Source: a virus. Taken from it: a DNA stretch of 64,000 nucleotides. Of this stretch, positions 1-64,000 are shown in pieces. Both the position numbers and the translations under genes were made by a program. The notes below the pieces were generated by a model. It was not told the origin of the DNA. It did not search any database and worked only from the letters and a program-made list of their open reading frames with translations. Positions within the stretch are counted from its first letter, which is position 1; each line of letters starts with the position of its first letter. The stretch lies in the IMG/VR virus record IMGVR_UViG_3300010885_057925, positions 1 through 64,000 of that record. One strand, written 5' to 3'.

Positions 1-514
1 ACTCCCTAATTTCGAGCGTCTCACGCTCAAGATTCTCGTCATCAACCCAGACCGTGAGGACCTCGCACCGCGTCCACCTCTCGAACTCCGCGTAGAGGCT
101 GTCAAGCCCCTCGAGCGCGTGAGAGTCAATGTAACTGTGGAGGTCATCACGTATCCCATTATAACTCTTCCTGCGACAGATAACAATCTTGCCGCCGGCT
201 TCCGCAAACTTTTCGTCAACCCTGCGAAGAACCTCGTCGCTTGTGTCGCGGTTGAAGTACCTCGAGTAGACCCACTCTGATGCATAGTTCCTGTCCATGA
301 TAGCGCTGGCTCGAGTCTGGCAGAGAAAGTCTGCCAGGAATGTTGCTCCGTATGTCAGCAGATTCTTGAAGTAGCTCGGATCACGAAGATCGGTGAACCA
401 CTCTCCAGAGTTCTTGAATACAGGGATCCCGAGCTGCCGAGAAAGCTCGGCGGCGATCTGGGTTTTTCCCGTCATATCTACGCCTTCGCAAGCGAGCAAA
501 ACATGATTCTTCAT
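1..514 (-). CDS. Thymidylate/deoxynucleotide kinase-like P-loop protein (3' end outside window)
   Basis: The reading frame starts at ATG 514-512, preceded by a GGAG ribosome binding site seven bases upstream, and runs open off the left edge of the window, so the C-terminus is missing. Residues 11-18 read GVDMTGKT, a Walker A loop of the thymidylate kinase type, and a DRNYAS segment near residue 73 resembles the DR motif of dNMP kinases. The family transfers phosphate from ATP to dTMP or another dNMP in the cytoplasm, which fits the other dNTP-supply genes in the window. It is the last gene before the edge and lies downstream of the glycosyltransferase with a 56-base gap. Substrate specificity cannot be read from this fragment; a general deoxynucleoside kinase is the alternative. 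Confidence 0.7.
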   Translation of the reverse strand, partial: MKNHVLLACEGVDMTGKTQIAAELSRQLGIPVFKNSGEWFTDLRDPSYFKNLLTYGATFLADFLCQTRASAIMDRNYASEWVYSRYFNRDTSDEVLRRVDEKFAEAGGKIVICRRKSYNGIRDDLHSYIDSHALEGLDSLYAEFERWTRCEVLTVWVDDENLERETLEIRE

Positions 515-570
515 ATGATTTCTCCGTAGAAGATTGTATGATTATTCCGATCCTACTGTTAAAAAAGCTG

Positions 571-1626
571 CTAGCCTCGCTTCGCGTGCTGCTCGATCAA
601 ATCAATCTTATGCGCTGGACTGAAATCCACAACCTGGCGGAGCGCTTCCTCCTGACGATTGATAACATCGGTACGCTCAGCGACGCTCATCTGGGAGAGG
701 CGGGTTACAGCTCGAACAACGTCCTCCTGATCGTCAACAAGGAACTCTCCCAGACCGACCGGACGAGCGTGGACATACTCATTCGGAATGAGGGACACGA
801 CGCCAGCCTGGATTGCCTCGGAGAAACGCATCGTGATGTTGCCGTAAGGAGTGTAATCGTCACGTGTGATGTGCGTCACAGCGATCGAGTTGTTGATGAT
901 GCCGAAGATCTCCTTGTACGCGAGACGATGACCGAACGCGACGTGCGGGTTCTCGCGGAGAAGGACGCTTGGATCACGGCGTTCGGGGCTCCGCTCGAGC
1001 CAGTTGCCCCAGACCTTTGTCTGGATACCACGATCACGAAGAGCGCTGCTCGGTTGCGAGTAGTACTTCTTGAACTGTGGGTCGCGATCGTAGTTGTTAC
1101 CGACGTATGTGTAGTTGTATGAGTACTCGGCAGGTTTGAAGAGCCGGCGAGCGGAGGAAGCCCATGGCATCGAGACACGAGAGCGGGTCTGCTCACGGGG
1201 CTTAATGCAAGCATCAGCGAGTTGAGCATTCGGCCAACGTCTCTCCTCTTCGGGGGTCATCTTGAGATCGCCGTCATGAATAATGATAGGGACTCCCTTC
1301 GCGTGATAGTGATCGAGGAGCGCGCATTGACGTCGATAATCAGGCTCCGTCGCTCGATCGCCGCCGAGCGCAGCATCATTCTTCCAAGTCGGCCAGCGCC
1401 ACTCGACGAAGAGAACATCGCCATCGGGAAATCCAGTGTCGTCGTACTCAACACCGGGATAGGGCTCATCATCACGACGCTGTTGGACCTGGATCACCGT
1501 GTGTCCACGCCGCTGCATCTCATCCACGAGATCAACTCGACCACCTCGATAGTGATCTGGGGTTGCGGAAACAGTCTGCTTTTCGAAAGGGGTCACGAAG
1601 CCCCAGAAGGAGTATAGAATTCGCAT
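571..1626 (-). CDS. GT-B type glycosyltransferase (CgeB-like)
   Basis: This 351-residue protein starts with a Rossmann-like strand (MRILYSFWG) and has a GGRVDLVDEMQRRGHTV helix typical of the acceptor domain of GT-B glycosyltransferases. The second half carries YVGNNYDRDPQF, FGHRLAYKEIFG and a RFSEAIQAG segment, which resemble the donor-binding half of the CgeB/group 1 transferases. The enzyme would move a sugar from a nucleotide-sugar donor onto an unknown acceptor. In a lytic phage the plausible acceptors are modified DNA bases or cell-surface glycan. It follows DnaE by eight bases, so it is probably co-transcribed with replication genes, and the phosphomannomutase-like protein at 17046-17858 could help supply its donor. 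The acceptor is inference only. Confidence 0.65.
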   Translation of the reverse strand: MRILYSFWGFVTPFEKQTVSATPDHYRGGRVDLVDEMQRRGHTVIQVQQRRDDEPYPGVEYDDTGFPDGDVLFVEWRWPTWKNDAALGGDRATEPDYRRQCALLDHYHAKGVPIIIHDGDLKMTPEEERRWPNAQLADACIKPREQTRSRVSMPWASSARRLFKPAEYSYNYTYVGNNYDRDPQFKKYYSQPSSALRDRGIQTKVWGNWLERSPERRDPSVLLRENPHVAFGHRLAYKEIFGIINNSIAVTHITRDDYTPYGNITMRFSEAIQAGVVSLIPNEYVHARPVGLGEFLVDDQEDVVRAVTRLSQMSVAERTDVINRQEEALRQVVDFSPAHKIDLIEQHAKRG

Positions 1627-1634
1627 GGTTTACC

Positions 1635-4600
1635 TCACATAACCTTGATTTTCTTACCTTTTGTCGCCAGCCCGAAGTCAGAACGATCGACCTCGGCAAC
1701 GCATAGGGTGTATGGCTCGAATCCAATCTTACCATCCCAATCCCACATGAACATCTTTTCCATATTTCCGGCCTCACCCATCACCTGAAGCATCAGGTAC
1801 GGTTTTCCGTTCTTCGTCTTCTTCTCGACCGAGCTCACAACGACAAACCAGTAGACGTCAAGTCTCTCCCAGTTATCAATCGAGTAAACCTCCTTGTCCT
1901 TGAACTTCTGACGAAGCTCTGGAGAGATCAGGGAGAGAGGCTCCATCTTTCCAGAGAGCTCAATCTGCATCAGAGCGTGCTCTCGACGGGTCCACTCTGG
2001 CATGCCCTCAGTCTCAACAACAAGTTCGCGGAACTTCTTGATACCACGCTGGGGATCTTTCTTCGCCCACTTCTTGATATCGTCAGCGTTCTCGATGAGA
2101 ACGTGATGCATATGCTTCCAAGAAGAGAACTGCTTGTCCCGCCCGACGACGTCCATCGACTCGAAAGCGCCCGCCTTGATGAGAGCCTCCAGGGCTCGAC
2201 GGTTAAACTTAGAGGGCCTCCACTGCCCGTCCTCCTTCCATAGCATCTGCTCAACGCTCTGGTACGGTCGACAAGTCACAATCTCCTCAATCGCAGTCTC
2301 ACCGACTCCCTTGATCGTGTTGAACGAAGGGATGAGCAGCTTACGTCCCGAGTCAACGGACCACTGGTTCGTGGAGAGGTTGATGTCGACGTTGCCAATC
2401 TCGTAACCCATCTTCTTCACGTCAGAGATTGCCTGGGAACGATCATCTGGATTACCGATCATCGACTCCATGTAAGCGCAGAGCCACTCGGCCTCGAAGT
2501 AGGTCAGGAGCCAAGCGCAGTAGAACGAATCGATGGCGTAGGCGAGAGCGTGGGAGAGGTTGAAACCGTATCCTGCGAAGAAGAGGATATCATCCCAGAG
2601 CTTCGAGGCTACGGATTCCCTGATGCCATTGCCCACAGCTCCGTTGACAAAGTTATCCTTCATCGCCTTCGCCTTCTTCATCGACTCCTCAGGGTTGCCT
2701 CCCTGGCGCTTCAGAATGTTCTTTCGAACTTTGTCACACTCGGACTTCGGGAATCCCGCCACCACGTTGCAGAGCTGCATCAGCTGCTCCTGGAAGATGA
2801 TGCATCCGAAAGTCGGCTCGAGAACCTGCTTAATGAGCGGGTGCTTGTAGTCGATATTCCGAGGGTTCGCCTTCGCCTCGAGGTAGAGTTTGTCAACCTT
2901 CGCAGCGAGCGGACCGGGACGGAAAACTGAGGTCAGGGTCGCGATGTCGATGATCGATCGTGGCTTCGCGTTCTGGAAGAGTCGTTGGGCGCCCTTACTG
3001 GTGAGCTGGAAGACGCCTGGAGTTCTGGAGGTTGCCTCATGGTAGACGTTCTCATACACCCTCTGGTCGTCGAAATTGATCACATCGGTTGCCATGTGTT
3101 GGTCGAACCACGCCTTGACGTCCTGGAACGTAGGATTCTTCATCCCATGGTGGCGCTGGAGGATGAGCTCGATCGTTCGATGGATTGTCCGAAGCGTTTC
3201 GAGGCCCAGCAGGTCGAACTTAACCCATCCCAGCATCTCAAGATGCTTGTAGTTCATACCCTCGACCCAGGGGGTCTGCTGCTCACCCTTCGCCATGATG
3301 AGAGGCATCCGCTCCTGGATGCGCTCAGAGATGATAACACCGCCAGCGTGTCGACCCAGAGCCTTGTTCTGCTTGAACAGGACCTTGATGGATTCCGAGA
3401 CCTGCGGATGACGATCGATGAAGTTTCTGAAAGTCTCGCAGTGTTCGTAGCTGTCCTCGAAAGTTAGGACAAAGAGGTTCTTATCGTCGCCAATCTTCTT
3501 CGTCGCGTTCATGACCTCCTTCTCGACTGTCTTTAGAGCCTCGTTGACCTCCTCGAGTGGGATATCGTAGAGACGGGAGACGTCCCGGATGAGTGTCTTG
3601 AGCTTGAAAGTATTGTAGTTCGAGATTGGAACGATGTTCTCACCGCCGAACTTCTCACGAAGGATCGAGAGGAGCAGGTCGCGGTTCTCAACGTCGGTGT
3701 CGATGTCGGGCAGACCCTCACGGTCAGGGGACAGGAATCGTTCGAAGAGCAGACCGTACTTGATCGGATCAACGTCGGTGATGCCGAGGACGTAGCAGAC
3801 AAGGGAGCCCGCGCCGGAGCCTCGACCCACGCCGACGAACATCTGCTCCTTAGCGGCAGAGATGATCTCCTTCATCGTGAGGAAGTAAGACGCGAAATCC
3901 TTCTGCTTGATGACATCGAGCTCGTACTTCGCGCGGTCAACATACTCAGGATTCGTGTGGAAATTCTTGGAACGAAGACCGATCTCTACCGACTCCTCGA
4001 GAGCCTCATTCGCAGTCTTACCCTTCGGGATGACGTAGCTCGGCAGCTTCACGGAGCGATCGGGCTGGACATCGCCTATTTCCTCATGCGCGAGATGCCA
4101 GGTACGCTCGACCGCCTTACGAACAAGCTCCTCCTCACCACGATAGAAATCATCGGTGCCTCGGGAAATCATGAACTCATCCCAAACCTGGGAGGCGTTC
4201 TTCGGGTATAGCTCACACTTGAGCTGGTCCTTGCTCTTCGGGATCGAGTCTGCCGACAGATCGGCGTAGTTCAACCAGCCGAGCTTCTTGTAGATCTCGC
4301 GCTCCTTCCAGTGCTCCGGACGGGCGTAGTGGGAGTCGCAGGTAACGACGAGCTGATCGGTCATGCCCTGACGCTTCGCGAACTCCATGATCGCACGGTT
4401 GACGATGTGCTGAGCAGGAAGGCGGTTGAACTGCAGCTCGAGCATCACGTTCTTACGGCCGACAGCCCATGCGAGACCATCGAATGAGTTACCGACGCGG
4501 TTGATGACGCGCTCCATGATCGATTGATCATTGAGGAGACGACTGTTTAGCGTCTCGAAGCTGTGCTCCTGCAGCTCACGGAAGACCTCGAAAGCGAGTG

Positions 4601-5258
4601 GGCCGCCGATGCAGGCCGTCGAGACGATGAAGTTGTCATCCTCCTGAGCCTCCTTGAGCATCGCGAGGTCAACACGAGGGAACTTGTAGAAGCCCTCGGA
4701 GTAACCACGACTCACGAGTCCGAAGAGCTTCTCGAGCCCCTTACTGTGACGTGGTAGAACAACGAGGTGGTGACGACGGTTGATCGGGTTGAAGTGCTTC
4801 GTTGACTTCGTCTCGTCCTCGTTCTCGATCGTGAGAGCGGAAGCGTCGGTGTCGATGCCGATCGTCTCATCATTCTCATCGGTGACAGCGACGATCGGAG
4901 TCACGATGCTCTCGGGCTTCTCCTTCGCCTTCGCGTGGCTCTTACGATCACGCTTGAGCTGCTGCCACTCATGGTACTCAGCCCGCCAAGCGTTGAGGTC
5001 GGGGTGGATGTACATCTCACAGCCCGGGATGAGTTTGATGTCCTTCCCTGCCTTCCTCAGCTTGTCAGCGTGGAGCCAGGCGTGACCGAAGCCGTTCATC
5101 TGGCCGTGGTCAGTCAGACTCCACCCATCGAGACCGTTCTCAAGGCAGAAGTCAATGTGCTCCTGAGGGTAACCGAGACCATCGAACGTGCTGAAACCCG
5201 AGTGAGAATGAAGTCCAAAGAACTTCTCTGGACGCTTGAACTCGCCGCCGTCTGCCAT
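1635..5258 (-). CDS. dnaE: DNA polymerase III alpha subunit (family C, DnaE-like)
   Basis: The protein has 1207 residues, normal for DnaE. Residues 13-51 form the start of a PHP domain (HSHSG at 17-21, TDHG at 49-52). The polymerase core shows VGRGSGAGSLV near 477, LLFERFLSP near 503 and PDIDTD with D518 and D520 aligned to the catalytic aspartates of E. coli DnaE. A third acidic residue, D683, sits in WVKFDLLGL. GRHAGGV near 636 is also conserved. The C-terminus (about 1120-1207) looks like an OB fold. It is the likely replicative polymerase and works with the RecA, helicase and ssDNA-binding protein genes. No 3'-5' exonuclease domain is visible, and no beta-clamp gene was seen here. A TGGAG ribosome site precedes ATG 5258. 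A family C enzyme in a T4-like virion background is uncommon. Confidence 0.95.
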   Translation of the reverse strand: MADGGEFKRPEKFFGLHSHSGFSTFDGLGYPQEHIDFCLENGLDGWSLTDHGQMNGFGHAWLHADKLRKAGKDIKLIPGCEMYIHPDLNAWRAEYHEWQQLKRDRKSHAKAKEKPESIVTPIVAVTDENDETIGIDTDASALTIENEDETKSTKHFNPINRRHHLVVLPRHSKGLEKLFGLVSRGYSEGFYKFPRVDLAMLKEAQEDDNFIVSTACIGGPLAFEVFRELQEHSFETLNSRLLNDQSIMERVINRVGNSFDGLAWAVGRKNVMLELQFNRLPAQHIVNRAIMEFAKRQGMTDQLVVTCDSHYARPEHWKEREIYKKLGWLNYADLSADSIPKSKDQLKCELYPKNASQVWDEFMISRGTDDFYRGEEELVRKAVERTWHLAHEEIGDVQPDRSVKLPSYVIPKGKTANEALEESVEIGLRSKNFHTNPEYVDRAKYELDVIKQKDFASYFLTMKEIISAAKEQMFVGVGRGSGAGSLVCYVLGITDVDPIKYGLLFERFLSPDREGLPDIDTDVENRDLLLSILREKFGGENIVPISNYNTFKLKTLIRDVSRLYDIPLEEVNEALKTVEKEVMNATKKIGDDKNLFVLTFEDSYEHCETFRNFIDRHPQVSESIKVLFKQNKALGRHAGGVIISERIQERMPLIMAKGEQQTPWVEGMNYKHLEMLGWVKFDLLGLETLRTIHRTIELILQRHHGMKNPTFQDVKAWFDQHMATDVINFDDQRVYENVYHEATSRTPGVFQLTSKGAQRLFQNAKPRSIIDIATLTSVFRPGPLAAKVDKLYLEAKANPRNIDYKHPLIKQVLEPTFGCIIFQEQLMQLCNVVAGFPKSECDKVRKNILKRQGGNPEESMKKAKAMKDNFVNGAVGNGIRESVASKLWDDILFFAGYGFNLSHALAYAIDSFYCAWLLTYFEAEWLCAYMESMIGNPDDRSQAISDVKKMGYEIGNVDINLSTNQWSVDSGRKLLIPSFNTIKGVGETAIEEIVTCRPYQSVEQMLWKEDGQWRPSKFNRRALEALIKAGAFESMDVVGRDKQFSSWKHMHHVLIENADDIKKWAKKDPQRGIKKFRELVVETEGMPEWTRREHALMQIELSGKMEPLSLISPELRQKFKDKEVYSIDNWERLDVYWFVVVSSVEKKTKNGKPYLMLQVMGEAGNMEKMFMWDWDGKIGFEPYTLCVAEVDRSDFGLATKGKKIKVM

Positions 5259-5311
5259 GAAATCTCCAGTGTGTCCTAATCATACTACAGGACGCGGGAG
5301 GTTTGCATAAA

Positions 5312-5542
5312 TCAGCACGGGTTATTCTTGTACCACTCTATCATCTCGAGGATGCGTGGGAGATCGTCGTCATCGCAATCCTTGTAACTTCGGCCGAGCC
5401 TCGATTTCAGGCGCTCCCAGATATGAGCGTATGAATTGCGCTGCTTCAAAAACTTACATGGAGGCAGCTTTCCGTTGAGGTGATCACCTGCGTCTTTCGC
5501 TGCCGCCCTCACGATCTCAACGCTTTCTTTCGATAGTGCCAT
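5312..5542 (-). CDS. Small hypothetical protein, 76 aa
   Basis: A short basic protein with an ATG at 5542 preceded by a good AGGAG site eight bases upstream. The sequence is mostly helical, with a lysine/arginine-rich middle (KFLKQRNSYAHIWERLKSR) and an acidic DCDDDDLP turn. It has no signal peptide or membrane segment. I do not recognise the family. It sits alone between the 433-residue protein and DnaE, 53 bases upstream of the latter, so it is probably transcribed with DnaE. The clear ribosome site and the lack of a competing frame support it being real. Confidence 0.65.
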   Translation of the reverse strand: MALSKESVEIVRAAAKDAGDHLNGKLPPCKFLKQRNSYAHIWERLKSRLGRSYKDCDDDDLPRILEMIEWYKNNPC

Positions 5543-5589
5543 GTGTGCTCCTATCGAAATTTAAGAACGAAAGATCTATTTTATCGAGC

Positions 5590-6891
5590 TCAACCTCGAC
5601 CTGCTCGTTGCCCACGATGCTTCAGCTTCGATCCCGCCATCTTTTTAGCCTTTTCGGGCGAAACTCCTGACGCCTTAAGACGGGCAAGACGAATTTTCTT
5701 GAATGTGTCGTCGTCCTCATAGACCGAACCGACCTCGTATCCGTCATCATGTGAGCCTGATCCGCCGGGTATCGCTGGTCGATCGACGTCGTATCCGCCA
5801 AGCTCCTCAAGCTCCTCGTCCTGCACCAGCAACTTCTTATGATCTCTCTCGACAGACGAGATCTCCTCTGCGAGCGCCCTGAGATAATCACGACGACGAG
5901 ATTCGGTCTTTGGAGCCTCAGCCGCGTCTTCTTTCGAGGAGGAATCAGGTGTAAGCTCGCCGCGCAGAATAACCTGCATCGCAGCCATAAGTGTCGCCAT
6001 CACCGGAAATCCGACTTCAACGACCAGACGGACGGCCTCTCTTGCCTGAGGTTCATGTTTTTCCAGAAAGTCGGCGGTCATTTCCAGAGATGAAGCTAGC
6101 GCGCTGGCGCCGACGTATCCGACAATGGGATACATGAATGCGGCGATTGTTTTTCCCTTCGGAGAACCAACTTTATCAGACACGTCTCTAACGAGCTTGA
6201 TGGTCTTCGGGTACATCTCGTCGAACGCTTTCGTGGCGGCGTCAGGATCGGTGAAGTATTTCGCGTAGGCTCCAGCTTTTCCAATTGCTGCAGCGAACGC
6301 GTCATAGCAATTTTCGCCCAGGCTCTCCAGCACCTCGGCCACACCGAGCGCGATAGTGTTTCCAAGCACAGCGTCCGGTATGGCTATCTTCAGAGAGTCA
6401 CCGATAGTATCCGTAAATCTAGAGATTAGATCCTCAATTTCTTCCTTAATCTTTTCGATGGCGTCGAGGATATATCGACCTCCCAATCTCACTATCTTTT
6501 CCAGAATGCTCTTCACTGTTTTGTAGAACAAATCTTTGGACTGTAAGAAGGTCTTTCCCAAAGATTTCGATTTTTCCAGCAAAGCTCCGATAGATTCGCC
6601 GCCCGTAGCCAGAGAAGAAACAGAATTCAGATTAGATATCACCGATTCTGCCGAGAATGCCACGTCGACTGCTGTCTCCGCAGCCTCTGCAGGTCCGAGG
6701 GACCCGAAGCCTGCGGTACCCGCCATGAGACCGTATTCGACAGTGGCGGCCGCCGCGGCCTGAACCACGTTCATCACACTCTCTTTCGCGCCCTCTTGCA
6801 AGAGTCGTGACTCGCTCAAAGAAGCTCGCGTGGAGCTACGAACGATTTCCTGTCTCACTATAGCGCGGAGTGTCGCCTCATTTATCATCAT
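5590..6891 (-). CDS. Hypothetical helical protein with N-terminal packaging-type segment
   Basis: A 433-residue protein of unknown function. Residues 8-33 (LRAIVRQEIV followed by RLLQEG) match the short amphipathic segment and L-x-E site that recur in the scaffold and other proteins of this phage. This suggests a capsid-targeting leader cut by the gp21-type protease (inference). The rest is alanine-rich and helical, with hydrophobic stretches near 40-65 and 250-310 (for example VGFPVMATLMAAMQVIL), so it could associate with membranes if injected. The C-terminus is charged (KKMAGSKLKHRGQRAGRG). AAGGA precedes the tandem ATG codons at 6891, and an ATACTTA late-promoter-like element lies about 19 bases upstream. 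No known domain was recognised. Confidence 0.75.
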   Translation of the reverse strand: MMINEATLRAIVRQEIVRSSTRASLSESRLLQEGAKESVMNVVQAAAAATVEYGLMAGTAGFGSLGPAEAAETAVDVAFSAESVISNLNSVSSLATGGESIGALLEKSKSLGKTFLQSKDLFYKTVKSILEKIVRLGGRYILDAIEKIKEEIEDLISRFTDTIGDSLKIAIPDAVLGNTIALGVAEVLESLGENCYDAFAAAIGKAGAYAKYFTDPDAATKAFDEMYPKTIKLVRDVSDKVGSPKGKTIAAFMYPIVGYVGASALASSLEMTADFLEKHEPQAREAVRLVVEVGFPVMATLMAAMQVILRGELTPDSSSKEDAAEAPKTESRRRDYLRALAEEISSVERDHKKLLVQDEELEELGGYDVDRPAIPGGSGSHDDGYEVGSVYEDDDTFKKIRLARLKASGVSPEKAKKMAGSKLKHRGQRAGRG

Positions 6892-6910
6892 CGCATCGTT
6901 CCTTATGCTG

Positions 6911-6921
6911 GTAAGTATTAT
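6911..6921 (-). promoter_or_regulatory. ATANTTA-type candidate late promoter element
   Basis: The minus strand reads ATAATACTTAC here, starting at the stop of the upstream gene and ending about 19 bases before ATG 6891. It is one of twelve elements matching ATANTTA (one with a mismatch) found shortly upstream of mostly virion genes. Promoter function is inferred from position and recurrence only. Confidence 0.35.
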
Positions 6922-7649
6922 CGTCTGATCATCTTTTGGGGTCGCTCTCCGACCTTTCGACTTGGTCTCACGCTTCTCGACTGTGGCGGTGGCGGAGAAT
7001 ATGTCGCGACACCACCTGTGAATCCTGAATTCACCCAGTCAACGACAGCGTCGATGAGATTCGGATCACTCCCAGACCATCCGGAGACTCGGGCGACGTG
7101 GTTCAATATCTCACGCTTTTTCCCCTCGCCCCAGACCCAGGCTGCGGTGCTCTTTATCTGATTCATTCTCATCTCAAGTTCCGAAGCGAGACGTTCCATC
7201 GACGCGAGGTGCTCTTCGACGGGTGCGTCCTCGACGTCAATATCAAGCTCTGAGGCGATCTCGAGGAGCCGACCTCCGTCCTTCTTCTCCAGAGCAGTCT
7301 TCGAGTCGAGGAACATCTTGGATCGTTCGATTCTCTCGCGCTCGCTGAGCTCTTCACGAAGTAGCGCGTCCGGATGAGTCTTCGCAGTGATCTTTCGATA
7401 GAGCTTCTTCTGCCAGGAAGGTGCTGCCGACTCTTCTTCCTGTGAGCTCTCGTTCTCGTCTTTAGCATTAGATTGAGCCTGCTCGGCGCGGGTCTGCAAC
7501 TCACCTGCGCGAGCGAGGAGCTCTATGACCGCGCGCTGGAGCTCCCAACCACGGCGGTCGAACTCCTCCTCGAGATCATAGAGCTCCTCGCGAAGGTAGC
7601 TCATCTTAAGAGCTGCCTTCTTCAAGCGACGCTCGGCGGGAACGTTCAC
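6918..7649 (-). CDS. Coiled-coil protein with J-domain-like HPD segment
   Basis: A 243-residue protein. Residues 8-60 are strongly charged and heptad-like, consistent with a coiled coil. Residues 79-135 read WQKKLYRKITAKTHPD followed by a charged helix. The HPD tripeptide (H92-P93-D94) sits after a basic helix, as in DnaJ J-domains, which activate Hsp70 ATPases. The C-terminal tail is rich in proline and arginine. The start overlaps the stop of the 84-residue gene by four bases (ATGA), so the two are translationally coupled. Recruitment of host DnaK for virion assembly would be the obvious role, but this rests on a short motif only. Confidence 0.7.
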   Translation of the reverse strand: MNVPAERRLKKAALKMSYLREELYDLEEEFDRRGWELQRAVIELLARAGELQTRAEQAQSNAKDENESSQEEESAAPSWQKKLYRKITAKTHPDALLREELSERERIERSKMFLDSKTALEKKDGGRLLEIASELDIDVEDAPVEEHLASMERLASELEMRMNQIKSTAAWVWGEGKKREILNHVARVSGWSGSDPNLIDAVVDWVNSGFTGGVATYSPPPPQSRSVRPSRKVGERPQKMIRR

Positions 7650-7900
7650 TTAACGTCCAGTGACTTGCCCCACTTCAGCGCTGCGGTCGTGCCCGTCACA
7701 ATGACTGTGGGCCATTTCCACGATGAGCGAAGGCCACCCATGTGGTGGCGTGCGAGTGACATGCACTCGTTCTTAACATCCTTGCTACGGGTCGTGTCGT
7801 GATCGACCTTCAGCTCGGCGATCCTCATCAGACGATACGCGATGTTAAGAATCGTTCCTCCGACGTATAGCGAGAGAGCGGTTACGGGAACTACTAGCAT
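7646..7900 (-). CDS. Small membrane-associated protein, 84 aa
   Basis: The N-terminus (MLVVPVTALSLYVGGTIL) is a hydrophobic stretch of about 17 residues that could be a membrane anchor or uncleaved signal. A second, weaker hydrophobic stretch (WPTVIVTGTTAALKWG) lies near the C-terminus. A CAGGAGAC ribosome site precedes ATG 7900, and the stop overlaps the start of the J-domain-like gene by four bases. Function is unknown; holin-like or inner-membrane roles are possible but unsupported. Confidence 0.65.
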   Translation of the reverse strand: MLVVPVTALSLYVGGTILNIAYRLMRIAELKVDHDTTRSKDVKNECMSLARHHMGGLRSSWKWPTVIVTGTTAALKWGKSLDVK

Positions 7901-7921
7901 GATGATGTCTCCTGTGCGAGA

Positions 7922-7930
7922 CTAAATATT
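7922..7930 (-). promoter_or_regulatory. ATANTTA-type candidate late promoter element
   Basis: The minus strand reads AATATTTAG. It overlaps the TAG stop of the 170-residue gene and ends 21 bases before the start of the 84-residue gene. It belongs to the recurring ATANTTA set; function is inferred. Confidence 0.35.
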
Positions 7931-8434
7931 CGACGACTCGCGACTCTTCTTCAAGCTCGCCGCATTTCTCTTCACCGACATCGTCTCGGGGTGCTCCCCA
8001 ACCTTTCGACGGGCCTCTGGATTCTCAGCCTCAGCGAGTGCCTCGATCTTCTCAAGCTCTCTCTCCTGGAGGAGACCGGACTCGCGTACAGCCTGAAGCG
8101 CTCGACGCATCCCTTCTTGGGTCGCTTCGAGACGGAGCACATCATCGTTCGAGCTTTTGACTGTCTCTTCGATCTGCTTGATCACAGAAACGATTATACT
8201 CGCGACGTTCTCGAGAAGGACACGAGGATCCTCCGCACTTTGTGACCGCATCTCGCCCATGATCTGGTTGAGTATCGAGATGAACTCCGTCGACAAGCTC
8301 GATGTCGCGCCTGTGGTAAGACGTCTCTCGTAGATCACTCTCTCATTTTCCCCAAGCTTCGAGATGAGCTCATCAGCAATCGTAACAATTCTTCGGGATG
8401 CAAACTTCTGCCTATCAAGTTCTTCTTGTGTCAT
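7922..8434 (-). CDS. Hypothetical coiled-coil protein, 170 aa
   Basis: A highly charged, helical protein of unknown family. Residues 60-150 show heptad-like spacing (for example VIKQIEETVKSSNDDVLRLE), suggesting a coiled coil, and the C-terminus is basic (VKRNAASLKKSRESSN). No Shine-Dalgarno sequence is visible before ATG 8434, but a TATAAT hexamer preceded by TG lies only seven bases upstream. The message may therefore be leaderless, or translation may start further in. It ends an apparent transcription unit of small genes downstream of the fiber gene terminator. Confidence 0.65.
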   Translation of the reverse strand: MTQEELDRQKFASRRIVTIADELISKLGENERVIYERRLTTGATSSLSTEFISILNQIMGEMRSQSAEDPRVLLENVASIIVSVIKQIEETVKSSNDDVLRLEATQEGMRRALQAVRESGLLQERELEKIEALAEAENPEARRKVGEHPETMSVKRNAASLKKSRESSNI

Positions 8435-8440
8435 GCGTCA

Positions 8441-8448
8441 ATTATATC
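8441..8448 (-). promoter_or_regulatory. Extended -10 sigma70-like hexamer
   Basis: The minus strand reads TGATATAAT, an extended -10 consensus (TGN then TATAAT), just upstream of the 170-residue gene and just downstream of the fiber gene terminator. The location between a terminator and the next gene suits a promoter. No clear -35 box is seen. Confidence 0.4.
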
Positions 8449-8464
8449 AGGAGGTTCGTGATAT

Positions 8465-8499
8465 AAAAGAAAAGGGGCGGCCCCTTTCGAGACCGCCCC
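8465..8499 (-). terminator. Rho-independent terminator of the fiber gene
   Basis: On the minus strand a seven-base stem GGGGCGG/CCGCCCC (arms 8493-8499 and 8474-8480) is followed directly by TTTTCTTTT. It lies 28 bases after the fiber stop codon. Confidence 0.85.
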
Positions 8500-8526
8500 A
8501 GGTTTGACCCAATCGGGTCCAGAAGA

Positions 8527-10710
8527 TCAGATCTTCTGGATCACGACCACGTCGCCAGCTTCCACGGCGAAGGAGAACTTCATCGCGGAGTAGCCACCGT
8601 CGAGTGAGTAGTCAGCCCCCGCGGCGGCGATCGCGGAAGCGGAGCCGGAGCGGATCAGCTGGCCGTTGAAGAACACCATGGAGTTGTCCACGGTGAGCTC
8701 AGCAGCGGTGAAGGCGCCCGGGCCTGTCACGGACACTGCGGTGTTGGCGGCTGCGGGAGCGGGCATGCTCTCAGACTTCTTCGCGGCGGCGGCAGCGGTC
8801 GTCACGACGGAGTCGAGACGGGCGTCGACGGCGAGGAAGGCATCGAGGATGCTCGTCGCGGAGGAGTAGCCGGCGTGTGCAGCGCGGAAGTCGGTCCAGT
8901 TCGCCGTGTCGTTCGAGAGCTTGAGGGCCTGGTCCTTGTCAGCGAACGTGAGCGTGCCGTTCGAGGCGGAGAGAGCGAGGTCGGAGGACGACCACAGCTT
9001 CTTCGCGCCGCTGTCGATGTGCAGCATCTGTGCGCCGGAGCCCACCTGGATCTCGACCTGGCCTGCGCCGAGGTCAGAGTAGCTGAGCATCGTCTCAGCG
9101 ACGTTCTTGCCCGCGTCGGTGACGAGGAGCTTCATGCCGCTGCGAGCCGGGAGGTTCACAACGCCAGAGAGGACGGATCCGCTCTGAGCCTGCAGCTGGC
9201 CCTTGATCTGTGCCGTGGCGCCGACCTTGAAGTTGCCAGATGTTCCACCGTCGCCGTTGACTGCGAAGGTTCCGGTGAGGGCCATGAGGCCACCGTTGAA
9301 CGTGAGGTCAGCGCTGTCAACGACGTTGTGTCCAGCGTCGGAGAGGACAACACGGCCAGCCGTGAGGTTGTTCGCAGCCACCTTGGGGGCCACGACGTCG
9401 CCAGAGAACGTTCCCTTGACGGCCGCGAGGTCGCCAGAGAATGTGCCCTTGACAGCTGCGAGGTCACCCGAGAAGGTGCCCTTGACGCCAGCCACATCGC
9501 CGGAGAATGTTCCCTTGACGCCGGAGACGTCGCCGGAGAAGATGCCCTTGACGGCAGCCAGGTCACCGTTGAGGATCGCGGACGGAGCCTCGATCTTCTC
9601 GCTGAAGAGCCAGCCCTTTGCAGCCTTCCACTTGATGGTCTTGTCGGTCGCGCCCTTGAGGGTGATACCACCGTCTTCCGCCGTCCCGTCAGTCGGAGAA
9701 GCCACCGAGCCGAGCTCGATGTTGATGTCGTCGACAGTCAGGATGGTGGAGTTCACGGTCGTGGTGGTGCCGTTGATGACCAGGTCACCGGTGACGGTGA
9801 GGTTCTGGGCAACATTCAGTCCGCCGCGGACGTTCGTGGCAACGCCAGCCGCCGCGAGGTCAACCTGTCCAGCCACGTCGAGCGCGCCGTTGAGGTCAGC
9901 TGCGCCAGCAACCGCGAAGGTTCCAGCGATGGAGGCGTTCTCGCCGAGGGTGCTGCCCTTGACGGTAAGCACGTCGGACGCGAAGGCGAAGTCAGCGTCG
10001 TCGGAGAGGTCGCCAGCCGTGCCAGCGAACACCACACGACCGGCCGTGAGTGACGCATCCTTGACGGAGGCGGCAGCCATGTTGCCGGAAGCGTCGACCG
10101 AGAAGCCGGTCATCGCGATCGTGCCAGCCTTCATCTCGCCAGAGGCGTCGATCTTGCCGGTCACGGAGAGCTTGCCAGCCGCGAAGGCGAGGTTAGCCTC
10201 GTCCTCGATCTGACCGGAAGCACCCACGAGGTACAGGTGACCGACCGCGTCGCCGTCGATCTTGATCTCGTTCGCGGTGATTCCACCGTTGAAGTCGGCG
10301 AGGCCCGCGACGGACATCGAGCTCTTCATCTCGGCGGAGCCGGTGATGGAGAGGGTGCTGTCCATCTTGACAGCGCCGACGATACGTGCAGCGCCACCGA
10401 CGCGGAGGGCGGCATCGGCCACGACGTTGCCCACGAGGTGTGAAGCGCCGTCGATCTTCATGTCGTGCAGGACTTCGAGCTCGGTAGCTGAGGTCGCAGC
10501 GTCGAGGTGAACCGCGAGGTCGAGGATCTGCACCTTGGCGGCGGAGACGTCTTCCTTGTAGTCGGCAGCGCCGATGATGTCAGCAACCTGGCCACGGAGA
10601 GCGGCGAGGTCACCAGCGAGCGTGCCGAGAGAGTCCTCAGACTTGACCTGCTCGGCGCGGATCTTGGTCAGCGATCCAGCGATCGCGGGGTATGACTTGG
10701 GAGATGGCAT
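8527..10710 (-). CDS. Long tail fiber-like structural protein with internal repeats
   Basis: A 727-residue protein rich in Gly, Ala, Val and Asp, organised as repeated beta-strand units. This is typical of elongated trimeric fibers. A tandem array of five 11-residue units (consensus GDLAAVKGTFS) occupies the DNA at 9403-9567, and similar looser units cover most of the protein. The N-terminal 60 residues are helical and may form the attachment part. The C-terminus (about 675-727) has VFFNGQLI and ADYSLDGG, a module found twice in the neighbouring 472-residue fiber-like protein. AAGGA precedes ATG 10710 and a terminator follows the stop. Base composition is GC-rich relative to neighbours, suggesting high expression. 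Host-receptor recognition is the likely role. Confidence 0.75.
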   Translation of the reverse strand: MPSPKSYPAIAGSLTKIRAEQVKSEDSLGTLAGDLAALRGQVADIIGAADYKEDVSAAKVQILDLAVHLDAATSATELEVLHDMKIDGASHLVGNVVADAALRVGGAARIVGAVKMDSTLSITGSAEMKSSMSVAGLADFNGGITANEIKIDGDAVGHLYLVGASGQIEDEANLAFAAGKLSVTGKIDASGEMKAGTIAMTGFSVDASGNMAAASVKDASLTAGRVVFAGTAGDLSDDADFAFASDVLTVKGSTLGENASIAGTFAVAGAADLNGALDVAGQVDLAAAGVATNVRGGLNVAQNLTVTGDLVINGTTTTVNSTILTVDDINIELGSVASPTDGTAEDGGITLKGATDKTIKWKAAKGWLFSEKIEAPSAILNGDLAAVKGIFSGDVSGVKGTFSGDVAGVKGTFSGDLAAVKGTFSGDLAAVKGTFSGDVVAPKVAANNLTAGRVVLSDAGHNVVDSADLTFNGGLMALTGTFAVNGDGGTSGNFKVGATAQIKGQLQAQSGSVLSGVVNLPARSGMKLLVTDAGKNVAETMLSYSDLGAGQVEIQVGSGAQMLHIDSGAKKLWSSSDLALSASNGTLTFADKDQALKLSNDTANWTDFRAAHAGYSSATSILDAFLAVDARLDSVVTTAAAAAKKSESMPAPAAANTAVSVTGPGAFTAAELTVDNSMVFFNGQLIRSGSASAIAAAGADYSLDGGYSAMKFSFAVEAGDVVVIQKI
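9403..9567 (-). repeat. Five tandem 33-bp in-frame repeats in the fiber gene
   Basis: Five consecutive 33-base units each encode 11 residues of the form GD[LV]xxVKG[IT]FS, and a diverged sixth unit (GDVVAPK) follows. Copies differ mainly at third codon positions and at residues 3-5, so they look like a unit amplified and then drifting. The array could expand or contract and so change fiber length. Confidence 0.85.
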
Positions 10711-10945
10711 TTTTGTGTTTCCTTATGTTAGAGATACAATATCGCACGATCTCCCTCACCACCATTGGGGGGATTGACCGTGTTCTCCAACCGAACGCAA
10801 ACTGGAACTCGGGCGTCTGACGTCGAGCGCATGACGACCAGTCCCATCGAATACAATTATACTCGATCGAACCAAACTTCTAACCGTATTCGAAAAAAAC
10901 GTAACGAAAACAAACGGTTACAATCAACCAAACTGAGATTCTATC
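10711..10945 (-). promoter_or_regulatory. Fiber gene leader region with TATAAT at 10856-10861
   Basis: This 235-base gap is the longest gene-free stretch in the window. On the minus strand a perfect TATAAT at 10861-10856 lies about 146 bases before the fiber ATG. A weaker TATTGT lies closer, near 10735. No good -35 consensus is visible. The stretch is AT-rich around 10850-10925. I see no further gene or RNA structure that I can support. Confidence 0.4.
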
Positions 10946-11164
10946 TCACGCTCCGTAGAGAGCCTTCTTCAGAGCACGGACCTGTGAGTCGTAGGTGCTG
11001 AACTCTCCGTTCACGAATTCAAGCGCCAGGATGGGGCATGTTCCGTCGTCCTCGAACTCGAAATTGAAGCGACCGCCGGTGGCGCGGTTTGCTGTGATGA
11101 GCTTCCTACCTTTCATCTTTAGGAAAGCTGCAAGCGCTAGATCTGATGTGTTGTACGTTTTCAC
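10946..11164 (-). CDS. Small hypothetical protein, about 72 aa
   Basis: A small protein with the segments TSDLALAAFLKMKGRKLI and FEFEDDGTCPILALEFVNGE. It looks like a compact alpha/beta fold; the family is not recognised. The frame is open from a GTG at 11179, but I prefer the GTG at 11164 because AAGGA sits seven bases before it while the earlier GTG has no ribosome site. It lies between the two fiber-like genes. An AATAGTTAG element is upstream at 11191-11200. Confidence 0.6.
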   Translation of the reverse strand: MKTYNTSDLALAAFLKMKGRKLITANRATGGRFNFEFEDDGTCPILALEFVNGEFSTYDSQVRALKKALYGA

Positions 11165-11190
11165 GGGTTGTTCCTTCACTTACTGTGACT

Positions 11191-11200
11191 CTAACTATTA
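11191..11200 (-). promoter_or_regulatory. ATANTTA-type candidate late promoter element
   Basis: The minus strand reads TAATAGTTAG, 27 bases before the preferred start at 11164 of the small protein. It is part of the recurring ATANTTA set; function is inferred. Confidence 0.35.
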
Positions 11201-11235
11201 CTAATTTTCGTGCAACTTTGTTCTTCTAGAAAAAA

Positions 11236-12654
11236 TTAAACAGCGTAAGAGTATGTGGCACGGACAACATCGAGGCCCTCGACCGGAGCGTAGAAAGTGA
11301 CCTCCCGACCGTCGAGACTGTAATCGTGATCGTTGCCCTGCGTGAGGAGCTGACCGTTCAGGAAGAGCATCAGCGATCCCGCAGGATCCGGATCATTCGG
11401 GAGAGTAAGCCCCGTCATGACGTTGTCCATGACAATCAGCTGAGAGGGGGGCATGTTGATCGCGTACAGTCGAGCGCTTACATTCTTAGAGTACATCACT
11501 CTAATCACGTCGGTTTCGACAGGAGCAATCGATTGCGAGAACTTGATCTGATTTTCCATCAGCTCGTAGTCAGAATCTTTCGTGAGGAGCTGACCGTTCA
11601 ACCAGAGCATCAGCGACTCCGGATCGGCGGGCGTGTTTGAGAGCGTGAACGTCAGGTTCTGACCGTCCTTCACTCCGGTCACCCCTCCGTTCAGGACGAG
11701 CTCGGTTCCGATGCCCATAGTAGAACCGACGCTAGCAGCAATCTCGACCTGACCGTTCGAGCCTGTCAGCAGTTTGATACCCGCGCCGGCCTTCAAGTAC
11801 GGAGTCATTCCATCGGTGAGAGTTGTCAAAGACCCGCTCAGACCTCCCTGCGCGATGATCTCACCTGTGAATGTCGAACCGTCGAGTAGAGCGAGTCCCG
11901 TCCTGTCGAGCGACAGAGAGAGCGTTTCACCGTTAAACGACCCGCTGACTCCATCGAAAGCGTCCAGTCTCAGCGTTGAGGAGCCCGTCATGGTCGACGA
12001 GATGACAAGCTCTCCGTCGGTTCCTGTCGTGAAGCTGATTCCAGTGCCTGGGTTGAATCTCTGCTGTGTGGGGATGAAGCTCGTGTCAAGCGAGAGTGAG
12101 AGCTTTCCATCCGAGGTTGCTGTACCGATCAGCCCACTTCCCGATGGGATCACGACACCAGCCTGAGTGGAAGCGATGTATGAGGTATCAAGCGAGAAAG
12201 TGTAAGAGTTCGCGAGACGTTTGATCTTTACGCCCGTTCCCTCCATAAAGCTCGGCAGGGTCGTCTCTCGATTCAAAGATAGAGTAAGGACGCCGTTGGA
12301 GACCGAGGTCATCAGACCATCACCTGATCTGACAAGGGTCTCGATGCCGCCGGCCGCCGTCCCCAACGACAACGTAACTGTCCCGTTTCCAGAATCAGTG
12401 ACCTTCACCCCAGATCCAGACCTCAACGCGAGCGTGCCGTCGGGAAGCTTCAGAGCGCCCTTTACTCCGCCTCCTACCTCGAGGCAACCCTCGATGTATC
12501 CCGATCCCTTCACCTTGAGTGAGGTATTCTTGAATCCATCGATACCGACCTGCAGCTCATGAGGCGCGACAATCTTCGCGATATCGATGTTATTCTTTTC
12601 CTTGACGACGATGAAGTCCTGCTTTCTAACGTCGTTCTTGGTTACTGGGGGCAT
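11236..12654 (-). CDS. Fiber-like structural protein with duplicated C-terminal module
   Basis: A 472-residue protein of glycine- and serine-rich beta repeats (GSGVKVTDSGNGTVTLSL and similar), consistent with a fiber or appendage. The C-terminus has two copies of a roughly 55-residue module, LMLWLNGQLLTKDSDYEL and LMLFLNGQLLTQGNDHDYSL. Each ends in a strand of the form D-V-x-R-x-x-Y-S. The same module occurs once at the end of the 727-residue fiber. The two proteins may therefore form parts of one appendage or bind the same receptor class. The N-terminus (KNDVRKQDFIVVKEKNN) may be the attachment end. The start at ATG 12654 has only a weak ribosome site. Confidence 0.7.
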   Translation of the reverse strand: MPPVTKNDVRKQDFIVVKEKNNIDIAKIVAPHELQVGIDGFKNTSLKVKGSGYIEGCLEVGGGVKGALKLPDGTLALRSGSGVKVTDSGNGTVTLSLGTAAGGIETLVRSGDGLMTSVSNGVLTLSLNRETTLPSFMEGTGVKIKRLANSYTFSLDTSYIASTQAGVVIPSGSGLIGTATSDGKLSLSLDTSFIPTQQRFNPGTGISFTTGTDGELVISSTMTGSSTLRLDAFDGVSGSFNGETLSLSLDRTGLALLDGSTFTGEIIAQGGLSGSLTTLTDGMTPYLKAGAGIKLLTGSNGQVEIAASVGSTMGIGTELVLNGGVTGVKDGQNLTFTLSNTPADPESLMLWLNGQLLTKDSDYELMENQIKFSQSIAPVETDVIRVMYSKNVSARLYAINMPPSQLIVMDNVMTGLTLPNDPDPAGSLMLFLNGQLLTQGNDHDYSLDGREVTFYAPVEGLDVVRATYSYAV

Positions 12655-12672
12655 TTCAGCTCTAAATATGAC

Positions 12673-12697
12673 AAGGGACCGAATCGCTCGGTCCCTT
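12673..12697 (-). terminator. Hairpin after the dUTPase gene
   Basis: A perfect ten-base stem (AAGGGACCGA/TCGGTCCCTT) with a five-base loop sits three bases after the dUTPase stop codon. On the minus strand only TT follows the stem, so termination may be partial. It is also close upstream of the fiber-like gene and could protect its 5' end. Confidence 0.5.
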
Positions 12698-12700
12698 TTG

Positions 12701-13084
12701 TTAGTAGCCGTCCCTCAATCTTCGGCAGATCTTGTCGTGCTTTCGAAGATACGCTGAGTGGAGCTCGTCAGGTGTAACACCCACCAGCTTCAACGTTGTG
12801 TAGAAGTAATTTAAGCCGTCGACCATCTCCTCCAGGAAAGCATCTCGATCGAGCTGGGAGACCTCAGTCTGCCGATGGGGTTTCGCGTTCTTAAGCTCAG
12901 CCAGCGACTCAAAAATCTCTTCCACACCCCGCAGGGTAGTATCTCGAACTAGCGTCTGGGATTCTTTCTTCGAGAGATCGATCGGCCACTGGGGATAGTA
13001 GCCCGGGAACCTCTCGCAGAGCATCTGCATGAACTCCTCACGGAGCTCAAACATCTCGTCGAGCTTATCAGTTGACTTCGGCAT
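12701..13084 (-). CDS. Dimeric all-alpha dUTPase-like NTP pyrophosphatase
   Basis: The preferred start is ATG 13084 with a GAGGG site, which gives 127 residues. A longer frame from 13192 would add a non-conserved arginine-rich leader overlapping the upstream gene. The second half has RGVEEIFESLAELK, then FLEEMVDGLNYFYTTLKLVG, then YLRKHDKICRRLRDGY. This helix order and the ExxxD acidic pair match the dimeric dUTPase/MazG superfamily, which hydrolyses dUTP (and sometimes dCTP) to the monophosphate. That protects phage DNA from uracil and supplies dUMP for ThyX. The substrate is inferred from the family resemblance. It overlaps the upstream 80-residue gene by 17 bases, so the two are probably coupled. 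Confidence 0.65.
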   Translation of the reverse strand: MPKSTDKLDEMFELREEFMQMLCERFPGYYPQWPIDLSKKESQTLVRDTTLRGVEEIFESLAELKNAKPHRQTEVSQLDRDAFLEEMVDGLNYFYTTLKLVGVTPDELHSAYLRKHDKICRRLRDGY

Positions 13085-13310
13085 TCTGCATGCCCTCAGT
13101 GCTGAGTTCCTCAGCACGGTCCTGGAGGCGCCTGACAGCTTCCATGAACATCTGGTTCTCCTCATCACTGATGATGAGACTGGAGCCGTCAACCGTCAGT
13201 CGAAGGGTCCTGAGATTGTCGATGATGTCGGTTCCAGTCAGCAGGGCTAGCTGGAGGAGGTCGACGATCCGAACGATAGCATGATCCGAAAGTGTAACAG
13301 TGTTGCTCAT
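13068..13310 (-). CDS. Small hypothetical protein, 80 aa
   Basis: The frame is open from 13340, but ATG 13310 has a GAGGAG site nine bases upstream and is preferred. The protein has two helices around LQLALLTGTDIIDNLRTL and EENQMFMEAVRRLQDRAEEL. The family is not recognised. It overlaps the dUTPase start by 17 bases, pointing to a shared operon. A TATAAT hexamer lies at 13335-13330 on the minus strand, 20 bases upstream of the start. Confidence 0.6.
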   Translation of the reverse strand: MSNTVTLSDHAIVRIVDLLQLALLTGTDIIDNLRTLRLTVDGSSLIISDEENQMFMEAVRRLQDRAEELSTEGMQNAEVN

Positions 13311-13329
13311 ATGATTAGTCTCCTCTAAG

Positions 13330-13335
13330 ATTATA
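13330..13335 (-). promoter_or_regulatory. TATAAT -10-like hexamer
   Basis: A perfect TATAAT on the minus strand lies in the short gap between the Fpg/Nei gene and the 80-residue gene, 20 bases before the latter's ATG. No convincing -35 box accompanies it. It may drive the 80-residue and dUTPase genes. Confidence 0.4.
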
Positions 13336-13362
13336 GTCAAGTGCCTGGACAGTTTATAGGAA

Positions 13363-14172
13363 TCAGCTCTGTCGAGTGGGTACCCACCAGGTGGTTCTTC
13401 CGTCGAGGGTCTCCTCCTTTATGATCTCCTCTCCGTCTTCGTCAGTCTTTCTTCCGTAACAGAGAAGTTCATTTCCGTAACCACCCGACTCATCATCAAA
13501 TCCCTTATATGATTTGATTGTTGCCCCCTGAGACTCGTATGAAGCTCTGAGCACTCTCTTGATGCTTTCGTTGAGTGCCTCGAACTCCTCCAGACTCAGG
13601 GAGTCAACCTTACGGTGGGGAGAGAGACGAGCGAGCCAGAGAGAATCTGCCTTCACGTAGTTACCGACCCCAGCGACCACGCTCTGATCCATGAGCGCCT
13701 GGGCGAGTGTCCACTTCGGCTTGCGGAGCATCGCAGCCTGAAAGTGTTCGTGGCTCACGTCCTCACCGAGCATATCAGGACCCAGAGTCTTCAACTTTGA
13801 AGCCAGCGTCCGACGGCCCTGGGACCACTTCAGAGTCCCGAAGTTACGAGTATCATTGTAGTATACGCCCGTCCCATCATCGAGGCTCAGACGAACCCGG
13901 GCGTGGTTGGAAGCGCTTCTGGACCAATGACCCGTCATGCCCAGCGTCGACCAGATCGAGGAGTCACCGCCGTCAAGGAGAATATAGATGAACTTACCAT
14001 GACACCCAGCTCCGACGACCCGCTTAGGAAGCTCAGAGACGAGTTGCGAATGACCCTCGAACGGCTTTCTGGTGTAACGACCCGACAGGATCTGGACATC
14101 GACAATCGTTCGATCGGCGAGAGCTCGAGCGATGCCCTCGGCGGCTAGCTTGCATTCTGCGCCCTCTGGCAT
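13363..14172 (-). CDS. Fpg/Nei-family DNA glycosylase with zincless finger
   Basis: Start at ATG 14172 gives the diagnostic MPEG N-terminus, with catalytic Pro2 and Glu3 after Met removal and an AGGAG site upstream. The longer open frame from 14319 is not used. The 269-residue protein has GKFIYILL (the beta-hairpin lysine), LGMTGHW, DTRNFG and the helix-two-turn-helix segment SVVAGVGNYVKADSLW. The usual four-cysteine zinc finger is replaced by CYGRKTDEDGEEI then LDGRTTWWVP. It keeps the DNA-contacting arginine but has no CxxC pairs, as in zincless NEIL1-type and plant-type enzymes. The family removes oxidised bases with AP lyase activity. It lies next to another glycosylase (16165-16590) and dUTPase, forming a base-quality cluster. 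Confidence 0.9.
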   Translation of the reverse strand: MPEGAECKLAAEGIARALADRTIVDVQILSGRYTRKPFEGHSQLVSELPKRVVGAGCHGKFIYILLDGGDSSIWSTLGMTGHWSRSASNHARVRLSLDDGTGVYYNDTRNFGTLKWSQGRRTLASKLKTLGPDMLGEDVSHEHFQAAMLRKPKWTLAQALMDQSVVAGVGNYVKADSLWLARLSPHRKVDSLSLEEFEALNESIKRVLRASYESQGATIKSYKGFDDESGGYGNELLCYGRKTDEDGEEIIKEETLDGRTTWWVPTRQS

Positions 14173-14215
14173 GGCTGAATCTCCTAATGGAGATTGTATA
14201 GGAGGTTCCTGATTT

Positions 14216-16159
14216 TTACAGCATCCGTCTGATAAGCTGACGGAGACGTCGCTCATTGAGCTGCTGACGCTTGGCGATCTCATCGGCTGCAAATTTGCGT
14301 ATGTTAGGGCTTCGATCACGTAAAAGCAACTTCAGAGCTTCGATTGGAGCGTTTTTGTTGAAAGCTACACCAGCTCTGGTCGATTTCGATTTGTGCTTAA
14401 CAAGCTTCATCAGGGTATCAGGACTCGTCGATGCGTTTCTGCCGACGTGGTCCGCAGTGTAGTCATTATCCGCGAGCTGATCCAGAACTTCAGGTGGAGT
14501 CGACCTGTTATTGGCGACCGACACGCGGACGTAGACTGACTCGTCCCGTGATAGTGCTGCGAGGATTTTAGGCGGGGCTGCCGGATTAACGGCGGCGCCG
14601 ATGACGACAGATTCACTCGGGTCTCTCGCGAGAATTGCTAGAACCTCGGGCGTCGTTGACGGATTTTTAGCGACGTAACCTCGGATTGTTTCGTCCTTGT
14701 GTCGTGCCAGCGTGGTGAGAATCTCAGGTGGGGATGAGGCATTCATCGCGATTCCACGAATGATACGCTCATTGCCCCTCTGCGCTAGATTCGAGAGAAA
14801 TTCAGGTGGGGTCGATCGATTGTAGGAAACCGCGAAGCGGACATCATCATCCGGATCATCTGCCAGTGCCAGGAGAGCCTCGGGGGGAGTCGAAGTATTC
14901 ACCGCCACCCTGTCACGTACTCTCACGTTCTCATCGTGTGACAGCTTGGTGAGAGCCTCTGGTGGACTTGATCGATTATAGGCAACGCTGGTGCGAATGG
15001 CGACTTCCGGATCATCTGCCAGTGCCAGGAGAGCCTCAGCTGCAGAGAGCTGGTTGAAGGCGACCATTTGTCGAACTTCCACACTCTCGTCTTTCGCTAG
15101 CGCAGCAAGGATCTCGGGCGTCGCTGATTTGCTAATAGCAACGTCACGACGGACATCGTCGTCTGGGTTCTGGGCTAAGATGGCAAGAACATCTGGGCTG
15201 ATGCTCGGCTCTTTGAGAACCGTCTTAACGATATCGATTTCCTCGTCCTTTGAAAGACCGACGGTTAGATACTTGAAAGCTTCTATGCTCTTCGCTGCTG
15301 ACGCGATCTTTTCACGAGCGGGATGCTTACCCCCGAGGCTCCTGTTCTTGTCCGTCAGTGTCTTTACGATCTCATCATGGTCTGATCCTAGAATCTTCTG
15401 CAGCTTCGCGGGGGTGAGACCATCGTTCGCTCGATCGACCGACGTGCTCCCATGCTTACCATCCAGCAAAGGCTTTCCGTCGACGAATCCAACGGAAAGC
15501 CAATCCTGGTCGCCCTTCGGATCATCCTTGATGACGTAAAAGAGGGTCATGTCGGTTCCCGGTCGACCAACGTAATTGTAGAAGAGGTTCGAACCCGCCA
15601 TACGGGCGGTGCACCAGGTCGTCTTCGGCTTACGGGTGACAGGATCGTACCCGGCGATCTTGCAGCTCCGTTCCCGGGTCGTCGGCATCCAGAGGTTCCA
15701 CGGGCCGACCTTTCCGATGCGGTCATTCTCCGTCTCCTCTTCTGAAACCTCGGTCTTGAAGCGCTCCTTCTTGCGCTCCGAGAGACCAAGGACCGTCTCC
15801 ATCTCATCGACTGTCATCGCGGCAGGATCAGCGGGAGAGTTCCACGAGCGCGTGTCGGTTGGGAATCGAGAATCTATAGCAGTCCTGAACTGTGCATTCG
15901 AGCGGTACTTCTCACCGATCGCAGCATCTTTCCGCGAGAAATTCAGGACAGTAACTATTGTGTCCTCGAACGGATGCGTCTCTTCTACCCTAGGGCTTTC
16001 ACCGAAGCGAGCAGTGAGCCAGGCGATCCATTTGGGCTGAAGACGTGACAAATCCTGAGCATGATCAGGGTACTTCTCGACGAGATAACGTTGGTCGTCC
16101 TTGAATCCCTCGAGGAGGACTGATTCGACAAGGCGACGAAGATAAATTTGAGAGATCAT
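14216..16159 (-). CDS. Leucine-rich-variant (LRV) repeat protein with packaging-type leader
   Basis: A 647-residue protein. Residues 1-18 (LRRLVESVLLEG) match the recurring amphipathic segment with an L-x-E/G site, and the last residues (RRLRQLIRRML) carry a similar segment. Residues 150-240 form a domain with TTWCTARMAGSNLFYNYVG and TLFYVIKDD that I do not recognise by name. From about 316 to 628 there are twelve repeats, the first nine exactly 26 residues, with the pattern N-x-S-T-P-P-E-x-L-x-x-L-A-x-D-x-x-x-x-V-R. This is the alpha-helical LRV/HEAT-like solenoid type used for protein binding. It ends five bases downstream of the MBD4-like gene. I infer a packaged and perhaps injected binding protein; direct function is unknown. 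Confidence 0.8.
   Translation of the reverse strand: MISQIYLRRLVESVLLEGFKDDQRYLVEKYPDHAQDLSRLQPKWIAWLTARFGESPRVEETHPFEDTIVTVLNFSRKDAAIGEKYRSNAQFRTAIDSRFPTDTRSWNSPADPAAMTVDEMETVLGLSERKKERFKTEVSEEETENDRIGKVGPWNLWMPTTRERSCKIAGYDPVTRKPKTTWCTARMAGSNLFYNYVGRPGTDMTLFYVIKDDPKGDQDWLSVGFVDGKPLLDGKHGSTSVDRANDGLTPAKLQKILGSDHDEIVKTLTDKNRSLGGKHPAREKIASAAKSIEAFKYLTVGLSKDEEIDIVKTVLKEPSISPDVLAILAQNPDDDVRRDVAISKSATPEILAALAKDESVEVRQMVAFNQLSAAEALLALADDPEVAIRTSVAYNRSSPPEALTKLSHDENVRVRDRVAVNTSTPPEALLALADDPDDDVRFAVSYNRSTPPEFLSNLAQRGNERIIRGIAMNASSPPEILTTLARHKDETIRGYVAKNPSTTPEVLAILARDPSESVVIGAAVNPAAPPKILAALSRDESVYVRVSVANNRSTPPEVLDQLADNDYTADHVGRNASTSPDTLMKLVKHKSKSTRAGVAFNKNAPIEALKLLLRDRSPNIRKFAADEIAKRQQLNERRLRQLIRRML
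14276..15214 (-). repeat. Twelve LRV-type repeats (78-bp coding units)
   Basis: Nine consecutive units are exactly 26 codons long, and three more diverged units follow. The consensus has NxSTPPEhLxxLAxDxxxxVR. DNA-level identity is partial, for example the GCCAGTGCCAGGAGAGCCTC stretch that recurs near 14865 and 15020, indicating past duplication of units. Confidence 0.85.
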
Positions 16160-16164
16160 GCCCC

Positions 16165-16590
16165 CTAACTATTTCCGTCACCGAGAGTCTTCTGCAAATG
16201 GGAGTGATAATCGTTGAGAGCGTGATCGTTCGGCTGCACCGCACGCCAGTCACCGAGGATGAAGATGCGGTAAGCATCGTCACCGTACTTACCGATGCCA
16301 TGCAGCTCCTTTGCCTGCTTCCAGCCGCCTGCGGCATACTCCGCAGACATCCGCTTGAGAGTCTGCGTCCGCTTCCGCTGCATGCCCAGGGGCGTGATGA
16401 GAGCTTCGAGATCAGCGTCGGGAGCCGAAGAGAGAGCCTGCGGGGTGGGCCAGCGTTGGAACATCTCCTCAACGACCGGCTCCATCTGCGCGCGCTTCGT
16501 CAGGTTGAGACACAGACAGCAGACGAGGATCTTCCAGCCATCTGGCCAGTACTTTTCCTGAATCAGACCGAATTTGGGGGGATTCCACAT
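16165..16590 (-). CDS. MBD4-like HhH-GPD mismatch DNA glycosylase
   Basis: The 141-residue protein is a compact helix-hairpin-helix glycosylase. GWKILVCCLCLNLTKR near 18-33 matches the N-terminal helix of the MBD4 catalytic domain. LHGIGKYGDDAYRIF at 96-110 is the HhH, and PNDHALNDYHSHL places the catalytic Asp at D122, as in the PEDHKLNKYH motif of human MBD4. The iron-sulfur cluster cysteines of endonuclease III are absent. MBD4-type enzymes remove T, U or 5-hydroxymethyl-U opposite G, the products of cytosine or modified-cytosine deamination. The start codon lies in a long hairpin (16571-16620) and lacks an accessible ribosome site, so expression may be controlled. It neighbours the LRV gene by five bases. 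Confidence 0.85.
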   Translation of the reverse strand: MWNPPKFGLIQEKYWPDGWKILVCCLCLNLTKRAQMEPVVEEMFQRWPTPQALSSAPDADLEALITPLGMQRKRTQTLKRMSAEYAAGGWKQAKELHGIGKYGDDAYRIFILGDWRAVQPNDHALNDYHSHLQKTLGDGNS

Positions 16591-16620
16591 ACTATCATTT
16601 TAAGTGGAATCCCCCAATTT
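16571..16620 (-). promoter_or_regulatory. Long inverted repeat spanning the glycosylase start codon
   Basis: Arms 16604-16620 and 16571-16588 pair over about 17 bases with one bulge (core GGGGGATTCCAC/GTGGAATCCCCC), with a 15-base loop that contains most of the start codon of the MBD4-like gene. No U-tract follows, so it is unlikely to be a plain terminator for the upstream gene. It could be a translational or protein-binding operator, or an RNA-stability element. Confidence 0.7.
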
Positions 16621-16629
16621 ACAAGTCGA

Positions 16630-17007
16630 TCAGCCGACGCCAGCGAATCCTGCGGAACCTGTCACGGTGCTGAAGTTGGAAGTCGGCACAGAAGTCAAGC
16701 CGGCCAGCACGACGAATGGCATCGAAGCTGCGGTCGAGCTTGAAAGGAAGAGCCTGTCGACCCTGAAATCATTTGAGTAACTGCTGCCCGAAGGAACAAC
16801 GAAGTAATTCGTTCCCTGGACACCCAATCGAGTGAACCCGACGCGAAGCTCGAGCGCACTGCGATTCTGAACTGTGAAGAATCGCGTCACGAATGGAAAC
16901 GCGACTTCCGCAGTGGTCGTCACGTTTGAGGCAGTCACGAAAGGAGTCGCTGAGATCTGGTAAGCTGGGACGAACCCCTCGCTCATAACTGGATTATTTA
17001 AGCCCAT
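16630..17007 (-). CDS. Small beta-rich putative virion protein, 125 aa
   Basis: The protein is dominated by short hydrophobic strands and Ser/Thr (ASNVTTTAEVAFPFVTRFFTVQNRS, NYFVVPSGSSYSNDF, RLFLSSSTAASMPFVVLAGL). This fits a small jelly-roll or beta-sandwich structural or decoration protein; I do not recognise a named family. It has no cysteines and few charges. A TATATTTAAG late-promoter-like element lies 19 bases upstream of the start at 17007, consistent with late expression as a virion component. Head decoration or fiber accessory roles are possible. Confidence 0.6.
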   Translation of the reverse strand: MGLNNPVMSEGFVPAYQISATPFVTASNVTTTAEVAFPFVTRFFTVQNRSALELRVGFTRLGVQGTNYFVVPSGSSYSNDFRVDRLFLSSSTAASMPFVVLAGLTSVPTSNFSTVTGSAGFAGVG

Positions 17008-17026
17008 ATTCTTGTCATCCTACGAG

Positions 17027-17036
17027 CTTAAATATA
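17027..17036 (-). promoter_or_regulatory. ATANTTA-type candidate late promoter element
   Basis: The minus strand reads TATATTTAAG in the 38-base gap after the HAD gene stop and 19 bases before the start of the small beta-rich protein. It belongs to the recurring ATANTTA set; function is inferred. Confidence 0.4.
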
Positions 17037-17045
17037 CGCAATCTA

Positions 17046-17858
17046 TCAATACGGAGGAGTATACATGTCCTCTGGAAAATGACCGAGACTTAGTATGATC
17101 TCGTCAATAACTTTCGCTGTTTGCTCGCAATCATGCACCCTGATCGATCGATTGAAAGATTTGAGAGCCTCGTATATCTCGAAATCGTTTCCCATGGGAT
17201 CGCAGCGATCGCCTACGAACCAGACCACATCGGACGGGAAGTGTCGAAGGACATATGACTTGTCCCATCCCTCTGGATAGATGTCGAAAGACGTCGATCC
17301 ACCGAGCTTGACCGTAAGCTTCTTGCTGAGAGCGTACAGACGATCACGAAGAGTGACCAGAGTTGCGATTCTCAAGTTCGACTTCTCGTCGATCCTTTCG
17401 AACTCCTCACGATCTTCATGCCCTGCCTCACGTCCAATCGGGCACCAGTTCATCATCGAACCTCGATACGATACGAACTGACCTGTCAGGGGAAGTTCAG
17501 GTACAACCTCCATGAGGTCTCCCTGCATCGCGTTTAATATCTTGTGAAATTGCCGCCAATCATTTCCCAAGTAATCTCTCATCGAAATCGATGGGGTCTG
17601 AGACTTCCACGAACCTTCCACATGGATCCAGTGCTCAGTTCCGTTGCAGGAAAAAACCTCTAAACCTTTCTCGAAGAGCTCGTGATCAACCTGCTCGATA
17701 ACGTACGCTAGCGTGGAGCCGGTTACTATTCCGACCCTAGCACATTGTAAGAGCTCGACCAGCTTATCCCTATTCTTTCTCGTGATCTTCTTGCGTGGGG
17801 GTGTTAAAGTCCCGTCGAGATCGAAGAGGACTATCGTTCTATTGTTCATGTTGTACAA
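17046..17858 (-). CDS. Phosphomannomutase-like HAD phosphatase (eukaryotic PMM family)
   Basis: The N-terminus has TIVLFDLDGTLTPPR with the HAD nucleophile and acid at D13 and D15. The cap region has SYRGSMMNWCPIGREA and ER-EEF, and the C-terminal half has GGSTSFDIYPEGWDKSYVL and WFVGDRCDPMGNDF. These follow the motif order of alpha-phosphomannomutase 1/2, a family that interconverts mannose-6-P and mannose-1-P. The length (270) is near the family's roughly 250. The product could feed GDP-mannose for the glycosyltransferase at 571-1626 (inference). A TTG at 17858 directly after the ThyX stop has a GGA six bases upstream, and ATG 17849 is the alternative start. A sugar-phosphatase role is the other possibility. 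Confidence 0.8.
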   Translation of the reverse strand: MYNMNNRTIVLFDLDGTLTPPRKKITRKNRDKLVELLQCARVGIVTGSTLAYVIEQVDHELFEKGLEVFSCNGTEHWIHVEGSWKSQTPSISMRDYLGNDWRQFHKILNAMQGDLMEVVPELPLTGQFVSYRGSMMNWCPIGREAGHEDREEFERIDEKSNLRIATLVTLRDRLYALSKKLTVKLGGSTSFDIYPEGWDKSYVLRHFPSDVVWFVGDRCDPMGNDFEIYEALKSFNRSIRVHDCEQTAKVIDEIILSLGHFPEDMYTPPY

Positions 17859-18491
17859 TTAGTATCCAAATGCTTCTATCGTATGCTTAAAAGGATTGCC
17901 CGGAATCTCTCGAACCTGATTCAGCATCTCCTCGGCCAGCCAGCAGATCTCTCGTTGAGCGTCTGGCTTCATCCTGAGACCCAGGAAATGGTTGAGCGAG
18001 CGCCAGTTGAACATGACGTCAGCAGTGATCTGATTACCATAGGGAAGGTAGAAGCGAGCACTTTCCTTAGCACGCTTGCGACTCATTCCGCCTGCCACAA
18101 GACGCTCGAGAGTGTCATGGTAGCGCATGAGAGCGTCCTCCATGAAAGCGATGTAGCGAGCCTGCTCATCGAGCGGCCAGTCCTTCGGGAGGTAGTACTT
18201 GTCGTCCTTCAACTCTTTGTACCTTGCACTTTCGGCGTTGCAGCTCGTGCCGATACGATGTTTGAGGAGCTGCACGTGTGTGGCGACCTCGGTTGTCACA
18301 AGGAAATGCAGATTTGACTTCTCGAACGGTGACTCATGTCCATTCTCGGCCAGCATTTTCAGGAGCGAGGGGATTCTCGCTTGCTTCTCCTCGGAGAGCT
18401 CCCGGCTTGTGCTCGTCCACGCCGAGAGAGCGTGGGTCTCGTCGCCACCATACCAACCGACCAATTCTACCTTGTTGTCCTGAAAGGGCAT
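17859..18491 (-). CDS. thyX: Flavin-dependent thymidylate synthase ThyX
   Basis: The 210-residue protein has NGHESPFEKS at 50-59 and KHRIGTS followed by NAESARYKEL at 77-94. This is a version of the ThyX signature RHRxxSxxxxSxRY with Lys for the first Arg and one extra residue before the serine. ThyX makes dTMP from dUMP using methylenetetrahydrofolate, FAD and NADPH. It fits with the dUTPase (dUMP supply), NrdJ and the dNMP kinase. AGGAG lies about 11 bases before ATG 18491. Its 5' end overlaps the 3' end of the membrane protein gene by 158 bases in another frame. The conserved N-terminal sequence argues that the ThyX start is correct. Confidence 0.93.
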   Translation of the reverse strand: MPFQDNKVELVGWYGGDETHALSAWTSTSRELSEEKQARIPSLLKMLAENGHESPFEKSNLHFLVTTEVATHVQLLKHRIGTSCNAESARYKELKDDKYYLPKDWPLDEQARYIAFMEDALMRYHDTLERLVAGGMSRKRAKESARFYLPYGNQITADVMFNWRSLNHFLGLRMKPDAQREICWLAEEMLNQVREIPGNPFKHTIEAFGY

Positions 18492-18696
18492 ATCGTAACT
18501 TACTCCTGATTTGCTTGTCCCAGATGATCTCGAAACCCCACTGCAAGATAGTCAGAGTGGAACCAGTTAGGAACACGATCCCCGCCGAATCCCTTACATT
18601 GTTTGTGAACATGTAGGCGATCGAGAAGCTGTAACACATGGAGAAGAATCTCCACGTGATGACTTTGGTTAAGAGCTCGATCTTCGCAGTCTTCAC
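18334..18696 (-). CDS. DUF2061-like membrane protein, C-terminus overlapping thyX
   Basis: Residues 9-60 (KVITWRFFSMCYSF, then IVFLTGSTLTILQWGFEIIWDK) match the pattern of the small DUF2061 membrane family, with two hydrophobic segments and a terminal E-x-x-W. The frame continues for about 50 residues over the thyX start, and this part (WWRRDPRSLGVDEHKPG) looks unstructured. The protein may therefore originally have ended near residue 70. Start is GTG 18696, one base after the ClpP stop. The family's function is unknown. Location between ClpP and ThyX suggests co-transcription only. Confidence 0.6.
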   Translation of the reverse strand: MKTAKIELLTKVITWRFFSMCYSFSIAYMFTNNVRDSAGIVFLTGSTLTILQWGFEIIWDKQIRSKLRYALSGQQGRIGRLVWWRRDPRSLGVDEHKPGALRGEASENPLAPENAGREWT

Positions 18697-18697
18697 T

Positions 18698-19300
18698 TTA
18701 GTCCAGAACGTAGTTCAGTTCGATCTTGCAGGTGAGAGTCGGGACTCTAAGCTCATTCGCGATATTGTGGAGCTTGGCCTCCTGACCGTCGAGGTACCAG
18801 TCTGCGTGTCCCTTCTCGTGGACAAGCTTGAGGAAGTAATCCGAGGGCTTACCACAGTTACGAGCCATCATCTCGTATACCTTCCTGTTGAGGCGCTCGA
18901 CCTCCTTAGCGTTCGTCTTGATCTCCTCGACCTTACCGAAGGAGCCAGAAGAGACGTCGTGGATCATAAGAGTTGCATCCGGATCCATGTAACGCATCCC
19001 CTCGGCGCCGAAGCTGAAGAGAAGGGCGCCGCAGCTCATCGCTTTACCCTCGACGATGGTTGCCACCGGGATTCGGGAAGCCTTGACGGCGGAGATCATC
19101 GCCATGAGAGAGTAGACCTGACCACCGTAGGAATCGATGACGACAGGAATCACCGACTGACCTGTGTTCTGCGCGCGGCTCATGAGATCCACAAACTCCT
19201 TCGCCGACTCCTCATCGAACTCGTTGACCCTAATGATGATGGGATCGACCTTAAGCTCGACTGCCTTGATGTGATTGGAAACATCTGCGATAAAGTTCAT
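18698..19300 (-). CDS. ClpP-like serine protease (S14)
   Basis: ATG 19300 with AGGA six bases upstream gives 200 residues, the usual ClpP length. The open frame continues upstream to 19459 across the nrdJ 3' end but without conservation. The sequence shows VVIDSYGGQVYSLMAM, the nucleophile Ser89 in GKAMSCGALL and His114 in ATLMIHDVSSGSFG. The third catalytic residue is not clear from motif position (GHADWYLDGQEA). ClpP forms a barrel protease fed by an unfoldase. A phage copy may modify host Clp function or process phage proteins. The head protease at 62731-63351 is a separate family. It lies 50 bases after nrdJ. Confidence 0.88.
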   Translation of the reverse strand: MNFIADVSNHIKAVELKVDPIIIRVNEFDEESAKEFVDLMSRAQNTGQSVIPVVIDSYGGQVYSLMAMISAVKASRIPVATIVEGKAMSCGALLFSFGAEGMRYMDPDATLMIHDVSSGSFGKVEEIKTNAKEVERLNRKVYEMMARNCGKPSDYFLKLVHEKGHADWYLDGQEAKLHNIANELRVPTLTCKIELNYVLD

Positions 19301-19349
19301 TGCATATCCTGTCTGTGTTAGGTTAGTAATTTTTTCTGCTGGTTGCTTT

Positions 19350-22300
19350 TCACTTGCATTTCGAATACCCGCACGACTTGCAGGAAAGACATCCTTCCTG
19401 ATAGACGAGCTCGGGATTGCCACACTCTGGGCACCCCTTTTCGCTTGACTTGGTACCATCCTTGATGTATCCCTTGAGGACCCGAGCGATCACCCGGGCA
19501 TATGAAAACATATCACTATTCTTATCCTTTTGCAACTGCTCCACAACATAATGAAGCGGAACTTCATGCCGCAGGGCGAGCGAGATAGTTCTCGTGAACG
19601 CGCCCTGCGTCGGATTGTCGAAAAGATTCACGATGTCCTTGAAAACGAGATTATCGTCCTCTCCGACTGGAACAAGCAGGTTGTAGGTTGCGACTCCGTC
19701 GCGCTTTCCATTCTTTACGAGCGTTCCCGATTTGTATTTCTTCGGAATCTCGATATTCTCTGGAATTCCGCAGAAAACCTCGTAAGGCTTTCCTTCGTTC
19801 AGGCCGATGAGGACGAGCCAAGATTCTGGAGTATCGCCGTTCCTGATATTGACCCTGTGGATATCACTGGGGAGCGACTTCGGGCGCTTCGGTACCAGAC
19901 GCCCGTCGTCAGCCTTCTTACTCTCCTTCTTCGGTTCATCAGCAGCTACAAGAACGCCCGCCCGACAGCCGTCGCGATAGACGGTGAATCCCTTGCACCC
20001 CGTCTTCCAGGCCTTCATGTAGACATCGTTGACCGTTTCGCGTGTTGCTGTGTTCGGCAGGTTACAGGTCTTGGAGATCGAGTGATCGATCCATTTCTGG
20101 GCAGCAGCCTGAATCTCAACAGACTTGGACCAATCGATGTCGTTCGCAGTTCCACCCCAGTAAGGACTCTCCCGTGGATCCGACTTTCCGGTGACATCCA
20201 TCCACTTTTTGAACCAGTGATGATAGACCGTATACTCCTGCCACTTGTCACCCAAGGGATCGACGTAGTCCTCTCTGGAAGTAAGATCACCCTGTGTTAT
20301 CTTACGACGACGCTTGTAGGAGAGCATGAACGCAGGCTCGATGCCAGACGTCGTACGGGTGAGGCAAGAGACTGAACCCACTGGCGCCGTGGTTGTGAGA
20401 GCGATGTTACGACGCCCCGTAGTCTTCCACATGTCGAGAGCATCATGATGGAGAGCGCTGGTAGCCCCCATGACTCCCTTCAGGTACTCGTGATCCTTCT
20501 CCTTCTCATAGTCCCAGACTGGGAACGCACCACGTTCCCGTGCCATCACAAGGGAGGAGTAGTGAGAGTACTTCGCGAGCCAACTGTAGATCACCTCGGT
20601 CATGTGAATCGAATTGTCAGATCCGTACTTGAGCCCAAGAGCTGCGAGAGCATCTCCAAGACCTGTGATACCGAGACCGGTCCGACGACCGTTAAGCCCG
20701 GCGGCTCGAATCTTGTTCCAGAGATCACGCTCGATCCGCTTCACGTGATCGGGCTGAGGATCACTCTCGATCTTCTCCAAAATGCGATCAACACATTCGA
20801 CCTCAAGATCGACGAGATCGTCCATGAGACGCTGGGCTGAGTAAACCGTCACACCGAATTCAGTGAAATCAAACTCTGCGTTCTCGGTGAACGGGTCCTT
20901 CACGAAAGACGTCAGGTTGACGACCATCAAGCGGCAGCTATCGTACGGACTGAGAGGGATTTCTCCGCAGTTCTTCACGCAAATGCCAGAAGACTCAACG
21001 AACCGCTCATCCTCGCCGGAAGTGATGACGAAGTAGTTGTGGTTGTCGTCCACAGTGATATTGAAGACATCCTCGTGTCCCACGGACTCAACAGACACAA
21101 CCTTGTGGTTGTTGATCACAGCACTCTTGAAGTTGCTGAACCTGCCAAACCTAAAGTCGTTGGCGAGGTGGAGGGGCGCACCGACATCCCTTGCGTGATC
21201 GATCCACGCCTTTCTCGTGAGCTGGCCCTGCTGATCAAAGATGCGCCGTCCCATCTCGATCAGCTGTTCGTTCGTGAATCCGCTGTACCTGCCATTCTGC
21301 TCTCCCGGATGGGAGGCGAACTTCTCCTGCCACTCTGCGTCCATGCGATGGTACGGATTGTTGGATCCCCGCATCTTGACAGCATGGAGCTCGCGGTGCT
21401 CATCGTGCGTCATGACAGTCAGGTTGTCGATGCTGTCATTCAAGCAATCGAAGTCAGCGTGATGAATGGCGTGTGTCTTGGCGTCCACGCTGCCCCTCAG
21501 GAACTCGTGGATCAGGCGGTACTGGCGCCTGTTCCTAAAACCCTCACCCTGGAGCTTCTCACCTGTGTTGCAGACCTGTCGGTACCCGTTCGAGTTGAAG
21601 GAGTTGAAGGGGACAATGCTATCTCCGGGCTGCAGATCGCACAGATTTCTGTAAGTCAGGTCCTTCAGGAGGATCTTGTGATCCGGCGTTGCCCTCAGTG
21701 TCGATCCGTCATCGAGTGTGAGCTTCCAGATCTCCTTCTTCTCTCCCGTGAGTCGAGGGTTCCTGCCCATCTTGACGACCGTCTTTCCTGACTGGAGGTC
21801 GACCGAGTAGACCGGAACATCTCTCCCCTCAGCAGCGAGCTGAGCGATCGAGACCGCGTTCCTACCGTCGGCAACAGCGATCAGGGCGTCGCCCGTGATA
21901 CACGGATTGGTGCTGATGGTCTTGTAGCCCAGGTCCTGGTAACGATCCACGATGCCGTTGTCGATAACCGTGTCCCAGAAGAGCGCACCTGGCTCCGCCG
22001 AGGCCCACGCGGCGTCGATAAACTTGTCCCAGACATGCTTCGCGTTAACGACCTTCGTGATCTGAGCCGAATCTGCCGGCTCCTCGACGGGCCAACGCAA
22101 TGTGAATTCGCTACCGCTCTCAACAGCCCGCATAAACTCATCGGTGAATCGGATGCTAATGTTAGCTCCCGTCACCTTTTTGAGGTCACGCTTTATATCG
22201 ATGAATGTCTCAATCTCGGGATGACGGCAATCGATCGTGAGCATGAGCGCGCCACGACGACCGCCCTGGGCAACCTCACGACAGGAGTTAGAGAAGCGCT

Positions 22301-22784
22301 CCATGAAGACGCCGATACCGTCTGTCGTACGCGCTGCGTTCGAGGTCGGTTGTCCCTTCGGACGGATGGTGGAGATATCGAATCCCACACCACCGCGTCG
22401 TTTCATGATCTGGACCTGCTCCTGATCCGAGAAAAGAATACCGCCATACGAATCGTTGGGCTGCTCGATGACAAAGCAGTTGGATAACGACTGCAGCTGG
22501 TATGGATTACCAATACCTGACATTGGAGATCCCTGCGGCACGATGTACTTGAAGTCACGTAACAGGCTGTAGATGCTCTCCTCATCCATCGGATTCGGGT
22601 ACTTTCTCTCGATCCTAGCAAATTCGCGAGCAAGACGACGATGCATCATGTCGGGGTCCGCCTCGAGCAGATTGTCGTCAGCGTCACGAAGCGCGTACTT
22701 CATGAAAACGTCTGGTGCCAACTCGTCATTCTCAAAGTAAGCATTAGTACGCTCACGAACTTCATTCTTGGTGTAAGACATCAT
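19350..22784 (-). CDS. nrdJ: Class II (B12-dependent) ribonucleotide reductase NrdJ with intein
   Basis: The 1144-residue precursor contains a 311-residue intein (residues 295-605); the spliced enzyme would be 833 residues. The extein has SNCFVI near 101, RRGGVGFDIST near 130, NPC/GEIPLSPYDSC at the intein junction and TTAPVGSVSCLTRTTSGIEP. The C-terminal cysteine cluster is CPECGN then CKSCGYSKC. Class II enzymes reduce ribonucleotides using adenosylcobalamin and need no oxygen or second subunit. The intein splits the NPCGE motif exactly before the cysteine that becomes the thiyl radical, so the unspliced precursor should be inactive. The gene lies six bases after the helicase and supplies dNTPs for it. 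Starts MMSY at 22784. Confidence 0.95.
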   Translation of the reverse strand: MMSYTKNEVRERTNAYFENDELAPDVFMKYALRDADDNLLEADPDMMHRRLAREFARIERKYPNPMDEESIYSLLRDFKYIVPQGSPMSGIGNPYQLQSLSNCFVIEQPNDSYGGILFSDQEQVQIMKRRGGVGFDISTIRPKGQPTSNAARTTDGIGVFMERFSNSCREVAQGGRRGALMLTIDCRHPEIETFIDIKRDLKKVTGANISIRFTDEFMRAVESGSEFTLRWPVEEPADSAQITKVVNAKHVWDKFIDAAWASAEPGALFWDTVIDNGIVDRYQDLGYKTISTNPCITGDALIAVADGRNAVSIAQLAAEGRDVPVYSVDLQSGKTVVKMGRNPRLTGEKKEIWKLTLDDGSTLRATPDHKILLKDLTYRNLCDLQPGDSIVPFNSFNSNGYRQVCNTGEKLQGEGFRNRRQYRLIHEFLRGSVDAKTHAIHHADFDCLNDSIDNLTVMTHDEHRELHAVKMRGSNNPYHRMDAEWQEKFASHPGEQNGRYSGFTNEQLIEMGRRIFDQQGQLTRKAWIDHARDVGAPLHLANDFRFGRFSNFKSAVINNHKVVSVESVGHEDVFNITVDDNHNYFVITSGEDERFVESSGICVKNCGEIPLSPYDSCRLMVVNLTSFVKDPFTENAEFDFTEFGVTVYSAQRLMDDLVDLEVECVDRILEKIESDPQPDHVKRIERDLWNKIRAAGLNGRRTGLGITGLGDALAALGLKYGSDNSIHMTEVIYSWLAKYSHYSSLVMARERGAFPVWDYEKEKDHEYLKGVMGATSALHHDALDMWKTTGRRNIALTTTAPVGSVSCLTRTTSGIEPAFMLSYKRRRKITQGDLTSREDYVDPLGDKWQEYTVYHHWFKKWMDVTGKSDPRESPYWGGTANDIDWSKSVEIQAAAQKWIDHSISKTCNLPNTATRETVNDVYMKAWKTGCKGFTVYRDGCRAGVLVAADEPKKESKKADDGRLVPKRPKSLPSDIHRVNIRNGDTPESWLVLIGLNEGKPYEVFCGIPENIEIPKKYKSGTLVKNGKRDGVATYNLLVPVGEDDNLVFKDIVNLFDNPTQGAFTRTISLALRHEVPLHYVVEQLQKDKNSDMFSYARVIARVLKGYIKDGTKSSEKGCPECGNPELVYQEGCLSCKSCGYSKCK
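20970..21902 (-). mobile_element. Intein with HNH homing endonuclease in nrdJ
   Basis: The intein runs from Cys295 (CITGDALIAV, block A) to Asn605 (HNYFVITSGEDE then SGICVKN, blocks F and G). It is followed by extein Cys606. Block B is seen as LRATPDHKIL. The inserted endonuclease has HHADFDCLNDSIDNL and HDEHRELHA, an HNH-type active site. Cys1, the terminal Asn and Cys+1 are all present, so splicing should be possible. The penultimate residue is Lys rather than His, which occurs in some inteins and may slow Asn cyclisation. The element is in frame and uninterrupted, so I read it as active rather than decayed. Confidence 0.93.
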
Positions 22785-22790
22785 TTCTCC

Positions 22791-24182
22791 CTATTTGCTG
22801 CCTGTCACTTCTTGCCATTTCTTACGCAAAAGCTTTTTTGCGTCGTTTCCGTCTTGAGTCATAGATTCCTGTAAAGTCAAGCTATTCTCGTCAAGAATCT
22901 TAATCCTAGATTGCGATGTATCGATGTGAATAGGAAAAAGAATCCCATCTCGACCAGCTCGGTTTTTCGCCACGAAAAGCCGACCCGAACCATCAGCTTT
23001 TTCGCTGGGTTTTCTCGAGATCGACACGACAACGTCTGCTACCATCGCCTTTCCGTATGCCTCACTCATGTTCTCGAGGCCGACAACCTCTGCTCCCGAC
23101 GCCTCACGATTCGCCTGCGAAGCAGTCCAGATGGGAATGTTGAGCTCCATGGCAAGGTTTCTAAGCTCTTCGTATACAAGCTTCAGCTCGTGACGAAGGG
23201 AGTCGAAAGTCCTCGAGGATCTCATGATGTCGGCGTAGTCAATGATGATCAGACTCGGTACAAATCCCTTCAGATTAAGCTTCTCGATATGATTTCTAAG
23301 CATCTGAACCGTTGCTGTGCCGGTTGGGTACTCCTTGATGATCAGGCGCCCGAGATCCATCGTCTCGTAATTCTTTAGAATCTCTTCCTTCATGTCAGGA
23401 ACATCGTTCGATGGGACCCCGCAGAGGTTAGAGTCGTACCGCAGGCCAACTGCTGTCTCGGTGAGCTCAAAAGTGTAGTGAACGACATTTTTGCCCATCT
23501 TGAGAGCATGCGCTCCCATCGCTGTCAACCAGTGACTCTTGCCAACACCCGTCGGAGCGACGACGACTCCGAGCTCTCCTCGACCGAGACCACCCCGGAG
23601 GATGTCCTTACCATCGAGAACGTCTAGTCCGGTGGGACATGGGTTGCGGTTAATCTTGACAAATCGAGCCTCGGCGTCCTCAAAGAAGTCGTGACCCGTG
23701 CTATTCGCCATGCCGACAGAGACTGCTTTCTTCATCAGATCTACGACGGACTCGAACTTGTCGGTTGCCACCATCTCGACTGCCTTCTCAAGAGCCTCAC
23801 GGAAAGCCTGCCGCTTGCAGAAATCGAGAGACTTCTCCTTCACGTAGCCGAGATCTCCCGGGTCAGGGTTGGCCCGCATGCGGTGAAGGAAGTCGATGAT
23901 CTGATCCTTCAGAATAGCGTCAGGACCCTGCTGCAGATCCTCCTTGATAATCGACACCAGAAGCTGCATCGTTGGGAAGCACTTGAACTTCTCGAAGTGC
24001 TTGAAATATCGATCGGTCAGGAAGGCAAGGTACTTCAGGTCGAAGTAGTCTGGCCGCATTACCTCAACCATCTGCGCTGCCCAGATATGATCCGTCAGCA
24101 AGCTCTGGAAGATTTTTTCTTGAAACGACTTGCCGTACTGGCGAAACAGAGCTTCGCCTGCGTTGATTTCGTTCTGAGTCAT
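22791..24182 (-). CDS. Replicative DNA helicase (DnaB/gp41 type)
   Basis: This 463-residue RecA-fold helicase has Walker A VAPTGVGKSH at 208-217, a Walker B-like strand SLIIIDYADIM near 315 and the arginine-finger region RLFVAKNRAGRDG near 410. The order fits the SF4 replicative helicase family, which unwinds DNA 5'-3' as a hexamer at the fork. The N-terminal 150 residues are helical, as in DnaB-type N-domains. No primase domain is fused. The C-terminus ends with a lysine-rich helix. The gene sits between the exonuclease (nine bases upstream) and nrdJ (six bases downstream), giving a tight replication operon. Confidence 0.92.
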   Translation of the reverse strand: MTQNEINAGEALFRQYGKSFQEKIFQSLLTDHIWAAQMVEVMRPDYFDLKYLAFLTDRYFKHFEKFKCFPTMQLLVSIIKEDLQQGPDAILKDQIIDFLHRMRANPDPGDLGYVKEKSLDFCKRQAFREALEKAVEMVATDKFESVVDLMKKAVSVGMANSTGHDFFEDAEARFVKINRNPCPTGLDVLDGKDILRGGLGRGELGVVVAPTGVGKSHWLTAMGAHALKMGKNVVHYTFELTETAVGLRYDSNLCGVPSNDVPDMKEEILKNYETMDLGRLIIKEYPTGTATVQMLRNHIEKLNLKGFVPSLIIIDYADIMRSSRTFDSLRHELKLVYEELRNLAMELNIPIWTASQANREASGAEVVGLENMSEAYGKAMVADVVVSISRKPSEKADGSGRLFVAKNRAGRDGILFPIHIDTSQSRIKILDENSLTLQESMTQDGNDAKKLLRKKWQEVTGSK

Positions 24183-24190
24183 GAGCTCTC

Positions 24191-25078
24191 TTAAGTATGA
24201 AGAAGGTGACTTGTCAGTTGGAAGAAAACTCGCTCTCGATCGAAATTGTTTATTCCGGACCTGACGAGTAACCTGAGATATTCCATCTTATTGGCCTCTG
24301 GCCTAAATGATTCGAGTCCAGATTCGATTTTTCCGACTTGATTTCCCGAGAGGGAAGAGACATCGAGGTTCATAAGCTGCCAGTTGAGCCGCGCTTCGTC
24401 CGCACCTTCCACTATGCTTCGGAGCAGCTGTGGACCCTTCGGGGTGACCCGCGCGGCAGCCATGTTGACAATGTCATCCGGACTGAGCAAAGCCTCTCCA
24501 GCGACCTCCGGGAAGCGTTTAGCCATGGTCTTCCATCCAGCTCCTTCGATACCCGGAATTCCGTCCGCACCGTCACCGACAAAGCATCGAGTCGACACGA
24601 AGTTCCTCGCTGTGCACCCGAAGCGGGTCAGAACGTCAGGTTCGTTAACGAAAGACTTCGAAGTTGGGCTCCAGATCCTCACACGACCGTCGAGAAGCTG
24701 GTAGTAGTCCTTGTCGGACGACATGATGACACAAGGATCGTCCTTTAAGCGGTAGCGGGCAACGTAAGCGATGACGTCGTCAGCCTCACAGTCGGTGACG
24801 TAGCTCTGCTGGACAGGTAAAAGCTTCAGAATCTGAACAAGAGTCGCAACCTGCCAGTTCCTGTTTCCCACAGTGTCGGGAATATCGCCCTCGTAGTACC
24901 TGTTGAGCTTTTGGGGCTTCCGTTTCGTCTTGTACTCGGAGAAAAGTGCCCGACGTCTGGGAGAGCCACCGCCCTCCCAGACAACGATGACCCGTCGTGG
25001 GCTCAGAAACTCACATTTCTGCCCAAGCTCGTTCAGAAAACCCACAATTCCACCGACAGCCTGCCCGTTGGCACCCAA
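24191..25078 (-). CDS. 5'-3' exonuclease / flap endonuclease, N-terminus interrupted
   Basis: The open frame starts at a TTG (25078) with no ribosome site, but conserved sequence continues upstream: NCFTRHFCANPTLGANG directly precedes it in frame, and before that lies a TAG at 25120-25118. The body has VIVVWEGGGSPRRRA, SEYKTKRKPQKLNR, DCEADDVIAYV, SSDKDYYQLL and GDGADGIPGIEGAGWKTM. This is the motif order of the PIN-like/FEN family, including the helix-three-turn helix. The first metal-binding Asp (in LLIDG) lies beyond the stop, so the truncated product should be inactive. The family removes RNA primers and flaps. See the separate entry for 25079-25186. Confidence 0.85.
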   Translation of the reverse strand: MGANGQAVGGIVGFLNELGQKCEFLSPRRVIVVWEGGGSPRRRALFSEYKTKRKPQKLNRYYEGDIPDTVGNRNWQVATLVQILKLLPVQQSYVTDCEADDVIAYVARYRLKDDPCVIMSSDKDYYQLLDGRVRIWSPTSKSFVNEPDVLTRFGCTARNFVSTRCFVGDGADGIPGIEGAGWKTMAKRFPEVAGEALLSPDDIVNMAAARVTPKGPQLLRSIVEGADEARLNWQLMNLDVSSLSGNQVGKIESGLESFRPEANKMEYLRLLVRSGINNFDRERVFFQLTSHLLHT

Positions 25079-25186
25079 CGTGGGGTTCGCGCAGAAATGT
25101 CGCGTAAAACAGTTGAGCTAAAGACCGTCAATTAGGAGTGTTGGTCTCCCACTGACGGTCTTCTCCTTTAAAGTTAGAGATTGCAT
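25079..25186 (-). other. Displaced exonuclease start: in-frame amber with possible ribosome bypass
   Basis: In the exonuclease frame the minus strand encodes, from ATG 25186, a 22-codon leader ending TLLIDGL, then TAG (25120-25118), then L-N-C-F-T-R-H-F. Related exonucleases read LLIDGLN at this place, so exactly two codons (six bases) are extra. The codon before the stop is CTT and the codon after it is CTC, both Leu. A hop from CTT to CTC would restore the family sequence. A hairpin with perfect ten-base arms AAGACCGTCA/TGACGGTCTT (25121-25130 and 25153-25162) ends exactly on the CTT codon. AAGGA lies ten bases before ATG 25186. The region overlaps the C-terminus of the homing endonuclease gene. 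Confidence 0.6.
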
Positions 25187-26138
25187 TTTCTATCGTTCCT
25201 TGAAAGTTTTCGGTTAGGTTCTTCTGCCAGATACAACAAAAACTATAACCTGATTGGATCGCGAGTTCAGCTTTCATTCTGTCTCTCGACCGAATCTCTG
25301 CAGCACGAACGTCTCGACGCTCATCGTAATGATTCTCAGAATACAGCTCAGGATTGAAGTGCCAGTAATCTCCGTTAATCTCTATCATCAGATTTAATTC
25401 TTCAACGAAGATGTCATACACTCGATTCTTAATTCGATGTGAATGCTTACAAGTGAATCTTTCACTCAAGTAATCAAATACGTCTTTTTCGATTTGGCTT
25501 CTCCACAGCCCGTTTCCGCGGTCAAACGCGCCGTCCTCCCACATCCTGCGAGTTCTTTCAGAAATTTTTTCGCGAACTACCTCACTGTGGTTTCGCCCTT
25601 TCATCCAGCAAGTTCCACCGTTCTTAAAGAATCGAAGCTTGGCTTGCTTCATTTTCTGCTTTGTTTCTTCTGACATCTTGAATCTTCTACCTGTCATTTT
25701 TTGAGAGAATTTTTCGTAGATGCCGTTTCTTATCTTAGTTTCTTTAGCTTTCGCAGCGCCCGCAATCAACGATTCCTTAGTTCGCAGCGGCCCAACTTCT
25801 TCGATCCTCTTCTTTAGAGACTCAGATATCTTCTTCTTAGTCTCTTGTGTATGACGAACCCCAACATGACTCGCTGCAATTTTTTTCTTTCGTTCCTCGG
25901 GCATGGGGCCATGCTTTCGCCCTTTATTGACTTTAACGCTAGCGATGTTTCTTCTATTCATCGCGGTTTTCCACGCTACCTCAGAGTATTTTTCCTCTCC
26001 AAGCTCGTGCTTCAACATTTTGATAGTTTTATTTCTCCCGAATCCCCATAAAGCTCTGACTTCATCGATCGTTGAGCCATTCAAAAACGCCGCTACACCA
26101 ACTTCAACGCTTTCAGACAAGCTAGCCTCCATGAACAC
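25128..26138 (-). CDS. Homing endonuclease with NUMOD3-like repeats and Vsr/EDxHD-type nuclease domain
   Basis: This 336-residue free-standing gene lies between recA and the exonuclease gene. Residues 75-190 contain basic repeats (PEERKKKIAASHVGVRH, MSEETKQKMKQAKLRFF, HSEVVREKISERTRRMW) of the NUMOD3 DNA-binding type. The C-terminal domain has IEKDVFDYL, RVYDIFVEELNLMIEINGDYWH, NHYDERRD and SGYSFCCIWQ. This resembles the Vsr-like fold of EDxHD homing endonucleases such as I-Bth0305I. The DNA is visibly more AT-rich than its neighbours, a sign of recent arrival. Start is GTG 26138 or ATG 26132. Its last codons run into the displaced exonuclease start. Confidence 0.88.
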   Translation of the reverse strand: MFMEASLSESVEVGVAAFLNGSTIDEVRALWGFGRNKTIKMLKHELGEEKYSEVAWKTAMNRRNIASVKVNKGRKHGPMPEERKKKIAASHVGVRHTQETKKKISESLKKRIEEVGPLRTKESLIAGAAKAKETKIRNGIYEKFSQKMTGRRFKMSEETKQKMKQAKLRFFKNGGTCWMKGRNHSEVVREKISERTRRMWEDGAFDRGNGLWRSQIEKDVFDYLSERFTCKHSHRIKNRVYDIFVEELNLMIEINGDYWHFNPELYSENHYDERRDVRAAEIRSRDRMKAELAIQSGYSFCCIWQKNLTENFQGTIENAISNFKGEDRQWETNTPN

Positions 26139-26178
26139 GATTAAATATTCACGGAGGTTAGCGCTGAATTAACTTATT

Positions 26179-27381
26179 TCAACTTTCCGGATCGATGTCG
26201 GCACCAACCATCTGGTCACGAAAAGCTCTCATCTCCTCGTAGGACTCAGGATCGATGTCAAGGTCATTCGCGCTCACGGTGGTACGGATGAGAGCTTTCT
26301 CCAGGAGCCCATCGATCCACGGCTTGTACTGGGGATCCTTCCACAGGTCACCGAAATCAGCCTTGTAGAACTTCTTCTCGAGGATATTCTCGTTCCTTTC
26401 GTTGGTTACCTTGATCGTCTTCCACGCGCTGGTGCCCTCGACCGAAACCTGATGGTCGTTAATCATGTCGGGACCATGTTCACGAAGAACGTCAAAGACT
26501 TCCTCATGTTCCTCGATGCCCTTGCCGAAGATGATCCTGAACTCGACCTTTCGGAAGGGCGGAGCGACCTTGTTCTTGATCGTTTTTGCCCAGACGTTAA
26601 TACCGATCGCCTCACCCTGCTTATTCTCGATGTGGGAACCAGCTCCGAGCTTGAGACGAACCGAGGCGTGGAACGGGATCGCCATACCGCCGGGGGTCGT
26701 CGTGGGGTCACCATGCATCACGCCGATCTTCGTGCGGATCTGGTTAAGGATGACGAAGAGGACGTTCTGATCTCCGATGACACCAGTGATCTTTCGCATG
26801 CCCTTCGAGATCGCGCGCGCCTGAAGGCCGATGGTATCCTTGTCGTAAGCACCCTCAAGCTCAGCTTTCGGTGAGGATGCTGCCACTGAGTCCCAGATGA
26901 TCGTGATCGGGACGTCCTTTGCCATCGCTTTCGCCTTCAGGATCGTCTTCTCAGCGATATCAAGCACCTCCTCGGTGCAGTGAGTATCAACATAGACAAA
27001 CCGCTTGCTCACATCGACCCCCAACGCCGCCAGGTTCTCAACCGAGGTGCCGTTCTCGGTATCGATGTAGACTACGATGCCGCCCATCGACTGGGTCGAT
27101 CGGGCGATCTGGGTCGCGATGTGAGACTTTCCGATCGACGGAGGCCCAAAGATCTCCACGATTCGCCCCTCCGGGAGTCCACCCTTCGCTCGATTTGAAA
27201 CGACGAGATCAAGCTGCTTGGATCCGCTGGAGATCCAGCGCTTTACGTGGGTCGGTGACGTATCAACAGCTAGATTGTATGCGATTCGAGAGCCGTGATC
27301 CTTATTAAGGGACGAGATGAGCTCACTGGTAAAATCATCAGCAGCAGTCTTCGCTGCTGCCGTAGTATCCTTCTTTGCCAT
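26179..27381 (-). CDS. recA: RecA recombinase
   Basis: The 400-residue protein has Walker A GPPSIGKS at 79-86, VVYIDTENG near 103, Walker B ITIIWDSVAA near 157 and the DNA-binding loop 2 region LNQIRTKIGVMHGDPTTTPGG. The C-terminus is acidic (GADIDPES). RecA forms filaments on ssDNA and drives strand exchange. In a phage of this size it supports recombination-dependent replication with the adjacent ssDNA-binding protein. The sequence is closer to bacterial RecA than to T4 UvsX in motif wording. The frame is intact with no intron or intein, although an EDxHD-type homing endonuclease lies 40 bases downstream. Confidence 0.95.
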   Translation of the reverse strand: MAKKDTTAAAKTAADDFTSELISSLNKDHGSRIAYNLAVDTSPTHVKRWISSGSKQLDLVVSNRAKGGLPEGRIVEIFGPPSIGKSHIATQIARSTQSMGGIVVYIDTENGTSVENLAALGVDVSKRFVYVDTHCTEEVLDIAEKTILKAKAMAKDVPITIIWDSVAASSPKAELEGAYDKDTIGLQARAISKGMRKITGVIGDQNVLFVILNQIRTKIGVMHGDPTTTPGGMAIPFHASVRLKLGAGSHIENKQGEAIGINVWAKTIKNKVAPPFRKVEFRIIFGKGIEEHEEVFDVLREHGPDMINDHQVSVEGTSAWKTIKVTNERNENILEKKFYKADFGDLWKDPQYKPWIDGLLEKALIRTTVSANDLDIDPESYEEMRAFRDQMVGADIDPES

Positions 27382-27423
27382 TTCTACTCCTTCGGTATTC
27401 TAATTTCGCGCGTTAGAATGTGC

Positions 27424-27456
27424 AAAAGGCAGGGAAGCTTATTGAACTTCCCTGCC
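27424..27456 (-). terminator. Terminator between ssDNA-binding protein and recA genes
   Basis: A perfect ten-base stem GGCAGGGAAG/CTTCCCTGCC (arms 27447-27456 and 27428-27437) is followed on the minus strand by TTTTGC. It lies 20 bases after the stop of the ssDNA-binding protein gene. It probably sets a higher level for that protein than for RecA. Confidence 0.8.
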
Positions 27457-27476
27457 CTCATCATTAGTTCCTTAGA

Positions 27477-28316
27477 TCAGAATCCGCTGTCTTCAAGATC
27501 CGCGAAAGCGTCATCGAGATCACGGGCAGCAGCCTTAGGGCCGGCGCCCGTCTTCTTGCTCGTCTTCGGGAGATCATCGTCATCGAAAGCAGCGAGCTTG
27601 TTGTCAGTCTCGGTACGGGGCGCAGGACCGCCACGAGAGGTACCGGTATCGTTCGAGGTACTACCGCCGTTGATCCAATCGTTCACGATCTTCTCGATCT
27701 CCTCGTAGGACTTGAGGTTGACCGCCTCATCGACCTCCGGAATCGAATCAAGCCACTTCTTCGACTGGGCGGAATCGCGGCTGAGGGGCTCCACCTTGGC
27801 TCGTGGGGAGATCTTGGTGTCAGCGAACTGCTTACCGGGAAGCTTCGAGACCGAAACACGGATGTCGCGGCCCTCGAGCGGATCAGTGACGTCGCCGTAG
27901 TCCTCATCGAGCATGAGATTCAGGATGTCCTGGTAGACCATCTTTCCGAAGGACCAGATTCGGACGCCCTTGTCCTCCTCACCACGTACGATGACCGGAG
28001 CGAAGGTACGCATCTTCGGAGCGACCTTCTTGGCGAGCTCACGGCTCGTGTCGCTGCCCTCATCGTAGAGCTTGCTACGGAGCTCCTTGATGGGATCCGC
28101 CTTGCCGAACTGGAAGGGTGCGAGGATACCCGGGCTGTTACCGACGCCGTAGTAGTACCAGCGATCCTTGAAGGGCTGACCGTCGTTATTCTGGAATGCG
28201 AGGAGTCGAACCGTGTACTCCTTGCCCTCCTCGGGCTTCCACTGCTGGTCACGCTTGTTGTTCTTACCGGAGAGTTCGCCGAGCTTGCGGCGGATTGCGT
28301 CGAGATCGATTGCCAT
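27477..28316 (-). CDS. Single-stranded DNA-binding protein (gp32-like)
   Basis: The 279-residue protein has a basic N-terminus (LDAIRRKLGELSGKNNKRDQQW), a core with aromatic strands (YTVRLLAFQNNDGQPFKDRWYYYGVG, APVIVRGEEDKGVRIWSFG) and a strongly acidic tail (AAFDDDDLP and DLDDAFADLEDSGF). This is the layout of T4 gp32-type proteins: a cooperativity domain, OB-fold core and acidic protein-recruiting tail. No cysteine zinc site is seen in the core. It coats ssDNA during replication and recruits helicase and recombinase. It is followed by a terminator and then recA. The upstream 138 bases (28317-28454) hold no recognisable gene. Confidence 0.85.
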   Translation of the reverse strand: MAIDLDAIRRKLGELSGKNNKRDQQWKPEEGKEYTVRLLAFQNNDGQPFKDRWYYYGVGNSPGILAPFQFGKADPIKELRSKLYDEGSDTSRELAKKVAPKMRTFAPVIVRGEEDKGVRIWSFGKMVYQDILNLMLDEDYGDVTDPLEGRDIRVSVSKLPGKQFADTKISPRAKVEPLSRDSAQSKKWLDSIPEVDEAVNLKSYEEIEKIVNDWINGGSTSNDTGTSRGGPAPRTETDNKLAAFDDDDLPKTSKKTGAGPKAAARDLDDAFADLEDSGF

Positions 28317-28454
28317 GATAGTTTGTATGTCCTTGAATGATTGATTGTTGATAGACGGAGAGTTTCAGCTTTCGCTTCCCCTCCCCGGAGTTACCCGATG
28401 TCCCGCCTTTCGAGCCAGAACATAGGGAGATTGTAAGGTGCGGTTTTGGTTTTT

Positions 28455-28748
28455 TCAGCGCTTTTTGCGCGGTTTCGGCAGTCCGCCAAAGCTGCGGTGA
28501 GCGGTCCTGGTGACACTGTCACGACGAGGACCCGAGGGACGCATACCGAGAGGTATGGTGTAGCCTCCGCCACCGGCGAGAGCGGGGACGCCCATGGATT
28601 CATCAACGTCGTCCTCTTCTCCCTCGTACATTCCACATTCGTGCTCAGCACCCATCTCATACATTGTGCCGCATTCGGAGCAGCTTTTCATCTCAGCAAG
28701 AGCTTCCATGATCATCAGTCGAAGAGCTTTTCTGTCCAGTGTTCGCAT
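28455..28748 (-). CDS. Small zinc-ribbon protein with packaging-type N-terminus
   Basis: A 97-residue protein. Residues 7-20 (KALRLMIMEALAEM) match the amphipathic segment recurring in this phage. It is followed by CSECGTMYEMGAEHECG, which could bind a zinc ion through three cysteines and a histidine. An acidic stretch (YEGEEDDVDES) and a basic tail (PKPRKKR) follow. The function is unknown. The start at ATG 28748 has no strong ribosome site, but a GAATAATTAAAG stretch lies just upstream. It is the first gene upstream of the ssDNA-binding protein, with the HD-like gene eight bases before it. Confidence 0.6.
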   Translation of the reverse strand: MRTLDRKALRLMIMEALAEMKSCSECGTMYEMGAEHECGMYEGEEDDVDESMGVPALAGGGGYTIPLGMRPSGPRRDSVTRTAHRSFGGLPKPRKKR

Positions 28749-28756
28749 ACCTTTAA

Positions 28757-29341
28757 TTATTCGGGTCCGACCTTTCTCACGAGGATATCTCGCGCGGAGC
28801 GTAGAAGAATCGTGAGAGTGGGCTCAGCGGTGGGGGCGAGCCGGCTCTCGACCCAATCAGGTGGGCGGCTCGGTCCACGGATCGCCATGAATTCCTCCTC
28901 GGTGAGCTTCACGCCGTAATGGTTCAGCAGGAAGAGGGAGCGCTCAGGAATCGTCATACGATTGAGACGCTCATTGGGCTTGTAGAAAGCCCCCAGCTTT
29001 TCCCGACGCCAGTGCTCATCCTCGGGCAGGAAGTATGGATCCTCGAGGCTCCCGACCTTTCCGACCTCATGCAAAAGACCGACAACGAGGATCGACTCTG
29101 TCGACACTCCCATCTCGAAAGTATCGTTAAGACGCTTCATGCCCTTAGCCACCGCGATCGCCTGCTGCACGAGACCTCCTGGTTCGCAGCCTGGGCTGTC
29201 ATTGCGAGGTTCGGCGGGGCACATCAGAAGTCGCTCACCGAGATCGTCCAACAACTGCTGGAGTCCTGATCCCCGGTTGATCTTGTCCGCAAGCTTGGCG
29301 TAGCTTGTCCATAGGTCAGTAAGCTCTCGTTCGTTCATCAT
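28757..29341 (-). CDS. Degenerate HD-domain protein
   Basis: The 194-residue protein has the layout of HD phosphohydrolases. EPGGLVQQAIAVAKGM corresponds to the GGLVxHSLxV helix but has Gln where the first metal His is expected. VVGLLHEVGKVG corresponds to LLHDIGKxG with Asp replaced by Glu. Two of the metal ligands are therefore changed, and catalysis is doubtful. A binding or regulatory role for a nucleotide is possible. Active HD enzymes hydrolyse phosphoester bonds of nucleotides. It lies eight bases upstream of the zinc-ribbon gene and 31 bases downstream of the 142-residue gene. Confidence 0.65.
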   Translation of the reverse strand: MMNERELTDLWTSYAKLADKINRGSGLQQLLDDLGERLLMCPAEPRNDSPGCEPGGLVQQAIAVAKGMKRLNDTFEMGVSTESILVVGLLHEVGKVGSLEDPYFLPEDEHWRREKLGAFYKPNERLNRMTIPERSLFLLNHYGVKLTEEEFMAIRGPSRPPDWVESRLAPTAEPTLTILLRSARDILVRKVGPE

Positions 29342-29372
29342 GATTAGAATCTAAACAAGAGCGCTAGTATTT

Positions 29373-29801
29373 TCAACTAACGATCATTTTCACTATAACT
29401 TTATTTCCTGAGCGCTCGATGAATGTCCGCTGTGGAAGCGCGATTCGATTCATGAGCTCTGCTACGGCGAGGGTGTCGCGGACGAAATACTCACCCATCA
29501 GTCCCTGTCGAAAATCTGACAGGTCACGCGACATCGGAAGAATAACGTAGTACTCTCCGCTGGACGTCTTCATATCGATATCCTCGAAGAGCCCAGAGAG
29601 CGGCTTGGATTGAATCGCTCGCTCCAGAACTTCGTACGCCTCTTTGTGAAAGTCCTCTCCCTTTCCATAGTACGAACCTAAATTTAGGCCGCCTATCATT
29701 GAGGCTGGATCTGACTTAACTTTACCCGACGCACGACTTGAGAGCTTCGCTTCACCGAAACGCGGGTACTTGGACTTAAACTTGTTCCTGAGCGCGCTCA
29801 C
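29373..29801 (-). CDS. Hypothetical protein, 142 aa
   Basis: The start is GTG 29801, coupled to the stop of the polymerase-like gene (TGA directly followed by GTG) with AGGAGG five bases upstream. The N-terminus is basic (RNKFKSKYPRFGEAKLSSR). A strand-rich C-terminus (EYYVILPMS, FIERSGNKVIVKMIVS) suggests a small alpha/beta domain. The family is not recognised. The tight coupling to the family A polymerase-like gene suggests they are made together, and it could be an accessory factor for that protein. Confidence 0.65.
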   Translation of the reverse strand: MSALRNKFKSKYPRFGEAKLSSRASGKVKSDPASMIGGLNLGSYYGKGEDFHKEAYEVLERAIQSKPLSGLFEDIDMKTSSGEYYVILPMSRDLSDFRQGLMGEYFVRDTLAVAELMNRIALPQRTFIERSGNKVIVKMIVS

Positions 29802-30965
29802 TCATCCCTCCTCATCTACATAGGCTGGCTCGAAAGAAAGATAAAAGTGGCCGAGACGATCTATTTCGACGCCTTCACTCGCGATCTCTCTCATGCGAGA
29901 GATTGAATCGGGATGACAATCTACAAGCAGCGCGTCGTGGAGGACAAACACGGGTTGGACCAGCAGGTCCTCGGATTCGACCCTATTCATGATATCGCTG
30001 AATCCCATAAGCGAGACGTCGACGGCAGTTGATTGAGCGTAGTGTGATATCGCAAGATGCGGATCGCCTGCTTCAAGAAGCGGACGACCCCAGAAGTTTT
30101 TAGGTTCATCTGAGTCTATGATTCTACGACGAAGGGATTCCAAGCCGAAGTAATCGTTGATCTCCCTCATCAGCCGAGAGGCGTCAGCACCGACCTCCTC
30201 TCGAACTGACTGTCCTGAAGCACCGTAAAGAGACTTGAGAGTCGCAAGCTTCGCATGACGTCTATCGACTCCTTTCAAACGCTCAGCAATCGCTCCGTAG
30301 ATATCAGCCGGGGCCTCACCGCTTCGAAGGAGTCTGAGAACTCTAGGTTCGAGTGACACGAAGTCGATCTGGTATACTTTTCCGCCGTCGTATCGACTCG
30401 CGAGAATCTTTCTATGCGACTTTTGAAGCGTAAGAATCCTGGGACCTTCCGAGATCGTTAAGCGCCCGGTCGCAGTCCTATGAGAGTAAATCACGGGGCC
30501 AGCCATGCTATCGGACCCAGGTTCAAAAGTTTCGAGAACGTTGAGCTGCTGCGATTCAGACTGAGCTACCCGAAGAGCGGCGAGATCGATTCGACAGGGA
30601 ACGAGGCGCTCGAGAATGGAACGGCCCAAGGACAGCACATCAGAGTAATCACCAACAACCGCCAGAAGCTCTTCGAGCTCATCCGAGATCGTGGACAGGT
30701 TCTCATATAGAACGCGTTGTGGGATGACCAGAGGCCACGGGACTGCCCCTCGTGACAGCCCATCCATCGAGCTGACAAACTCGGGTGGGATAAGCTGCGG
30801 CAGCTCCCTGTCGCATGATTCGTAAATGGATTCGATCGAACGAGCCACCGAACGATCTCCGACGCACCAAGCGTTTTCCGGAACCTGCTCGGACCAGGAG
30901 AGCTTTCCTTCCCCTAAAATCGCGTGTTTTGGAGAGTTCAGGGCTAGTTTTGACGCGTACATCAT
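29802..30965 (-). CDS. Reduced family A DNA polymerase (palm/fingers only)
   Basis: The 387-residue protein carries the polymerase core motifs of family A in order. A TATGRLT segment near 165 corresponds to the TxTGRLS strand. Motif A is IDFVSLEPRV with D201 and E206. Motif B is RRHAKLATLKSLYG with R236, K239 and Y247. SHYAQSTAVDVS near 308 matches the conserved helix. Motif C is VLHDALLVD with H343 and D344. There is no 3'-5' or 5'-3' exonuclease domain, and the thumb is much reduced; E. coli Pol I has 928 residues. The position equivalent to E. coli Phe762 is Leu. It would be a second polymerase beside DnaE, probably for gap filling or lesion bypass. It lies directly after a baseplate gene. 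Confidence 0.85.
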   Translation of the reverse strand: MMYASKLALNSPKHAILGEGKLSWSEQVPENAWCVGDRSVARSIESIYESCDRELPQLIPPEFVSSMDGLSRGAVPWPLVIPQRVLYENLSTISDELEELLAVVGDYSDVLSLGRSILERLVPCRIDLAALRVAQSESQQLNVLETFEPGSDSMAGPVIYSHRTATGRLTISEGPRILTLQKSHRKILASRYDGGKVYQIDFVSLEPRVLRLLRSGEAPADIYGAIAERLKGVDRRHAKLATLKSLYGASGQSVREEVGADASRLMREINDYFGLESLRRRIIDSDEPKNFWGRPLLEAGDPHLAISHYAQSTAVDVSLMGFSDIMNRVESEDLLVQPVFVLHDALLVDCHPDSISRMREIASEGVEIDRLGHFYLSFEPAYVDEEG

Positions 30966-30995
30966 AAGAAATGATATAACGTTAGAAAGCTATTT

Positions 30996-33900
30996 TCAAA
31001 CTGGAGCAAGCACGGTCGAGACCTCTTGCTCAAAAATAAGTCGAGCAATCTCTGGATCGTTGCTCTGAAGGGACGCGATGGCATCGTTCAACGAACTAAC
31101 TGCCTCGACGTTAGCTTGCACGCCCCGCGCTATCTCGTCAGCCTCTGCTTGAGCCCTTGCAAGTTCAATTCGTGCCCTTTCAGCAGCTTGCGTTGCCTCA
31201 GTTCCGACTGCCGCCGCCGCCGCGTCTCGAGCAGCTCTTTCAGCCGCTGCCTTAGCAGCGTTGAGCTTCCACTGAGCTCTGATTTGAGCTTGAGCGATTT
31301 TTTCATCGACGCTTCCCTTGACGACCTTGAACTTTTCGATTGCTTTTCTAACGTTTCGCACTCCGTCTCGAACGTCGAACGTCACCTTGCTGGCAGCGTT
31401 TTCAGTTGCCTGCGATTCACTGAGCTCGTCAACGGGAGCATCATACGAGATCTTCTGCGATTCTAACGTGTTGCCGCGTATCACTGAAAGAGCCGCGGCG
31501 AGGTTCTGAGCGAGGCTCGTGTAGGTCGCGAAACCTTGACCGTAGCTCATCTTTACCTCCGACTTGAAACCGTCGTTTCCGATCGTATGATCGATCTGCG
31601 TCACGAAGTAGACGTTATCCGCCGTGGTTCCAGTACCGAAATCAACGAAAATACGTTGCATCGGAAAGAAAAGCGGGCATCCAACGGTGGTGAGGCTCAG
31701 CTGGGATGGTACGATCTGCATCGGGACACCGGCGTCAACAGCAGCGGGATCGTAGTCGCCAGCGGAGTTGAACGCGCGCTGGAGCATCACGTTACCCAGA
31801 CCTGCGTTGTTGTTCGACTGCAAGTTCGCGTTTGTGATCGCAGAATTTTGGCTGCCATACACGACGTACGGCATGCCGGCCGAGACTCTAGATTTAATCT
31901 CCTCGTAGGTTCCAGCTACCTTAAAGAAATTTTTTCCAGCAGATGGAACGCTTTGCAGTATCGGATTAGGGCCTTGGGAAAGTGAGCTGACGATCTCGAG
32001 CGTCTTTTCCCTCTGTTCTTTAGAGACACCACCCGGAGCAGCTGCCTGCTGGTTGAACTCCGATGTCGGAATTCTGACGACGCTGAGCTGGTCGTCGCGC
32101 GTTGCAGCAAGTATCTCTCCAAGAGTAGAGAACGGATCTTGGGCTGCATCGTAGATATGCAGCTTTATCATTGTCTTCTCGGAGATTTCGTTGTTTTCAC
32201 CGTCCAAAAGTGGACAAGCTTCGACCTCTATCTGTATATTGGGCTGCACGAACCTTCCAGTTGTGATGCCTACGCTTTCCAGACGTTTTTCACGCGTAGT
32301 TTCGTAATTCGGTTCGATTTTGTAGCCGTTCTTCTTAATAGCGGTCAGGTTAGACTTCACACCCGTCAATTCGTTTATCTGGGTTTCAATCGTTGACGCT
32401 CTACCAGGGTCTTTCTCTGCTTCGCGCGCTTCGGTCAACTTGACTATTTTCGCGTCTATTTTCGCGATGTTTTCGTCAACAGCTGAGGTGTTGAGAGACA
32501 CTGAGAGCTTCTCAAGCTCCGCTTCACCCTTTTGAGCTTTTGCAGAGTTGTAGAAGTTAGACATCAGGTAAGCGCGATCGGCTGGGAAGCTGACGAATCT
32601 GTCGTTGATTATCGCGATCACGTCCCTTAGGGAAAGATCCTGAACCTTGCCCGCAGAAGTGGCAATAGCCGTGTTGAAAAGATTCGATTCGATCGGAAAA
32701 CAGCTCACGGGTAGCGAGTTAACAGCGCCCGCGTATCTGTTGAATGGGTAGAATATCAGCTGAATCTCATCATAAAGCTGAGATTTTGCGAGTTGAGCCG
32801 CCACGATGTTACTGAATATAGCTCCCAGTGATATGAAGTCTGAGGGCTCCTTAGTGTCTGTTATAACCTTGGCGTAATCATCGACCGTGAGCTTGTTATT
32901 CATGTCGCTAAGACCAGCGTCACGGGCAGATTGAGACTCTGTAAAGAGTGCCCCGGGGTAGTAGTTACCGCTTCCCAGGGAGGCGTTCATGCTGGCAAAG
33001 CGTGCAGGTACCATGTTAGCAGCGAAAGGATCAACGTCCATCTTGGGAATATCCGATATGATCTTCGAATACTCTTGCTTTGTCGAAGCTTTGTACCTGG
33101 CGACGAGGCTGTCCTGACCGACTTCGTACAAGTTGTTCTCGCCTTTGCGCTCAACCTTTCCGTAGGCGGTCGCGAGAATAGCTCGTGCGGATGCTGGAAC
33201 TGCGTTAGATGCCAACGCTTCTGAAATCTGCTTCAGGATACCCTGATCGTCGGCAGCAGACAGAATAGAGTTCGGGTCGGTAAACTGAGTTATAGTGTCA
33301 ATCTTCGAGAGCGAAGGCGTTTTCGGCAGCCTCTGGTACTCCTGCAGGATATCGGAGAGCTGCCTTGCTAATCTTTCCAGTTGATTGTAAATTGAGACGT
33401 TGCCGCGCATGCGAAGGAACAGGAGATCCGTACTTCCCACGGTGGCCAAGCTCAGGCTCACTTTAACCTGACCGACCTCGTCGAAAGTGTAAGATGAGTT
33501 GATGATTCTGTATCGTTGCTTCACCTTGAGCGCGTCGAGCAACGTCCCGTAAGCATTGCTAGATGCTATCCCACCATCGATATGCGACCACCCGTACGTG
33601 ATGTCCATGAATGTCAAACCGTACAGGTCAGGTCGCACAAAGTCGACAAAATCACGTAGTCTAGAACGATCGTGTATCACGATCTCGAGACGCGCGGTCG
33701 CGAAAGAAAGTCCGCCGCCGGCCGGCCTAAGCTTGTTGGAGACCTGAAGTTGACCCAAGCTCATCGGTGGCCTGAAGCGATCGATCACAGGAACATCTTC
33801 TTTGCCTCTCGTCGCTGCGTCCATGTTGGTAAGCGTCGCAGGAGATGTGAACATCTCCATGCTGGACTTCGCGCCGATCAGCGGGACGCCGCCCTGCTTA

Positions 33901-34658
33901 ATCGCGCCGGCTTCGGTGACGACTTTGGTGTTTTGAGCGGACAAGATGCCTCGATCCACGTCGCTAGGCTGGCCTGGGTTTAAGAACTTTACGAGAGTTA
34001 TTCCTTCCCCTAGACTCTTCTCGTCGGGGGCCAGCGCGCTCCTGGGAGTGATAACGTCTATATCAACGTATGGGACACACTTGCTGAACTCGATGTTTGG
34101 TATACCGTTCAGAAAGATCTGTAGAGCTCCGACATCGCGAGTCGCAGGGCCCAGATAGGGATTCTCAACGTTGACAGCGTAGAGGTTGGGGCGTGCCTTT
34201 GTCGGGTTTGACATCAGCGTATTCGGCTGCTTCTTTCCCGGGAATAGCTTCGGCGGTATTATCGGTCCGCTGACGAAAATGTCTTTTGCTGGAGCCGGTA
34301 TGTCATCATTTACGCCGTAAATTTTCACCTGCTGCAGTCTTCGTTGATCAGTGGGAACATTTCCCTCTGCCGTTAACGAGCTCACCTTTTGGTTGAAGTA
34401 GAAAACTCCACGACTTCCGAAGATGAGTTCAGCCAGCTCGTCCTCGAATGAAATTCCAACCGAGACATCGGTGTTTCCCGCGTCTATAGCTCTTTGATAG
34501 TCTGCAGATCTTTGTGACTCGCTCTTGCCTGTGAGGATCGTCGACGCCTGCTCAGATGCGATTAAGCGTGACTTGGCAATGTACTCTGACGTCGTTGTCG
34601 CCCCGAAATACATCGAAAGCTTTCTGACAGCCTGGGTTATCAGCGGGCTACGAGGCAT
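30996..34658 (-). CDS. Large putative baseplate/hub protein, 1220 aa
   Basis: The protein is long and multi-domain. Near residue 340 it has a segment DLYGLTFMDITYGWSHIDGG, and around 390-420 strands such as RYRIINSSYTFDEVGQVKVSLSLATVGS. A domain around 970-1040 (QIVPSQLSLTTVGCPLFFPMQRIFVDFGTGTTADNVYFVTQIDHTI) looks like a beta-rich tail protein domain. The last 120 residues are an alanine- and glutamate-rich coiled coil. Its place after a LysM-type protein and the 1036-residue protein, downstream of the tape measure, points to the baseplate hub or wedge. I cannot assign a T4 gp number. The start overlaps the stop of the LysM-type gene by one base. Confidence 0.65.
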   Translation of the reverse strand: MPRSPLITQAVRKLSMYFGATTTSEYIAKSRLIASEQASTILTGKSESQRSADYQRAIDAGNTDVSVGISFEDELAELIFGSRGVFYFNQKVSSLTAEGNVPTDQRRLQQVKIYGVNDDIPAPAKDIFVSGPIIPPKLFPGKKQPNTLMSNPTKARPNLYAVNVENPYLGPATRDVGALQIFLNGIPNIEFSKCVPYVDIDVITPRSALAPDEKSLGEGITLVKFLNPGQPSDVDRGILSAQNTKVVTEAGAIKQGGVPLIGAKSSMEMFTSPATLTNMDAATRGKEDVPVIDRFRPPMSLGQLQVSNKLRPAGGGLSFATARLEIVIHDRSRLRDFVDFVRPDLYGLTFMDITYGWSHIDGGIASSNAYGTLLDALKVKQRYRIINSSYTFDEVGQVKVSLSLATVGSTDLLFLRMRGNVSIYNQLERLARQLSDILQEYQRLPKTPSLSKIDTITQFTDPNSILSAADDQGILKQISEALASNAVPASARAILATAYGKVERKGENNLYEVGQDSLVARYKASTKQEYSKIISDIPKMDVDPFAANMVPARFASMNASLGSGNYYPGALFTESQSARDAGLSDMNNKLTVDDYAKVITDTKEPSDFISLGAIFSNIVAAQLAKSQLYDEIQLIFYPFNRYAGAVNSLPVSCFPIESNLFNTAIATSAGKVQDLSLRDVIAIINDRFVSFPADRAYLMSNFYNSAKAQKGEAELEKLSVSLNTSAVDENIAKIDAKIVKLTEAREAEKDPGRASTIETQINELTGVKSNLTAIKKNGYKIEPNYETTREKRLESVGITTGRFVQPNIQIEVEACPLLDGENNEISEKTMIKLHIYDAAQDPFSTLGEILAATRDDQLSVVRIPTSEFNQQAAAPGGVSKEQREKTLEIVSSLSQGPNPILQSVPSAGKNFFKVAGTYEEIKSRVSAGMPYVVYGSQNSAITNANLQSNNNAGLGNVMLQRAFNSAGDYDPAAVDAGVPMQIVPSQLSLTTVGCPLFFPMQRIFVDFGTGTTADNVYFVTQIDHTIGNDGFKSEVKMSYGQGFATYTSLAQNLAAALSVIRGNTLESQKISYDAPVDELSESQATENAASKVTFDVRDGVRNVRKAIEKFKVVKGSVDEKIAQAQIRAQWKLNAAKAAAERAARDAAAAAVGTEATQAAERARIELARAQAEADEIARGVQANVEAVSSLNDAIASLQSNDPEIARLIFEQEVSTVLAPV

Positions 34659-34951
34659 TAGAGAAGCCTCATAACGGCACCGATGTCAATCGGTACCAGA
34701 ACTCTAGTTCCCGGTGGCGATTGCAGCCACCACCCGATCCCGCTGGCAGCGGCAATAACCCACCACAATTTACCATCACCGTAAGAGTCGAAAGCTATCT
34801 GATCGAGACGCTGACCCTCGACCAGGACGAATTCGTTGCAGAGTAAGCCACCAGCGCTCGCTGCCTCTTTTATACGTCTAGCCGCGGCCGGGGTCGCCAA
34901 GCGACGTTGGGTATCCAGTATGGGGGTTCTAGAATATCTGCTGGTTGACAT
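34658..34951 (-). CDS. LysM-like baseplate wedge protein (gp53-type)
   Basis: The 97-residue protein has CNEFVLVEGQRLDQIAFDSYGDGKLWWVIAAASGI followed by PPGTRVLVPI. This is the LysM-like pattern of tail protein X and T4 gp53 (strand, D-x-I-A-x-x-x-Y-G-D, W-W-x-I, then P-G-x-x-L-x-I-P). T4 gp53 joins baseplate wedges into the hexagon. The N-terminus is basic. The gene overlaps its neighbours by one base on both sides, which supports coordinated synthesis of baseplate parts. Confidence 0.75.
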   Translation of the reverse strand: MSTSRYSRTPILDTQRRLATPAAARRIKEAASAGGLLCNEFVLVEGQRLDQIAFDSYGDGKLWWVIAAASGIGWWLQSPPGTRVLVPIDIGAVMRLL

Positions 34952-37900
34952 CAGGCCCTTGTCTTAGGTACATTATTGTATTCATAGTGAGCCACTTGAT
35001 TACTGCGAGTTCCACGACCGTATGGGCTCTCCTCGCCGCCCTCCGTGATCTTGGTGATTGTCTCCCCGACCGGGTATATCGGGGCGCGGTTGAACCCTTC
35101 GTGGTCGAGGCCCGGGGCGATGTCGTGCATGACATCAAACTGCATATCGACGGTGCAGTAGCGTGGAGCTCGATTTCCTGGACCGTCATCACCAGCCCCC
35201 CAGGGCGCGTCCATCCACCCGAATTTGAGTGAGGTGCAGACGGCGGGTAGACCCTTGCCCATCGTCGATTCGAATGATCGAATGATAGCGTTGTTGTCAA
35301 CGTGGTAGAACGTATCTTTGTCCATGGCAGGACCAGAAGTGATTGATCCGCTGCTCACAAGAAACGGCTCCGGTTCTGTTCTGTTGACAAAGACAGCGTC
35401 CGTCGTTTCAACAGAAGTTTTTACAGCACCAGTAAATTCTGCAGGCCAAGCGCCATATTTTTTCCCGCTGACGTTGAATTGATAATAGTACTTGCCCTTT
35501 TCTTCAGCTTTTGTTTTAACTAATTTAGTCCCAGCGGGAACTTCCAATTTAACTACTTTTCCGCCGGGAGGATTGGCACTGATTGTTAGTTTTCTCGTTG
35601 TGGTGGTCGGACCAGCTTTCTTGCTCGCAGCTCTCAGAGTATCTTGAATTACGTTTCCGTTATCGTCTTTAACTTCACGTTGTCTTGTCCCGTATACATC
35701 GTCAGTCACCGTAGTGTACTGCAGGTTCGAATTTTCTTTTTGCTTGCTCGATATATCGGGGTCGGTGAACCCGAAGAGTCTTTTCAGGTTGAAACGTGAG
35801 TAGTTCGAACGGATCAGGTCACCAACGCGAACCCTTATGACTGGCGTCGCTGTCGGAATCTGGGAGAATGGCTGGATAAACGGAAACTTCGTCTGGTTCC
35901 CGCCCGCATTGTTCGTTCCTTGAACTATCTCAAGCTGACGACCCTTCGACCACTGCGGGTAGACCATCGTGGTCAGCTTATTGATCTGCCACCACATGTG
36001 ATCGAAATCGTCTGGGTTCGCGGCGAATAGGTGGAATTTAACGCTGAGCGATCGTTTCGTTCCCTTATAGATCTTCGCGTCCTCGATACGACCGTAGCCA
36101 GAGATAGATGAGTACTCAGCCTGAAATCCGTCCGAAACATCGTCCAGAAATGCGTTAAACGAGATGATCTCGTTCGTGCGAAGATCCTGGAAGTAGAAAG
36201 GCATGTACTCGGCGTCGAGGAGCTGCTCGATCTTACCGACTTGCTCCGGAGTGAAACGATTTTTTCCTTTCGGCGAGTCACCGAAGAGAAGATTAGTTTT
36301 AAACTGCGATGTTTCTAAAGCTTCGTTAATTCTTTTCTTATATTGCGCTGGCAACAGTCGCAGAGCAGGTATATTGTATCCATCGATAGAGGTTATTTTT
36401 GAACCCTCGGCTATTTTCGGTGATCTTATTCTGCCTGCAGCACGGGCGACTTCGGACCTAAAATCCTCGATCTCATTAATGTTGTACTCTCTCGATGCAT
36501 CGTATCGAAGATAAATCATATCGCCCGATTTGGCAAAAACCTCAACGATGTCGACGATGCCAGCGGAGAATATCGATTCTACGACACCTGAAGTTGCGAA
36601 ACTGATCACGTCCGGTGTCGACCTGACCTCAGCTGCTATCGAGTTGATGTTCTTTGATATGTTTCTGAAGATCGTCTCGTAATAACCTCGTTCCTGCTTT
36701 AGGGCAGCAAGTTCTAGCGTTCTTGCTGCTAGACCCAGGGAAATCTCGAGAAAAGAGAAAGCTTTATTTTGATCAGGTGAAGAGTCAGGATTGACGCCCA
36801 TGAAAGCCGAGAATCCGAGCATCGCGCATTCGAAGTACCCACGCCCAGACACTGGCCTGTAGAACTCTGGCGCCCCGGCGCTTTTGACGAGATTCGAAGC
36901 GAAAGACATCAGGCGATCGAACCCAGCAGAATCTCCAGCAGACGAGGGTTTAGTCCCGTACTTTCCTAGGATAAGAGAGTCATTTTCTGAACCCAGAATG
37001 CTATCGTGGGCACCGATGACCGGCGGTGGAGCACCATCGGCGCCAAAAAGATTCTGAGCTCCAACGATCACCGCGGCGACCGCGGCGATGGAAGCGTAGA
37101 TTGCGATTGAAGTGATCGCGAATGTCGAGATGTTCGATTGCGGAGCTGTGAAAGGCTCGAGCGGGCTGTACGCCACACCGGATGATTTACGGGCGTACCT
37201 ATCTTCTCCGATTCCGTCCGTGGTGATCACGGCGTCAGTTGAGCCCGGGTCGCCCGACATGCGGCGCGTTGTCGAGTTCATGTCGCGTAGAGGGACGTAC
37301 TTCGCGGGACGCAGATCATCAACGTCAACTCGTGATATTCCGGATTGAACTGTCGAAGGCTCAATGCCTGCTCTAAGCGGATTATTCTCATACTGCGCCG
37401 GATCGCCGTGTCCCTTGTTCTTTCCAGTGGCGGCAAGAAGCATGTCAAGGGTCGAGTTTCTGATGTCCTCGATTGATATTCTCTCCGCTCTTGGATCGTA
37501 GGAGCTGCTGAGACCCTCCTCGCCCAAAGTATCCGAAACTGTCGCTCTCGATGATGCAGTTGTCGTGTCCTGATCTGGGAAGTTCGGACGGGCCGGAGAG
37601 GCCGCGTTGCTGCTGTCGACGATCTCGGCGCCCGCTTGGGCTACCGCAGGTCGGTTGAGCATGTAGTGACCGAGCGTGCTCGGTCTTGTGGTCGGATTGT
37701 TGCTCTCTCCGAGTGTGCCCTTATCTACAAGATCGTTGAGGTCACCGCTCCGCCGACCGTCGAACTTGCCCGAGTTTGAGTACTCGAACGTATCGGCGAT
37801 ACGCTCTCCGATCAGATCGGTGAAACCCTTGGTCCTGCTCTCGCCTTCGGCAACAGGAAACGTGTTGGATCGCTCCGGGATCGAGCCTGCAAACTCGACG

Positions 37901-38061
37901 ACCTCATCTCTCGGAGCACGACCACGAGTGATCGAGGCAAGATACGAGCCGAGGGTTCTCTTCTGGTCGCGTGAGACGTCATTCTCGCCGGGAACGACGT
38001 AACCATCGCCATCGGCGTCCTCGAGCTTGGGGTAAGGAGGGTCAAATCGTGTCGTTGACAT
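34951..38061 (-). CDS. Large putative baseplate protein with EF-hand-like loop, 1036 aa
   Basis: Residues 15-26 (DADGDGYVVPGE) form a perfect 12-residue EF-hand-like calcium loop. A hydrophobic segment (TSIAIYASIAAVAAVIVGA) lies near residue 310. The C-terminal half has FYFQDLRTNEIISFNAFLDDVSDGF and YKGTKRSLSVKFHLFAANPDDFDHMWWQINKLTTMVYP. Conserved-looking aromatic strands like these are common in phage baseplate or hub proteins. The first 280 residues are low in hydrophobics and probably extended. The position between the tape measure and a LysM-type protein supports a baseplate role. The exact T4 counterpart is not clear. Confidence 0.65.
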   Translation of the reverse strand: MSTTRFDPPYPKLEDADGDGYVVPGENDVSRDQKRTLGSYLASITRGRAPRDEVVEFAGSIPERSNTFPVAEGESRTKGFTDLIGERIADTFEYSNSGKFDGRRSGDLNDLVDKGTLGESNNPTTRPSTLGHYMLNRPAVAQAGAEIVDSSNAASPARPNFPDQDTTTASSRATVSDTLGEEGLSSSYDPRAERISIEDIRNSTLDMLLAATGKNKGHGDPAQYENNPLRAGIEPSTVQSGISRVDVDDLRPAKYVPLRDMNSTTRRMSGDPGSTDAVITTDGIGEDRYARKSSGVAYSPLEPFTAPQSNISTFAITSIAIYASIAAVAAVIVGAQNLFGADGAPPPVIGAHDSILGSENDSLILGKYGTKPSSAGDSAGFDRLMSFASNLVKSAGAPEFYRPVSGRGYFECAMLGFSAFMGVNPDSSPDQNKAFSFLEISLGLAARTLELAALKQERGYYETIFRNISKNINSIAAEVRSTPDVISFATSGVVESIFSAGIVDIVEVFAKSGDMIYLRYDASREYNINEIEDFRSEVARAAGRIRSPKIAEGSKITSIDGYNIPALRLLPAQYKKRINEALETSQFKTNLLFGDSPKGKNRFTPEQVGKIEQLLDAEYMPFYFQDLRTNEIISFNAFLDDVSDGFQAEYSSISGYGRIEDAKIYKGTKRSLSVKFHLFAANPDDFDHMWWQINKLTTMVYPQWSKGRQLEIVQGTNNAGGNQTKFPFIQPFSQIPTATPVIRVRVGDLIRSNYSRFNLKRLFGFTDPDISSKQKENSNLQYTTVTDDVYGTRQREVKDDNGNVIQDTLRAASKKAGPTTTTRKLTISANPPGGKVVKLEVPAGTKLVKTKAEEKGKYYYQFNVSGKKYGAWPAEFTGAVKTSVETTDAVFVNRTEPEPFLVSSGSITSGPAMDKDTFYHVDNNAIIRSFESTMGKGLPAVCTSLKFGWMDAPWGAGDDGPGNRAPRYCTVDMQFDVMHDIAPGLDHEGFNRAPIYPVGETITKITEGGEESPYGRGTRSNQVAHYEYNNVPKTRA

Positions 38062-38312
38062 CAGAATCTCCTAGGAGCTCGCTTTGTAGGTGTAGAACCG
38101 TCGTCGTCTATTGATTTCACCGTTTCTTCGCTTGACATTGCTCTTGATAGCTCTGTCAAAGTCCCACCGGGAAGCGCGGAGGTGACAGTGTTATAGTGCT
38201 GCAGGATCGAGGTGAGTTGCTCCTCCACGAGATATCTCTCGTTCTCAGGTACCTGCTCCATCATTGACCTGTAGAACGGGCTTGACTTTATCATGTCGCT
38301 GAAGTTTGTCAT
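38061..38312 (-). CDS. Small hypothetical tail-region protein, 83 aa
   Basis: A short helical protein (MIKSSPFYRSMMEQVPENERYLVEEQLTSILQHYNTV) with a charged, probably disordered C-terminus ending in PTKRAPRRF. It follows the tape measure stop by three bases and overlaps the start of the 1036-residue gene by one base, so it is embedded in the baseplate operon. No family is recognised. A baseplate assembly or tape-measure-binding role is only suggested by position. Confidence 0.65.
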   Translation of the reverse strand: MTNFSDMIKSSPFYRSMMEQVPENERYLVEEQLTSILQHYNTVTSALPGGTLTELSRAMSSEETVKSIDDDGSTPTKRAPRRF

Positions 38313-38315
38313 CTA

Positions 38316-41300
38316 TTATTTCCTGAACTCGCCTGTTTCTGCGCTTCTGCTGGAGCGAACGAGTGACTTGTTGGATTCGATGAACTTCTCCGTGCTGAAG
38401 AAGTCGTCGACGCCGTCTGTAGTTGTGAGGAACTTCTCAAACTGCTCCGTCGGCGCGATGTAACCGCTCATGACGAGCTCCTCGCTCATCTTCTGCGCGT
38501 TCATATTAACCGTCATCGCAACCTTAACGACCACCGCGCCACCGTTAACGCTCATCGTTGTCTTCGCGACATTCATGTTCTCCGACATAGCGTCGAGGGT
38601 CGCATCGAGCGGGATGGTGTCGAGGTTCTCCATGATCTCACGGATTGAGGTGATGTGACCCGTGACGGCCTTGAGTCGATCAGTGAACTGATCGAGCTTG
38701 TAACCCGCGAGCCTCTCGCTGATGCTCTCGGCACGATCAAGATAGGAATCCAAGGGATCGAAGACACCATCGAAGCTGAGATTTGAGCCTACGCTCTCGT
38801 AAGCTAATAGCGATAGAGCGCCCATTCCGTTGGGATTTATAGCAGCATCCTGGAAGAGCCAAGACAGCTCGGCGATGGGACCTCCCTCTTCGCCCAGGGC
38901 TTTCATCGATCTCGCGGCGCGTCTCTGATCGCCGACCGTCATTCCCGAAAGCTTCTGGACCAGCTCGGAAACTTTCTCTATCACGCTGGTCATGCTCAGC
39001 ATCGAGTCAACTTTCTGCTGCATTGAGGCCGCGTCCACGTTTGGAACACCTCTTAGTATATCCTGAATCGATTTTTGAGTTCCGTCTTTGGTCCCAACAG
39101 CTGAGAACAATTGCATCGCGCTCGCCATCGCAAACTTCATCTTCGTGATACTTTCACTTGTTATATTGGTACCGCCGATGTTCTTTGCGATGTCAGAGAT
39201 TGCAGAGATTACTTTTGAAATTGAGCCCAACGCGTTCGCTTTCGCTTCGAGGCCCGTCGCATCGAAATTTGGTATGATCTGCAAGTATGACTGTATACCG
39301 TGGAGCTGACCACTTGAGGAAACTGAGTATCTAAAGAGATCGACAAAATGCGAGACTACGGCCTTAACCCGTCCGATTCTATCTCCCATTTTTCCGTCTC
39401 CGAACGCATCGAATGATTTCATCGCGTTTCCGATCGATACGACGGCTTTTCCAAGAGATTCAACGACCTGGCTCAAGGCTGTGATGCTTCCGATCTTTCC
39501 TGCCATTGAAGACCCGACTGCAGCTGCGCTATTAATCGCCGTCTTAAAATCGTTACCACCCATTATGTCAACGATTCCGATGATAAGAGCTCTCATCGAT
39601 GTTAGCAGTGACTTGATGGTTGATGTTCCTTCTGTCTCGCCCTCTTCCTTCTTGCCACCAGGGAGGAACGACTTGATCGCCGCGAGAGCACCAGCGCCTG
39701 CAAGCACCACACCGACAGCGCTGGCTGGCATCTTGGATATCGCGAATCCGATGGCTGCGATAATCCCACCGACTGCCAGCATTATCGCGCCGAGAGTGCC
39801 TCCAAGCACGAGAAGTCCCGTTACACTCACACCGCTTAGCTTATTCGCTGCCTCTCCGATGTAATCGATGAAGCTTTTACCGTCCTCACCCGGTTTTATG
39901 AAGGATTCTATCGCGTCCTTTACGGCAGCCGATATCGTCTTAATTCCATACGCGATCGCGGCGTACGTTGCGGCGGATCCCATCGCCTTGACTATCGTGC
40001 CTAGACCCTCCATCATACCACGGCTACGTTCGGCCAGCGCTGTCAGCGCTCCTGCGACGCCCGTACCTGTTCCCCCACCGGTGCCCGGTGAACCGACCGA
40101 CTCAGTAGCTGCCCTCACATCTGAAGCTGTGTTGGAGAGCTCAGCTGGAACGGCAGAACCACCCGTGAATATGTTCTTGATGAACTCGATCAGGTTTCCA
40201 GCGAATCCGCTGACCATCGAAAAGATCGGACCGCCTGCGACGAACAGCCCACCCAGTGCCGTCGCGATCGGATACTCTTTGAACATACGGATCAACATGT
40301 CCATGAGCGCGTCACCGAATTCAACGATGAGAGGCATCAGCGTCGGCAGTTGGTCTTTCAGAGTGTTGAAGACATCGATGATTGCAGTGAGGAGCTCTCC
40401 CAGGATGCTTCCGCTCGTCTTCGGACCAGGCTGGAAGGCGCTCTTCATCGCGTCTATCATCGATTGCAGGCCAGTCTTGATCATGGGCACGAGGCTCTTG
40501 ATGATGGACGGTAGTGCCTTAAAGACTTCGGTGAATATCTTCCCGATAACAGAGAGCATCGTCGAGATTATTCCAGAGAGAGTTGATCCCGAGCCTGACA
40601 GCAGGTTCATCAGGCCGCCCTTGCCGTCCTCGCCCAGTATGAAGTGCTCGATCGCTTGTCCCAGCGTCTTTCCAGCCGTGAGATCGCCCGCAAAGATCTT
40701 GGCTAAATTCGAAAACCCCTTTGAAAAGTCGCTGATCAGCTTGATAAAGCCGCTGATTCCATCTCCCATCTCAGAATTCATGAATATCGATCCGATCATT
40801 CTACCGACGTCGACCCCGATGTGGAAAACCTCTCCAAGAGCGATTGCCAGATCAGTGATTATCGGCATGAGCGACGTTCCGAAGCCGCGCATGAAACCCT
40901 TCATAAACGCATCAAGGAACCCCATGAAGGGTTCCATCCTGACGATCACGTTCTCGATATTGTCAGCAAGCTCCGATATGATCTGCTGCTGTGACTTCTG
41001 CTGCTTGGCAGCGGCATCAGCTTTCCCAGAGACCTGATCATAGCTGAGACCCATGCCCTTTGACGAGAACGCTAACATCGCCTGTTGCTCATCGAGACCC
41101 GCAGAATCAGCGAGCAGCTTACGCTCGGCCCTGCTCATCGCTTCGATCGAGCGACCTGTCGCAGCGAACGCTTTCCTCATCTCGTCGAGTCGCTTCGCGG
41201 GATCCTGCTCACGCATCATCTTCAGTGGGTCGATGACGAGACCGAAGCCCTGGGCGAGCTGGGCTGCTGCCTCCGCGCCCTGCTCGAAATCGTCGAACTT

Positions 41301-42275
41301 GCCCGCTAAGTTTGCAAGCTCGTTGAGCTCGATACCGAGCTTACGGGTGAACGCAGCTGATATGATCGTCTGCTTGACGTAATCACCCGTTGTCTTACCA
41401 AGCACCTGGAAGTTTGTGATCGCAGCGGCAACGTCCTTGCCGAGAAGCTTGGTTGAGATTCCTAAAGACCTTCCGATCTTGTTGACATTGTTGAGGATGC
41501 CTTGGCTGAAATCCTTCAGGCTGAGAGACGACATCCTCGAGAGGACACCAACTTTCTTGAGCTGCTCACCGCTGAACCCGAGCGATTTGTTGAGCATGTA
41601 CGTCTGGGCAGTAGCCTGGCTGAAATCCTCTCCCAGGACATCGAACACTGCCCCAAGATCACCGGCGTATTCCTTCATCAGCTCGAGGCGCTCTATTGTT
41701 CCTTCAATCCCTGGTGCGAACTTGGAGCCGAAGTAATAAGCTCCATCAGCCGAATCTCTCAGCTGGCCATCGAAATCCCCTAGAGCGCGTTTGACTCTGC
41801 CCGATGTGTTCTCTGCAAAGCTTCCGAACGCTTCTCGAACTTTCTCAAAAGCGTCGCGAAGATTGTACATAGATTCGATCAGCTTGTTAGCCATCTCAAG
41901 CGCGCCTTCGTACGCCGTGCCGAGAAATCCGAGGATCGAAGTCATGGGAGTAGTGATAGCCGTGAACAGGGAGCTCACGTTCGTCTTGAGCAGCTCCCAC
42001 GAGTTCGACAGCATGTCGGTGATGCTAAGACCACGAGACATCGTGTCAAAGGCTCCCGAGGCGGCAGTAGCAGCGGCGTCTGCAGCGGCAGCGAAATCAT
42101 TTGTCGCGTTGCCTGCATCGCGCATGGAACCAGCGGCGATGCCGCCGGCCTCCTTGATCTCGCGGAGTATCTGGAGCTGCTCACCCATCGCGATAGTCAT
42201 ATCACGGGTGTTAGCAGCGTTCTCAGCGAGGAGACGCCGCATCTGCTCCATAAGCTCTATCTGTGCTGGATCCAT
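38316..42275 (-). CDS. Tail tape measure protein
   Basis: The 1319-residue protein is the longest tail gene product here and is mostly helical. Coiled-coil N- and C-terminal parts flank a glycine-rich hydrophobic core around 700-880 with several membrane-like segments (GLLVLGGTLGAIMLAVGGIIAAIGFAI, VGVVLAGAGALAAI). This layout is typical of tape measure proteins, which set tail length and can help DNA cross the inner membrane. It follows two small chaperone-like genes. A CATAGTTAAG element lies 26 bases upstream of ATG 42275. No lysozyme or peptidase motif was recognised in it. Confidence 0.88.
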   Translation of the reverse strand: MDPAQIELMEQMRRLLAENAANTRDMTIAMGEQLQILREIKEAGGIAAGSMRDAGNATNDFAAAADAAATAASGAFDTMSRGLSITDMLSNSWELLKTNVSSLFTAITTPMTSILGFLGTAYEGALEMANKLIESMYNLRDAFEKVREAFGSFAENTSGRVKRALGDFDGQLRDSADGAYYFGSKFAPGIEGTIERLELMKEYAGDLGAVFDVLGEDFSQATAQTYMLNKSLGFSGEQLKKVGVLSRMSSLSLKDFSQGILNNVNKIGRSLGISTKLLGKDVAAAITNFQVLGKTTGDYVKQTIISAAFTRKLGIELNELANLAGKFDDFEQGAEAAAQLAQGFGLVIDPLKMMREQDPAKRLDEMRKAFAATGRSIEAMSRAERKLLADSAGLDEQQAMLAFSSKGMGLSYDQVSGKADAAAKQQKSQQQIISELADNIENVIVRMEPFMGFLDAFMKGFMRGFGTSLMPIITDLAIALGEVFHIGVDVGRMIGSIFMNSEMGDGISGFIKLISDFSKGFSNLAKIFAGDLTAGKTLGQAIEHFILGEDGKGGLMNLLSGSGSTLSGIISTMLSVIGKIFTEVFKALPSIIKSLVPMIKTGLQSMIDAMKSAFQPGPKTSGSILGELLTAIIDVFNTLKDQLPTLMPLIVEFGDALMDMLIRMFKEYPIATALGGLFVAGGPIFSMVSGFAGNLIEFIKNIFTGGSAVPAELSNTASDVRAATESVGSPGTGGGTGTGVAGALTALAERSRGMMEGLGTIVKAMGSAATYAAIAYGIKTISAAVKDAIESFIKPGEDGKSFIDYIGEAANKLSGVSVTGLLVLGGTLGAIMLAVGGIIAAIGFAISKMPASAVGVVLAGAGALAAIKSFLPGGKKEEGETEGTSTIKSLLTSMRALIIGIVDIMGGNDFKTAINSAAAVGSSMAGKIGSITALSQVVESLGKAVVSIGNAMKSFDAFGDGKMGDRIGRVKAVVSHFVDLFRYSVSSSGQLHGIQSYLQIIPNFDATGLEAKANALGSISKVISAISDIAKNIGGTNITSESITKMKFAMASAMQLFSAVGTKDGTQKSIQDILRGVPNVDAASMQQKVDSMLSMTSVIEKVSELVQKLSGMTVGDQRRAARSMKALGEEGGPIAELSWLFQDAAINPNGMGALSLLAYESVGSNLSFDGVFDPLDSYLDRAESISERLAGYKLDQFTDRLKAVTGHITSIREIMENLDTIPLDATLDAMSENMNVAKTTMSVNGGAVVVKVAMTVNMNAQKMSEELVMSGYIAPTEQFEKFLTTTDGVDDFFSTEKFIESNKSLVRSSRSAETGEFRK

Positions 42276-42301
42276 CTAGTACAGAACCTAACCTTTCTGA
42301 G

Positions 42302-42311
42302 CTTAACTATG
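42302..42311 (-). promoter_or_regulatory. ATANTTA-type candidate late promoter element
   Basis: The minus strand reads CATAGTTAAG, 26 bases before the tape measure ATG and in the gap after the 91-residue gene. It belongs to the recurring ATANTTA set; function is inferred. Confidence 0.4.
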
Positions 42312-42325
42312 CCCGGAGCAAAAAA

Positions 42326-42601
42326 TCAGAGCTTCCACACAACGCCAGTAGCTTTCCAAAAATCCTCGGCTGCCGATCTTTTTTCCTCAGCGAGCTCAAT
42401 TGCTTTGACGACTGTGGTGTCACGTTCGCCCAGGGCCTCGTACAAGGCCCTTGAGGTCTCGATCGCTCGCTTTGTGGCGTCAACTTGTGCTGGATCGCCC
42501 GAAAGCTTCGGAAACTTTTTATTCTCTCCCAGGATGTACTTGGCCGATTCGATGAAAAGCTCGGCAACAATTTGCTTGTCGCCCTTTGTCTTTTTGCTCA
42601 T
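42326..42601 (-). CDS. Small tail-region protein, 91 aa (possible tail chaperone)
   Basis: A charged helical protein (KKTKGDKQIVAELFIESAKYILGENKKFP, TKRAIETSRALYEALGERDTTVVKAIELAEEK). Its position directly upstream of the tape measure gene is where tail assembly chaperones are usually encoded. There is no sequence signature to prove this. A GGAGAG ribosome site precedes ATG 42601, with a GATATTTAA element upstream at 42619-42627. Confidence 0.6.
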   Translation of the reverse strand: MSKKTKGDKQIVAELFIESAKYILGENKKFPKLSGDPAQVDATKRAIETSRALYEALGERDTTVVKAIELAEEKRSAAEDFWKATGVVWKL

Positions 42602-42618
42602 TAGAACACTCTCCGGGA

Positions 42619-42627
42619 TTAAATATC
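42619..42627 (-). promoter_or_regulatory. ATANTTA-type candidate late promoter element
   Basis: The minus strand reads GATATTTAA directly after the TGA stop of the 92-residue gene, 17 bases before the next ATG. It belongs to the recurring ATANTTA set; function is inferred. Confidence 0.4.
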
Positions 42628-42904
42628 ACGAGAATCGACGAAGCCGCGCAGGAGCTTCACCTCTGTGCATTCCGAGCATCGCTCGGGTCTGAGCGTCGTT
42701 CTGATGGGCTGCTCGGGTTGGATCACCCTTCTCTGAAGCTCTTGTGAGCTCCTTATTGAGACGGGTGATGAACCAACTCCTGTACTGCACCGGGATATTG
42801 TAGCATTCCCAGTAGCTGAACCCCATGTAATACATGAGGAGGAACGACTGCTCGAGGTAGTACTCCCTATCGCTCGGCGTCAGGCCAAAAAAAGCTTGCC
42901 CCAA
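42626..42904 (-). CDS. Small tail/baseplate assembly protein, 92 aa
   Basis: The sequence has DREYYLEQSFLLMYYMGFSYWECYNIPVQYRSWFITRLNKEL, an aromatic helical stretch, followed by a basic C-terminus. It overlaps the 3' end of the gp26-like gene by 38 bases in another frame. In T4 the gp26 gene is next to that of gp51, a small hub assembly factor, so an analogous role is possible. That is a positional inference, not a sequence match. A tail assembly chaperone is the alternative. Confidence 0.6.
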   Translation of the reverse strand: MGQAFFGLTPSDREYYLEQSFLLMYYMGFSYWECYNIPVQYRSWFITRLNKELTRASEKGDPTRAAHQNDAQTRAMLGMHRGEAPARLRRFS

Positions 42905-43712
42905 GCGGGATTCGCACCTCGCTTATCTCGTTGCAGGATGGGCAGTCGAGCTCTCCCTTCATGTCGATGCCGGGTTCGCTGGAGTCGATATGACGGCGTA
43001 GCTCCATCGAGTCGCGGGCGGGCATGTTCCTGATGAATCCGTTGATCGCACCGCGGTCTGTCTTGCTGTCGATCGCCACGATGGAGTACTGGAGACGGGA
43101 GGTGACGAGGTTGTCAGCAAGAGCCCCCTGCTTCTTGGCGCGCTCGAGGACGGTGTTGATCTCCTCCTCATCACGACCCGTGAGGAACTTGAAGTGGACC
43201 GTCTTCTTCGTGATCGGAAGCTTGAACTCGAAAATGTTCCTGCCGCTCTCGATTGGAGCATACTCGAGCCGCTTGATGGGAAGAGCCGAGAGATCGAACG
43301 TCTGCTTCGACCTAGCATTGCACTTCGGGCACTCCGCCTCGACGTTGTAGTCAGAGCCATAACCGGTGATCCGAAGAGCGACCATGATCGCATTTCTGTC
43401 TCCGACCAGCATGTCAGAAACGTTTATCCTCTTGTCCGTCAGGCAGCTCTTGATGAGCTCCGTGATAACCGTTCCTTTCTTGATGAGAGCACGGGAGGTG
43501 AGGATGTCCTCCTCACGAGCTGTCATCGCGCGAATATCGATCGTCTCTTGACCATGAAGGGGGGACTCCGGAGAATACGCGACACCGTTGGAGGGAAGTG
43601 GGACCGATTCGATCGGCACCTCGTATCCGAAATCGTCCTTCATAACATCACGGGTCTGAATTCCTGCGGGAACTGCGCCACCGAACAGCGCGCTGCGATC
43701 TGTCTCTGCCAA
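42867..43712 (-). CDS. Baseplate hub protein, gp26-like, with two CxxC pairs
   Basis: The 281-residue protein starts at a TTG (43712) with a GGGAG site, giving MAETDRSALFGG. It has DIRAMTAREEDILTSRALIKKG near 60-80, typical of the T4 baseplate hub assembly family. CPKC at 128-131 and CPSC at 257-260 could together bind zinc. The middle (KKTVHFKFLTGRDEEEI) is strand-rich. T4 gp26 takes part in baseplate hub assembly. A TTG start in a structural gene is unusual here and may limit its amount. It is separated from the tail tube gene by two hairpins. Confidence 0.8.
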   Translation of the reverse strand: MAETDRSALFGGAVPAGIQTRDVMKDDFGYEVPIESVPLPSNGVAYSPESPLHGQETIDIRAMTAREEDILTSRALIKKGTVITELIKSCLTDKRINVSDMLVGDRNAIMVALRITGYGSDYNVEAECPKCNARSKQTFDLSALPIKRLEYAPIESGRNIFEFKLPITKKTVHFKFLTGRDEEEINTVLERAKKQGALADNLVTSRLQYSIVAIDSKTDRGAINGFIRNMPARDSMELRRHIDSSEPGIDMKGELDCPSCNEISEVRIPLGASFFWPDAER

Positions 43713-43780
43713 TTGAATACTCCCAAAAGTTGCTAATGCAATTCTTTATCGCAGCTAGAGTTCGTAAACATGGCACGACT

Positions 43781-43819
43781 CAAAAGAAAACAAGCTCCGG
43801 AGATCGACTCTCGGAGCTT
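43781..43819 (-). terminator. Terminator downstream of the tail tube gene
   Basis: A stem AAGCTCCG/CGGAGCTT (arms 43812-43819 and 43792-43799), which can extend inward, is followed on the minus strand by TGTTTTCTTTTG. It is the second of two hairpins after the tail tube stop codon and should limit read-through into the gp26-like gene. Confidence 0.75.
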
Positions 43820-43832
43820 GCTGACTCTTCAG

Positions 43833-43854
43833 TTCGATAGAAAAATCTATCGAA
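43833..43854 (-). terminator. Hairpin directly after the tail tube stop
   Basis: An inverted repeat TTCGATAG/CTATCGAA around a short A-rich loop lies ten bases after the tail tube stop codon. It has no clear U-tract on the minus strand. It may stabilise the 3' end of the abundant tube mRNA. Confidence 0.5.
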
Positions 43855-43862
43855 TCATCACG

Positions 43863-44351
43863 TCAATACTGCAACACACAGTTGTCGAAGCGGAGCGTGA
43901 GCGAGATTTCCATGGGATCGTCACCGTCGTAAGCGAGATCACCGAAACCAGCCGACGTAATGAATGCTCCCTTGATGTCCCAGAGCTCGACGACGGTACC
44001 GACGGGGTCGAGCATCTTGAGCTGGCAGTCACGCTTGTAGAAGTCAGCGTAACCAGCGCGGCCTGACACCGACTCGAAGTGGGTACGAACCCATTCCATG
44101 ACCTGCTGCGCACCGGACGGTGCGATGGCATCGTAAAGAGTCACATCGAGAGTGTCGAATGTGGTCTTACCGGCGATGTAGCGGCGAGAGTTGATCCAGG
44201 GGATCTCCTTCTCCTCAGTCTTCACGCTGGGACGCTTCGTCGACTTGATGAGGTAAGCGTCAATTCCTTCGATCGCGAATACCCATCGGTTCTTCCTCTT
44301 TGGTTCGAACTTGTTGGGTAACATGTCAGTGACTGAGAGTGTCTCGGCCAT
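43863..44351 (-). CDS. Tail tube protein (gp19-like)
   Basis: The 162-residue protein has the size and layout of T4 gp19. NRWVFAIEGIDAYLIKSTKRP leads into strands KTTFDTLDVTLYDAIAPSGAQQVMEWVRTHFE and a C-terminal pair (WDIKGAFITSAGFGDLAYDGDDPMEISLTLRFDNCVL). It polymerises into the inner tube on the baseplate and is surrounded by the sheath. The gene follows the second sheath gene by 42 bases, with AATAGTTAAG 14 bases and AGGAG seven bases upstream. Two hairpins follow the stop, as expected for a highly expressed protein. Confidence 0.9.
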   Translation of the reverse strand: MAETLSVTDMLPNKFEPKRKNRWVFAIEGIDAYLIKSTKRPSVKTEEKEIPWINSRRYIAGKTTFDTLDVTLYDAIAPSGAQQVMEWVRTHFESVSGRAGYADFYKRDCQLKMLDPVGTVVELWDIKGAFITSAGFGDLAYDGDDPMEISLTLRFDNCVLQY

Positions 44352-44365
44352 TTTATCTCCTGTTC

Positions 44366-44375
44366 CTTAACTATT
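44366..44375 (-). promoter_or_regulatory. ATANTTA-type candidate late promoter element
   Basis: The minus strand reads AATAGTTAAG in the 41-base gap between the second sheath gene and the tail tube gene, 14 bases before the tube ATG. It belongs to the recurring ATANTTA set; function is inferred. Confidence 0.4.
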
Positions 44376-44392
44376 GTGTTTGTCTTAAAATC

Positions 44393-47300
44393 TTAGAAAC
44401 TCGCGGCGTTTCTTGCTTCAAAGTCGATTGAGATGAACTCTGCCGACTTTGTGGGCTGGAGGAAGATCTTTCCGCGGATGGTGTTATTCTCGATATCGGC
44501 CTGTGTCGTTGTCGTCGTGTCGATCTGGACACGGTAACGGTCAACGCCACGCTGCTCCTGAACCTGCTTCATGATCGGTGAGACCGCTGCATTAAAGCGA
44601 GCAATCGTTGCCTCTCTGTTCGGCTCGAAGAGGATCGTGTTGGCGACGGCGCGGACGCGACGACGAACCTCGATCAGGAGTCGTCGAACGTTGATACGAT
44701 CAAGGGAGCTACCTTCTGCGAGGAGAGTACGCTGACCATTTACGACAGGGCCGACGCCGGGGGCGGACACAAGCGGATTGATGCCAGCGTCGTAGACTGT
44801 GTCAACGTTCTCAACAAGGAACTTGGTACCGAGCTCCTCAACGTTGAGAACCGCGCGATTGTAGCCAGCTGGTGCCGTCCAGGCGTAACCGAGAGAGTCG
44901 TTCTGCGCGAAAGCTCCGAGAACTGGAACTGAGGCGGGAACGCGGACTCTACGAGCTGGATCAGCGGGAAGTCCCATCACGGCATCCGGGAAGTAAGCAG
45001 CTCCGAAAGAGTTGTTCAGACCACGATTCGTGAAGCGTGTTGTTGTGTAGCTGACGTTGACTGCCGGATACGAGCTAGCTCCGAGAGAAGCTGTGATGAA
45101 GTTGTTCTGACCGTCCTTGTGCTCAACGTCCATGATGTAGAGGGCATCGAAACGCGTCTGCATCGCGGAGAGAGCGTAGTCAGTGACAACCGGATGACGC
45201 TGACCGGGAATCGCGAGGAGGTGGACATCGGCAAACGCCTTCTCTCCCATGATATCGACTGCCTTCCTGTAAGCAGCGACCGTGGGACCAGAGAGACCGC
45301 CCTGGTTCGAGTTGTCCATCTCGCGGCGGGTTGCAGCGTCAGTCATGCGAAGCTTGCTGGAGTCGAAGATGTTGGCACCGTCGAATCCACCCTGCATGAA
45401 TGTCGTGAGCTTCAGGTAGCTTCTAACTGAAGCATTTGAGAAGTCAGTCGGTGCGGCGATGAACCTTCCACCGATCGAGTTGTCAATGGCGCCATCGCGC
45501 TGGTAAACAGCCTCGTCCCAACGAGCTCCGTCAATCAGACCGTCAGATCCAGTCTGGACCTGAACTCTCTCGAGTGTGAAGCGATTGTTGTTGAAACGAT
45601 CGGCGTCAAGAACCGAGCCGCTGACATCTGCCGCGCCGGCGTTGTCACCGACCCAGGGGTTCTGGTAGGTCGTGTGGAACCTTGGGAAGTACTTCGCCTG
45701 CTGGGCGAGGGAAGCATCTCGAGTCGCTGCGGTGGTCGTTGAAACACCATCGTTGGGACGGGAGACAGAGTTCGCTGTGTCGAACTGGACGCCCCAGTAG
45801 TACTTGCTCTCTCCGACGGCAGTTGTTGCACCAGACGCACCACCGACGGTGATGGAGCGACGGAAAGGAATCGGGGGCTGACGTGCGCCTGTGGTGGGAA
45901 CGCTAAGATGCGCCGAGCTGTGCAGGCTTCCCGTGGATAGGAATCCTGTTCCAGCCGTGACAAGATGGTAATGACCGCGGAAGCCGACGGGCAGGGAGCT
46001 AACGGGTACAAGCTTGTCGATCACTTCGTCGGAGAGCTCGATGCGAACTCGTTGGGAGACCTTACCGTACAGACCTTCCTCGACTATCTTCTGCGATCCA
46101 GCAGCGCGATCGAAATCGTAGTAGGTGTTGAGATCGCCGATCTTCTTTCCTACGAAGTTGTCGCTATCAGGATCGAGATCGCAATCGAGATAGGACTCGA
46201 GAACGACGGGTGAATCGTCGGTGTCATTCCAGTCGCGGATCTCGACGGTGAACCTACCGTAAGCGCCCTCAGTCGTGGGAGCCTTGATGTTCTTGATCGA
46301 AACCTTGTACAGATCGTTCGCGTATGCACCGTCAGAGCGTGCGTGGATCTTGAAAAGATCCTTCGGGCTGTTACCCTGCGAGATGAAGAACGGAGTGGAT
46401 GGGTGGGTGAACCTATCCTCAAAGTTCTCATAGTTCGGGAAAACAGAAGTGCCGTCGTTGTAAGCCCGCGAGCCCGTTAGGCAGAACGCAACCTCCTCGA
46501 TCGCAGCAGTGGTGCTCACACGGCGGATGTTGGCCTGCGCAGCGACTCCTGAACCTGTAACCACCGCGTATGCATCGAAGATATCGTAGTGGGAGTAGAG
46601 CACGTAGCCGGCTCTCTCGAGAGCAAGCGGATCACGGTTGAACGTGTTGGCGAAGTATCCCTGATCCTTCGGGTTGAATGAAGCCGTGAGGATGCTGGGG
46701 TATTCGGCCGAGTCTGCGTGACCGTTGAGGAGGAGCACGAAATCCTGCTTTCCGCTGCGAAGATCGACAGATCCGGTGAACCAACCTTTCGCAGGAGATG
46801 CACCAACTGCCGTAGTACCGTACGTGTCTGATGTCGTACCCGGGGCGGAGCTCGAGAGAGTGAGCTGGACGCCCGACGCTGCCATGAGCACGCCTCTGAC
46901 GATGGGGGCTGCAGCAGTTGAGGTCTGAATCCCAGATTCTGAGAAGACCCAAGATCCTGCAGACTCTGACATATAGCAACCGAGGAAGTACGTTCTTCCG
47001 CTGATGCCACCTGCGACTGCGTAAGGATTGTTTCCGAGCTGTCCGTTTCCTTCCTGGATCTGCTTCGATCCAACGACGAATCCGGCGTTCGTAACTCTTC
47101 CGGTGTTGTTTCCGCTTGTCGTGCGCTTGTTTCCGTCGCCCGCGCCGAGAACTCGAACGTAAGTTCCAGCCGATGCGTTTCTCAACCATTCGTTGAGAGC
47201 TAACGGAGCGAACGTGTCTGCGTCTGCGTTTCCGAACTCTCTGCTGAATTGTGAGTTATTGGCGAAAGTGACAGGGACGAATGCAACGCCCTGATTCGCA

Positions 47301-47395
47301 GTTCCAATAACACCGGCCGAGCGGCCGGAGGGCTGCGCCTCGACCACTCCACCTGTGCTGTCAATCTCCCTAACGCTTATGCCTGGGGCTGCCAT
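44393..47395 (-). CDS. Tail sheath protein, paralogue 2 (gp18-like)
   Basis: The 1000-residue protein begins APGISVREIDSTGGVVE, the usual sheath N-terminus, followed by GVIGTANQGVAFVPV. The C-terminal domain has LDRINVRRLLIEVRRRVRAVANTILFEPN and ends QPTKSAEFISIDFEARN. It shares the architecture of the adjacent 1032-residue protein, so the two arose by duplication. T4 gp18 has 659 residues, so both have larger inserted outer domains. It contracts around the tube during infection. A GAATAGTTAC element lies upstream at 47415-47424. Confidence 0.88.
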   Translation of the reverse strand: MAAPGISVREIDSTGGVVEAQPSGRSAGVIGTANQGVAFVPVTFANNSQFSREFGNADADTFAPLALNEWLRNASAGTYVRVLGAGDGNKRTTSGNNTGRVTNAGFVVGSKQIQEGNGQLGNNPYAVAGGISGRTYFLGCYMSESAGSWVFSESGIQTSTAAAPIVRGVLMAASGVQLTLSSSAPGTTSDTYGTTAVGASPAKGWFTGSVDLRSGKQDFVLLLNGHADSAEYPSILTASFNPKDQGYFANTFNRDPLALERAGYVLYSHYDIFDAYAVVTGSGVAAQANIRRVSTTAAIEEVAFCLTGSRAYNDGTSVFPNYENFEDRFTHPSTPFFISQGNSPKDLFKIHARSDGAYANDLYKVSIKNIKAPTTEGAYGRFTVEIRDWNDTDDSPVVLESYLDCDLDPDSDNFVGKKIGDLNTYYDFDRAAGSQKIVEEGLYGKVSQRVRIELSDEVIDKLVPVSSLPVGFRGHYHLVTAGTGFLSTGSLHSSAHLSVPTTGARQPPIPFRRSITVGGASGATTAVGESKYYWGVQFDTANSVSRPNDGVSTTTAATRDASLAQQAKYFPRFHTTYQNPWVGDNAGAADVSGSVLDADRFNNNRFTLERVQVQTGSDGLIDGARWDEAVYQRDGAIDNSIGGRFIAAPTDFSNASVRSYLKLTTFMQGGFDGANIFDSSKLRMTDAATRREMDNSNQGGLSGPTVAAYRKAVDIMGEKAFADVHLLAIPGQRHPVVTDYALSAMQTRFDALYIMDVEHKDGQNNFITASLGASSYPAVNVSYTTTRFTNRGLNNSFGAAYFPDAVMGLPADPARRVRVPASVPVLGAFAQNDSLGYAWTAPAGYNRAVLNVEELGTKFLVENVDTVYDAGINPLVSAPGVGPVVNGQRTLLAEGSSLDRINVRRLLIEVRRRVRAVANTILFEPNREATIARFNAAVSPIMKQVQEQRGVDRYRVQIDTTTTTQADIENNTIRGKIFLQPTKSAEFISIDFEARNAASF

Positions 47396-47414
47396 TAAAA
47401 GCTCCTATCCTCGT

Positions 47415-47424
47415 GTAACTATTC
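47415..47424 (-). promoter_or_regulatory. ATANTTA-type candidate late promoter element
   Basis: The minus strand reads GAATAGTTAC in the gap between the two sheath genes, 19 bases before the start of the second. It belongs to the recurring ATANTTA set; function is inferred. Confidence 0.4.
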
Positions 47425-47428
47425 TGGA

Positions 47429-50400
47429 TCAGACGAACTCGACGCCCGCCGGGGTGATGATAAAGTCGACCGCGATGAATTCGACTGCGCGGGTTGGGAC
47501 GAACACGATACGACCATTCAGTCTGCTGGCCGCGATGTCAGCTGGCGTATTGTTTGTCTCGTCCATGACGATTCTGAACTGCTCGATTCCGGCCTGCGCG
47601 CGGACGAGATTCAAGAGTGGTGTTGCCTGATCGATGAAACGCTGACGCGTGGTCTTGTCGTTCGGCTCGAAGATGAGACCGCGTGCCACCGCAGCGATGA
47701 CTCTCTTAAGCTCGAGGAAGAGACGACGGACGTTGACGCGATCCAGGGCCGACTTCGAGAGCTGCAGGGTCTTCTGTCCGAAGATGACGAACCCGCTTCC
47801 CGGGAATGTACCGATCGGGTTGATGTTTGCCTCGTAGAGGCTGTCACGATCCGCAGTGCTGAGACGAACCTCAACGTTCGAGACGAAATCGAGAGCTCCC
47901 CTGTTGAATCCTGCCGGAGCGTACCACGGGTACGAGACCTTATCACTGTAGGCAAGAGCGCCGAGAGCAGCGATTGAAGCGGGTACCTTGACGCGTCGGG
48001 CTGCGGCAGCGTCATTGACGTAGACATCCGGGAAGTACGTTGCTACGTAGCTGTTGTTGACGCCGCGAGAAGCGAAAGCGTCGATTGTCTTGGAGACGTT
48101 GGGACGACCCGCCGAATCATCGAAGAGTCTTACGTTGTTGTCATCATACGCCGGTGTGTCCATGACGTACATTCCGAAAGCGTAGGAATCGAGGCGACGC
48201 GCGAGGTACTCGGTCACGAGTGGGTCCTTGACACCGGGAACAGCGATCATGTTGACGTTGACTGTCAGCTTGTCGGTCATCATGCGGGAAGCAGCGCGGT
48301 AGGAGTTGACTGCGTTGTTCGCGAGTTCCTCTCCACCAGCGTTGTATCCAAGACCAGAAGCTGCAATCGGAGCAGCACCTACAGCGGCGCGCCCGCCAGC
48401 TTCGGTTGATGTTGCACGGTCACCGAGAAGAGCAGCAGCTTCGTCAAAGATGTTGACGCCGTCGAAACCACCGTAGAACATCGTCGAGAACTTCGCGTAC
48501 TCAGAGAACTTGTTAAACGTCTGCGCTGAGCCTGAGAGCAGAGACGCGAATGTCAGGCGATCGAGAGACGCTCCCGCGTCGTTGATCCTGTAATCCGTCG
48601 TAGAGGGAACACCGTTTCTGATGTAAGCAGCTTCTCTGATGTGAGACTCAACCGTTCCAGTGATGTCAGAAAGAGTCTGGTTGGAGAAAGCGACGCGGGC
48701 GAGAGTGAACTTGTTCGCGTTGAACGCGTCCGCATCAGAGCCCGTCACCAGCGCGTTGAGCTTCTGGATTCCCTGCATCTTCGCGTACGAAGTGATGAGG
48801 GAGTTGAACTCGGTTCCAGCGTTAGCGTTCATGACCGCGTTGGTCACGGAGCCGGTGGACGGAAGACGCTCGAACTTGACGCCCCAGTGAAGCCTCGAGT
48901 CAGGCGTCTCCAAGGGATCTGCTGCACCGATGTAGTTCAAACCGGCGAGAGCGCCCTGGGTGACCTTGAAGCGGAAGGGGAGCGGGGGAACGATCGCCGA
49001 ATCGAGCGTGTTGAACGTGCCGACGCCCTCCAGTCTCGTGGGACCGCCTGGTGTGCCATAGCTGCGCCCGCCGAGTGAGAGAGTCGCCGAAGTGTCGGTA
49101 AGTGTCTGGGTCGTTCTAACAACGGGAATACCCCTGAAACCGAAAGGAAGAGCTGACGCTGGGACCAGACCTGAATCAAGCTGGGTGGAGGGGACGACCC
49201 TTATGCGACGGCTGACGTTCGGGTAACGACCGCTCACCTGCAGGCGACGCTCAGACTCATCGACAGCGTCGAAGTTGAACGTGACCTTCTTGTCTCCGAC
49301 CTTCCGGGCAATGAAATTGGCGCTTGAAGGATTCAGATCACAACCGCCGAACACCTCAAGTATCCGCGGGTTCGTGTCGGTGTCATAGAGGTCTCTAACG
49401 ATGACATCGAACGTTCCATACGGGTTCTTCGGGTCAACGGACGCTCTCACATTCGCGATAGAAACCTTGCAAACTTCATTGGCACCCGCGCCGTCGGACA
49501 GAGTCTCAAAATTGAATAGATCGTACTCCATCGATCCATAAGGCTGTGAGATGATCGCAGGAGTTCTAGCGTTCGAGTAACGTGTATCGTATCGACCGAA
49601 GTTTTGCAGGTAAGCGCTTGAACCAGAGAGGATCGCGACGTGTCCCATTCCGACCGTGTCGATTCCCGTGAGCTCATCCTCGACAGCGAAGTCGAGGTAG
49701 AGACAGTGCTGCTCTTCCTGGAGACGACGGGGATCAGTGTTAAGAACCTTGCCGAAATAATCAGAAGAGCGAGGGTCAAGAGAGGCCGTGACCATCTTGA
49801 CACCGCCGATTCCGTCGGTGGAAGAGAACGCTGAACCGAGAGAAGAAGAGATCGCGAACTTGAACTTCTTGTAGGTCGGAGAAGCGCTGTTAAGATCGGT
49901 CGAGGCGACGTCGTCCGTCGAAGCTCCGGTTCCCGTCCACGCAGCACCCGAACCCGTCATATCGAGAAGCATACCACGCGCGCCGGTAGGGAACATAAGA
50001 ACGCCGCGAATGATATTCAGAGTGTCAGAAGATCCCGGATTGAAGCTTGGATTGTCGCTGAAGATCGGGAAGCCCTTCCATTCCGAAGGGTTGGTCGTGT
50101 CAGCTGGCAGAGCGTGACGAGCCGCGAGAAACTGAACGGTGTTCGTGTTGCGTAAATCACCGGGTGGGAGACCGACGTTGGATCCCGTGACCTTGAAACC
50201 AGCATTGCGCACGGTTCCCTGAGAAAGAGTGGTGTTGAAGTCTGATGTATTCGAGTTTGCACCGGCACCGAGGATCCTGATGAATGTAAGGGATCCCTTG
50301 TGCTTTAAAAATTCGTTCGCTGCGTAAGAGGCGGGGAACTTGGGGTCAAGTCCACCGAATCTAGCCTCGAAGTCCGAGAATGATGCCACCGTGGTGGGCA

Positions 50401-50527
50401 CGAAAGCGGGACCGGTGGCCGCCGCGCCGATAAGCCCACCCGGCACACCTGTGGGCTGCGCGCCCGGGGCGGCGAGTTCAATCTCCTGCTCAAAGAAACC
50501 AGGAGAGCGGAAGGTCTGTTCGGACAT
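47429..50527 (-). CDS. Tail sheath protein, paralogue 1 (gp18-like)
   Basis: The 1032-residue protein begins RSPGFFEQEIELAAPGA then GVPGGLIGAAATGPAFVPT and ends FVPTRAVEFIAVDFIITPAG. The C-terminal core has LDRVNVRRLFLELKRVIAAVARGLIFEPND, closely parallel to the neighbouring paralogue. The middle regions differ more, as expected for surface-exposed insertions. It is likely a major sheath component. Whether both paralogues build one mixed sheath or different parts (for example collar or terminal rings) cannot be told here. GATACTTAGC lies upstream at 50561-50570. Confidence 0.9.
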   Translation of the reverse strand: MSEQTFRSPGFFEQEIELAAPGAQPTGVPGGLIGAAATGPAFVPTTVASFSDFEARFGGLDPKFPASYAANEFLKHKGSLTFIRILGAGANSNTSDFNTTLSQGTVRNAGFKVTGSNVGLPPGDLRNTNTVQFLAARHALPADTTNPSEWKGFPIFSDNPSFNPGSSDTLNIIRGVLMFPTGARGMLLDMTGSGAAWTGTGASTDDVASTDLNSASPTYKKFKFAISSSLGSAFSSTDGIGGVKMVTASLDPRSSDYFGKVLNTDPRRLQEEQHCLYLDFAVEDELTGIDTVGMGHVAILSGSSAYLQNFGRYDTRYSNARTPAIISQPYGSMEYDLFNFETLSDGAGANEVCKVSIANVRASVDPKNPYGTFDVIVRDLYDTDTNPRILEVFGGCDLNPSSANFIARKVGDKKVTFNFDAVDESERRLQVSGRYPNVSRRIRVVPSTQLDSGLVPASALPFGFRGIPVVRTTQTLTDTSATLSLGGRSYGTPGGPTRLEGVGTFNTLDSAIVPPLPFRFKVTQGALAGLNYIGAADPLETPDSRLHWGVKFERLPSTGSVTNAVMNANAGTEFNSLITSYAKMQGIQKLNALVTGSDADAFNANKFTLARVAFSNQTLSDITGTVESHIREAAYIRNGVPSTTDYRINDAGASLDRLTFASLLSGSAQTFNKFSEYAKFSTMFYGGFDGVNIFDEAAALLGDRATSTEAGGRAAVGAAPIAASGLGYNAGGEELANNAVNSYRAASRMMTDKLTVNVNMIAVPGVKDPLVTEYLARRLDSYAFGMYVMDTPAYDDNNVRLFDDSAGRPNVSKTIDAFASRGVNNSYVATYFPDVYVNDAAAARRVKVPASIAALGALAYSDKVSYPWYAPAGFNRGALDFVSNVEVRLSTADRDSLYEANINPIGTFPGSGFVIFGQKTLQLSKSALDRVNVRRLFLELKRVIAAVARGLIFEPNDKTTRQRFIDQATPLLNLVRAQAGIEQFRIVMDETNNTPADIAASRLNGRIVFVPTRAVEFIAVDFIITPAGVEFV

Positions 50528-50560
50528 TAATTTGCTCCTAAGCGTAAGGATAGTTCAGAA

Positions 50561-50570
50561 GCTAAGTATC
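50561..50570 (-). promoter_or_regulatory. ATANTTA-type candidate late promoter element
   Basis: The minus strand reads GATACTTAGC, 33 bases before the first sheath gene ATG and just after the stop of the tail completion gene. It belongs to the recurring ATANTTA set; function is inferred. Confidence 0.35.
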
Positions 50571-50594
50571 ACGCTTGGAGTGAAACTTCGCAGC

Positions 50595-51857
50595 TTATGT
50601 GATGTCCTTGTTCGATCTAGCCGTAGCAGTGACAGTCGACAGAACCTCCTCTCCGTGCACCTTGGAGACATTTCGAACTTTGACTGTTACATCCATTGGC
50701 CTACCGGTCATCGGGTCAACAGAGAGGTTCCTGGTGGTGCTGGTGACCTTGATAGATGATGACTCGGTCCCGCCAAGAGCTGTCGATTCTTGAGGGGCGG
50801 AAGAGGTACCTTTTTTTTGCGTTCCGTGCGCAGAAAATTCTGCTTGTCCTATGGGCAAAGATCCGATAGCCCCCGTGAGAAGGGGATCATCGATCGTTGT
50901 GATGGGATCCAACATTCTAGAATCGTGACGCATATCCTGAACGCTACCCGGCAAATTCGCAGGTGATGCAGGGTCCTCGATTATTCCGAATGAGAATTGA
51001 GTCGCGGAAACGTGTCTGCGCGTTCCATTCGGAATACCCGGAAGATCTGGAGAGATAATGTACGCAGATACCTCGACGGTCAATGTGCTCTTGATGATCC
51101 TTTCCTCGTCCGTCATACCATCGAAATTATTATCAGAGCTGATTGCTGGTTCGAAAGTTGCCACGAACCAGTAGCCTGCAGGTGTTTCTATCCTGTAAGT
51201 GCGAGCTCGAGTGTTATGATATCCGCTCATGATCGTCGTCAGGATCGAGTTGCTGTGCTGGAGGTATTGTGCCCATAGCGTGATCTCATACTTCGCGGTG
51301 TAGAACTTCGGTGTTGGGATCGTGATGGTCTCGTAAAGTCCACCTGCCAGATTGGGCTCTAGCAATCTACCACCCGTTTTGCGTGAGGGCCTCGAAAGAG
51401 AGCTGGTTCGATTCCCCGCTCCGATCTGGGCATGCTCTAGGTTCAGAGAATTAACAACTCTCTGATAGAGCGGATCATCACTCGAGACTCTCCTTTTTAT
51501 AGAGATCGTCCCTGCGTCAGGCACCTCTATTATCTTGGGTGCCTGCTGCTCGATTCCCGTTCTCGTTATGGTAACGAGTGGTAGAATGAGAGCTCCGTTC
51601 TTGTCGCGCAGAGGTTCTCTTCTACGATTAATCGCGAACCGCTCTCCCGTGGCAAATATGACGGGGACCTTACGGGTCGTGCCGTCTTTCTGCTGATACA
51701 CTAGAGGTATATCATTATCGAAAAGTTTGAATAAGGCACGATCAACGTCTTCGAGACCGCATGAGGGAACAAGACGCTCTGGTATATTAGAGCCCTCGTA
51801 TCCCAGATTCAGTGACTCTACGCCGTATTTTTTCGTAGTTGAGAATCTGGTGCTCAT
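50595..51857 (-). CDS. Tail completion / sheath stabiliser protein (gp15-like)
   Basis: The 420-residue protein has TIPTPKFYTAKYEITLWAQYLQHSNSILTTIMS followed by ETPAGYWFVATFEPAI and MTDEERIIKSTLTVEVSAYII. This strand-helix-strand layout matches tail terminator proteins that cap the sheath and tube. The N-terminal 130 residues include a segment resembling short virion-protein motifs (KKYGVESLNLGYEG). It overlaps the preceding neck gene by four bases (ATGA) and comes directly before the sheath genes, in the T4 order 13-14-15-18. Assignment to gp15 rests on layout and order more than on sequence identity. Confidence 0.7.
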   Translation of the reverse strand: MSTRFSTTKKYGVESLNLGYEGSNIPERLVPSCGLEDVDRALFKLFDNDIPLVYQQKDGTTRKVPVIFATGERFAINRRREPLRDKNGALILPLVTITRTGIEQQAPKIIEVPDAGTISIKRRVSSDDPLYQRVVNSLNLEHAQIGAGNRTSSLSRPSRKTGGRLLEPNLAGGLYETITIPTPKFYTAKYEITLWAQYLQHSNSILTTIMSGYHNTRARTYRIETPAGYWFVATFEPAISSDNNFDGMTDEERIIKSTLTVEVSAYIISPDLPGIPNGTRRHVSATQFSFGIIEDPASPANLPGSVQDMRHDSRMLDPITTIDDPLLTGAIGSLPIGQAEFSAHGTQKKGTSSAPQESTALGGTESSSIKVTSTTRNLSVDPMTGRPMDVTVKVRNVSKVHGEEVLSTVTATARSNKDIT

Positions 51858-52510
51858 TCGTCACCGTAGAATGACGAATTGATTCCATCTGGCGACACTT
51901 TCTTCGGCCCCGTGAGCGGAGCGTCGAGCTTGCCATCAGCCTGAAGCTCTCGACGATCCGAAGTCTCGCCAAGTTCGTTCGTGGAGGATCCACGTTGCTG
52001 GACGAACGTATCCTGAGTGATCTTGTTCGTATCGAGATTCTGGGCTGCAGGACCGAGTTGCGTGACTCTGTTGATGAGACCTTCGCGAGCCTGCTTGCCA
52101 ACGAGTTTGTATCCTGTCACGTGCTCGACCTGTCCGAAGATCTTGCTGATCGAAATGACCTGCGCGATCTCGAACATGATCGATCCGTACGACATGAAAT
52201 CGCCCATCTTCATACGAAGATTCTTGTCGTTTAAATCCTGCGCGTGGACTCGAACTTCGATAGAATGATATTTCTCGCTTCCGAATTTGTTGGTTCTGAT
52301 TTCACCAGGTGACCATTCAACCAGCGCGTCGATCTCTATCGGAGGATCGAACACCTTCTCGATCGATTCTTCATAAACGTCGTGTACGGATGTTACGTCT
52401 GACCTGACAGGGTAGTAATAGATCTTCTGGCCTATCACGTCCTTCATGACCTCTTTCGTTAGATCACTGATCAGGTCTATTTCTCTAGGAGTGATAAAGA
52501 GTCTTGCCAT
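51854..52510 (-). CDS. Neck protein (gp14-like)
   Basis: The 218-residue protein starts MARLFITPREIDLISDLTKEVMKDVIGQ, followed by VYEESIEKVFDPPIEIDALVEW and MKMGDFMSYGSIMFEIAQVISIS. These features fit the T4 gp14-type neck proteins that close the filled head and join it to the tail. The C-terminus is extended and polar. It lies between the gp13-like gene (five bases upstream) and the gp15-like gene (four-base overlap), matching the T4 order. The gp number is inferred from order and weak resemblance. Confidence 0.7.
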   Translation of the reverse strand: MARLFITPREIDLISDLTKEVMKDVIGQKIYYYPVRSDVTSVHDVYEESIEKVFDPPIEIDALVEWSPGEIRTNKFGSEKYHSIEVRVHAQDLNDKNLRMKMGDFMSYGSIMFEIAQVISISKIFGQVEHVTGYKLVGKQAREGLINRVTQLGPAAQNLDTNKITQDTFVQQRGSSTNELGETSDRRELQADGKLDAPLTGPKKVSPDGINSSFYGDE

Positions 52511-52515
52511 CTCGA

Positions 52516-53694
52516 TTATCCTATGGTGATGACACGACCCATCGGGATCGGAGTCGCTCTCAGTATCTTCTGCAGGTTGTCGATTTCCGCAGCTTTCGTC
52601 TCTATGAGCTTGTTGTAGGTGAGGGTGTCGAGCATCTCTCGAAGGTCCGTCTTGAGCTTTTCCTTTTCTTCCTTCGCCGTGCTCTTCAGATCAGATCCAT
52701 CGAGTTGCAGCTCGCCACCGGGTATCGGTACCGACCCGAATTTAGACCTGATCATACCGAGAAGTTCCTTACAAAGAGCTAACGCGTATTGCCTCACCCA
52801 CTGACGTGCTATCGAATTTACCTTCGCGTATACGAAATTTCCATATGGGACGTTTGAGAGATTGGAAACGCCGTTTATGGAACCATCGCCGGGAATTGAG
52901 GACACCAATGGGTTGTTCTCGAAACCGACCCTGACCCAAAGCTTCAAGGGAATGTCGGCCGTGGGCATTGGGAATATCCTGAGCTTCGTTCCGGTCACAC
53001 GATAGCTGTAGTTAGATCGACGGACCCTGTTCGATATGTTCATCTGACCGCCGCGAAGGATGTCCTCGAAGACTGGCAGGACGTAAAACACAGTCTCTGG
53101 TGTGAATGACTCGAAAGAGAACTCGTTGTTGAGATAGTTGATCGCCGAAGTTGTATCGAAGAATCGATACGCAGCCATTGGATTAAAATGCATGATCTCG
53201 AAGATGCGCATCTTACCTTGCGTCGGATTCATCGATGAGCTGGCGATGGGAGCTCCCGAGGCGGGATCGAGAAGATCAGTGTACAGATCATAATCCTGAA
53301 CGTTCTGTCGAAGCTGAATCGATCCTGTCGCTGAATTGTATGTGCCTCCCAGACCTGCTTCAACCGCGTACGGTTCAGCCATACGAATAACATAGTTGAG
53401 CGTGTCTCTTGGGAATTTTTGCGTAGCCTCATTCAAGCTTCCGGTTTGCATTCCCAGAAGCGAGAGAAGTTGGCTTCTAGCCTGATACTGATTAACGATC
53501 GAGGCATACTCGAGAAATGACTCCTCGAAGCATGCCCAAATCTGCTTTTTTGTAAGTTCAACAGAAAGCACATCATCACCGAGACGACGCTTCACGAATG
53601 TGATCATCGCGTCAGCCTCTGTTTGAAAATCACCATCAGAGTCGAAGAATCCGAATGGAGTCGGATTAAGAGTTGATGTGAATGTTGTTGACAT
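52516..53694 (-). CDS. Neck protein (gp13-like)
   Basis: The 392-residue protein has an N-terminal acidic segment (FGFFDSDGDFQTEADAMITFVKRRLGDD). KKQIWACFEESFLEYASIVNQYQ follows, and then a C-terminal helical region (KEEKEKLKTDLREMLDTLTYNKLI). Such a helical lead-in with long internal beta segments is seen in head-completion proteins of T4-like phages. It follows the ligase/NMNAT gene by 27 bases. TATTTAC lies 14 bases upstream of ATG 53694. Assignment to gp13 rests mainly on position before the gp14-like and gp15-like genes. Confidence 0.7.
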   Translation of the reverse strand: MSTTFTSTLNPTPFGFFDSDGDFQTEADAMITFVKRRLGDDVLSVELTKKQIWACFEESFLEYASIVNQYQARSQLLSLLGMQTGSLNEATQKFPRDTLNYVIRMAEPYAVEAGLGGTYNSATGSIQLRQNVQDYDLYTDLLDPASGAPIASSSMNPTQGKMRIFEIMHFNPMAAYRFFDTTSAINYLNNEFSFESFTPETVFYVLPVFEDILRGGQMNISNRVRRSNYSYRVTGTKLRIFPMPTADIPLKLWVRVGFENNPLVSSIPGDGSINGVSNLSNVPYGNFVYAKVNSIARQWVRQYALALCKELLGMIRSKFGSVPIPGGELQLDGSDLKSTAKEEKEKLKTDLREMLDTLTYNKLIETKAAEIDNLQKILRATPIPMGRVITIG

Positions 53695-53708
53695 GCTAGC
53701 TCCCTCAA

Positions 53709-53717
53709 GTAAATAGG
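53709..53717 (-). promoter_or_regulatory. Weak ATANTTA-type element (one mismatch)
   Basis: The minus strand reads CCTATTTAC, 14 bases before the gp13-like ATG. It has one mismatch to ATANTTA and is the weakest member of the set. Confidence 0.25.
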
Positions 53718-53721
53718 AGCC

Positions 53722-55515
53722 TCACTCGTCTTTCATCATCTGCCTTTTCAAAGCTTCGTACAGTATCCGAGATATAGAATGACGCTTTGAATCCTGAACC
53801 TTACCGTATTCATTATTCAGAATTTTCCAGTATTTTTCCTTCATCTCTGGCGCGAGGGTGGCAGGAATAAACTTTTTGAAGCTGTCTTCGTCTCCGTCTT
53901 TCAGGAACTCTCGCATTTTTGTACCTGAAATAGAGACTGTCTCACTACGAGGCACGGGTCGCTGTCGAAATTTTTCGATGACGATCGGATCTCTGATCAT
54001 CGCTTCAAGCTTCTCTTTAGAGTATTTCGTCGATGTGTCCTCGTCATCAGCGTAAAATATGAAAGAGCTAACCACGTTTTTGAGCTCTCGCATCTTGTCG
54101 ACCGCAAGCCCGAGCGGAGAATCAGGGGTGATCACCAGCGTAGCGTTCGGATAATCTAGATGAAATTGCGGTTCTAGCACAACCCTCCAGGCATCGATCA
54201 TAACACCCGCGGGAAGCTCATCACGACCAGAAGTTGATGTCAAGACTAGAACTTCATCGCACTCTCTCGTCGCTAATTCAATAACGCCCCAGTGACCTGC
54301 GTGTACCGGCTTTCCAGATACGACGAAGATACCCAAAGTGAATCCGCTCTTGTCACCCACCTCGAGACGCTTCATGATGCGGCTCTTTGTGGTCAAGAAA
54401 AGATCCTCCTGCCTTTGAATCATGGACTTAGGATGCTCAAGCCGCCCTAGTCTGTTGGATATAGCGAGATCAAAGTAGCACTTATTTCTGATAGTCTCCA
54501 GAATGCCGTCGAGATCATTTTCAGGTATATTCTTACGAGACTCAGGAGCTATCTCACGAGCTAGCTCGTCCGCGATGACGATGACAGAATCCCAGTATGA
54601 CTGCTCTTTCTGAGGATCTTCTGCCCTAAACTTCTTCTTCATCCCGGAGCGGTGCTCAACGTCATGCTGATCGAATCTAAGAGCCTTGTACAGTGTCTTC
54701 GCTAGCGATGGCTTGAATACCGAACCTTCGGCGGCTGCTGTTTCAGACTCCGTTGATAGCGTTGTGTCGAAATCGGAGAAAATATCGTAAATAGCTTCAA
54801 CGATTTTGATCGGACGATCCGGGCTCGAGTCATCATACGCGGCGCGGAGCTTGTCCATCGAGCTTTCGATTCTACGCTTGATACTCGGGCTTTTTGTTCC
54901 CCTGATCAGATCTTCAATGCTTCCAAGATTTCCCTCGAATAGCGCTGGGTATGTTCCAACCTCCAGCATCTTAGCGTATTCTGCTAGCCGACCATCATCG
55001 TCGACCGGATTTATGTTGGAGACGAGATGAGTGCCAGTTACCTTGTAGCGTGTTGGACCGAAAAGCGTTAGAAAAATACCGTGTTTCTGAGGGTAGTCGC
55101 GGCTGATCGTTGGCTTTCTCTGCACAAATTCTAGGAAAAATTCTGTTCCTTGCGGGATTGAAGCAGTGCCAGAATGAACTCTTGCCATGTGATCATGCAC
55201 AAGAGAATACTGCGCAATGCCAGACGATTTCTCTCTAACTTCCTTCTCACGTGCAGCCAGTCCGCCGACCTCACCTGGGAAAATGACGTTCCCCTTGTAG
55301 GCGATGATCCAATTTTTGGCGTAATTATTGGGATCAAATTCGTTGTTACGACGAATCAGAGTGAGTTTTGTGCCGTCGATCTTTTCTTCGATTTTTAGAT
55401 TGGGGTCGCTCAGAAATGCTGCCGCTTTCACTCGATCATTAGCGCGAGCTTTCGCAGAAGTTCCAGCTCGAGCCATCGACCCCTTTAGGTCATCTATCGA
55501 AATGTTAGTCGACAT
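53722..55515 (-). CDS. RNA ligase-type nucleotidyltransferase fused to NMNAT/cytidylyltransferase-like domain
   Basis: I prefer ATG 55515 (TAATG overlap with the upstream stop, GGAG six bases before) over a TTG at 55527; the protein is then 597 residues. The N-terminal half has the ligase motif I IEEKIDGTKL with the adenylated Lys, motif III-like EFFLEF, motif IV EGSVFKPS and lysines of motif V (GMKKKF). This is a complete ATP-dependent RNA/DNA ligase-type nucleotidyltransferase. The C-terminal half has GIFVVSGKPVHAGHWGVI, the HxGH motif of NMNAT and cytidylyltransferases, and ISGTKMREFL, the ISxTxxR motif. It ends with ISRILYEALKRQM, a packaging-type segment. RNA repair or NAD-linked chemistry is the likely role. 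It lies within the virion operon. Confidence 0.8.
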   Translation of the reverse strand: MSTNISIDDLKGSMARAGTSAKARANDRVKAAAFLSDPNLKIEEKIDGTKLTLIRRNNEFDPNNYAKNWIIAYKGNVIFPGEVGGLAAREKEVREKSSGIAQYSLVHDHMARVHSGTASIPQGTEFFLEFVQRKPTISRDYPQKHGIFLTLFGPTRYKVTGTHLVSNINPVDDDGRLAEYAKMLEVGTYPALFEGNLGSIEDLIRGTKSPSIKRRIESSMDKLRAAYDDSSPDRPIKIVEAIYDIFSDFDTTLSTESETAAAEGSVFKPSLAKTLYKALRFDQHDVEHRSGMKKKFRAEDPQKEQSYWDSVIVIADELAREIAPESRKNIPENDLDGILETIRNKCYFDLAISNRLGRLEHPKSMIQRQEDLFLTTKSRIMKRLEVGDKSGFTLGIFVVSGKPVHAGHWGVIELATRECDEVLVLTSTSGRDELPAGVMIDAWRVVLEPQFHLDYPNATLVITPDSPLGLAVDKMRELKNVVSSFIFYADDEDTSTKYSKEKLEAMIRDPIVIEKFRQRPVPRSETVSISGTKMREFLKDGDEDSFKKFIPATLAPEMKEKYWKILNNEYGKVQDSKRHSISRILYEALKRQMMKDE

Positions 55516-56915
55516 TAACTCTCCCAAATGATGGATTCTAGAATTCGATTCAATTTTCTACGATTCGATTCGTCAACCGAAGGTTGATCGGAGTCTTCCG
55601 AAAAACCTTCCTGACCTCTTACCTTGTACTTCGAGTAGAAATTCGATTTTAAACCCCTGAGATCTATTGTCGAAGATTCTACCTCGGGAACAGCCTGCTT
55701 GAACACCTCGAGTATTCTGTCTTTAACAGACTCGTCCTCTTTAGGGTCGGTAGCTGATAGCTGTTGACCTTCCTCTCCGAAGAATCTATTGACAACCTCT
55801 TCGTACAATCTAACAATCTCGGGTGGGCTCATCCTCTGTTTGATTATTTCCAGCAGACCGGTGAACGAGCCAAAGTTATTAATATCTTCCTCACTTGGCG
55901 GAGGATTTTCACCAAAAAGATTCGAAAAAATTTCGCTTAAATCTTGTGTGGAATCCGTGCGTTCGACGCGCTTCAAGTACTTGTAAGCTTGCTCACCATT
56001 CAAATTCCAATCCAACTTTACGTATCTGCTTCCATAACCCGAAACAAGATCAAATGACTTGAGAGGTCGAAGGGGAGCCGGCTCCATCACGCCGGTTTCT
56101 TTGTTCCTCGTGCGCTTGAACTTGGGCGCCTCTGGGGTTGCAGCCGGCGTGATCGCGCGCGCGTTTAAGGGCGGGGGCGATTTAATGGACGCTAGCGACA
56201 TGAGAAGCACCTTATGCGCTAGACCCTTAACGCCCTGAGTAATGTCTCGCCATGAGGAAGAATACGAGAATTTAGCCCATTCGGTGGGACGCCCTTGATT
56301 ATATTCGGAGCCCTCGAAATCTATCTGGAAGAAAGTATCTCCAGCGCCTTCCGGAACTGTAGAGTCCCATGTATATGAAAACAAAGAGTTTATCTGATGA
56401 GAACCCGGGACTTTTTTATTATGACCGATGTACGCAATCTTTCTTGTGAGCTGCTGGTCCTCTCTCCTATTCAAGGTAGAGTACAGATCATTCATTTTTT
56501 CAGCGGGAACTGTCAGGTCAATATCTCCGACAGTCGGCTTGTATTGTATAAATTCATCGTCCGAAAGAGTCTCGGGCGGCGCGAAAAGATGAGCGGATGA
56601 GCCGTTAAACGCGAATCCAGCTCCTAGAATATCGTCACGTTGACCTGGGTCCCATATCGTAGACCCGTGGTCTTTTTTGAACTCAGAGTCCAAAACTCTT
56701 AGCATCTCGATGACATCGCCTCTGAGCTGCTGACGAGTTATCCTACCAGTCGTGAGATCTATCTTTTCAGCCGTAGCTACACGACCCCGAAATTTTTTGA
56801 TAGCCTCAGGTCCTTTCACGAGTCCCGTTTCCGGATCTCTCACTAGAGCTCTGGTGTTTCCACCTTCGTTGATCGACTTTTCGTTACCAAACATGAAGCG
56901 AGTAATGCTAAACAT
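55515..56915 (-). CDS. Pol-beta-superfamily nucleotidyltransferase
   Basis: The 466-residue protein has FNGSSAHLF with G105-S106, then VGDIDLTV with D131 and D133, then FFQIDFEG with D199. This is the GS...DxD...D pattern of the Pol-beta-type nucleotidyltransferase fold, with all three acidic residues present. The substrate is unknown; relatives add nucleotides to RNA ends, proteins or antibiotics. The C-terminal half is helical and ends RRKLNRILESIIWES, a packaging-type segment shared with the ligase/NMNAT fusion encoded immediately downstream. The shared start/stop (TAATG) argues that the two act together. It follows the major capsid gene and its terminator by 106 bases. Confidence 0.75.
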   Translation of the reverse strand: MFSITRFMFGNEKSINEGGNTRALVRDPETGLVKGPEAIKKFRGRVATAEKIDLTTGRITRQQLRGDVIEMLRVLDSEFKKDHGSTIWDPGQRDDILGAGFAFNGSSAHLFAPPETLSDDEFIQYKPTVGDIDLTVPAEKMNDLYSTLNRREDQQLTRKIAYIGHNKKVPGSHQINSLFSYTWDSTVPEGAGDTFFQIDFEGSEYNQGRPTEWAKFSYSSSWRDITQGVKGLAHKVLLMSLASIKSPPPLNARAITPAATPEAPKFKRTRNKETGVMEPAPLRPLKSFDLVSGYGSRYVKLDWNLNGEQAYKYLKRVERTDSTQDLSEIFSNLFGENPPPSEEDINNFGSFTGLLEIIKQRMSPPEIVRLYEEVVNRFFGEEGQQLSATDPKEDESVKDRILEVFKQAVPEVESSTIDLRGLKSNFYSKYKVRGQEGFSEDSDQPSVDESNRRKLNRILESIIWES

Positions 56916-56961
56916 GAAACTATGTATGCGTTTTCCGCCCTAAATTGACCGTCGTCCGCCC

Positions 56962-56994
56962 AAATAAAAAGGGTCCACCCCGAAGGGTGGACCC
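56962..56994 (-). terminator. Strong terminator of the major capsid gene
   Basis: On the minus strand a perfect ten-base stem GGGTCCACCC/GGGTGGACCC encloses a TTCG tetraloop and is followed by TTTTTATT. It lies 27 bases after the capsid stop codon. This is a textbook intrinsic terminator. Confidence 0.92.
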
Positions 56995-57021
56995 TAGTTA
57001 GAGCCCTAGGCCCTCAGAGCA

Positions 57022-58905
57022 TCAGATGATGTTGAGGTCGAGGACGGTGACCGTTCCGTAGAAGTCGGAGCGGACCATCTTCTTGCCGTAGCGGGTCATC
57101 ACGCCCTTACGGGGTGTGAAGTCTTCCGGCGCGAAGATGGTGGGCGTGACGATGAGCGGCACGTACGGAGCGTAGACGTACCCGGTCTCGAGGTAGGAAC
57201 CGCCCTTGAAGCCGACGAGGATCTTGTTGCGGGGGAAGTAAGGATCCTTGTAGACCGTGAAGCGGTTGCTGAGAGTACCAACCTTCTCAGCGCCGATCGA
57301 GAACGGAGCGCCGACCTGGCCGGAGCCGTCGATGCTGTAGCTCGGGCGGTAGTACGTGGAAGCCTCGAGGATCGTGGCGACGTCCGGACCGACCACAATG
57401 AAGTTCGCGGAGCCGCGAAGCGTCTTGCGGTGGATCTCGTTGCCGACGTCGATGATCGTCTCGGTGAGGGTCTCGTACCACTCGCGAACGGTGCCGGTGA
57501 ACATCGGGCCGATGTTGCCAGCGCCGCCGGTTGTCTGGTAGTTACCGGTGGTCTTGTTGACGAACTTGCCAGGAGCGCGGCTCCAGAAGTAGTTCGCACC
57601 AGAGGCCTGTGTGAGGAGGTCGTTCAGGATCTCGCGATCGAGCTCGAGAGCAATCTGCTCGGAGAGGATCTGGGTGAGCTCAACCTCAGCGTCGATGCTG
57701 TGGTAGGCATTCAGATCCTGCGCGAGCTCCGGGGACCAGCGAGCGCGGAGCTTGCGGGTCGTCGCAGTGACGGCGATTGACTCGATCTTGATGTCGATCT
57801 CAGGGATGACCGGAGAGGGGCTCGTGCCGAAGTTCGACTCGAAGACCGGGATGGTGATCGTGGAGCCGGAGGAGCTCTCAACGTCGAGTGCCGTGCCGAG
57901 CGGGTAGCTGACTCGGAAAGCGTTCAAGCCGAGTGCACCAGCCGGGTCGGAGGTCACGACTGCCGTGGCCGGGATGACCATCAGGACGTGCGTGCCGGAG
58001 AGCGGTGTCGGAGTGAACACTGTGCCGCTCCAGGAGCCGAGCTGGTTGAGGCGACGGATGTTGACAACGCCGTTGCCACCCTGGAAAGTCTCGCCGGGGA
58101 CCCCGGTGCCCGCGAGGGTCGACGCGGTCGTGAAGAGCGCGATGTCCTTGACGAGCGTCTGATCCATGGAGGAGGAGAGCGGACCGGTCGGAACGACAGC
58201 GAACTTGAAGGTGGTGCCACCCTCGATCGCGGTCGTGACCTGGGGATCGAAGCCGATGAGTCGGCCGTCGGTACCGGACGTGAAGATGAAGCTGGATGCT
58301 GCACCGCTGAAACCCATCGAACCGAGGAACGAGCCGGTAGCTGAGAGCGTGAGGACGGTCTGGCCGTGGACGCGGCTGTAACCAGCGCCGGCGAGATCGT
58401 ACATACCACCGGTTGCGAGAGAGCCGCTCTGGACTCCCTTGCCCACGGGGTTGTTGTAGATCGACTGACCGACAGAGTAGGTCGCCTTTGTGGAGGCGTT
58501 GCCCTGGCCGTCGATGTCAGATGCGCCACCGCGGTTGGTGCCGTAGGTGTAATCCAGGTAGAAGAGCAGACCGGAAGGAAGGCTCATGGGCTGGATCGAG
58601 ACGAGCTCGTTCGCCACGAGACCGCCGAACACGCGGCGGACGATGGGGAACGCGATGTTCGAGAAGCCGCGGATGTCGCCAGAGCCCTGGCCCGAGGCGG
58701 CGCCGGTGGAGAGAGAGTTGCTCTCGCGGAGGAGGTTGGCGGTCTGGTTCTCGAGGAGACGAGCCATGTTCTCACGGTTGACACCGTCGAGGCCACGGAG
58801 GAGGCCGGTACGGTTCCACTTCTCGACGAGGCGGCTGTTCTCAGCGCCCACGTCACGGCCACGGATGCCCTCAGAGAGCTGCTCCAGTGTGAAAGTCTTA
58901 GACAT
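57022..58905 (-). CDS. Major capsid protein (gp23-like)
   Basis: The 627-residue protein has the T4 gp23 layout. A helical N-terminal leader contains an L-R-E/S site at 59-62, near T4's cleavage position 65. It is followed by NIAFPIVRRVFGGLVANELVSIQPMSLPSGLLFYLDYTYGTNR and, near the C-terminus, ARWSPELAQDLNAYHSIDAEVELTQILSEQIALELDREIL. It ends with APEDFTPRKGVMTRYGKKMVRSDFYG. It forms the head shell after proteolytic maturation by the gp21-type protease at 62731-63351. The gene is GC-rich and has a strong terminator, as expected for the most abundant virion protein. A TTGGAG ribosome site precedes ATG 58905. Confidence 0.93.
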   Translation of the reverse strand: MSKTFTLEQLSEGIRGRDVGAENSRLVEKWNRTGLLRGLDGVNRENMARLLENQTANLLRESNSLSTGAASGQGSGDIRGFSNIAFPIVRRVFGGLVANELVSIQPMSLPSGLLFYLDYTYGTNRGGASDIDGQGNASTKATYSVGQSIYNNPVGKGVQSGSLATGGMYDLAGAGYSRVHGQTVLTLSATGSFLGSMGFSGAASSFIFTSGTDGRLIGFDPQVTTAIEGGTTFKFAVVPTGPLSSSMDQTLVKDIALFTTASTLAGTGVPGETFQGGNGVVNIRRLNQLGSWSGTVFTPTPLSGTHVLMVIPATAVVTSDPAGALGLNAFRVSYPLGTALDVESSSGSTITIPVFESNFGTSPSPVIPEIDIKIESIAVTATTRKLRARWSPELAQDLNAYHSIDAEVELTQILSEQIALELDREILNDLLTQASGANYFWSRAPGKFVNKTTGNYQTTGGAGNIGPMFTGTVREWYETLTETIIDVGNEIHRKTLRGSANFIVVGPDVATILEASTYYRPSYSIDGSGQVGAPFSIGAEKVGTLSNRFTVYKDPYFPRNKILVGFKGGSYLETGYVYAPYVPLIVTPTIFAPEDFTPRKGVMTRYGKKMVRSDFYGTVTVLDLNII

Positions 58906-58960
58906 ATCTTAAAAACTCCAATTTTAGAAATTTGAAACTTAACTGGACCTTACGATCCGA

Positions 58961-60679
58961 TTATTTGATGCCTGCGAGGATCGCCCAACGATCCACCTCG
59001 ACGGATTCATTAACGGCACTGCCGGACTTCGTCGATCTGGAGGATGAGCCGAGAACACGACCCTCGTTCACGGTGCCTGTCTTTGTCTTGAGCGACTCGG
59101 TAAGGCTCGTGTAGAGAAGTTTTGCCTCCCTAACTGACTTCGCAGCGTCGAGCGATTCAACAACGGCTCTCTGCTGACGGGGGGTGAGGTCACGGTTCTG
59201 CATAAGCTTATTGACGTAGAGAAGCTTAGCATTGAACAGGTTAACCTCCTCAAGCTGCTCGCGCAGGGTAGCATTCGCGCGCTCAGTCTCGGCGAGCTGG
59301 ACCTTGAGGTCCCGATTCATGCGGGCCTCCTGCACTCTGGCCTCGCGCTCTGACTTGGCTGCCTTGACGGCCTTCTTCGAGACCTCAAGCGCCTTCTTTG
59401 CGACCGCCTCGGTGTCGCTGGCGTCATCGTCGCCCTCGTTCACGTTGAGGTCTGTATCCTTGGACTGCATGACGAGGTGCTTGCCGGCCTTTCCACCGCC
59501 GAAGCTGCCTGCCATAGCGTCGGCGATCCCGCGGCCCTTGCCACGAACAGCGCCCTTCTTCGCTTCACGAAGACGTGTGAGCTCACGACGAAGCATGGAC
59601 TCGTCGACATGGAAAGTTCTCTCGTCCATATCCTCTTCCTCTTCCTCCTCGTCCTCGTCCTCGTCTTCCTCTTCGTACATCTCTTCGATGTCTTCGCCTT
59701 CTTCGTACTCTCCGTACTCTTCCTCGAGATCATCATATCCCTCAGAGGGAGCGGGGGGAGCTCCAGCAGCGGGTGCTGGGGTGGAGGACACATCGATCGG
59801 GGTCTCTTCGGCGCCGGCTTCGGGAGCTTCCTCGTCGCCGAACTCGATGCCGAAAGTCATACCCTTGAGCTTCTCCTTGAAGTCCTCGTCATCGAGACCC
59901 TCGAGGTCAGCGGGATCGAACACAAGCTTCGCCTCATTACGACGGGGCTTGGGTGATTCCATATTCTGTAGCAGGCGACGAAACCGCGCGCTGTTTGACA
60001 TAACACTCATCTCCTTTAAAAAATTATCGAATTGAGCTCTGTTGGACGAGCTCCCTCCATTAGATATGAGGCGCTCCTGCAACTTCATGACGTTTTTCAG
60101 AAGAATTGAGTAAGCAGCCTTGAAATTCTTGCTTTCGCTTAGAGAAATACGCCGGGAAACCCTGCCCAGGTCTCTCAGCTGGCCACGGACCTCGTCAAGG
60201 CTCGTGGACTTATTGTTCTTAGACCCTAGAACTAGATCGGCGAGGCCCTGCAGACCCTCTTTGTTGAGCTCGACCTCGACGTCGTCACCCTCGGCCTCAT
60301 CAGCCTCGGCTGTAGCAGAAGCTTCGCCGTGCTTGTCAACTCGAACGTTGATCTTAACCTCTGTTCCAGATGCAGTCTTTGTGGTAACGGTGTGCGTAAC
60401 CTCTTCGTCAGGATCAGGAGCACCAGCTCCCTGGATAGGAGACGGAGAGGCAGGCGGAAGAGCAGCTGGATTCATCGTCGGCTCGTCTGGAAGGGCGTCA
60501 AGATCGAGATTAGGAATCTCCTCGTCTACCTCTTCCTCCGCTTCGGACATGATCTGGCGTTCGATCAGATTCCTGATCTTGGGAGTCATAGCTTCGATGA
60601 TCTTATTCTTAGCATTACGCTCAGCCATCTCTCTGAGTGCTCTAGCGTCTGCGATTGCTTCTTGATACAAATTTGACAT
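58961..60679 (-). CDS. Prohead scaffold protein (gp22-like)
   Basis: The 572-residue protein is acidic and coiled-coil rich. Residues 33-47 (KIRNLIERQIMSEA) carry the amphipathic segment with an M-S-E/A site seen in other proteins of the phage. A long run of Glu and Asp lies near residues 335-360. The C-terminal part has LREQLEEVNLFNAKLLYVNKLMQNRDLTPRQQRAVVESLD, which resembles the conserved core of T4-type gp22. The scaffold fills the prohead and is degraded by the protease before packaging. The gene lies directly upstream of the capsid gene, in the T4 order 21-22-23. Confidence 0.85.
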   Translation of the reverse strand: MSNLYQEAIADARALREMAERNAKNKIIEAMTPKIRNLIERQIMSEAEEEVDEEIPNLDLDALPDEPTMNPAALPPASPSPIQGAGAPDPDEEVTHTVTTKTASGTEVKINVRVDKHGEASATAEADEAEGDDVEVELNKEGLQGLADLVLGSKNNKSTSLDEVRGQLRDLGRVSRRISLSESKNFKAAYSILLKNVMKLQERLISNGGSSSNRAQFDNFLKEMSVMSNSARFRRLLQNMESPKPRRNEAKLVFDPADLEGLDDEDFKEKLKGMTFGIEFGDEEAPEAGAEETPIDVSSTPAPAAGAPPAPSEGYDDLEEEYGEYEEGEDIEEMYEEEDEDEDEEEEEEDMDERTFHVDESMLRRELTRLREAKKGAVRGKGRGIADAMAGSFGGGKAGKHLVMQSKDTDLNVNEGDDDASDTEAVAKKALEVSKKAVKAAKSEREARVQEARMNRDLKVQLAETERANATLREQLEEVNLFNAKLLYVNKLMQNRDLTPRQQRAVVESLDAAKSVREAKLLYTSLTESLKTKTGTVNEGRVLGSSSRSTKSGSAVNESVEVDRWAILAGIK

Positions 60680-60704
60680 CAGTGTTTCCTGCGTCCTGCT
60701 GTAG

Positions 60705-60713
60705 TAACTATAT
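60705..60713 (-). promoter_or_regulatory. ATANTTA-type candidate late promoter element
   Basis: The minus strand reads ATATAGTTA, overlapping the stop of the 199-residue gene and about 25 bases before the scaffold ATG. It belongs to the recurring ATANTTA set; function is inferred. Confidence 0.35.
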
Positions 60714-61307
60714 CGTTGTTTTGTCTTTTTCGAGCTCTTGTTCGTCGTGAATAGCTCTAATAAGACGTCTGAGCCTGGACATCGTCATCTCATCAGATGT
60801 TGGAATGTCAGCTAGATTATAAGCGTTTTCCGCAGATCCTAAATCACGCAATGGGTACGAATGTGACCAGCCCGCCGTCGAGCCTCCGAGAGATATTCTC
60901 GCTGGAGCTGGTCTAATCGACGGACCGTCAGCTCCCGCTCCGAGGACTCCCTGCTTGTTCTTGTAGAGATCTGGAATGGGAGACATGCTGCGGCCGGTCG
61001 TCTGCTCCCACATTCTGAAATCTGGACCTACGAAATTCCTGCGATCGATTGATCTCGTCGCGTATGAATCACCGGGAACATGACCCTGACCGGTCTTATT
61101 CCCGATCGCGACCTGCGTCTCTAGCTCGTTTTCGTCGTCTAACGGCTCTTCGTCATCAACATCAAATCTAGCTGGTTCGATGTACGGCCATGAAGACTGA
61201 CCATTGCGCGGCTTATTTCTACCCGCGTTATTAATAGAAACGTATCCGCGGTCAACTCCTGAATCGTAGTTCGGAAAGTTGGCCTCGGATACGCTTCTTC
61301 TCTTCAC
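60708..61307 (-). CDS. Hypothetical head-region protein, 199 aa
   Basis: A polar protein with few hydrophobic stretches, probably extended or partly disordered, with an acidic patch (DDEEPLDDENELE). Near its C-terminus it has TMSRLRRLIRAIHDEQ, matching the amphipathic segment found in the scaffold and other proteins. It sits between the scaffold gene and a Pro/Gly-rich gene in the head operon. A prohead core component or packaged protein is the simplest reading. No family is recognised. Confidence 0.65.
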   Translation of the reverse strand: MKRRSVSEANFPNYDSGVDRGYVSINNAGRNKPRNGQSSWPYIEPARFDVDDEEPLDDENELETQVAIGNKTGQGHVPGDSYATRSIDRRNFVGPDFRMWEQTTGRSMSPIPDLYKNKQGVLGAGADGPSIRPAPARISLGGSTAGWSHSYPLRDLGSAENAYNLADIPTSDEMTMSRLRRLIRAIHDEQELEKDKTTI

Positions 61308-61314
61308 GTTGATC

Positions 61315-61860
61315 CTAGGAGATCGCGCCAGGGTTTAGTCTGTGAGCAGCGCTCTGACCCTGATTCGCGACCGGTCCGACCGCCTCGATGGATGTCTGAC
61401 CCATCAGGACTGTCGTTTCGGACGGATTGGCGATGCCAGTTCCTGTTCCGAAGTTGTCGTTCGCAGTGATTCCGTAACCGCCGGCCGGAGGTTCGGGCTG
61501 AGTGCTTGGGTCGGCTGGGTTCGGAGCCGACGCAAGGTTCGGGTAGTACGGGGAGGCAGGCAGACCGCCCCCGCCAGTAACAACGTCATTCATGTTGGGA
61601 GCATCGCCAAAATCGCGATTAACTGTTCCAACAGCGTCATCTCCCGTGATCGTACCATCCAGCAGAAGACGCTGAGCTCTCTGACGGAGTTGCTCTGCGG
61701 TTGTGCTGTAAATTGGAGAATTCGGAAAAATGGAGCGAAGGGTCGACGTATCAGAATTGGAGAGGCTGTAAGCTGAGTGCTCCACGTCGGGAGTCGTCCC
61801 TGGCGATATTGAAGAGCGCGACGTTATCGGCGCCTCTATTGTCGGATACTTTCCTGGCAT
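61315..61860 (-). CDS. Pro/Gly-rich hypothetical head-region protein, 181 aa
   Basis: The protein is low in hydrophobic residues and rich in Pro, Gly, Ser and Asn (for example NPADPSTQPEPPAGGYG), so it is probably disordered. A short helical stretch TAEQLRQRAQRLLLDG lies near 60. It starts seven bases upstream of the next gene in the operon, and an AGGAG site precedes ATG 61860. No family is recognised. Position in the head operon suggests a core or portal-associated protein. Confidence 0.6.
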   Translation of the reverse strand: MPGKYPTIEAPITSRSSISPGTTPDVEHSAYSLSNSDTSTLRSIFPNSPIYSTTAEQLRQRAQRLLLDGTITGDDAVGTVNRDFGDAPNMNDVVTGGGGLPASPYYPNLASAPNPADPSTQPEPPAGGYGITANDNFGTGTGIANPSETTVLMGQTSIEAVGPVANQGQSAAHRLNPGAIS

Positions 61861-61901
61861 GTGCTATTTGTCTCCTAGCCTCTTCATATGTATTCTCAAG
61901 A

Positions 61902-62219
61902 TCAGATGTTCTCGATGATCTCGCGGCGAAGCTTCTGAACGGCCTCATTGATCTCTGAAAGCTGATGAGCCAGCTCAGCGCTCTCCTTCTGGAGATTCTT
62001 CATGTGATCAACCTTCGAAGCGATCGTGTTGGCGAGCTCCGAAGCCTGAACTTCCTTCGTACCCTTGGCGACTTTCGCAAGATCATCAGGCTTTCCAGAG
62101 GGCATGCCCTTACGATTGGGGGCGGGCTTCCTGGACTTCTTGCGATCAGCCAGCTTCTTCTTCTCTTCGAGTATGATGCGGCGGAGGAGAGCGGGTGTGA
62201 GATTGACGACCTTAGACAT
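61902..62219 (-). CDS. Small basic head-region protein, 105 aa (prohead core candidate)
   Basis: Residues 8-20 (ALLRRIILEEKKK) match the recurring amphipathic segment. It is followed by a lysine-rich stretch (KKSRKPAPNRKGMPSG) and then a C-terminal coiled-coil-like helix (DHMKNLQKESAELAHQLSEINEAVQKLRREI). Small basic or charged proteins between portal and protease genes in T4 (gp67, gp68) are prohead core components, and this may be a counterpart. The assignment is by position and composition. GATATTTAAG and AGGAG lie upstream of ATG 62219. Confidence 0.65.
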   Translation of the reverse strand: MSKVVNLTPALLRRIILEEKKKLADRKKSRKPAPNRKGMPSGKPDDLAKVAKGTKEVQASELANTIASKVDHMKNLQKESAELAHQLSEINEAVQKLRREIIENI

Positions 62220-62250
62220 GATTAACGAACTCCTTGGTTAGGGTATCGTA

Positions 62251-62260
62251 CTTAAATATC
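62251..62260 (-). promoter_or_regulatory. ATANTTA-type candidate late promoter element
   Basis: The minus strand reads GATATTTAAG, 31 bases before ATG 62219 in the 59-base gap after the 150-residue gene. It belongs to the recurring ATANTTA set; function is inferred. Confidence 0.4.
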
Positions 62261-62278
62261 AGCTAAATTGTCTTCTGA

Positions 62279-62731
62279 TCACTTTTTTGTCGTCGCGAAT
62301 GCCATGTCGGCCCAATTTCCCGCGCCTTCGAATATCTGCATCGGATCGATGCTGGAGACTGGACCTCCAGCTCCGGGATTTCTCTCTGCTTCCATCATGC
62401 TGGGCAGAGTGTTCTTCATAGTATCTTCAAAAATTGATTGCATCACGCTTCGTTGATTAGGCGGAAACGCTGAGGAAGCTTCGGCAGCGACAGCAGCGTA
62501 TTTCTGTGTTTGTCCCTGAGCGCGAGCAGCGACCTTGGAGACTCCGTCAGAGAACGACATGGAATCAAGATGCTTTTTTCCAGTAGGAAGCGGAGCGGGA
62601 ACTGGATCAGCTCGGCGAGTCGATTCACGAATACCGGGCGTCTTTCTCTCGGGTTGTGAGATTCCTTCCATGAGAATCTCGATCAAGCATTCCTTAACGA
62701 TATCTTTAAGATCAGATCTTGTCAAAGCCAT
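62279..62731 (-). CDS. Head-region protein with packaging-type leader, 150 aa
   Basis: Residues 7-23 (DLKDIVKECLIEILMEG) carry the amphipathic segment and an L-M-E/G site of the type cut by gp21-like proteases. The rest is polar, with a helical part (VSKVAARAQGQTQKYAAVAAEASSAF) and a Met-rich stretch (QSIFEDTMKNTLPSMMEAE). It shares one base with the protease gene stop. A prohead core protein or a packaged internal protein is likely; the family is not recognised. Confidence 0.65.
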   Translation of the reverse strand: MALTRSDLKDIVKECLIEILMEGISQPERKTPGIRESTRRADPVPAPLPTGKKHLDSMSFSDGVSKVAARAQGQTQKYAAVAAEASSAFPPNQRSVMQSIFEDTMKNTLPSMMEAERNPGAGGPVSSIDPMQIFEGAGNWADMAFATTKK

Positions 62732-63351
62732 TATTTTTTCCAGGACATTATGTCGTTGAATATTCTATCGATTCTATCGCTACGATTAAATGTTCTGGAA
62801 AGTTCTGATGGAGCAATTTGACGACCCTCGCGCATCATGAAAGCGCCGGGTGTAGAAGGTTCTGAAACGAAGTCCCAGCATATAAGCTGGAAGTCATCCT
62901 GCACTATCTGCTGATCACCCGATTTTTTAGTAGAACCAACGCCTCTGGATGAGATTCCAAGAGTGACCCCACTCTCGACAAGGCTCTGGAGGATCTTACC
63001 CATCGGAGTATCAAGAATCTCAACCGTACCGTAGCAGACCAAGCCGTCCATGTAAGCTTCACGAACGATATGACTCACCTTCTTCAGCTCGACCACGGAC
63101 GAATCAGGGTGATCACACTCGCCCAGAGCCCTGTTTTCGCGAATGAACTTCTGGTAATTGCGAACCTCACGCTCGAGTATCTCACGTGGGTATATTCTTC
63201 CGTTCTGGTTGATCGTTTCAGCCTTCTGGAGAATTCCTTTCATCATAATCTTACCACCGTTCTGCTCGCGATTCTCCTTGATGGACTTCGTGTCATAGGA
63301 AAATGGAGACCACTCGGTTAGAAGCGTCAATGTAGAAGATTTGTCACTCAT
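62731..63351 (-). CDS. Prohead maturation protease (gp21-like)
   Basis: The 206-residue protein has NQNGRIYPREILEREV near 48-63, GECDHP with His81, and LGISSRG with Ser134/135. These are the signature segments of the T4 gp21 prohead protease family. It is encapsidated with the scaffold and cuts after L/I-x-E motifs in scaffold, capsid and internal proteins. The C-terminus has basic helices that may be removed by self-cleavage. It overlaps the upstream gene by eight bases and the downstream gene by one, consistent with tight coupling in the head operon. Confidence 0.92.
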   Translation of the reverse strand: MSDKSSTLTLLTEWSPFSYDTKSIKENREQNGGKIMMKGILQKAETINQNGRIYPREILEREVRNYQKFIRENRALGECDHPDSSVVELKKVSHIVREAYMDGLVCYGTVEILDTPMGKILQSLVESGVTLGISSRGVGSTKKSGDQQIVQDDFQLICWDFVSEPSTPGAFMMREGRQIAPSELSRTFNRSDRIDRIFNDIMSWKK

Positions 63352-64000
63352 CTTTTGACTCGAGCTCCTGCTGTAGCTGGGTTAGTTGCATGAACTTTAC
63401 GACAGTATCGTCATCGAGCCGAGTGATGTCTATACCGTTGACTTGCTTGCTTATATCGTCTATTTTCTCAAGAAGAATTGTGCTGTTTGTGTTTTCTTTG
63501 AGTCTTTGAAGGCCTCTGTTAACTCGACGCTTCGTAGATTCTAAGAGTTTAACATCGGTTCTTCCCATCACGTAATCCTTAATGATGGAAGCCTGCTCAT
63601 GCGTTAGCTTTCCCGACCATTTCTTCTCGAACTTCTCTGTCATGAGCTTAACGGACAGAGCGTTAACATTTTCATCCACCATTTCATCAAGATCGGGTGT
63701 GGTGCCCTTATCTTTCTTAAGCCATTCGACCAGCTTGTGCTCATAATCAGTGACTCTCACGAGAGATGCATCGTCCGACTTTCTCCAATCGTTTATTAGA
63801 GTTTGAATCGTAGCATAAAGACGATACTCTTTGACGGGTTGATTGAAAAAATCGACATCATCTAGCGTGTGATTTATCTCGCGAATCAATTTGGATTTCT
63901 CAACGTCTAGCTGCTGCTGCGAGAACATGCGCGCTCCACGACGAGCTTCTTCGAGTATCCTAACTGCAAGCGGCTCAGATCGAGTAGTCGTGTTCAGAAG
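63344..64000 (-). CDS. Head-region helical protein, 5' end outside window
   Basis: The frame is open through the right edge: in-frame codons encode TRSEPLAVRILEEARRGAR before the internal ATG at 63928, so that ATG is not the real start. The visible 218 residues are charged and helical (EKSKLIREINHTLDDVDFFNQPVKEY, KLLESTKRRVNRGLQRLKENTN), with VRILEEARRGAR resembling the packaging-type segment. It overlaps the protease gene by eight bases. A portal would be expected nearby in a T4-like order, but I see no portal motif in this part. The family is not recognised. Confidence 0.65.
   Translation of the reverse strand, partial: LLNTTTRSEPLAVRILEEARRGARMFSQQQLDVEKSKLIREINHTLDDVDFFNQPVKEYRLYATIQTLINDWRKSDDASLVRVTDYEHKLVEWLKKDKGTTPDLDEMVDENVNALSVKLMTEKFEKKWSGKLTHEQASIIKDYVMGRTDVKLLESTKRRVNRGLQRLKENTNSTILLEKIDDISKQVNGIDITRLDDDTVVKFMQLTQLQQELESKDE

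Follow-up and report, generated by a model that had tools for sequence, protein, structure and literature searches.

A viral 5'-3' exonuclease gene raises the question of how the enzyme could be made from a reading frame in which an in-frame stop codon separates the catalytic Asp from the rest of the protein. The gene lies in a stretch of 64,000 nucleotides (the window; positions 1 to 64,000 of IMG/VR record IMGVR_UViG_3300010885_057925). The rule-called open reading frame (ORF) begins only at TTG 25078, without the first β-strand and the catalytic Asp. The original prediction placed the true start upstream of this ORF, with two extra codons and with the Asp before the stop. The gene bears this out: the frame from ATG 25186 reads MQSLTLKEKTVSGRPTLLIDGL-stop-L-NCFTRHF..., with CTT-TAG-CTC at the junction and two codons more than the exonuclease family. 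Our answer, to which we give a probability of about 85%, is that ribosomes would cross the junction by a programmed +6 in-frame stop-hop of peptidyl-tRNA-Leu.

The locus and the exonuclease reading frame

On the minus strand the genes run from SSB through a UvsX-like recombinase, a homing endonuclease and the 5'-3' exonuclease to a DnaB-like helicase (Table 1). The exonuclease gene is present in a single copy in the 171,517-base virus contig. An AAGGA is likewise found a little 5' of the ATG in the endonuclease-free relatives L025, L027 and L028, and the leader starts at the matching place with ATG in L001-L044, L127, L133 and L138 and with TTG in L121 and L123. Gene finders overlook such genes, the standard ORF beginning 36 codons late and without the catalytic Asp. 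A ribonucleotide reductase-like ORF (1144 residues; 19350-22784, minus strand) contains an apparent intein (CITGDALIAVADGRN ... HNYFVITSGEDERFVESSGICVKNC) with an HNH-like stretch, and thus a second mobile element nearby.

Table 1. Coordinates of the genes and of the junction elements in the window
Feature	Position	Strand	Evidence or remark
SSB gene	27477-28316	-	
UvsX-like recombinase gene, upstream neighbour	26179..27381	-	phrog_97 2.4e-70
Mobile cassette, last uvsX codons to landing codon	25115..26190	-	L001/L005 identity versus flanks
Free-standing homing endonuclease gene, NUMOD3 motif	25128..26138	-	PF07460; PHROG HNH/homing endonuclease families
Shine-Dalgarno-like AAGGA upstream of exonuclease ATG	25197..25201	-	sequence
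5'-3' exonuclease / flap endonuclease gene with leader	24191..25186	-	PF02739 4.1e-21, body alone
Exonuclease leader ORF, 22 codons and TAG	25186-25118	-	
ATG, start codon of exonuclease leader	25184..25186	-	ATG at matching place in relatives
Internal Shine-Dalgarno-like AGGAG, two bases 5' of hairpin	25163..25167	-	in 14/14
Conserved 38-nt hairpin (15 bp, 8-nt loop in family alignment)	25123..25160	-	window version extends to 25121-25162
Take-off codon CTT (Leu)	25121..25123	-	invariant in 14/14 hop genes
Stop codon TAG	25118..25120	-	TGA or TAA in relatives
Landing codon CTC	25115..25117	-	CTA, CTT, CTG in relatives
AAC, where decoding would resume	25114-25112	-	
Exonuclease body	25114-24191	-	
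DnaB-like replicative helicase gene, downstream neighbour	22791..24182	-	phrog_19 1.6e-72

Joined with one Leu, the two parts of the frame give the exact family sequence DGLN and align without gaps to Taq LLVDGHHLAYR and to FenA around the metal-binding Asp. That this Asp of the leader is a metal ligand is established for the family. The PF02739 score is 86.9 bits for the hop product, 81.0 for the readthrough product and 72.5 for a product from the downstream start. A structure model of L009, a relative without the insert (pLDDT 91.7), matches the fold of FenA, T5 FEN, Taq 5' nuclease and T4 RNase H and has the insert site immediately behind the Asp-bearing strand 1, within the first turn of helix 1 (E7-11, H12-22). 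The spacing between this Asp and a conserved Arg is fixed in the family. At the residue level the leader keeps the family's LL(I/V)DGL, with codons that differ between lineages, which indicates that it also codes for protein.

The six-base insert and its hairpin among relatives

A homology search gave 38 relatives, and wider searches gave 219 distinct viral-contig exonucleases with readable 5' ends. The CTT-stop-CTN six-base insert is present in 14 of the 219 (referred to here as hop genes), which represent about seven lineages and have bodies 32-100% identical. None of the other 205 has an insert between the Asp and the Asn, and the motif D-[GAS]-x-[NGS] is unbroken in all of them. The middle codon of the insert site is a stop in 14 of 14, and the base after it is always C. 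The stop and landing codons are TAG-CTC in the window and its counterpart L001 and in L005, TAG-CTA in L025 and L028, TGA-CTA in L027 and L133, TAA-CTT in L031 and L127, TAG-CTG in L042-L044, TAA-CTC in L121 and L123, and TGA-CTC in L138. The close relatives L025 and L027 have nearly identical leaders, yet one has TAG and the other TGA. Selection for a stop codon at the insert position is shown at the level of comparative sequence.

Take-off and landing codons are the same only in L031 and L127 and are synonymous in the other hop genes. Since CTT always precedes the stop and a Leu CTN codon always follows it, a single tRNA-Leu box could both take off and land; the proposal that the same tRNA reads Leu once, giving DGLN, thus gains support from all 14 genes. 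The exonuclease body is in frame 0, and the +1 frame closes after one codon in seven of the 14.

The hop genes L001, L005, L025, L027, L028, L031 and L042-L044 were found by protein homology, free of pattern bias, whereas a gene-blind DNA pattern added L121, L123 and L127, and a looser one L133 and L138. These patterns carried no protein information past the junction bases, and all of the genes that they added proved to be the exonuclease gene. The gene-blind viral search, with a variable gap of 16-45 bases, returned 12 contigs, all with the exonuclease gene and all with a 55-nt span; the looser viral pattern also returned 13 chance contigs without it. A near-identical pattern gave six matches in 257 Gb of bacterial and archaeal genomes (spans 46-69 nt, no exonuclease), which look like chance. 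The insert recurs in 13 further distinct contigs of other metagenomes. The closest isolates (Microcystis phage Mel-JY01, 34% identity; Flavobacterium immuto phages, 27.5%) have the exonuclease annotated as one unbroken CDS, and the 91-bp junction has no significant similarity to GenBank phages.

Alignment of the 14 hop genes needs no gap over the 56 bases that run from AGGAG to AAY, and all 14 have the same 38-base hairpin, its end on or beside the first base of the take-off codon. The original prediction described a perfect ten-base hairpin ending on that codon. The window does contain a perfect 10-bp stem, AAGACCGTCA/TGACGGTCTT (25162-25153 with 25130-25121), which ends on the last base of CTT, but this is only the lower part of a longer, covarying hairpin (MFE -24.1 kcal/mol in the window). 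MFE values range from -16 to -27 kcal/mol in the hop genes, compared with a mean of -7.7 in relatives without the insert. The alignment of the hairpin has 15 pairs, with 90.3% of cells paired and 7 pairs changed on both sides. Covariation is 0.402 versus 0.237 in shuffles (0 of 500 as high) and at most 0.175 in slid registers. The clearest pair, 12-41, is G-C in seven genes and A-U in seven and tracks the wobble base of the Asp codon. The first gene-blind pattern imposed GACY...GGTC on L121, L123 and L127, which makes four pairs in these genes non-independent. The pattern behind L133 and L138 demanded no pairing, and these two have stems of 12-14 bp with G-C replacing A-U at pair 9-44.

Leaders of 19-25 codons differ between lineages apart from LL(I/V)DGL. 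Between L025 and L027, codons at same-residue sites are identical at 22 of 22 positions in the leader versus 141 of 256 (55%) in the body (P = 5e-6), and the same test of L121 against L123 gives 24 of 24 versus 205 of 267 (P = 0.003).

The conservation of AGGAG is unbiased for L001-L044 and imposed by the search pattern for L121, L123, L127, L133 and L138, where the patterns fix the spacing too, so that the spacing is partly imposed there. This part of the leader also encodes the C-terminus of the endonuclease. We infer a role for AGGAG, and it is the weakest step of the proposed mechanism because its conservation is unbiased only in the homology-found lineages and because of this overlap with endonuclease coding. 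The signal is likely to be the 38-nt covarying hairpin with the upstream AGGAG, not the ten-base hairpin alone. An [AG]TY triplet six bases 3' of AGGAG, considered as a non-AUG start, is explained by its pairing with the Asp codon GAY.

Besides the opposite strand of the hairpin, the only other weak match to the covariance model in the record is at 147308-147358 (E = 0.38). It was rejected as a second hop element, being a tRNA-Lys gene whose D arm reads CTTTAGCTCAAC. The hop junction of the window has the identical 12 bases, but those of other lineages do not, so the match is probably coincidence.

The homing endonuclease and the mobile cassette

The endonuclease has a NUMOD3 match only, and no PDB relative was found by sequence. 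It had been predicted to abut the site. It is indeed the neighbour, but it does more than abut, since it runs into the exonuclease leader with its 3' end, in another frame, and terminates at a TGA within the hairpin. Related endonucleases occupy the same place in L005, L042-L044, L127 and L138. A related endonuclease lies directly upstream of 7 of the 14 hop genes, or 8 if the L031 remnant is counted, versus 1 of the 205 others, with a Fisher P of 6e-9 that is only a guide because the rows are related. In L025, L027 and L028 the endonuclease is gone, yet the leader reads NAIS(N/S)FKGED in the endonuclease frame; upstream of these genes, a remnant search gave only marginal nucleotide similarity to the endonuclease gene.

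Comparison of L001, whose exonuclease and endonuclease proteins are 100% identical to those of the window, with L005 delimits a mobile cassette. About 1,070 bases are 99.5% identical (5 differences in 1,060), with flanks that differ by ~15%. The hop element forms the exact right border, the cassette ending directly after the landing codon. In the exonuclease tree L001 goes with L002 (96% identical) and L005 with L009 (98%). L002 and L009, close relatives of the kind with which the original prediction had proposed a comparison, lack both the endonuclease and the six bases, and the insert is thus real. On the same tree the hop label, by a quick method, changes 8 times, at least 6 of them on supported branches.

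The cassette and the distribution among relatives indicate that the hop comes in with the endonuclease and is able to persist after its loss. This would fit what has been proposed for T4 gene 60, a gap that shields the gene from cleavage (PMC5009743). The six bases probably arose as a break in the endonuclease's predicted target at the exonuclease start, which would protect the cassette, and the hop would keep the host exonuclease gene alive despite the cassette.

The sole gene without the insert that has a related endonuclease directly upstream is that of L193. Here the endonuclease, at 2100-2500, is related to that of L138 and frameshifted, and the target Leu codon of the exonuclease has become ACC (Thr), so that DGTN replaces DGLN; this is possibly another escape from cleavage. 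L045 has a related endonuclease (33%) at 3983-4951 near an oppositely oriented exonuclease without the insert (2366-3241). Endonuclease-like sequence, ...(D/N)GDYWHANP..., is found ~570-620 bases upstream of the exonuclease in L092, L206, L279 and L303, which also lack the insert; it precedes the recombinase gene or falls within it. The recombinase gene may thus offer these endonucleases a second target.

Decoding of the insert and comparison with known systems

In the proposed mechanism ribosomes would translate the leader of 19-25 codons, which encodes the first β-strand and the metal-binding Asp, until CUU reaches the P site, with the stop and the following C in the A site and termination slow. 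Bacterial RF2 shifts at the same site, CUU_U before a stop and C; among 32 variants tested ahead of UAG, CUU_U far exceeded the others in efficiency (PMC5009743). The hairpin would refold behind the ribosome, AGGAG at its foot, and pull the mRNA; because it ends at the take-off codon, its pairing would be completed only as the ribosome moves forward. The motor proposed to pull the mRNA in T4 gene 60 is a 5' stem-loop whose pairing is completed once the ribosome has passed (PMC5009743), and stem-loops that form in the wake of the ribosome guide the sliding (PMC11194080). Shine-Dalgarno sequences stimulate +1 shifts at 3 nt (PMC5009743), and in T4 genes 38 and 25 a hairpin can set Shine-Dalgarno spacing (PMC3014915). 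With pairs 9-44 folded out, CUU would lie 3 nt and CUN 9 nt from AGGAG; closing pair 8-45 too would leave 7 unpaired bases before CUN. The peptidyl-tRNA-Leu would then release CUU, the mRNA would slide by six bases and the tRNA would re-pair with CUN. Decoding would resume at AAY to give an unbroken ...LLIDGL-N..., with nine bases read as one Leu. The efficiency of the hop and the roles of the hairpin and of AGGAG are presumed. Artificial stop-hops are not known to be efficient without added signals.

A point against the hop is that the mixed take-off and landing codons need tRNA-Leu GAG (CUU/CUC) or a permissive UAG tRNA (CUU/CUA/CUG), neither of which the phage encodes. The tRNA genes of the record lie in one region (~147050-163250), all on the minus strand, and none reads CTN Leu codons.

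Readthrough, in which a near-cognate tRNA reads the stop, would leave two extra residues (L-X-L) after the catalytic Asp-Gly. It draws on a frame that is open on both sides of the stop, on a product that differs by only two residues and is still recognised by Pfam, and on the constant C after the stop, which weakens termination at UGA (PMC5009743). We nevertheless regard it as unlikely, as it leaves unexplained both the constant Leu CTN (with a free third base) behind the stop and the use of TAG, TGA and TAA with no particular stop conserved. Its insert would also stand where 0 of 205 relatives have one, in the first turn of helix 1 behind the catalytic strand (L009 model), where the Asp-Arg distance is fixed. 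None of the 20 tRNA genes in the 171.5-kb record is a suppressor. The window genes end in TGA (16), TAA (13) and TAG (4), and with all three stops in such ordinary use the code is standard and no stop is reassigned. An RF2-like +1 frameshift fails because the body is in frame 0 and half of the hop genes have a +1 frame that closes at once.

Internal initiation or reinitiation past the stop would yield a separate protein and make the leader a regulatory peptide, the hairpin setting the AGGAG distance as in T4 genes 38 and 25. Hairpin-bridged Shine-Dalgarno sites do exist in T4 (PMC3014915), and here AGGAG would come to lie 7 unpaired bases from CTN with the hairpin folded out. The original prediction had set against a hop the joint presence, in endonuclease-free relatives, of the stop and a conserved downstream start. 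The stop is present in such relatives (L025, L027, L028, L121, L123 and L133), but no conserved start codon was found 3' of the stop in the hop genes, the first in-frame start being 35 codons into the conserved body in L025, L027 and L028 and 23 in L133. The landing codons (CTC, CTA, CTT, CTG) are mostly not start codons, and a product begun there would be missing strand 1 with its metal-binding Asp, although LL(I/V)DGL is kept as in relatives without the insert; initiation past the stop is therefore very improbable. A decayed or mis-sequenced gene, with a killing six-base insertion or an assembly error, would be in keeping with the damage that homing endonuclease insertion can do to hosts and with the errors that metagenome assemblies contain. 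It is already refuted by the sequences of the relatives, with 14 distinct records from many metagenomes, three stops, a covarying hairpin, synonymous conservation and intact downstream frames, and its probability is negligible. Removal of the six bases, or of a larger intron, at the RNA level has in its favour that phage endonucleases often sit in group I introns. Yet a search of 24800-26400 against Rfam, at thresholds up to E = 1, found no match and no group I ribozyme core, uvsX and the endonuclease have no second 5'-exon copy between them, and no six-base intron is known; we give such removal next to no weight. The reading-frame, protein-family and structural evidence favours the +6 hop over readthrough, frameshift and internal initiation. 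Given the three stops used, the constant CTN and a +1 frame closing in half of the genes, the hop is the only reading that would cover every constant feature.

A 2016 review describes stop-hops with synthetic constructs, knows of no natural in-frame occurrence and notes that short natural counterparts have long been presumed (PMC5009743). No later report of a natural in-frame stop-hop was found in the literature covered to August 2026, a coverage outside which many subscription papers fall. We consider it quite probable that the locus would be the first of its sort, a natural, evolutionarily conserved in-frame stop-hop. Its compact 56-nt element (AGGAG, the 38-nt hairpin, CUU, any stop, CUN and AAY) would let bacterial ribosomes pass a stop with neither nascent-peptide signal nor gap hairpin, the hairpin bringing take-off to ~3 nt and landing to 7-9 nt from AGGAG, and would be spread by homing endonucleases as the six bases immunise the target. 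If true, this is a second homing endonuclease tied to translational bypass, and suggests that bypassing is a repeatable route by which selfish DNA enters a host gene without killing it.

What is proposed is programmed bypassing with the logic of T4 gene 60; gap, codons and signals differ, and a comparative data set comes with it. The likeness to gene 60 drawn in the original prediction holds for the stop directly after the take-off codon and, as with mobA, for the adjacent homing endonuclease. It extends to a gap that is probable protection against cleavage, a matched landing codon, a restored family protein and a 5' stem-loop behind the ribosome (PMC5009743, PMC3014915). It does not extend to the gap, which is 6 nt here and 50 in T4, to the codons, Leu CUU/CUN here and GGA in T4, or to the gap stem-loop (A-site) of gene 60, for which six bases leave no room. 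Nor is a counterpart of the KKYK nascent-peptide signal evident; 19-25 divergent residues leave little room for one. The stop-hops in E. coli attributed to Weiss et al. 1987 (cited in PMC5009743) were made with artificial constructs, whereas here natural genes carry conserved candidate stimulators.

With RF2 (prfB) the element shares a CUU_U take-off, a stop followed by C and an internal Shine-Dalgarno sequence, which is 3 nt from the shift site in prfB and 3 nt here only with pairs 9-44 folded out. The move here would be +6 in frame, not +1, a 38-nt hairpin separates AGGAG from CUU, and there is no release-factor autoregulation; the use of TAG, TGA and TAA means that the element is not tied to RF2, unlike prfB. 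The byps of yeast mitochondria (Magnusiomyces capitatus) are likewise short mRNA blocks that are skipped, inserts that do not inactivate genes. They are mitochondrial, number 81 copies and are apparently independent of mRNA context (PMC5009743), in contrast to one gene, one position and conserved cis elements here. In T4 genes 38 and 25 a hairpin likewise shortens the distance from Shine-Dalgarno sequence to P-site codon, but acts in initiation (PMC3014915), whereas here the frame is already under translation.

Among bacteria and phages, T4 gene 60 has been almost the only case of programmed bypassing, and general rules were hard to derive from a system that needs so many signals. It is described as apparently unique to T4 (PMC3014915), whereas the stop-hop element occurs in about seven phage lineages with varied stop, landing codon and hairpin, so that which parts matter can be read from evolution.
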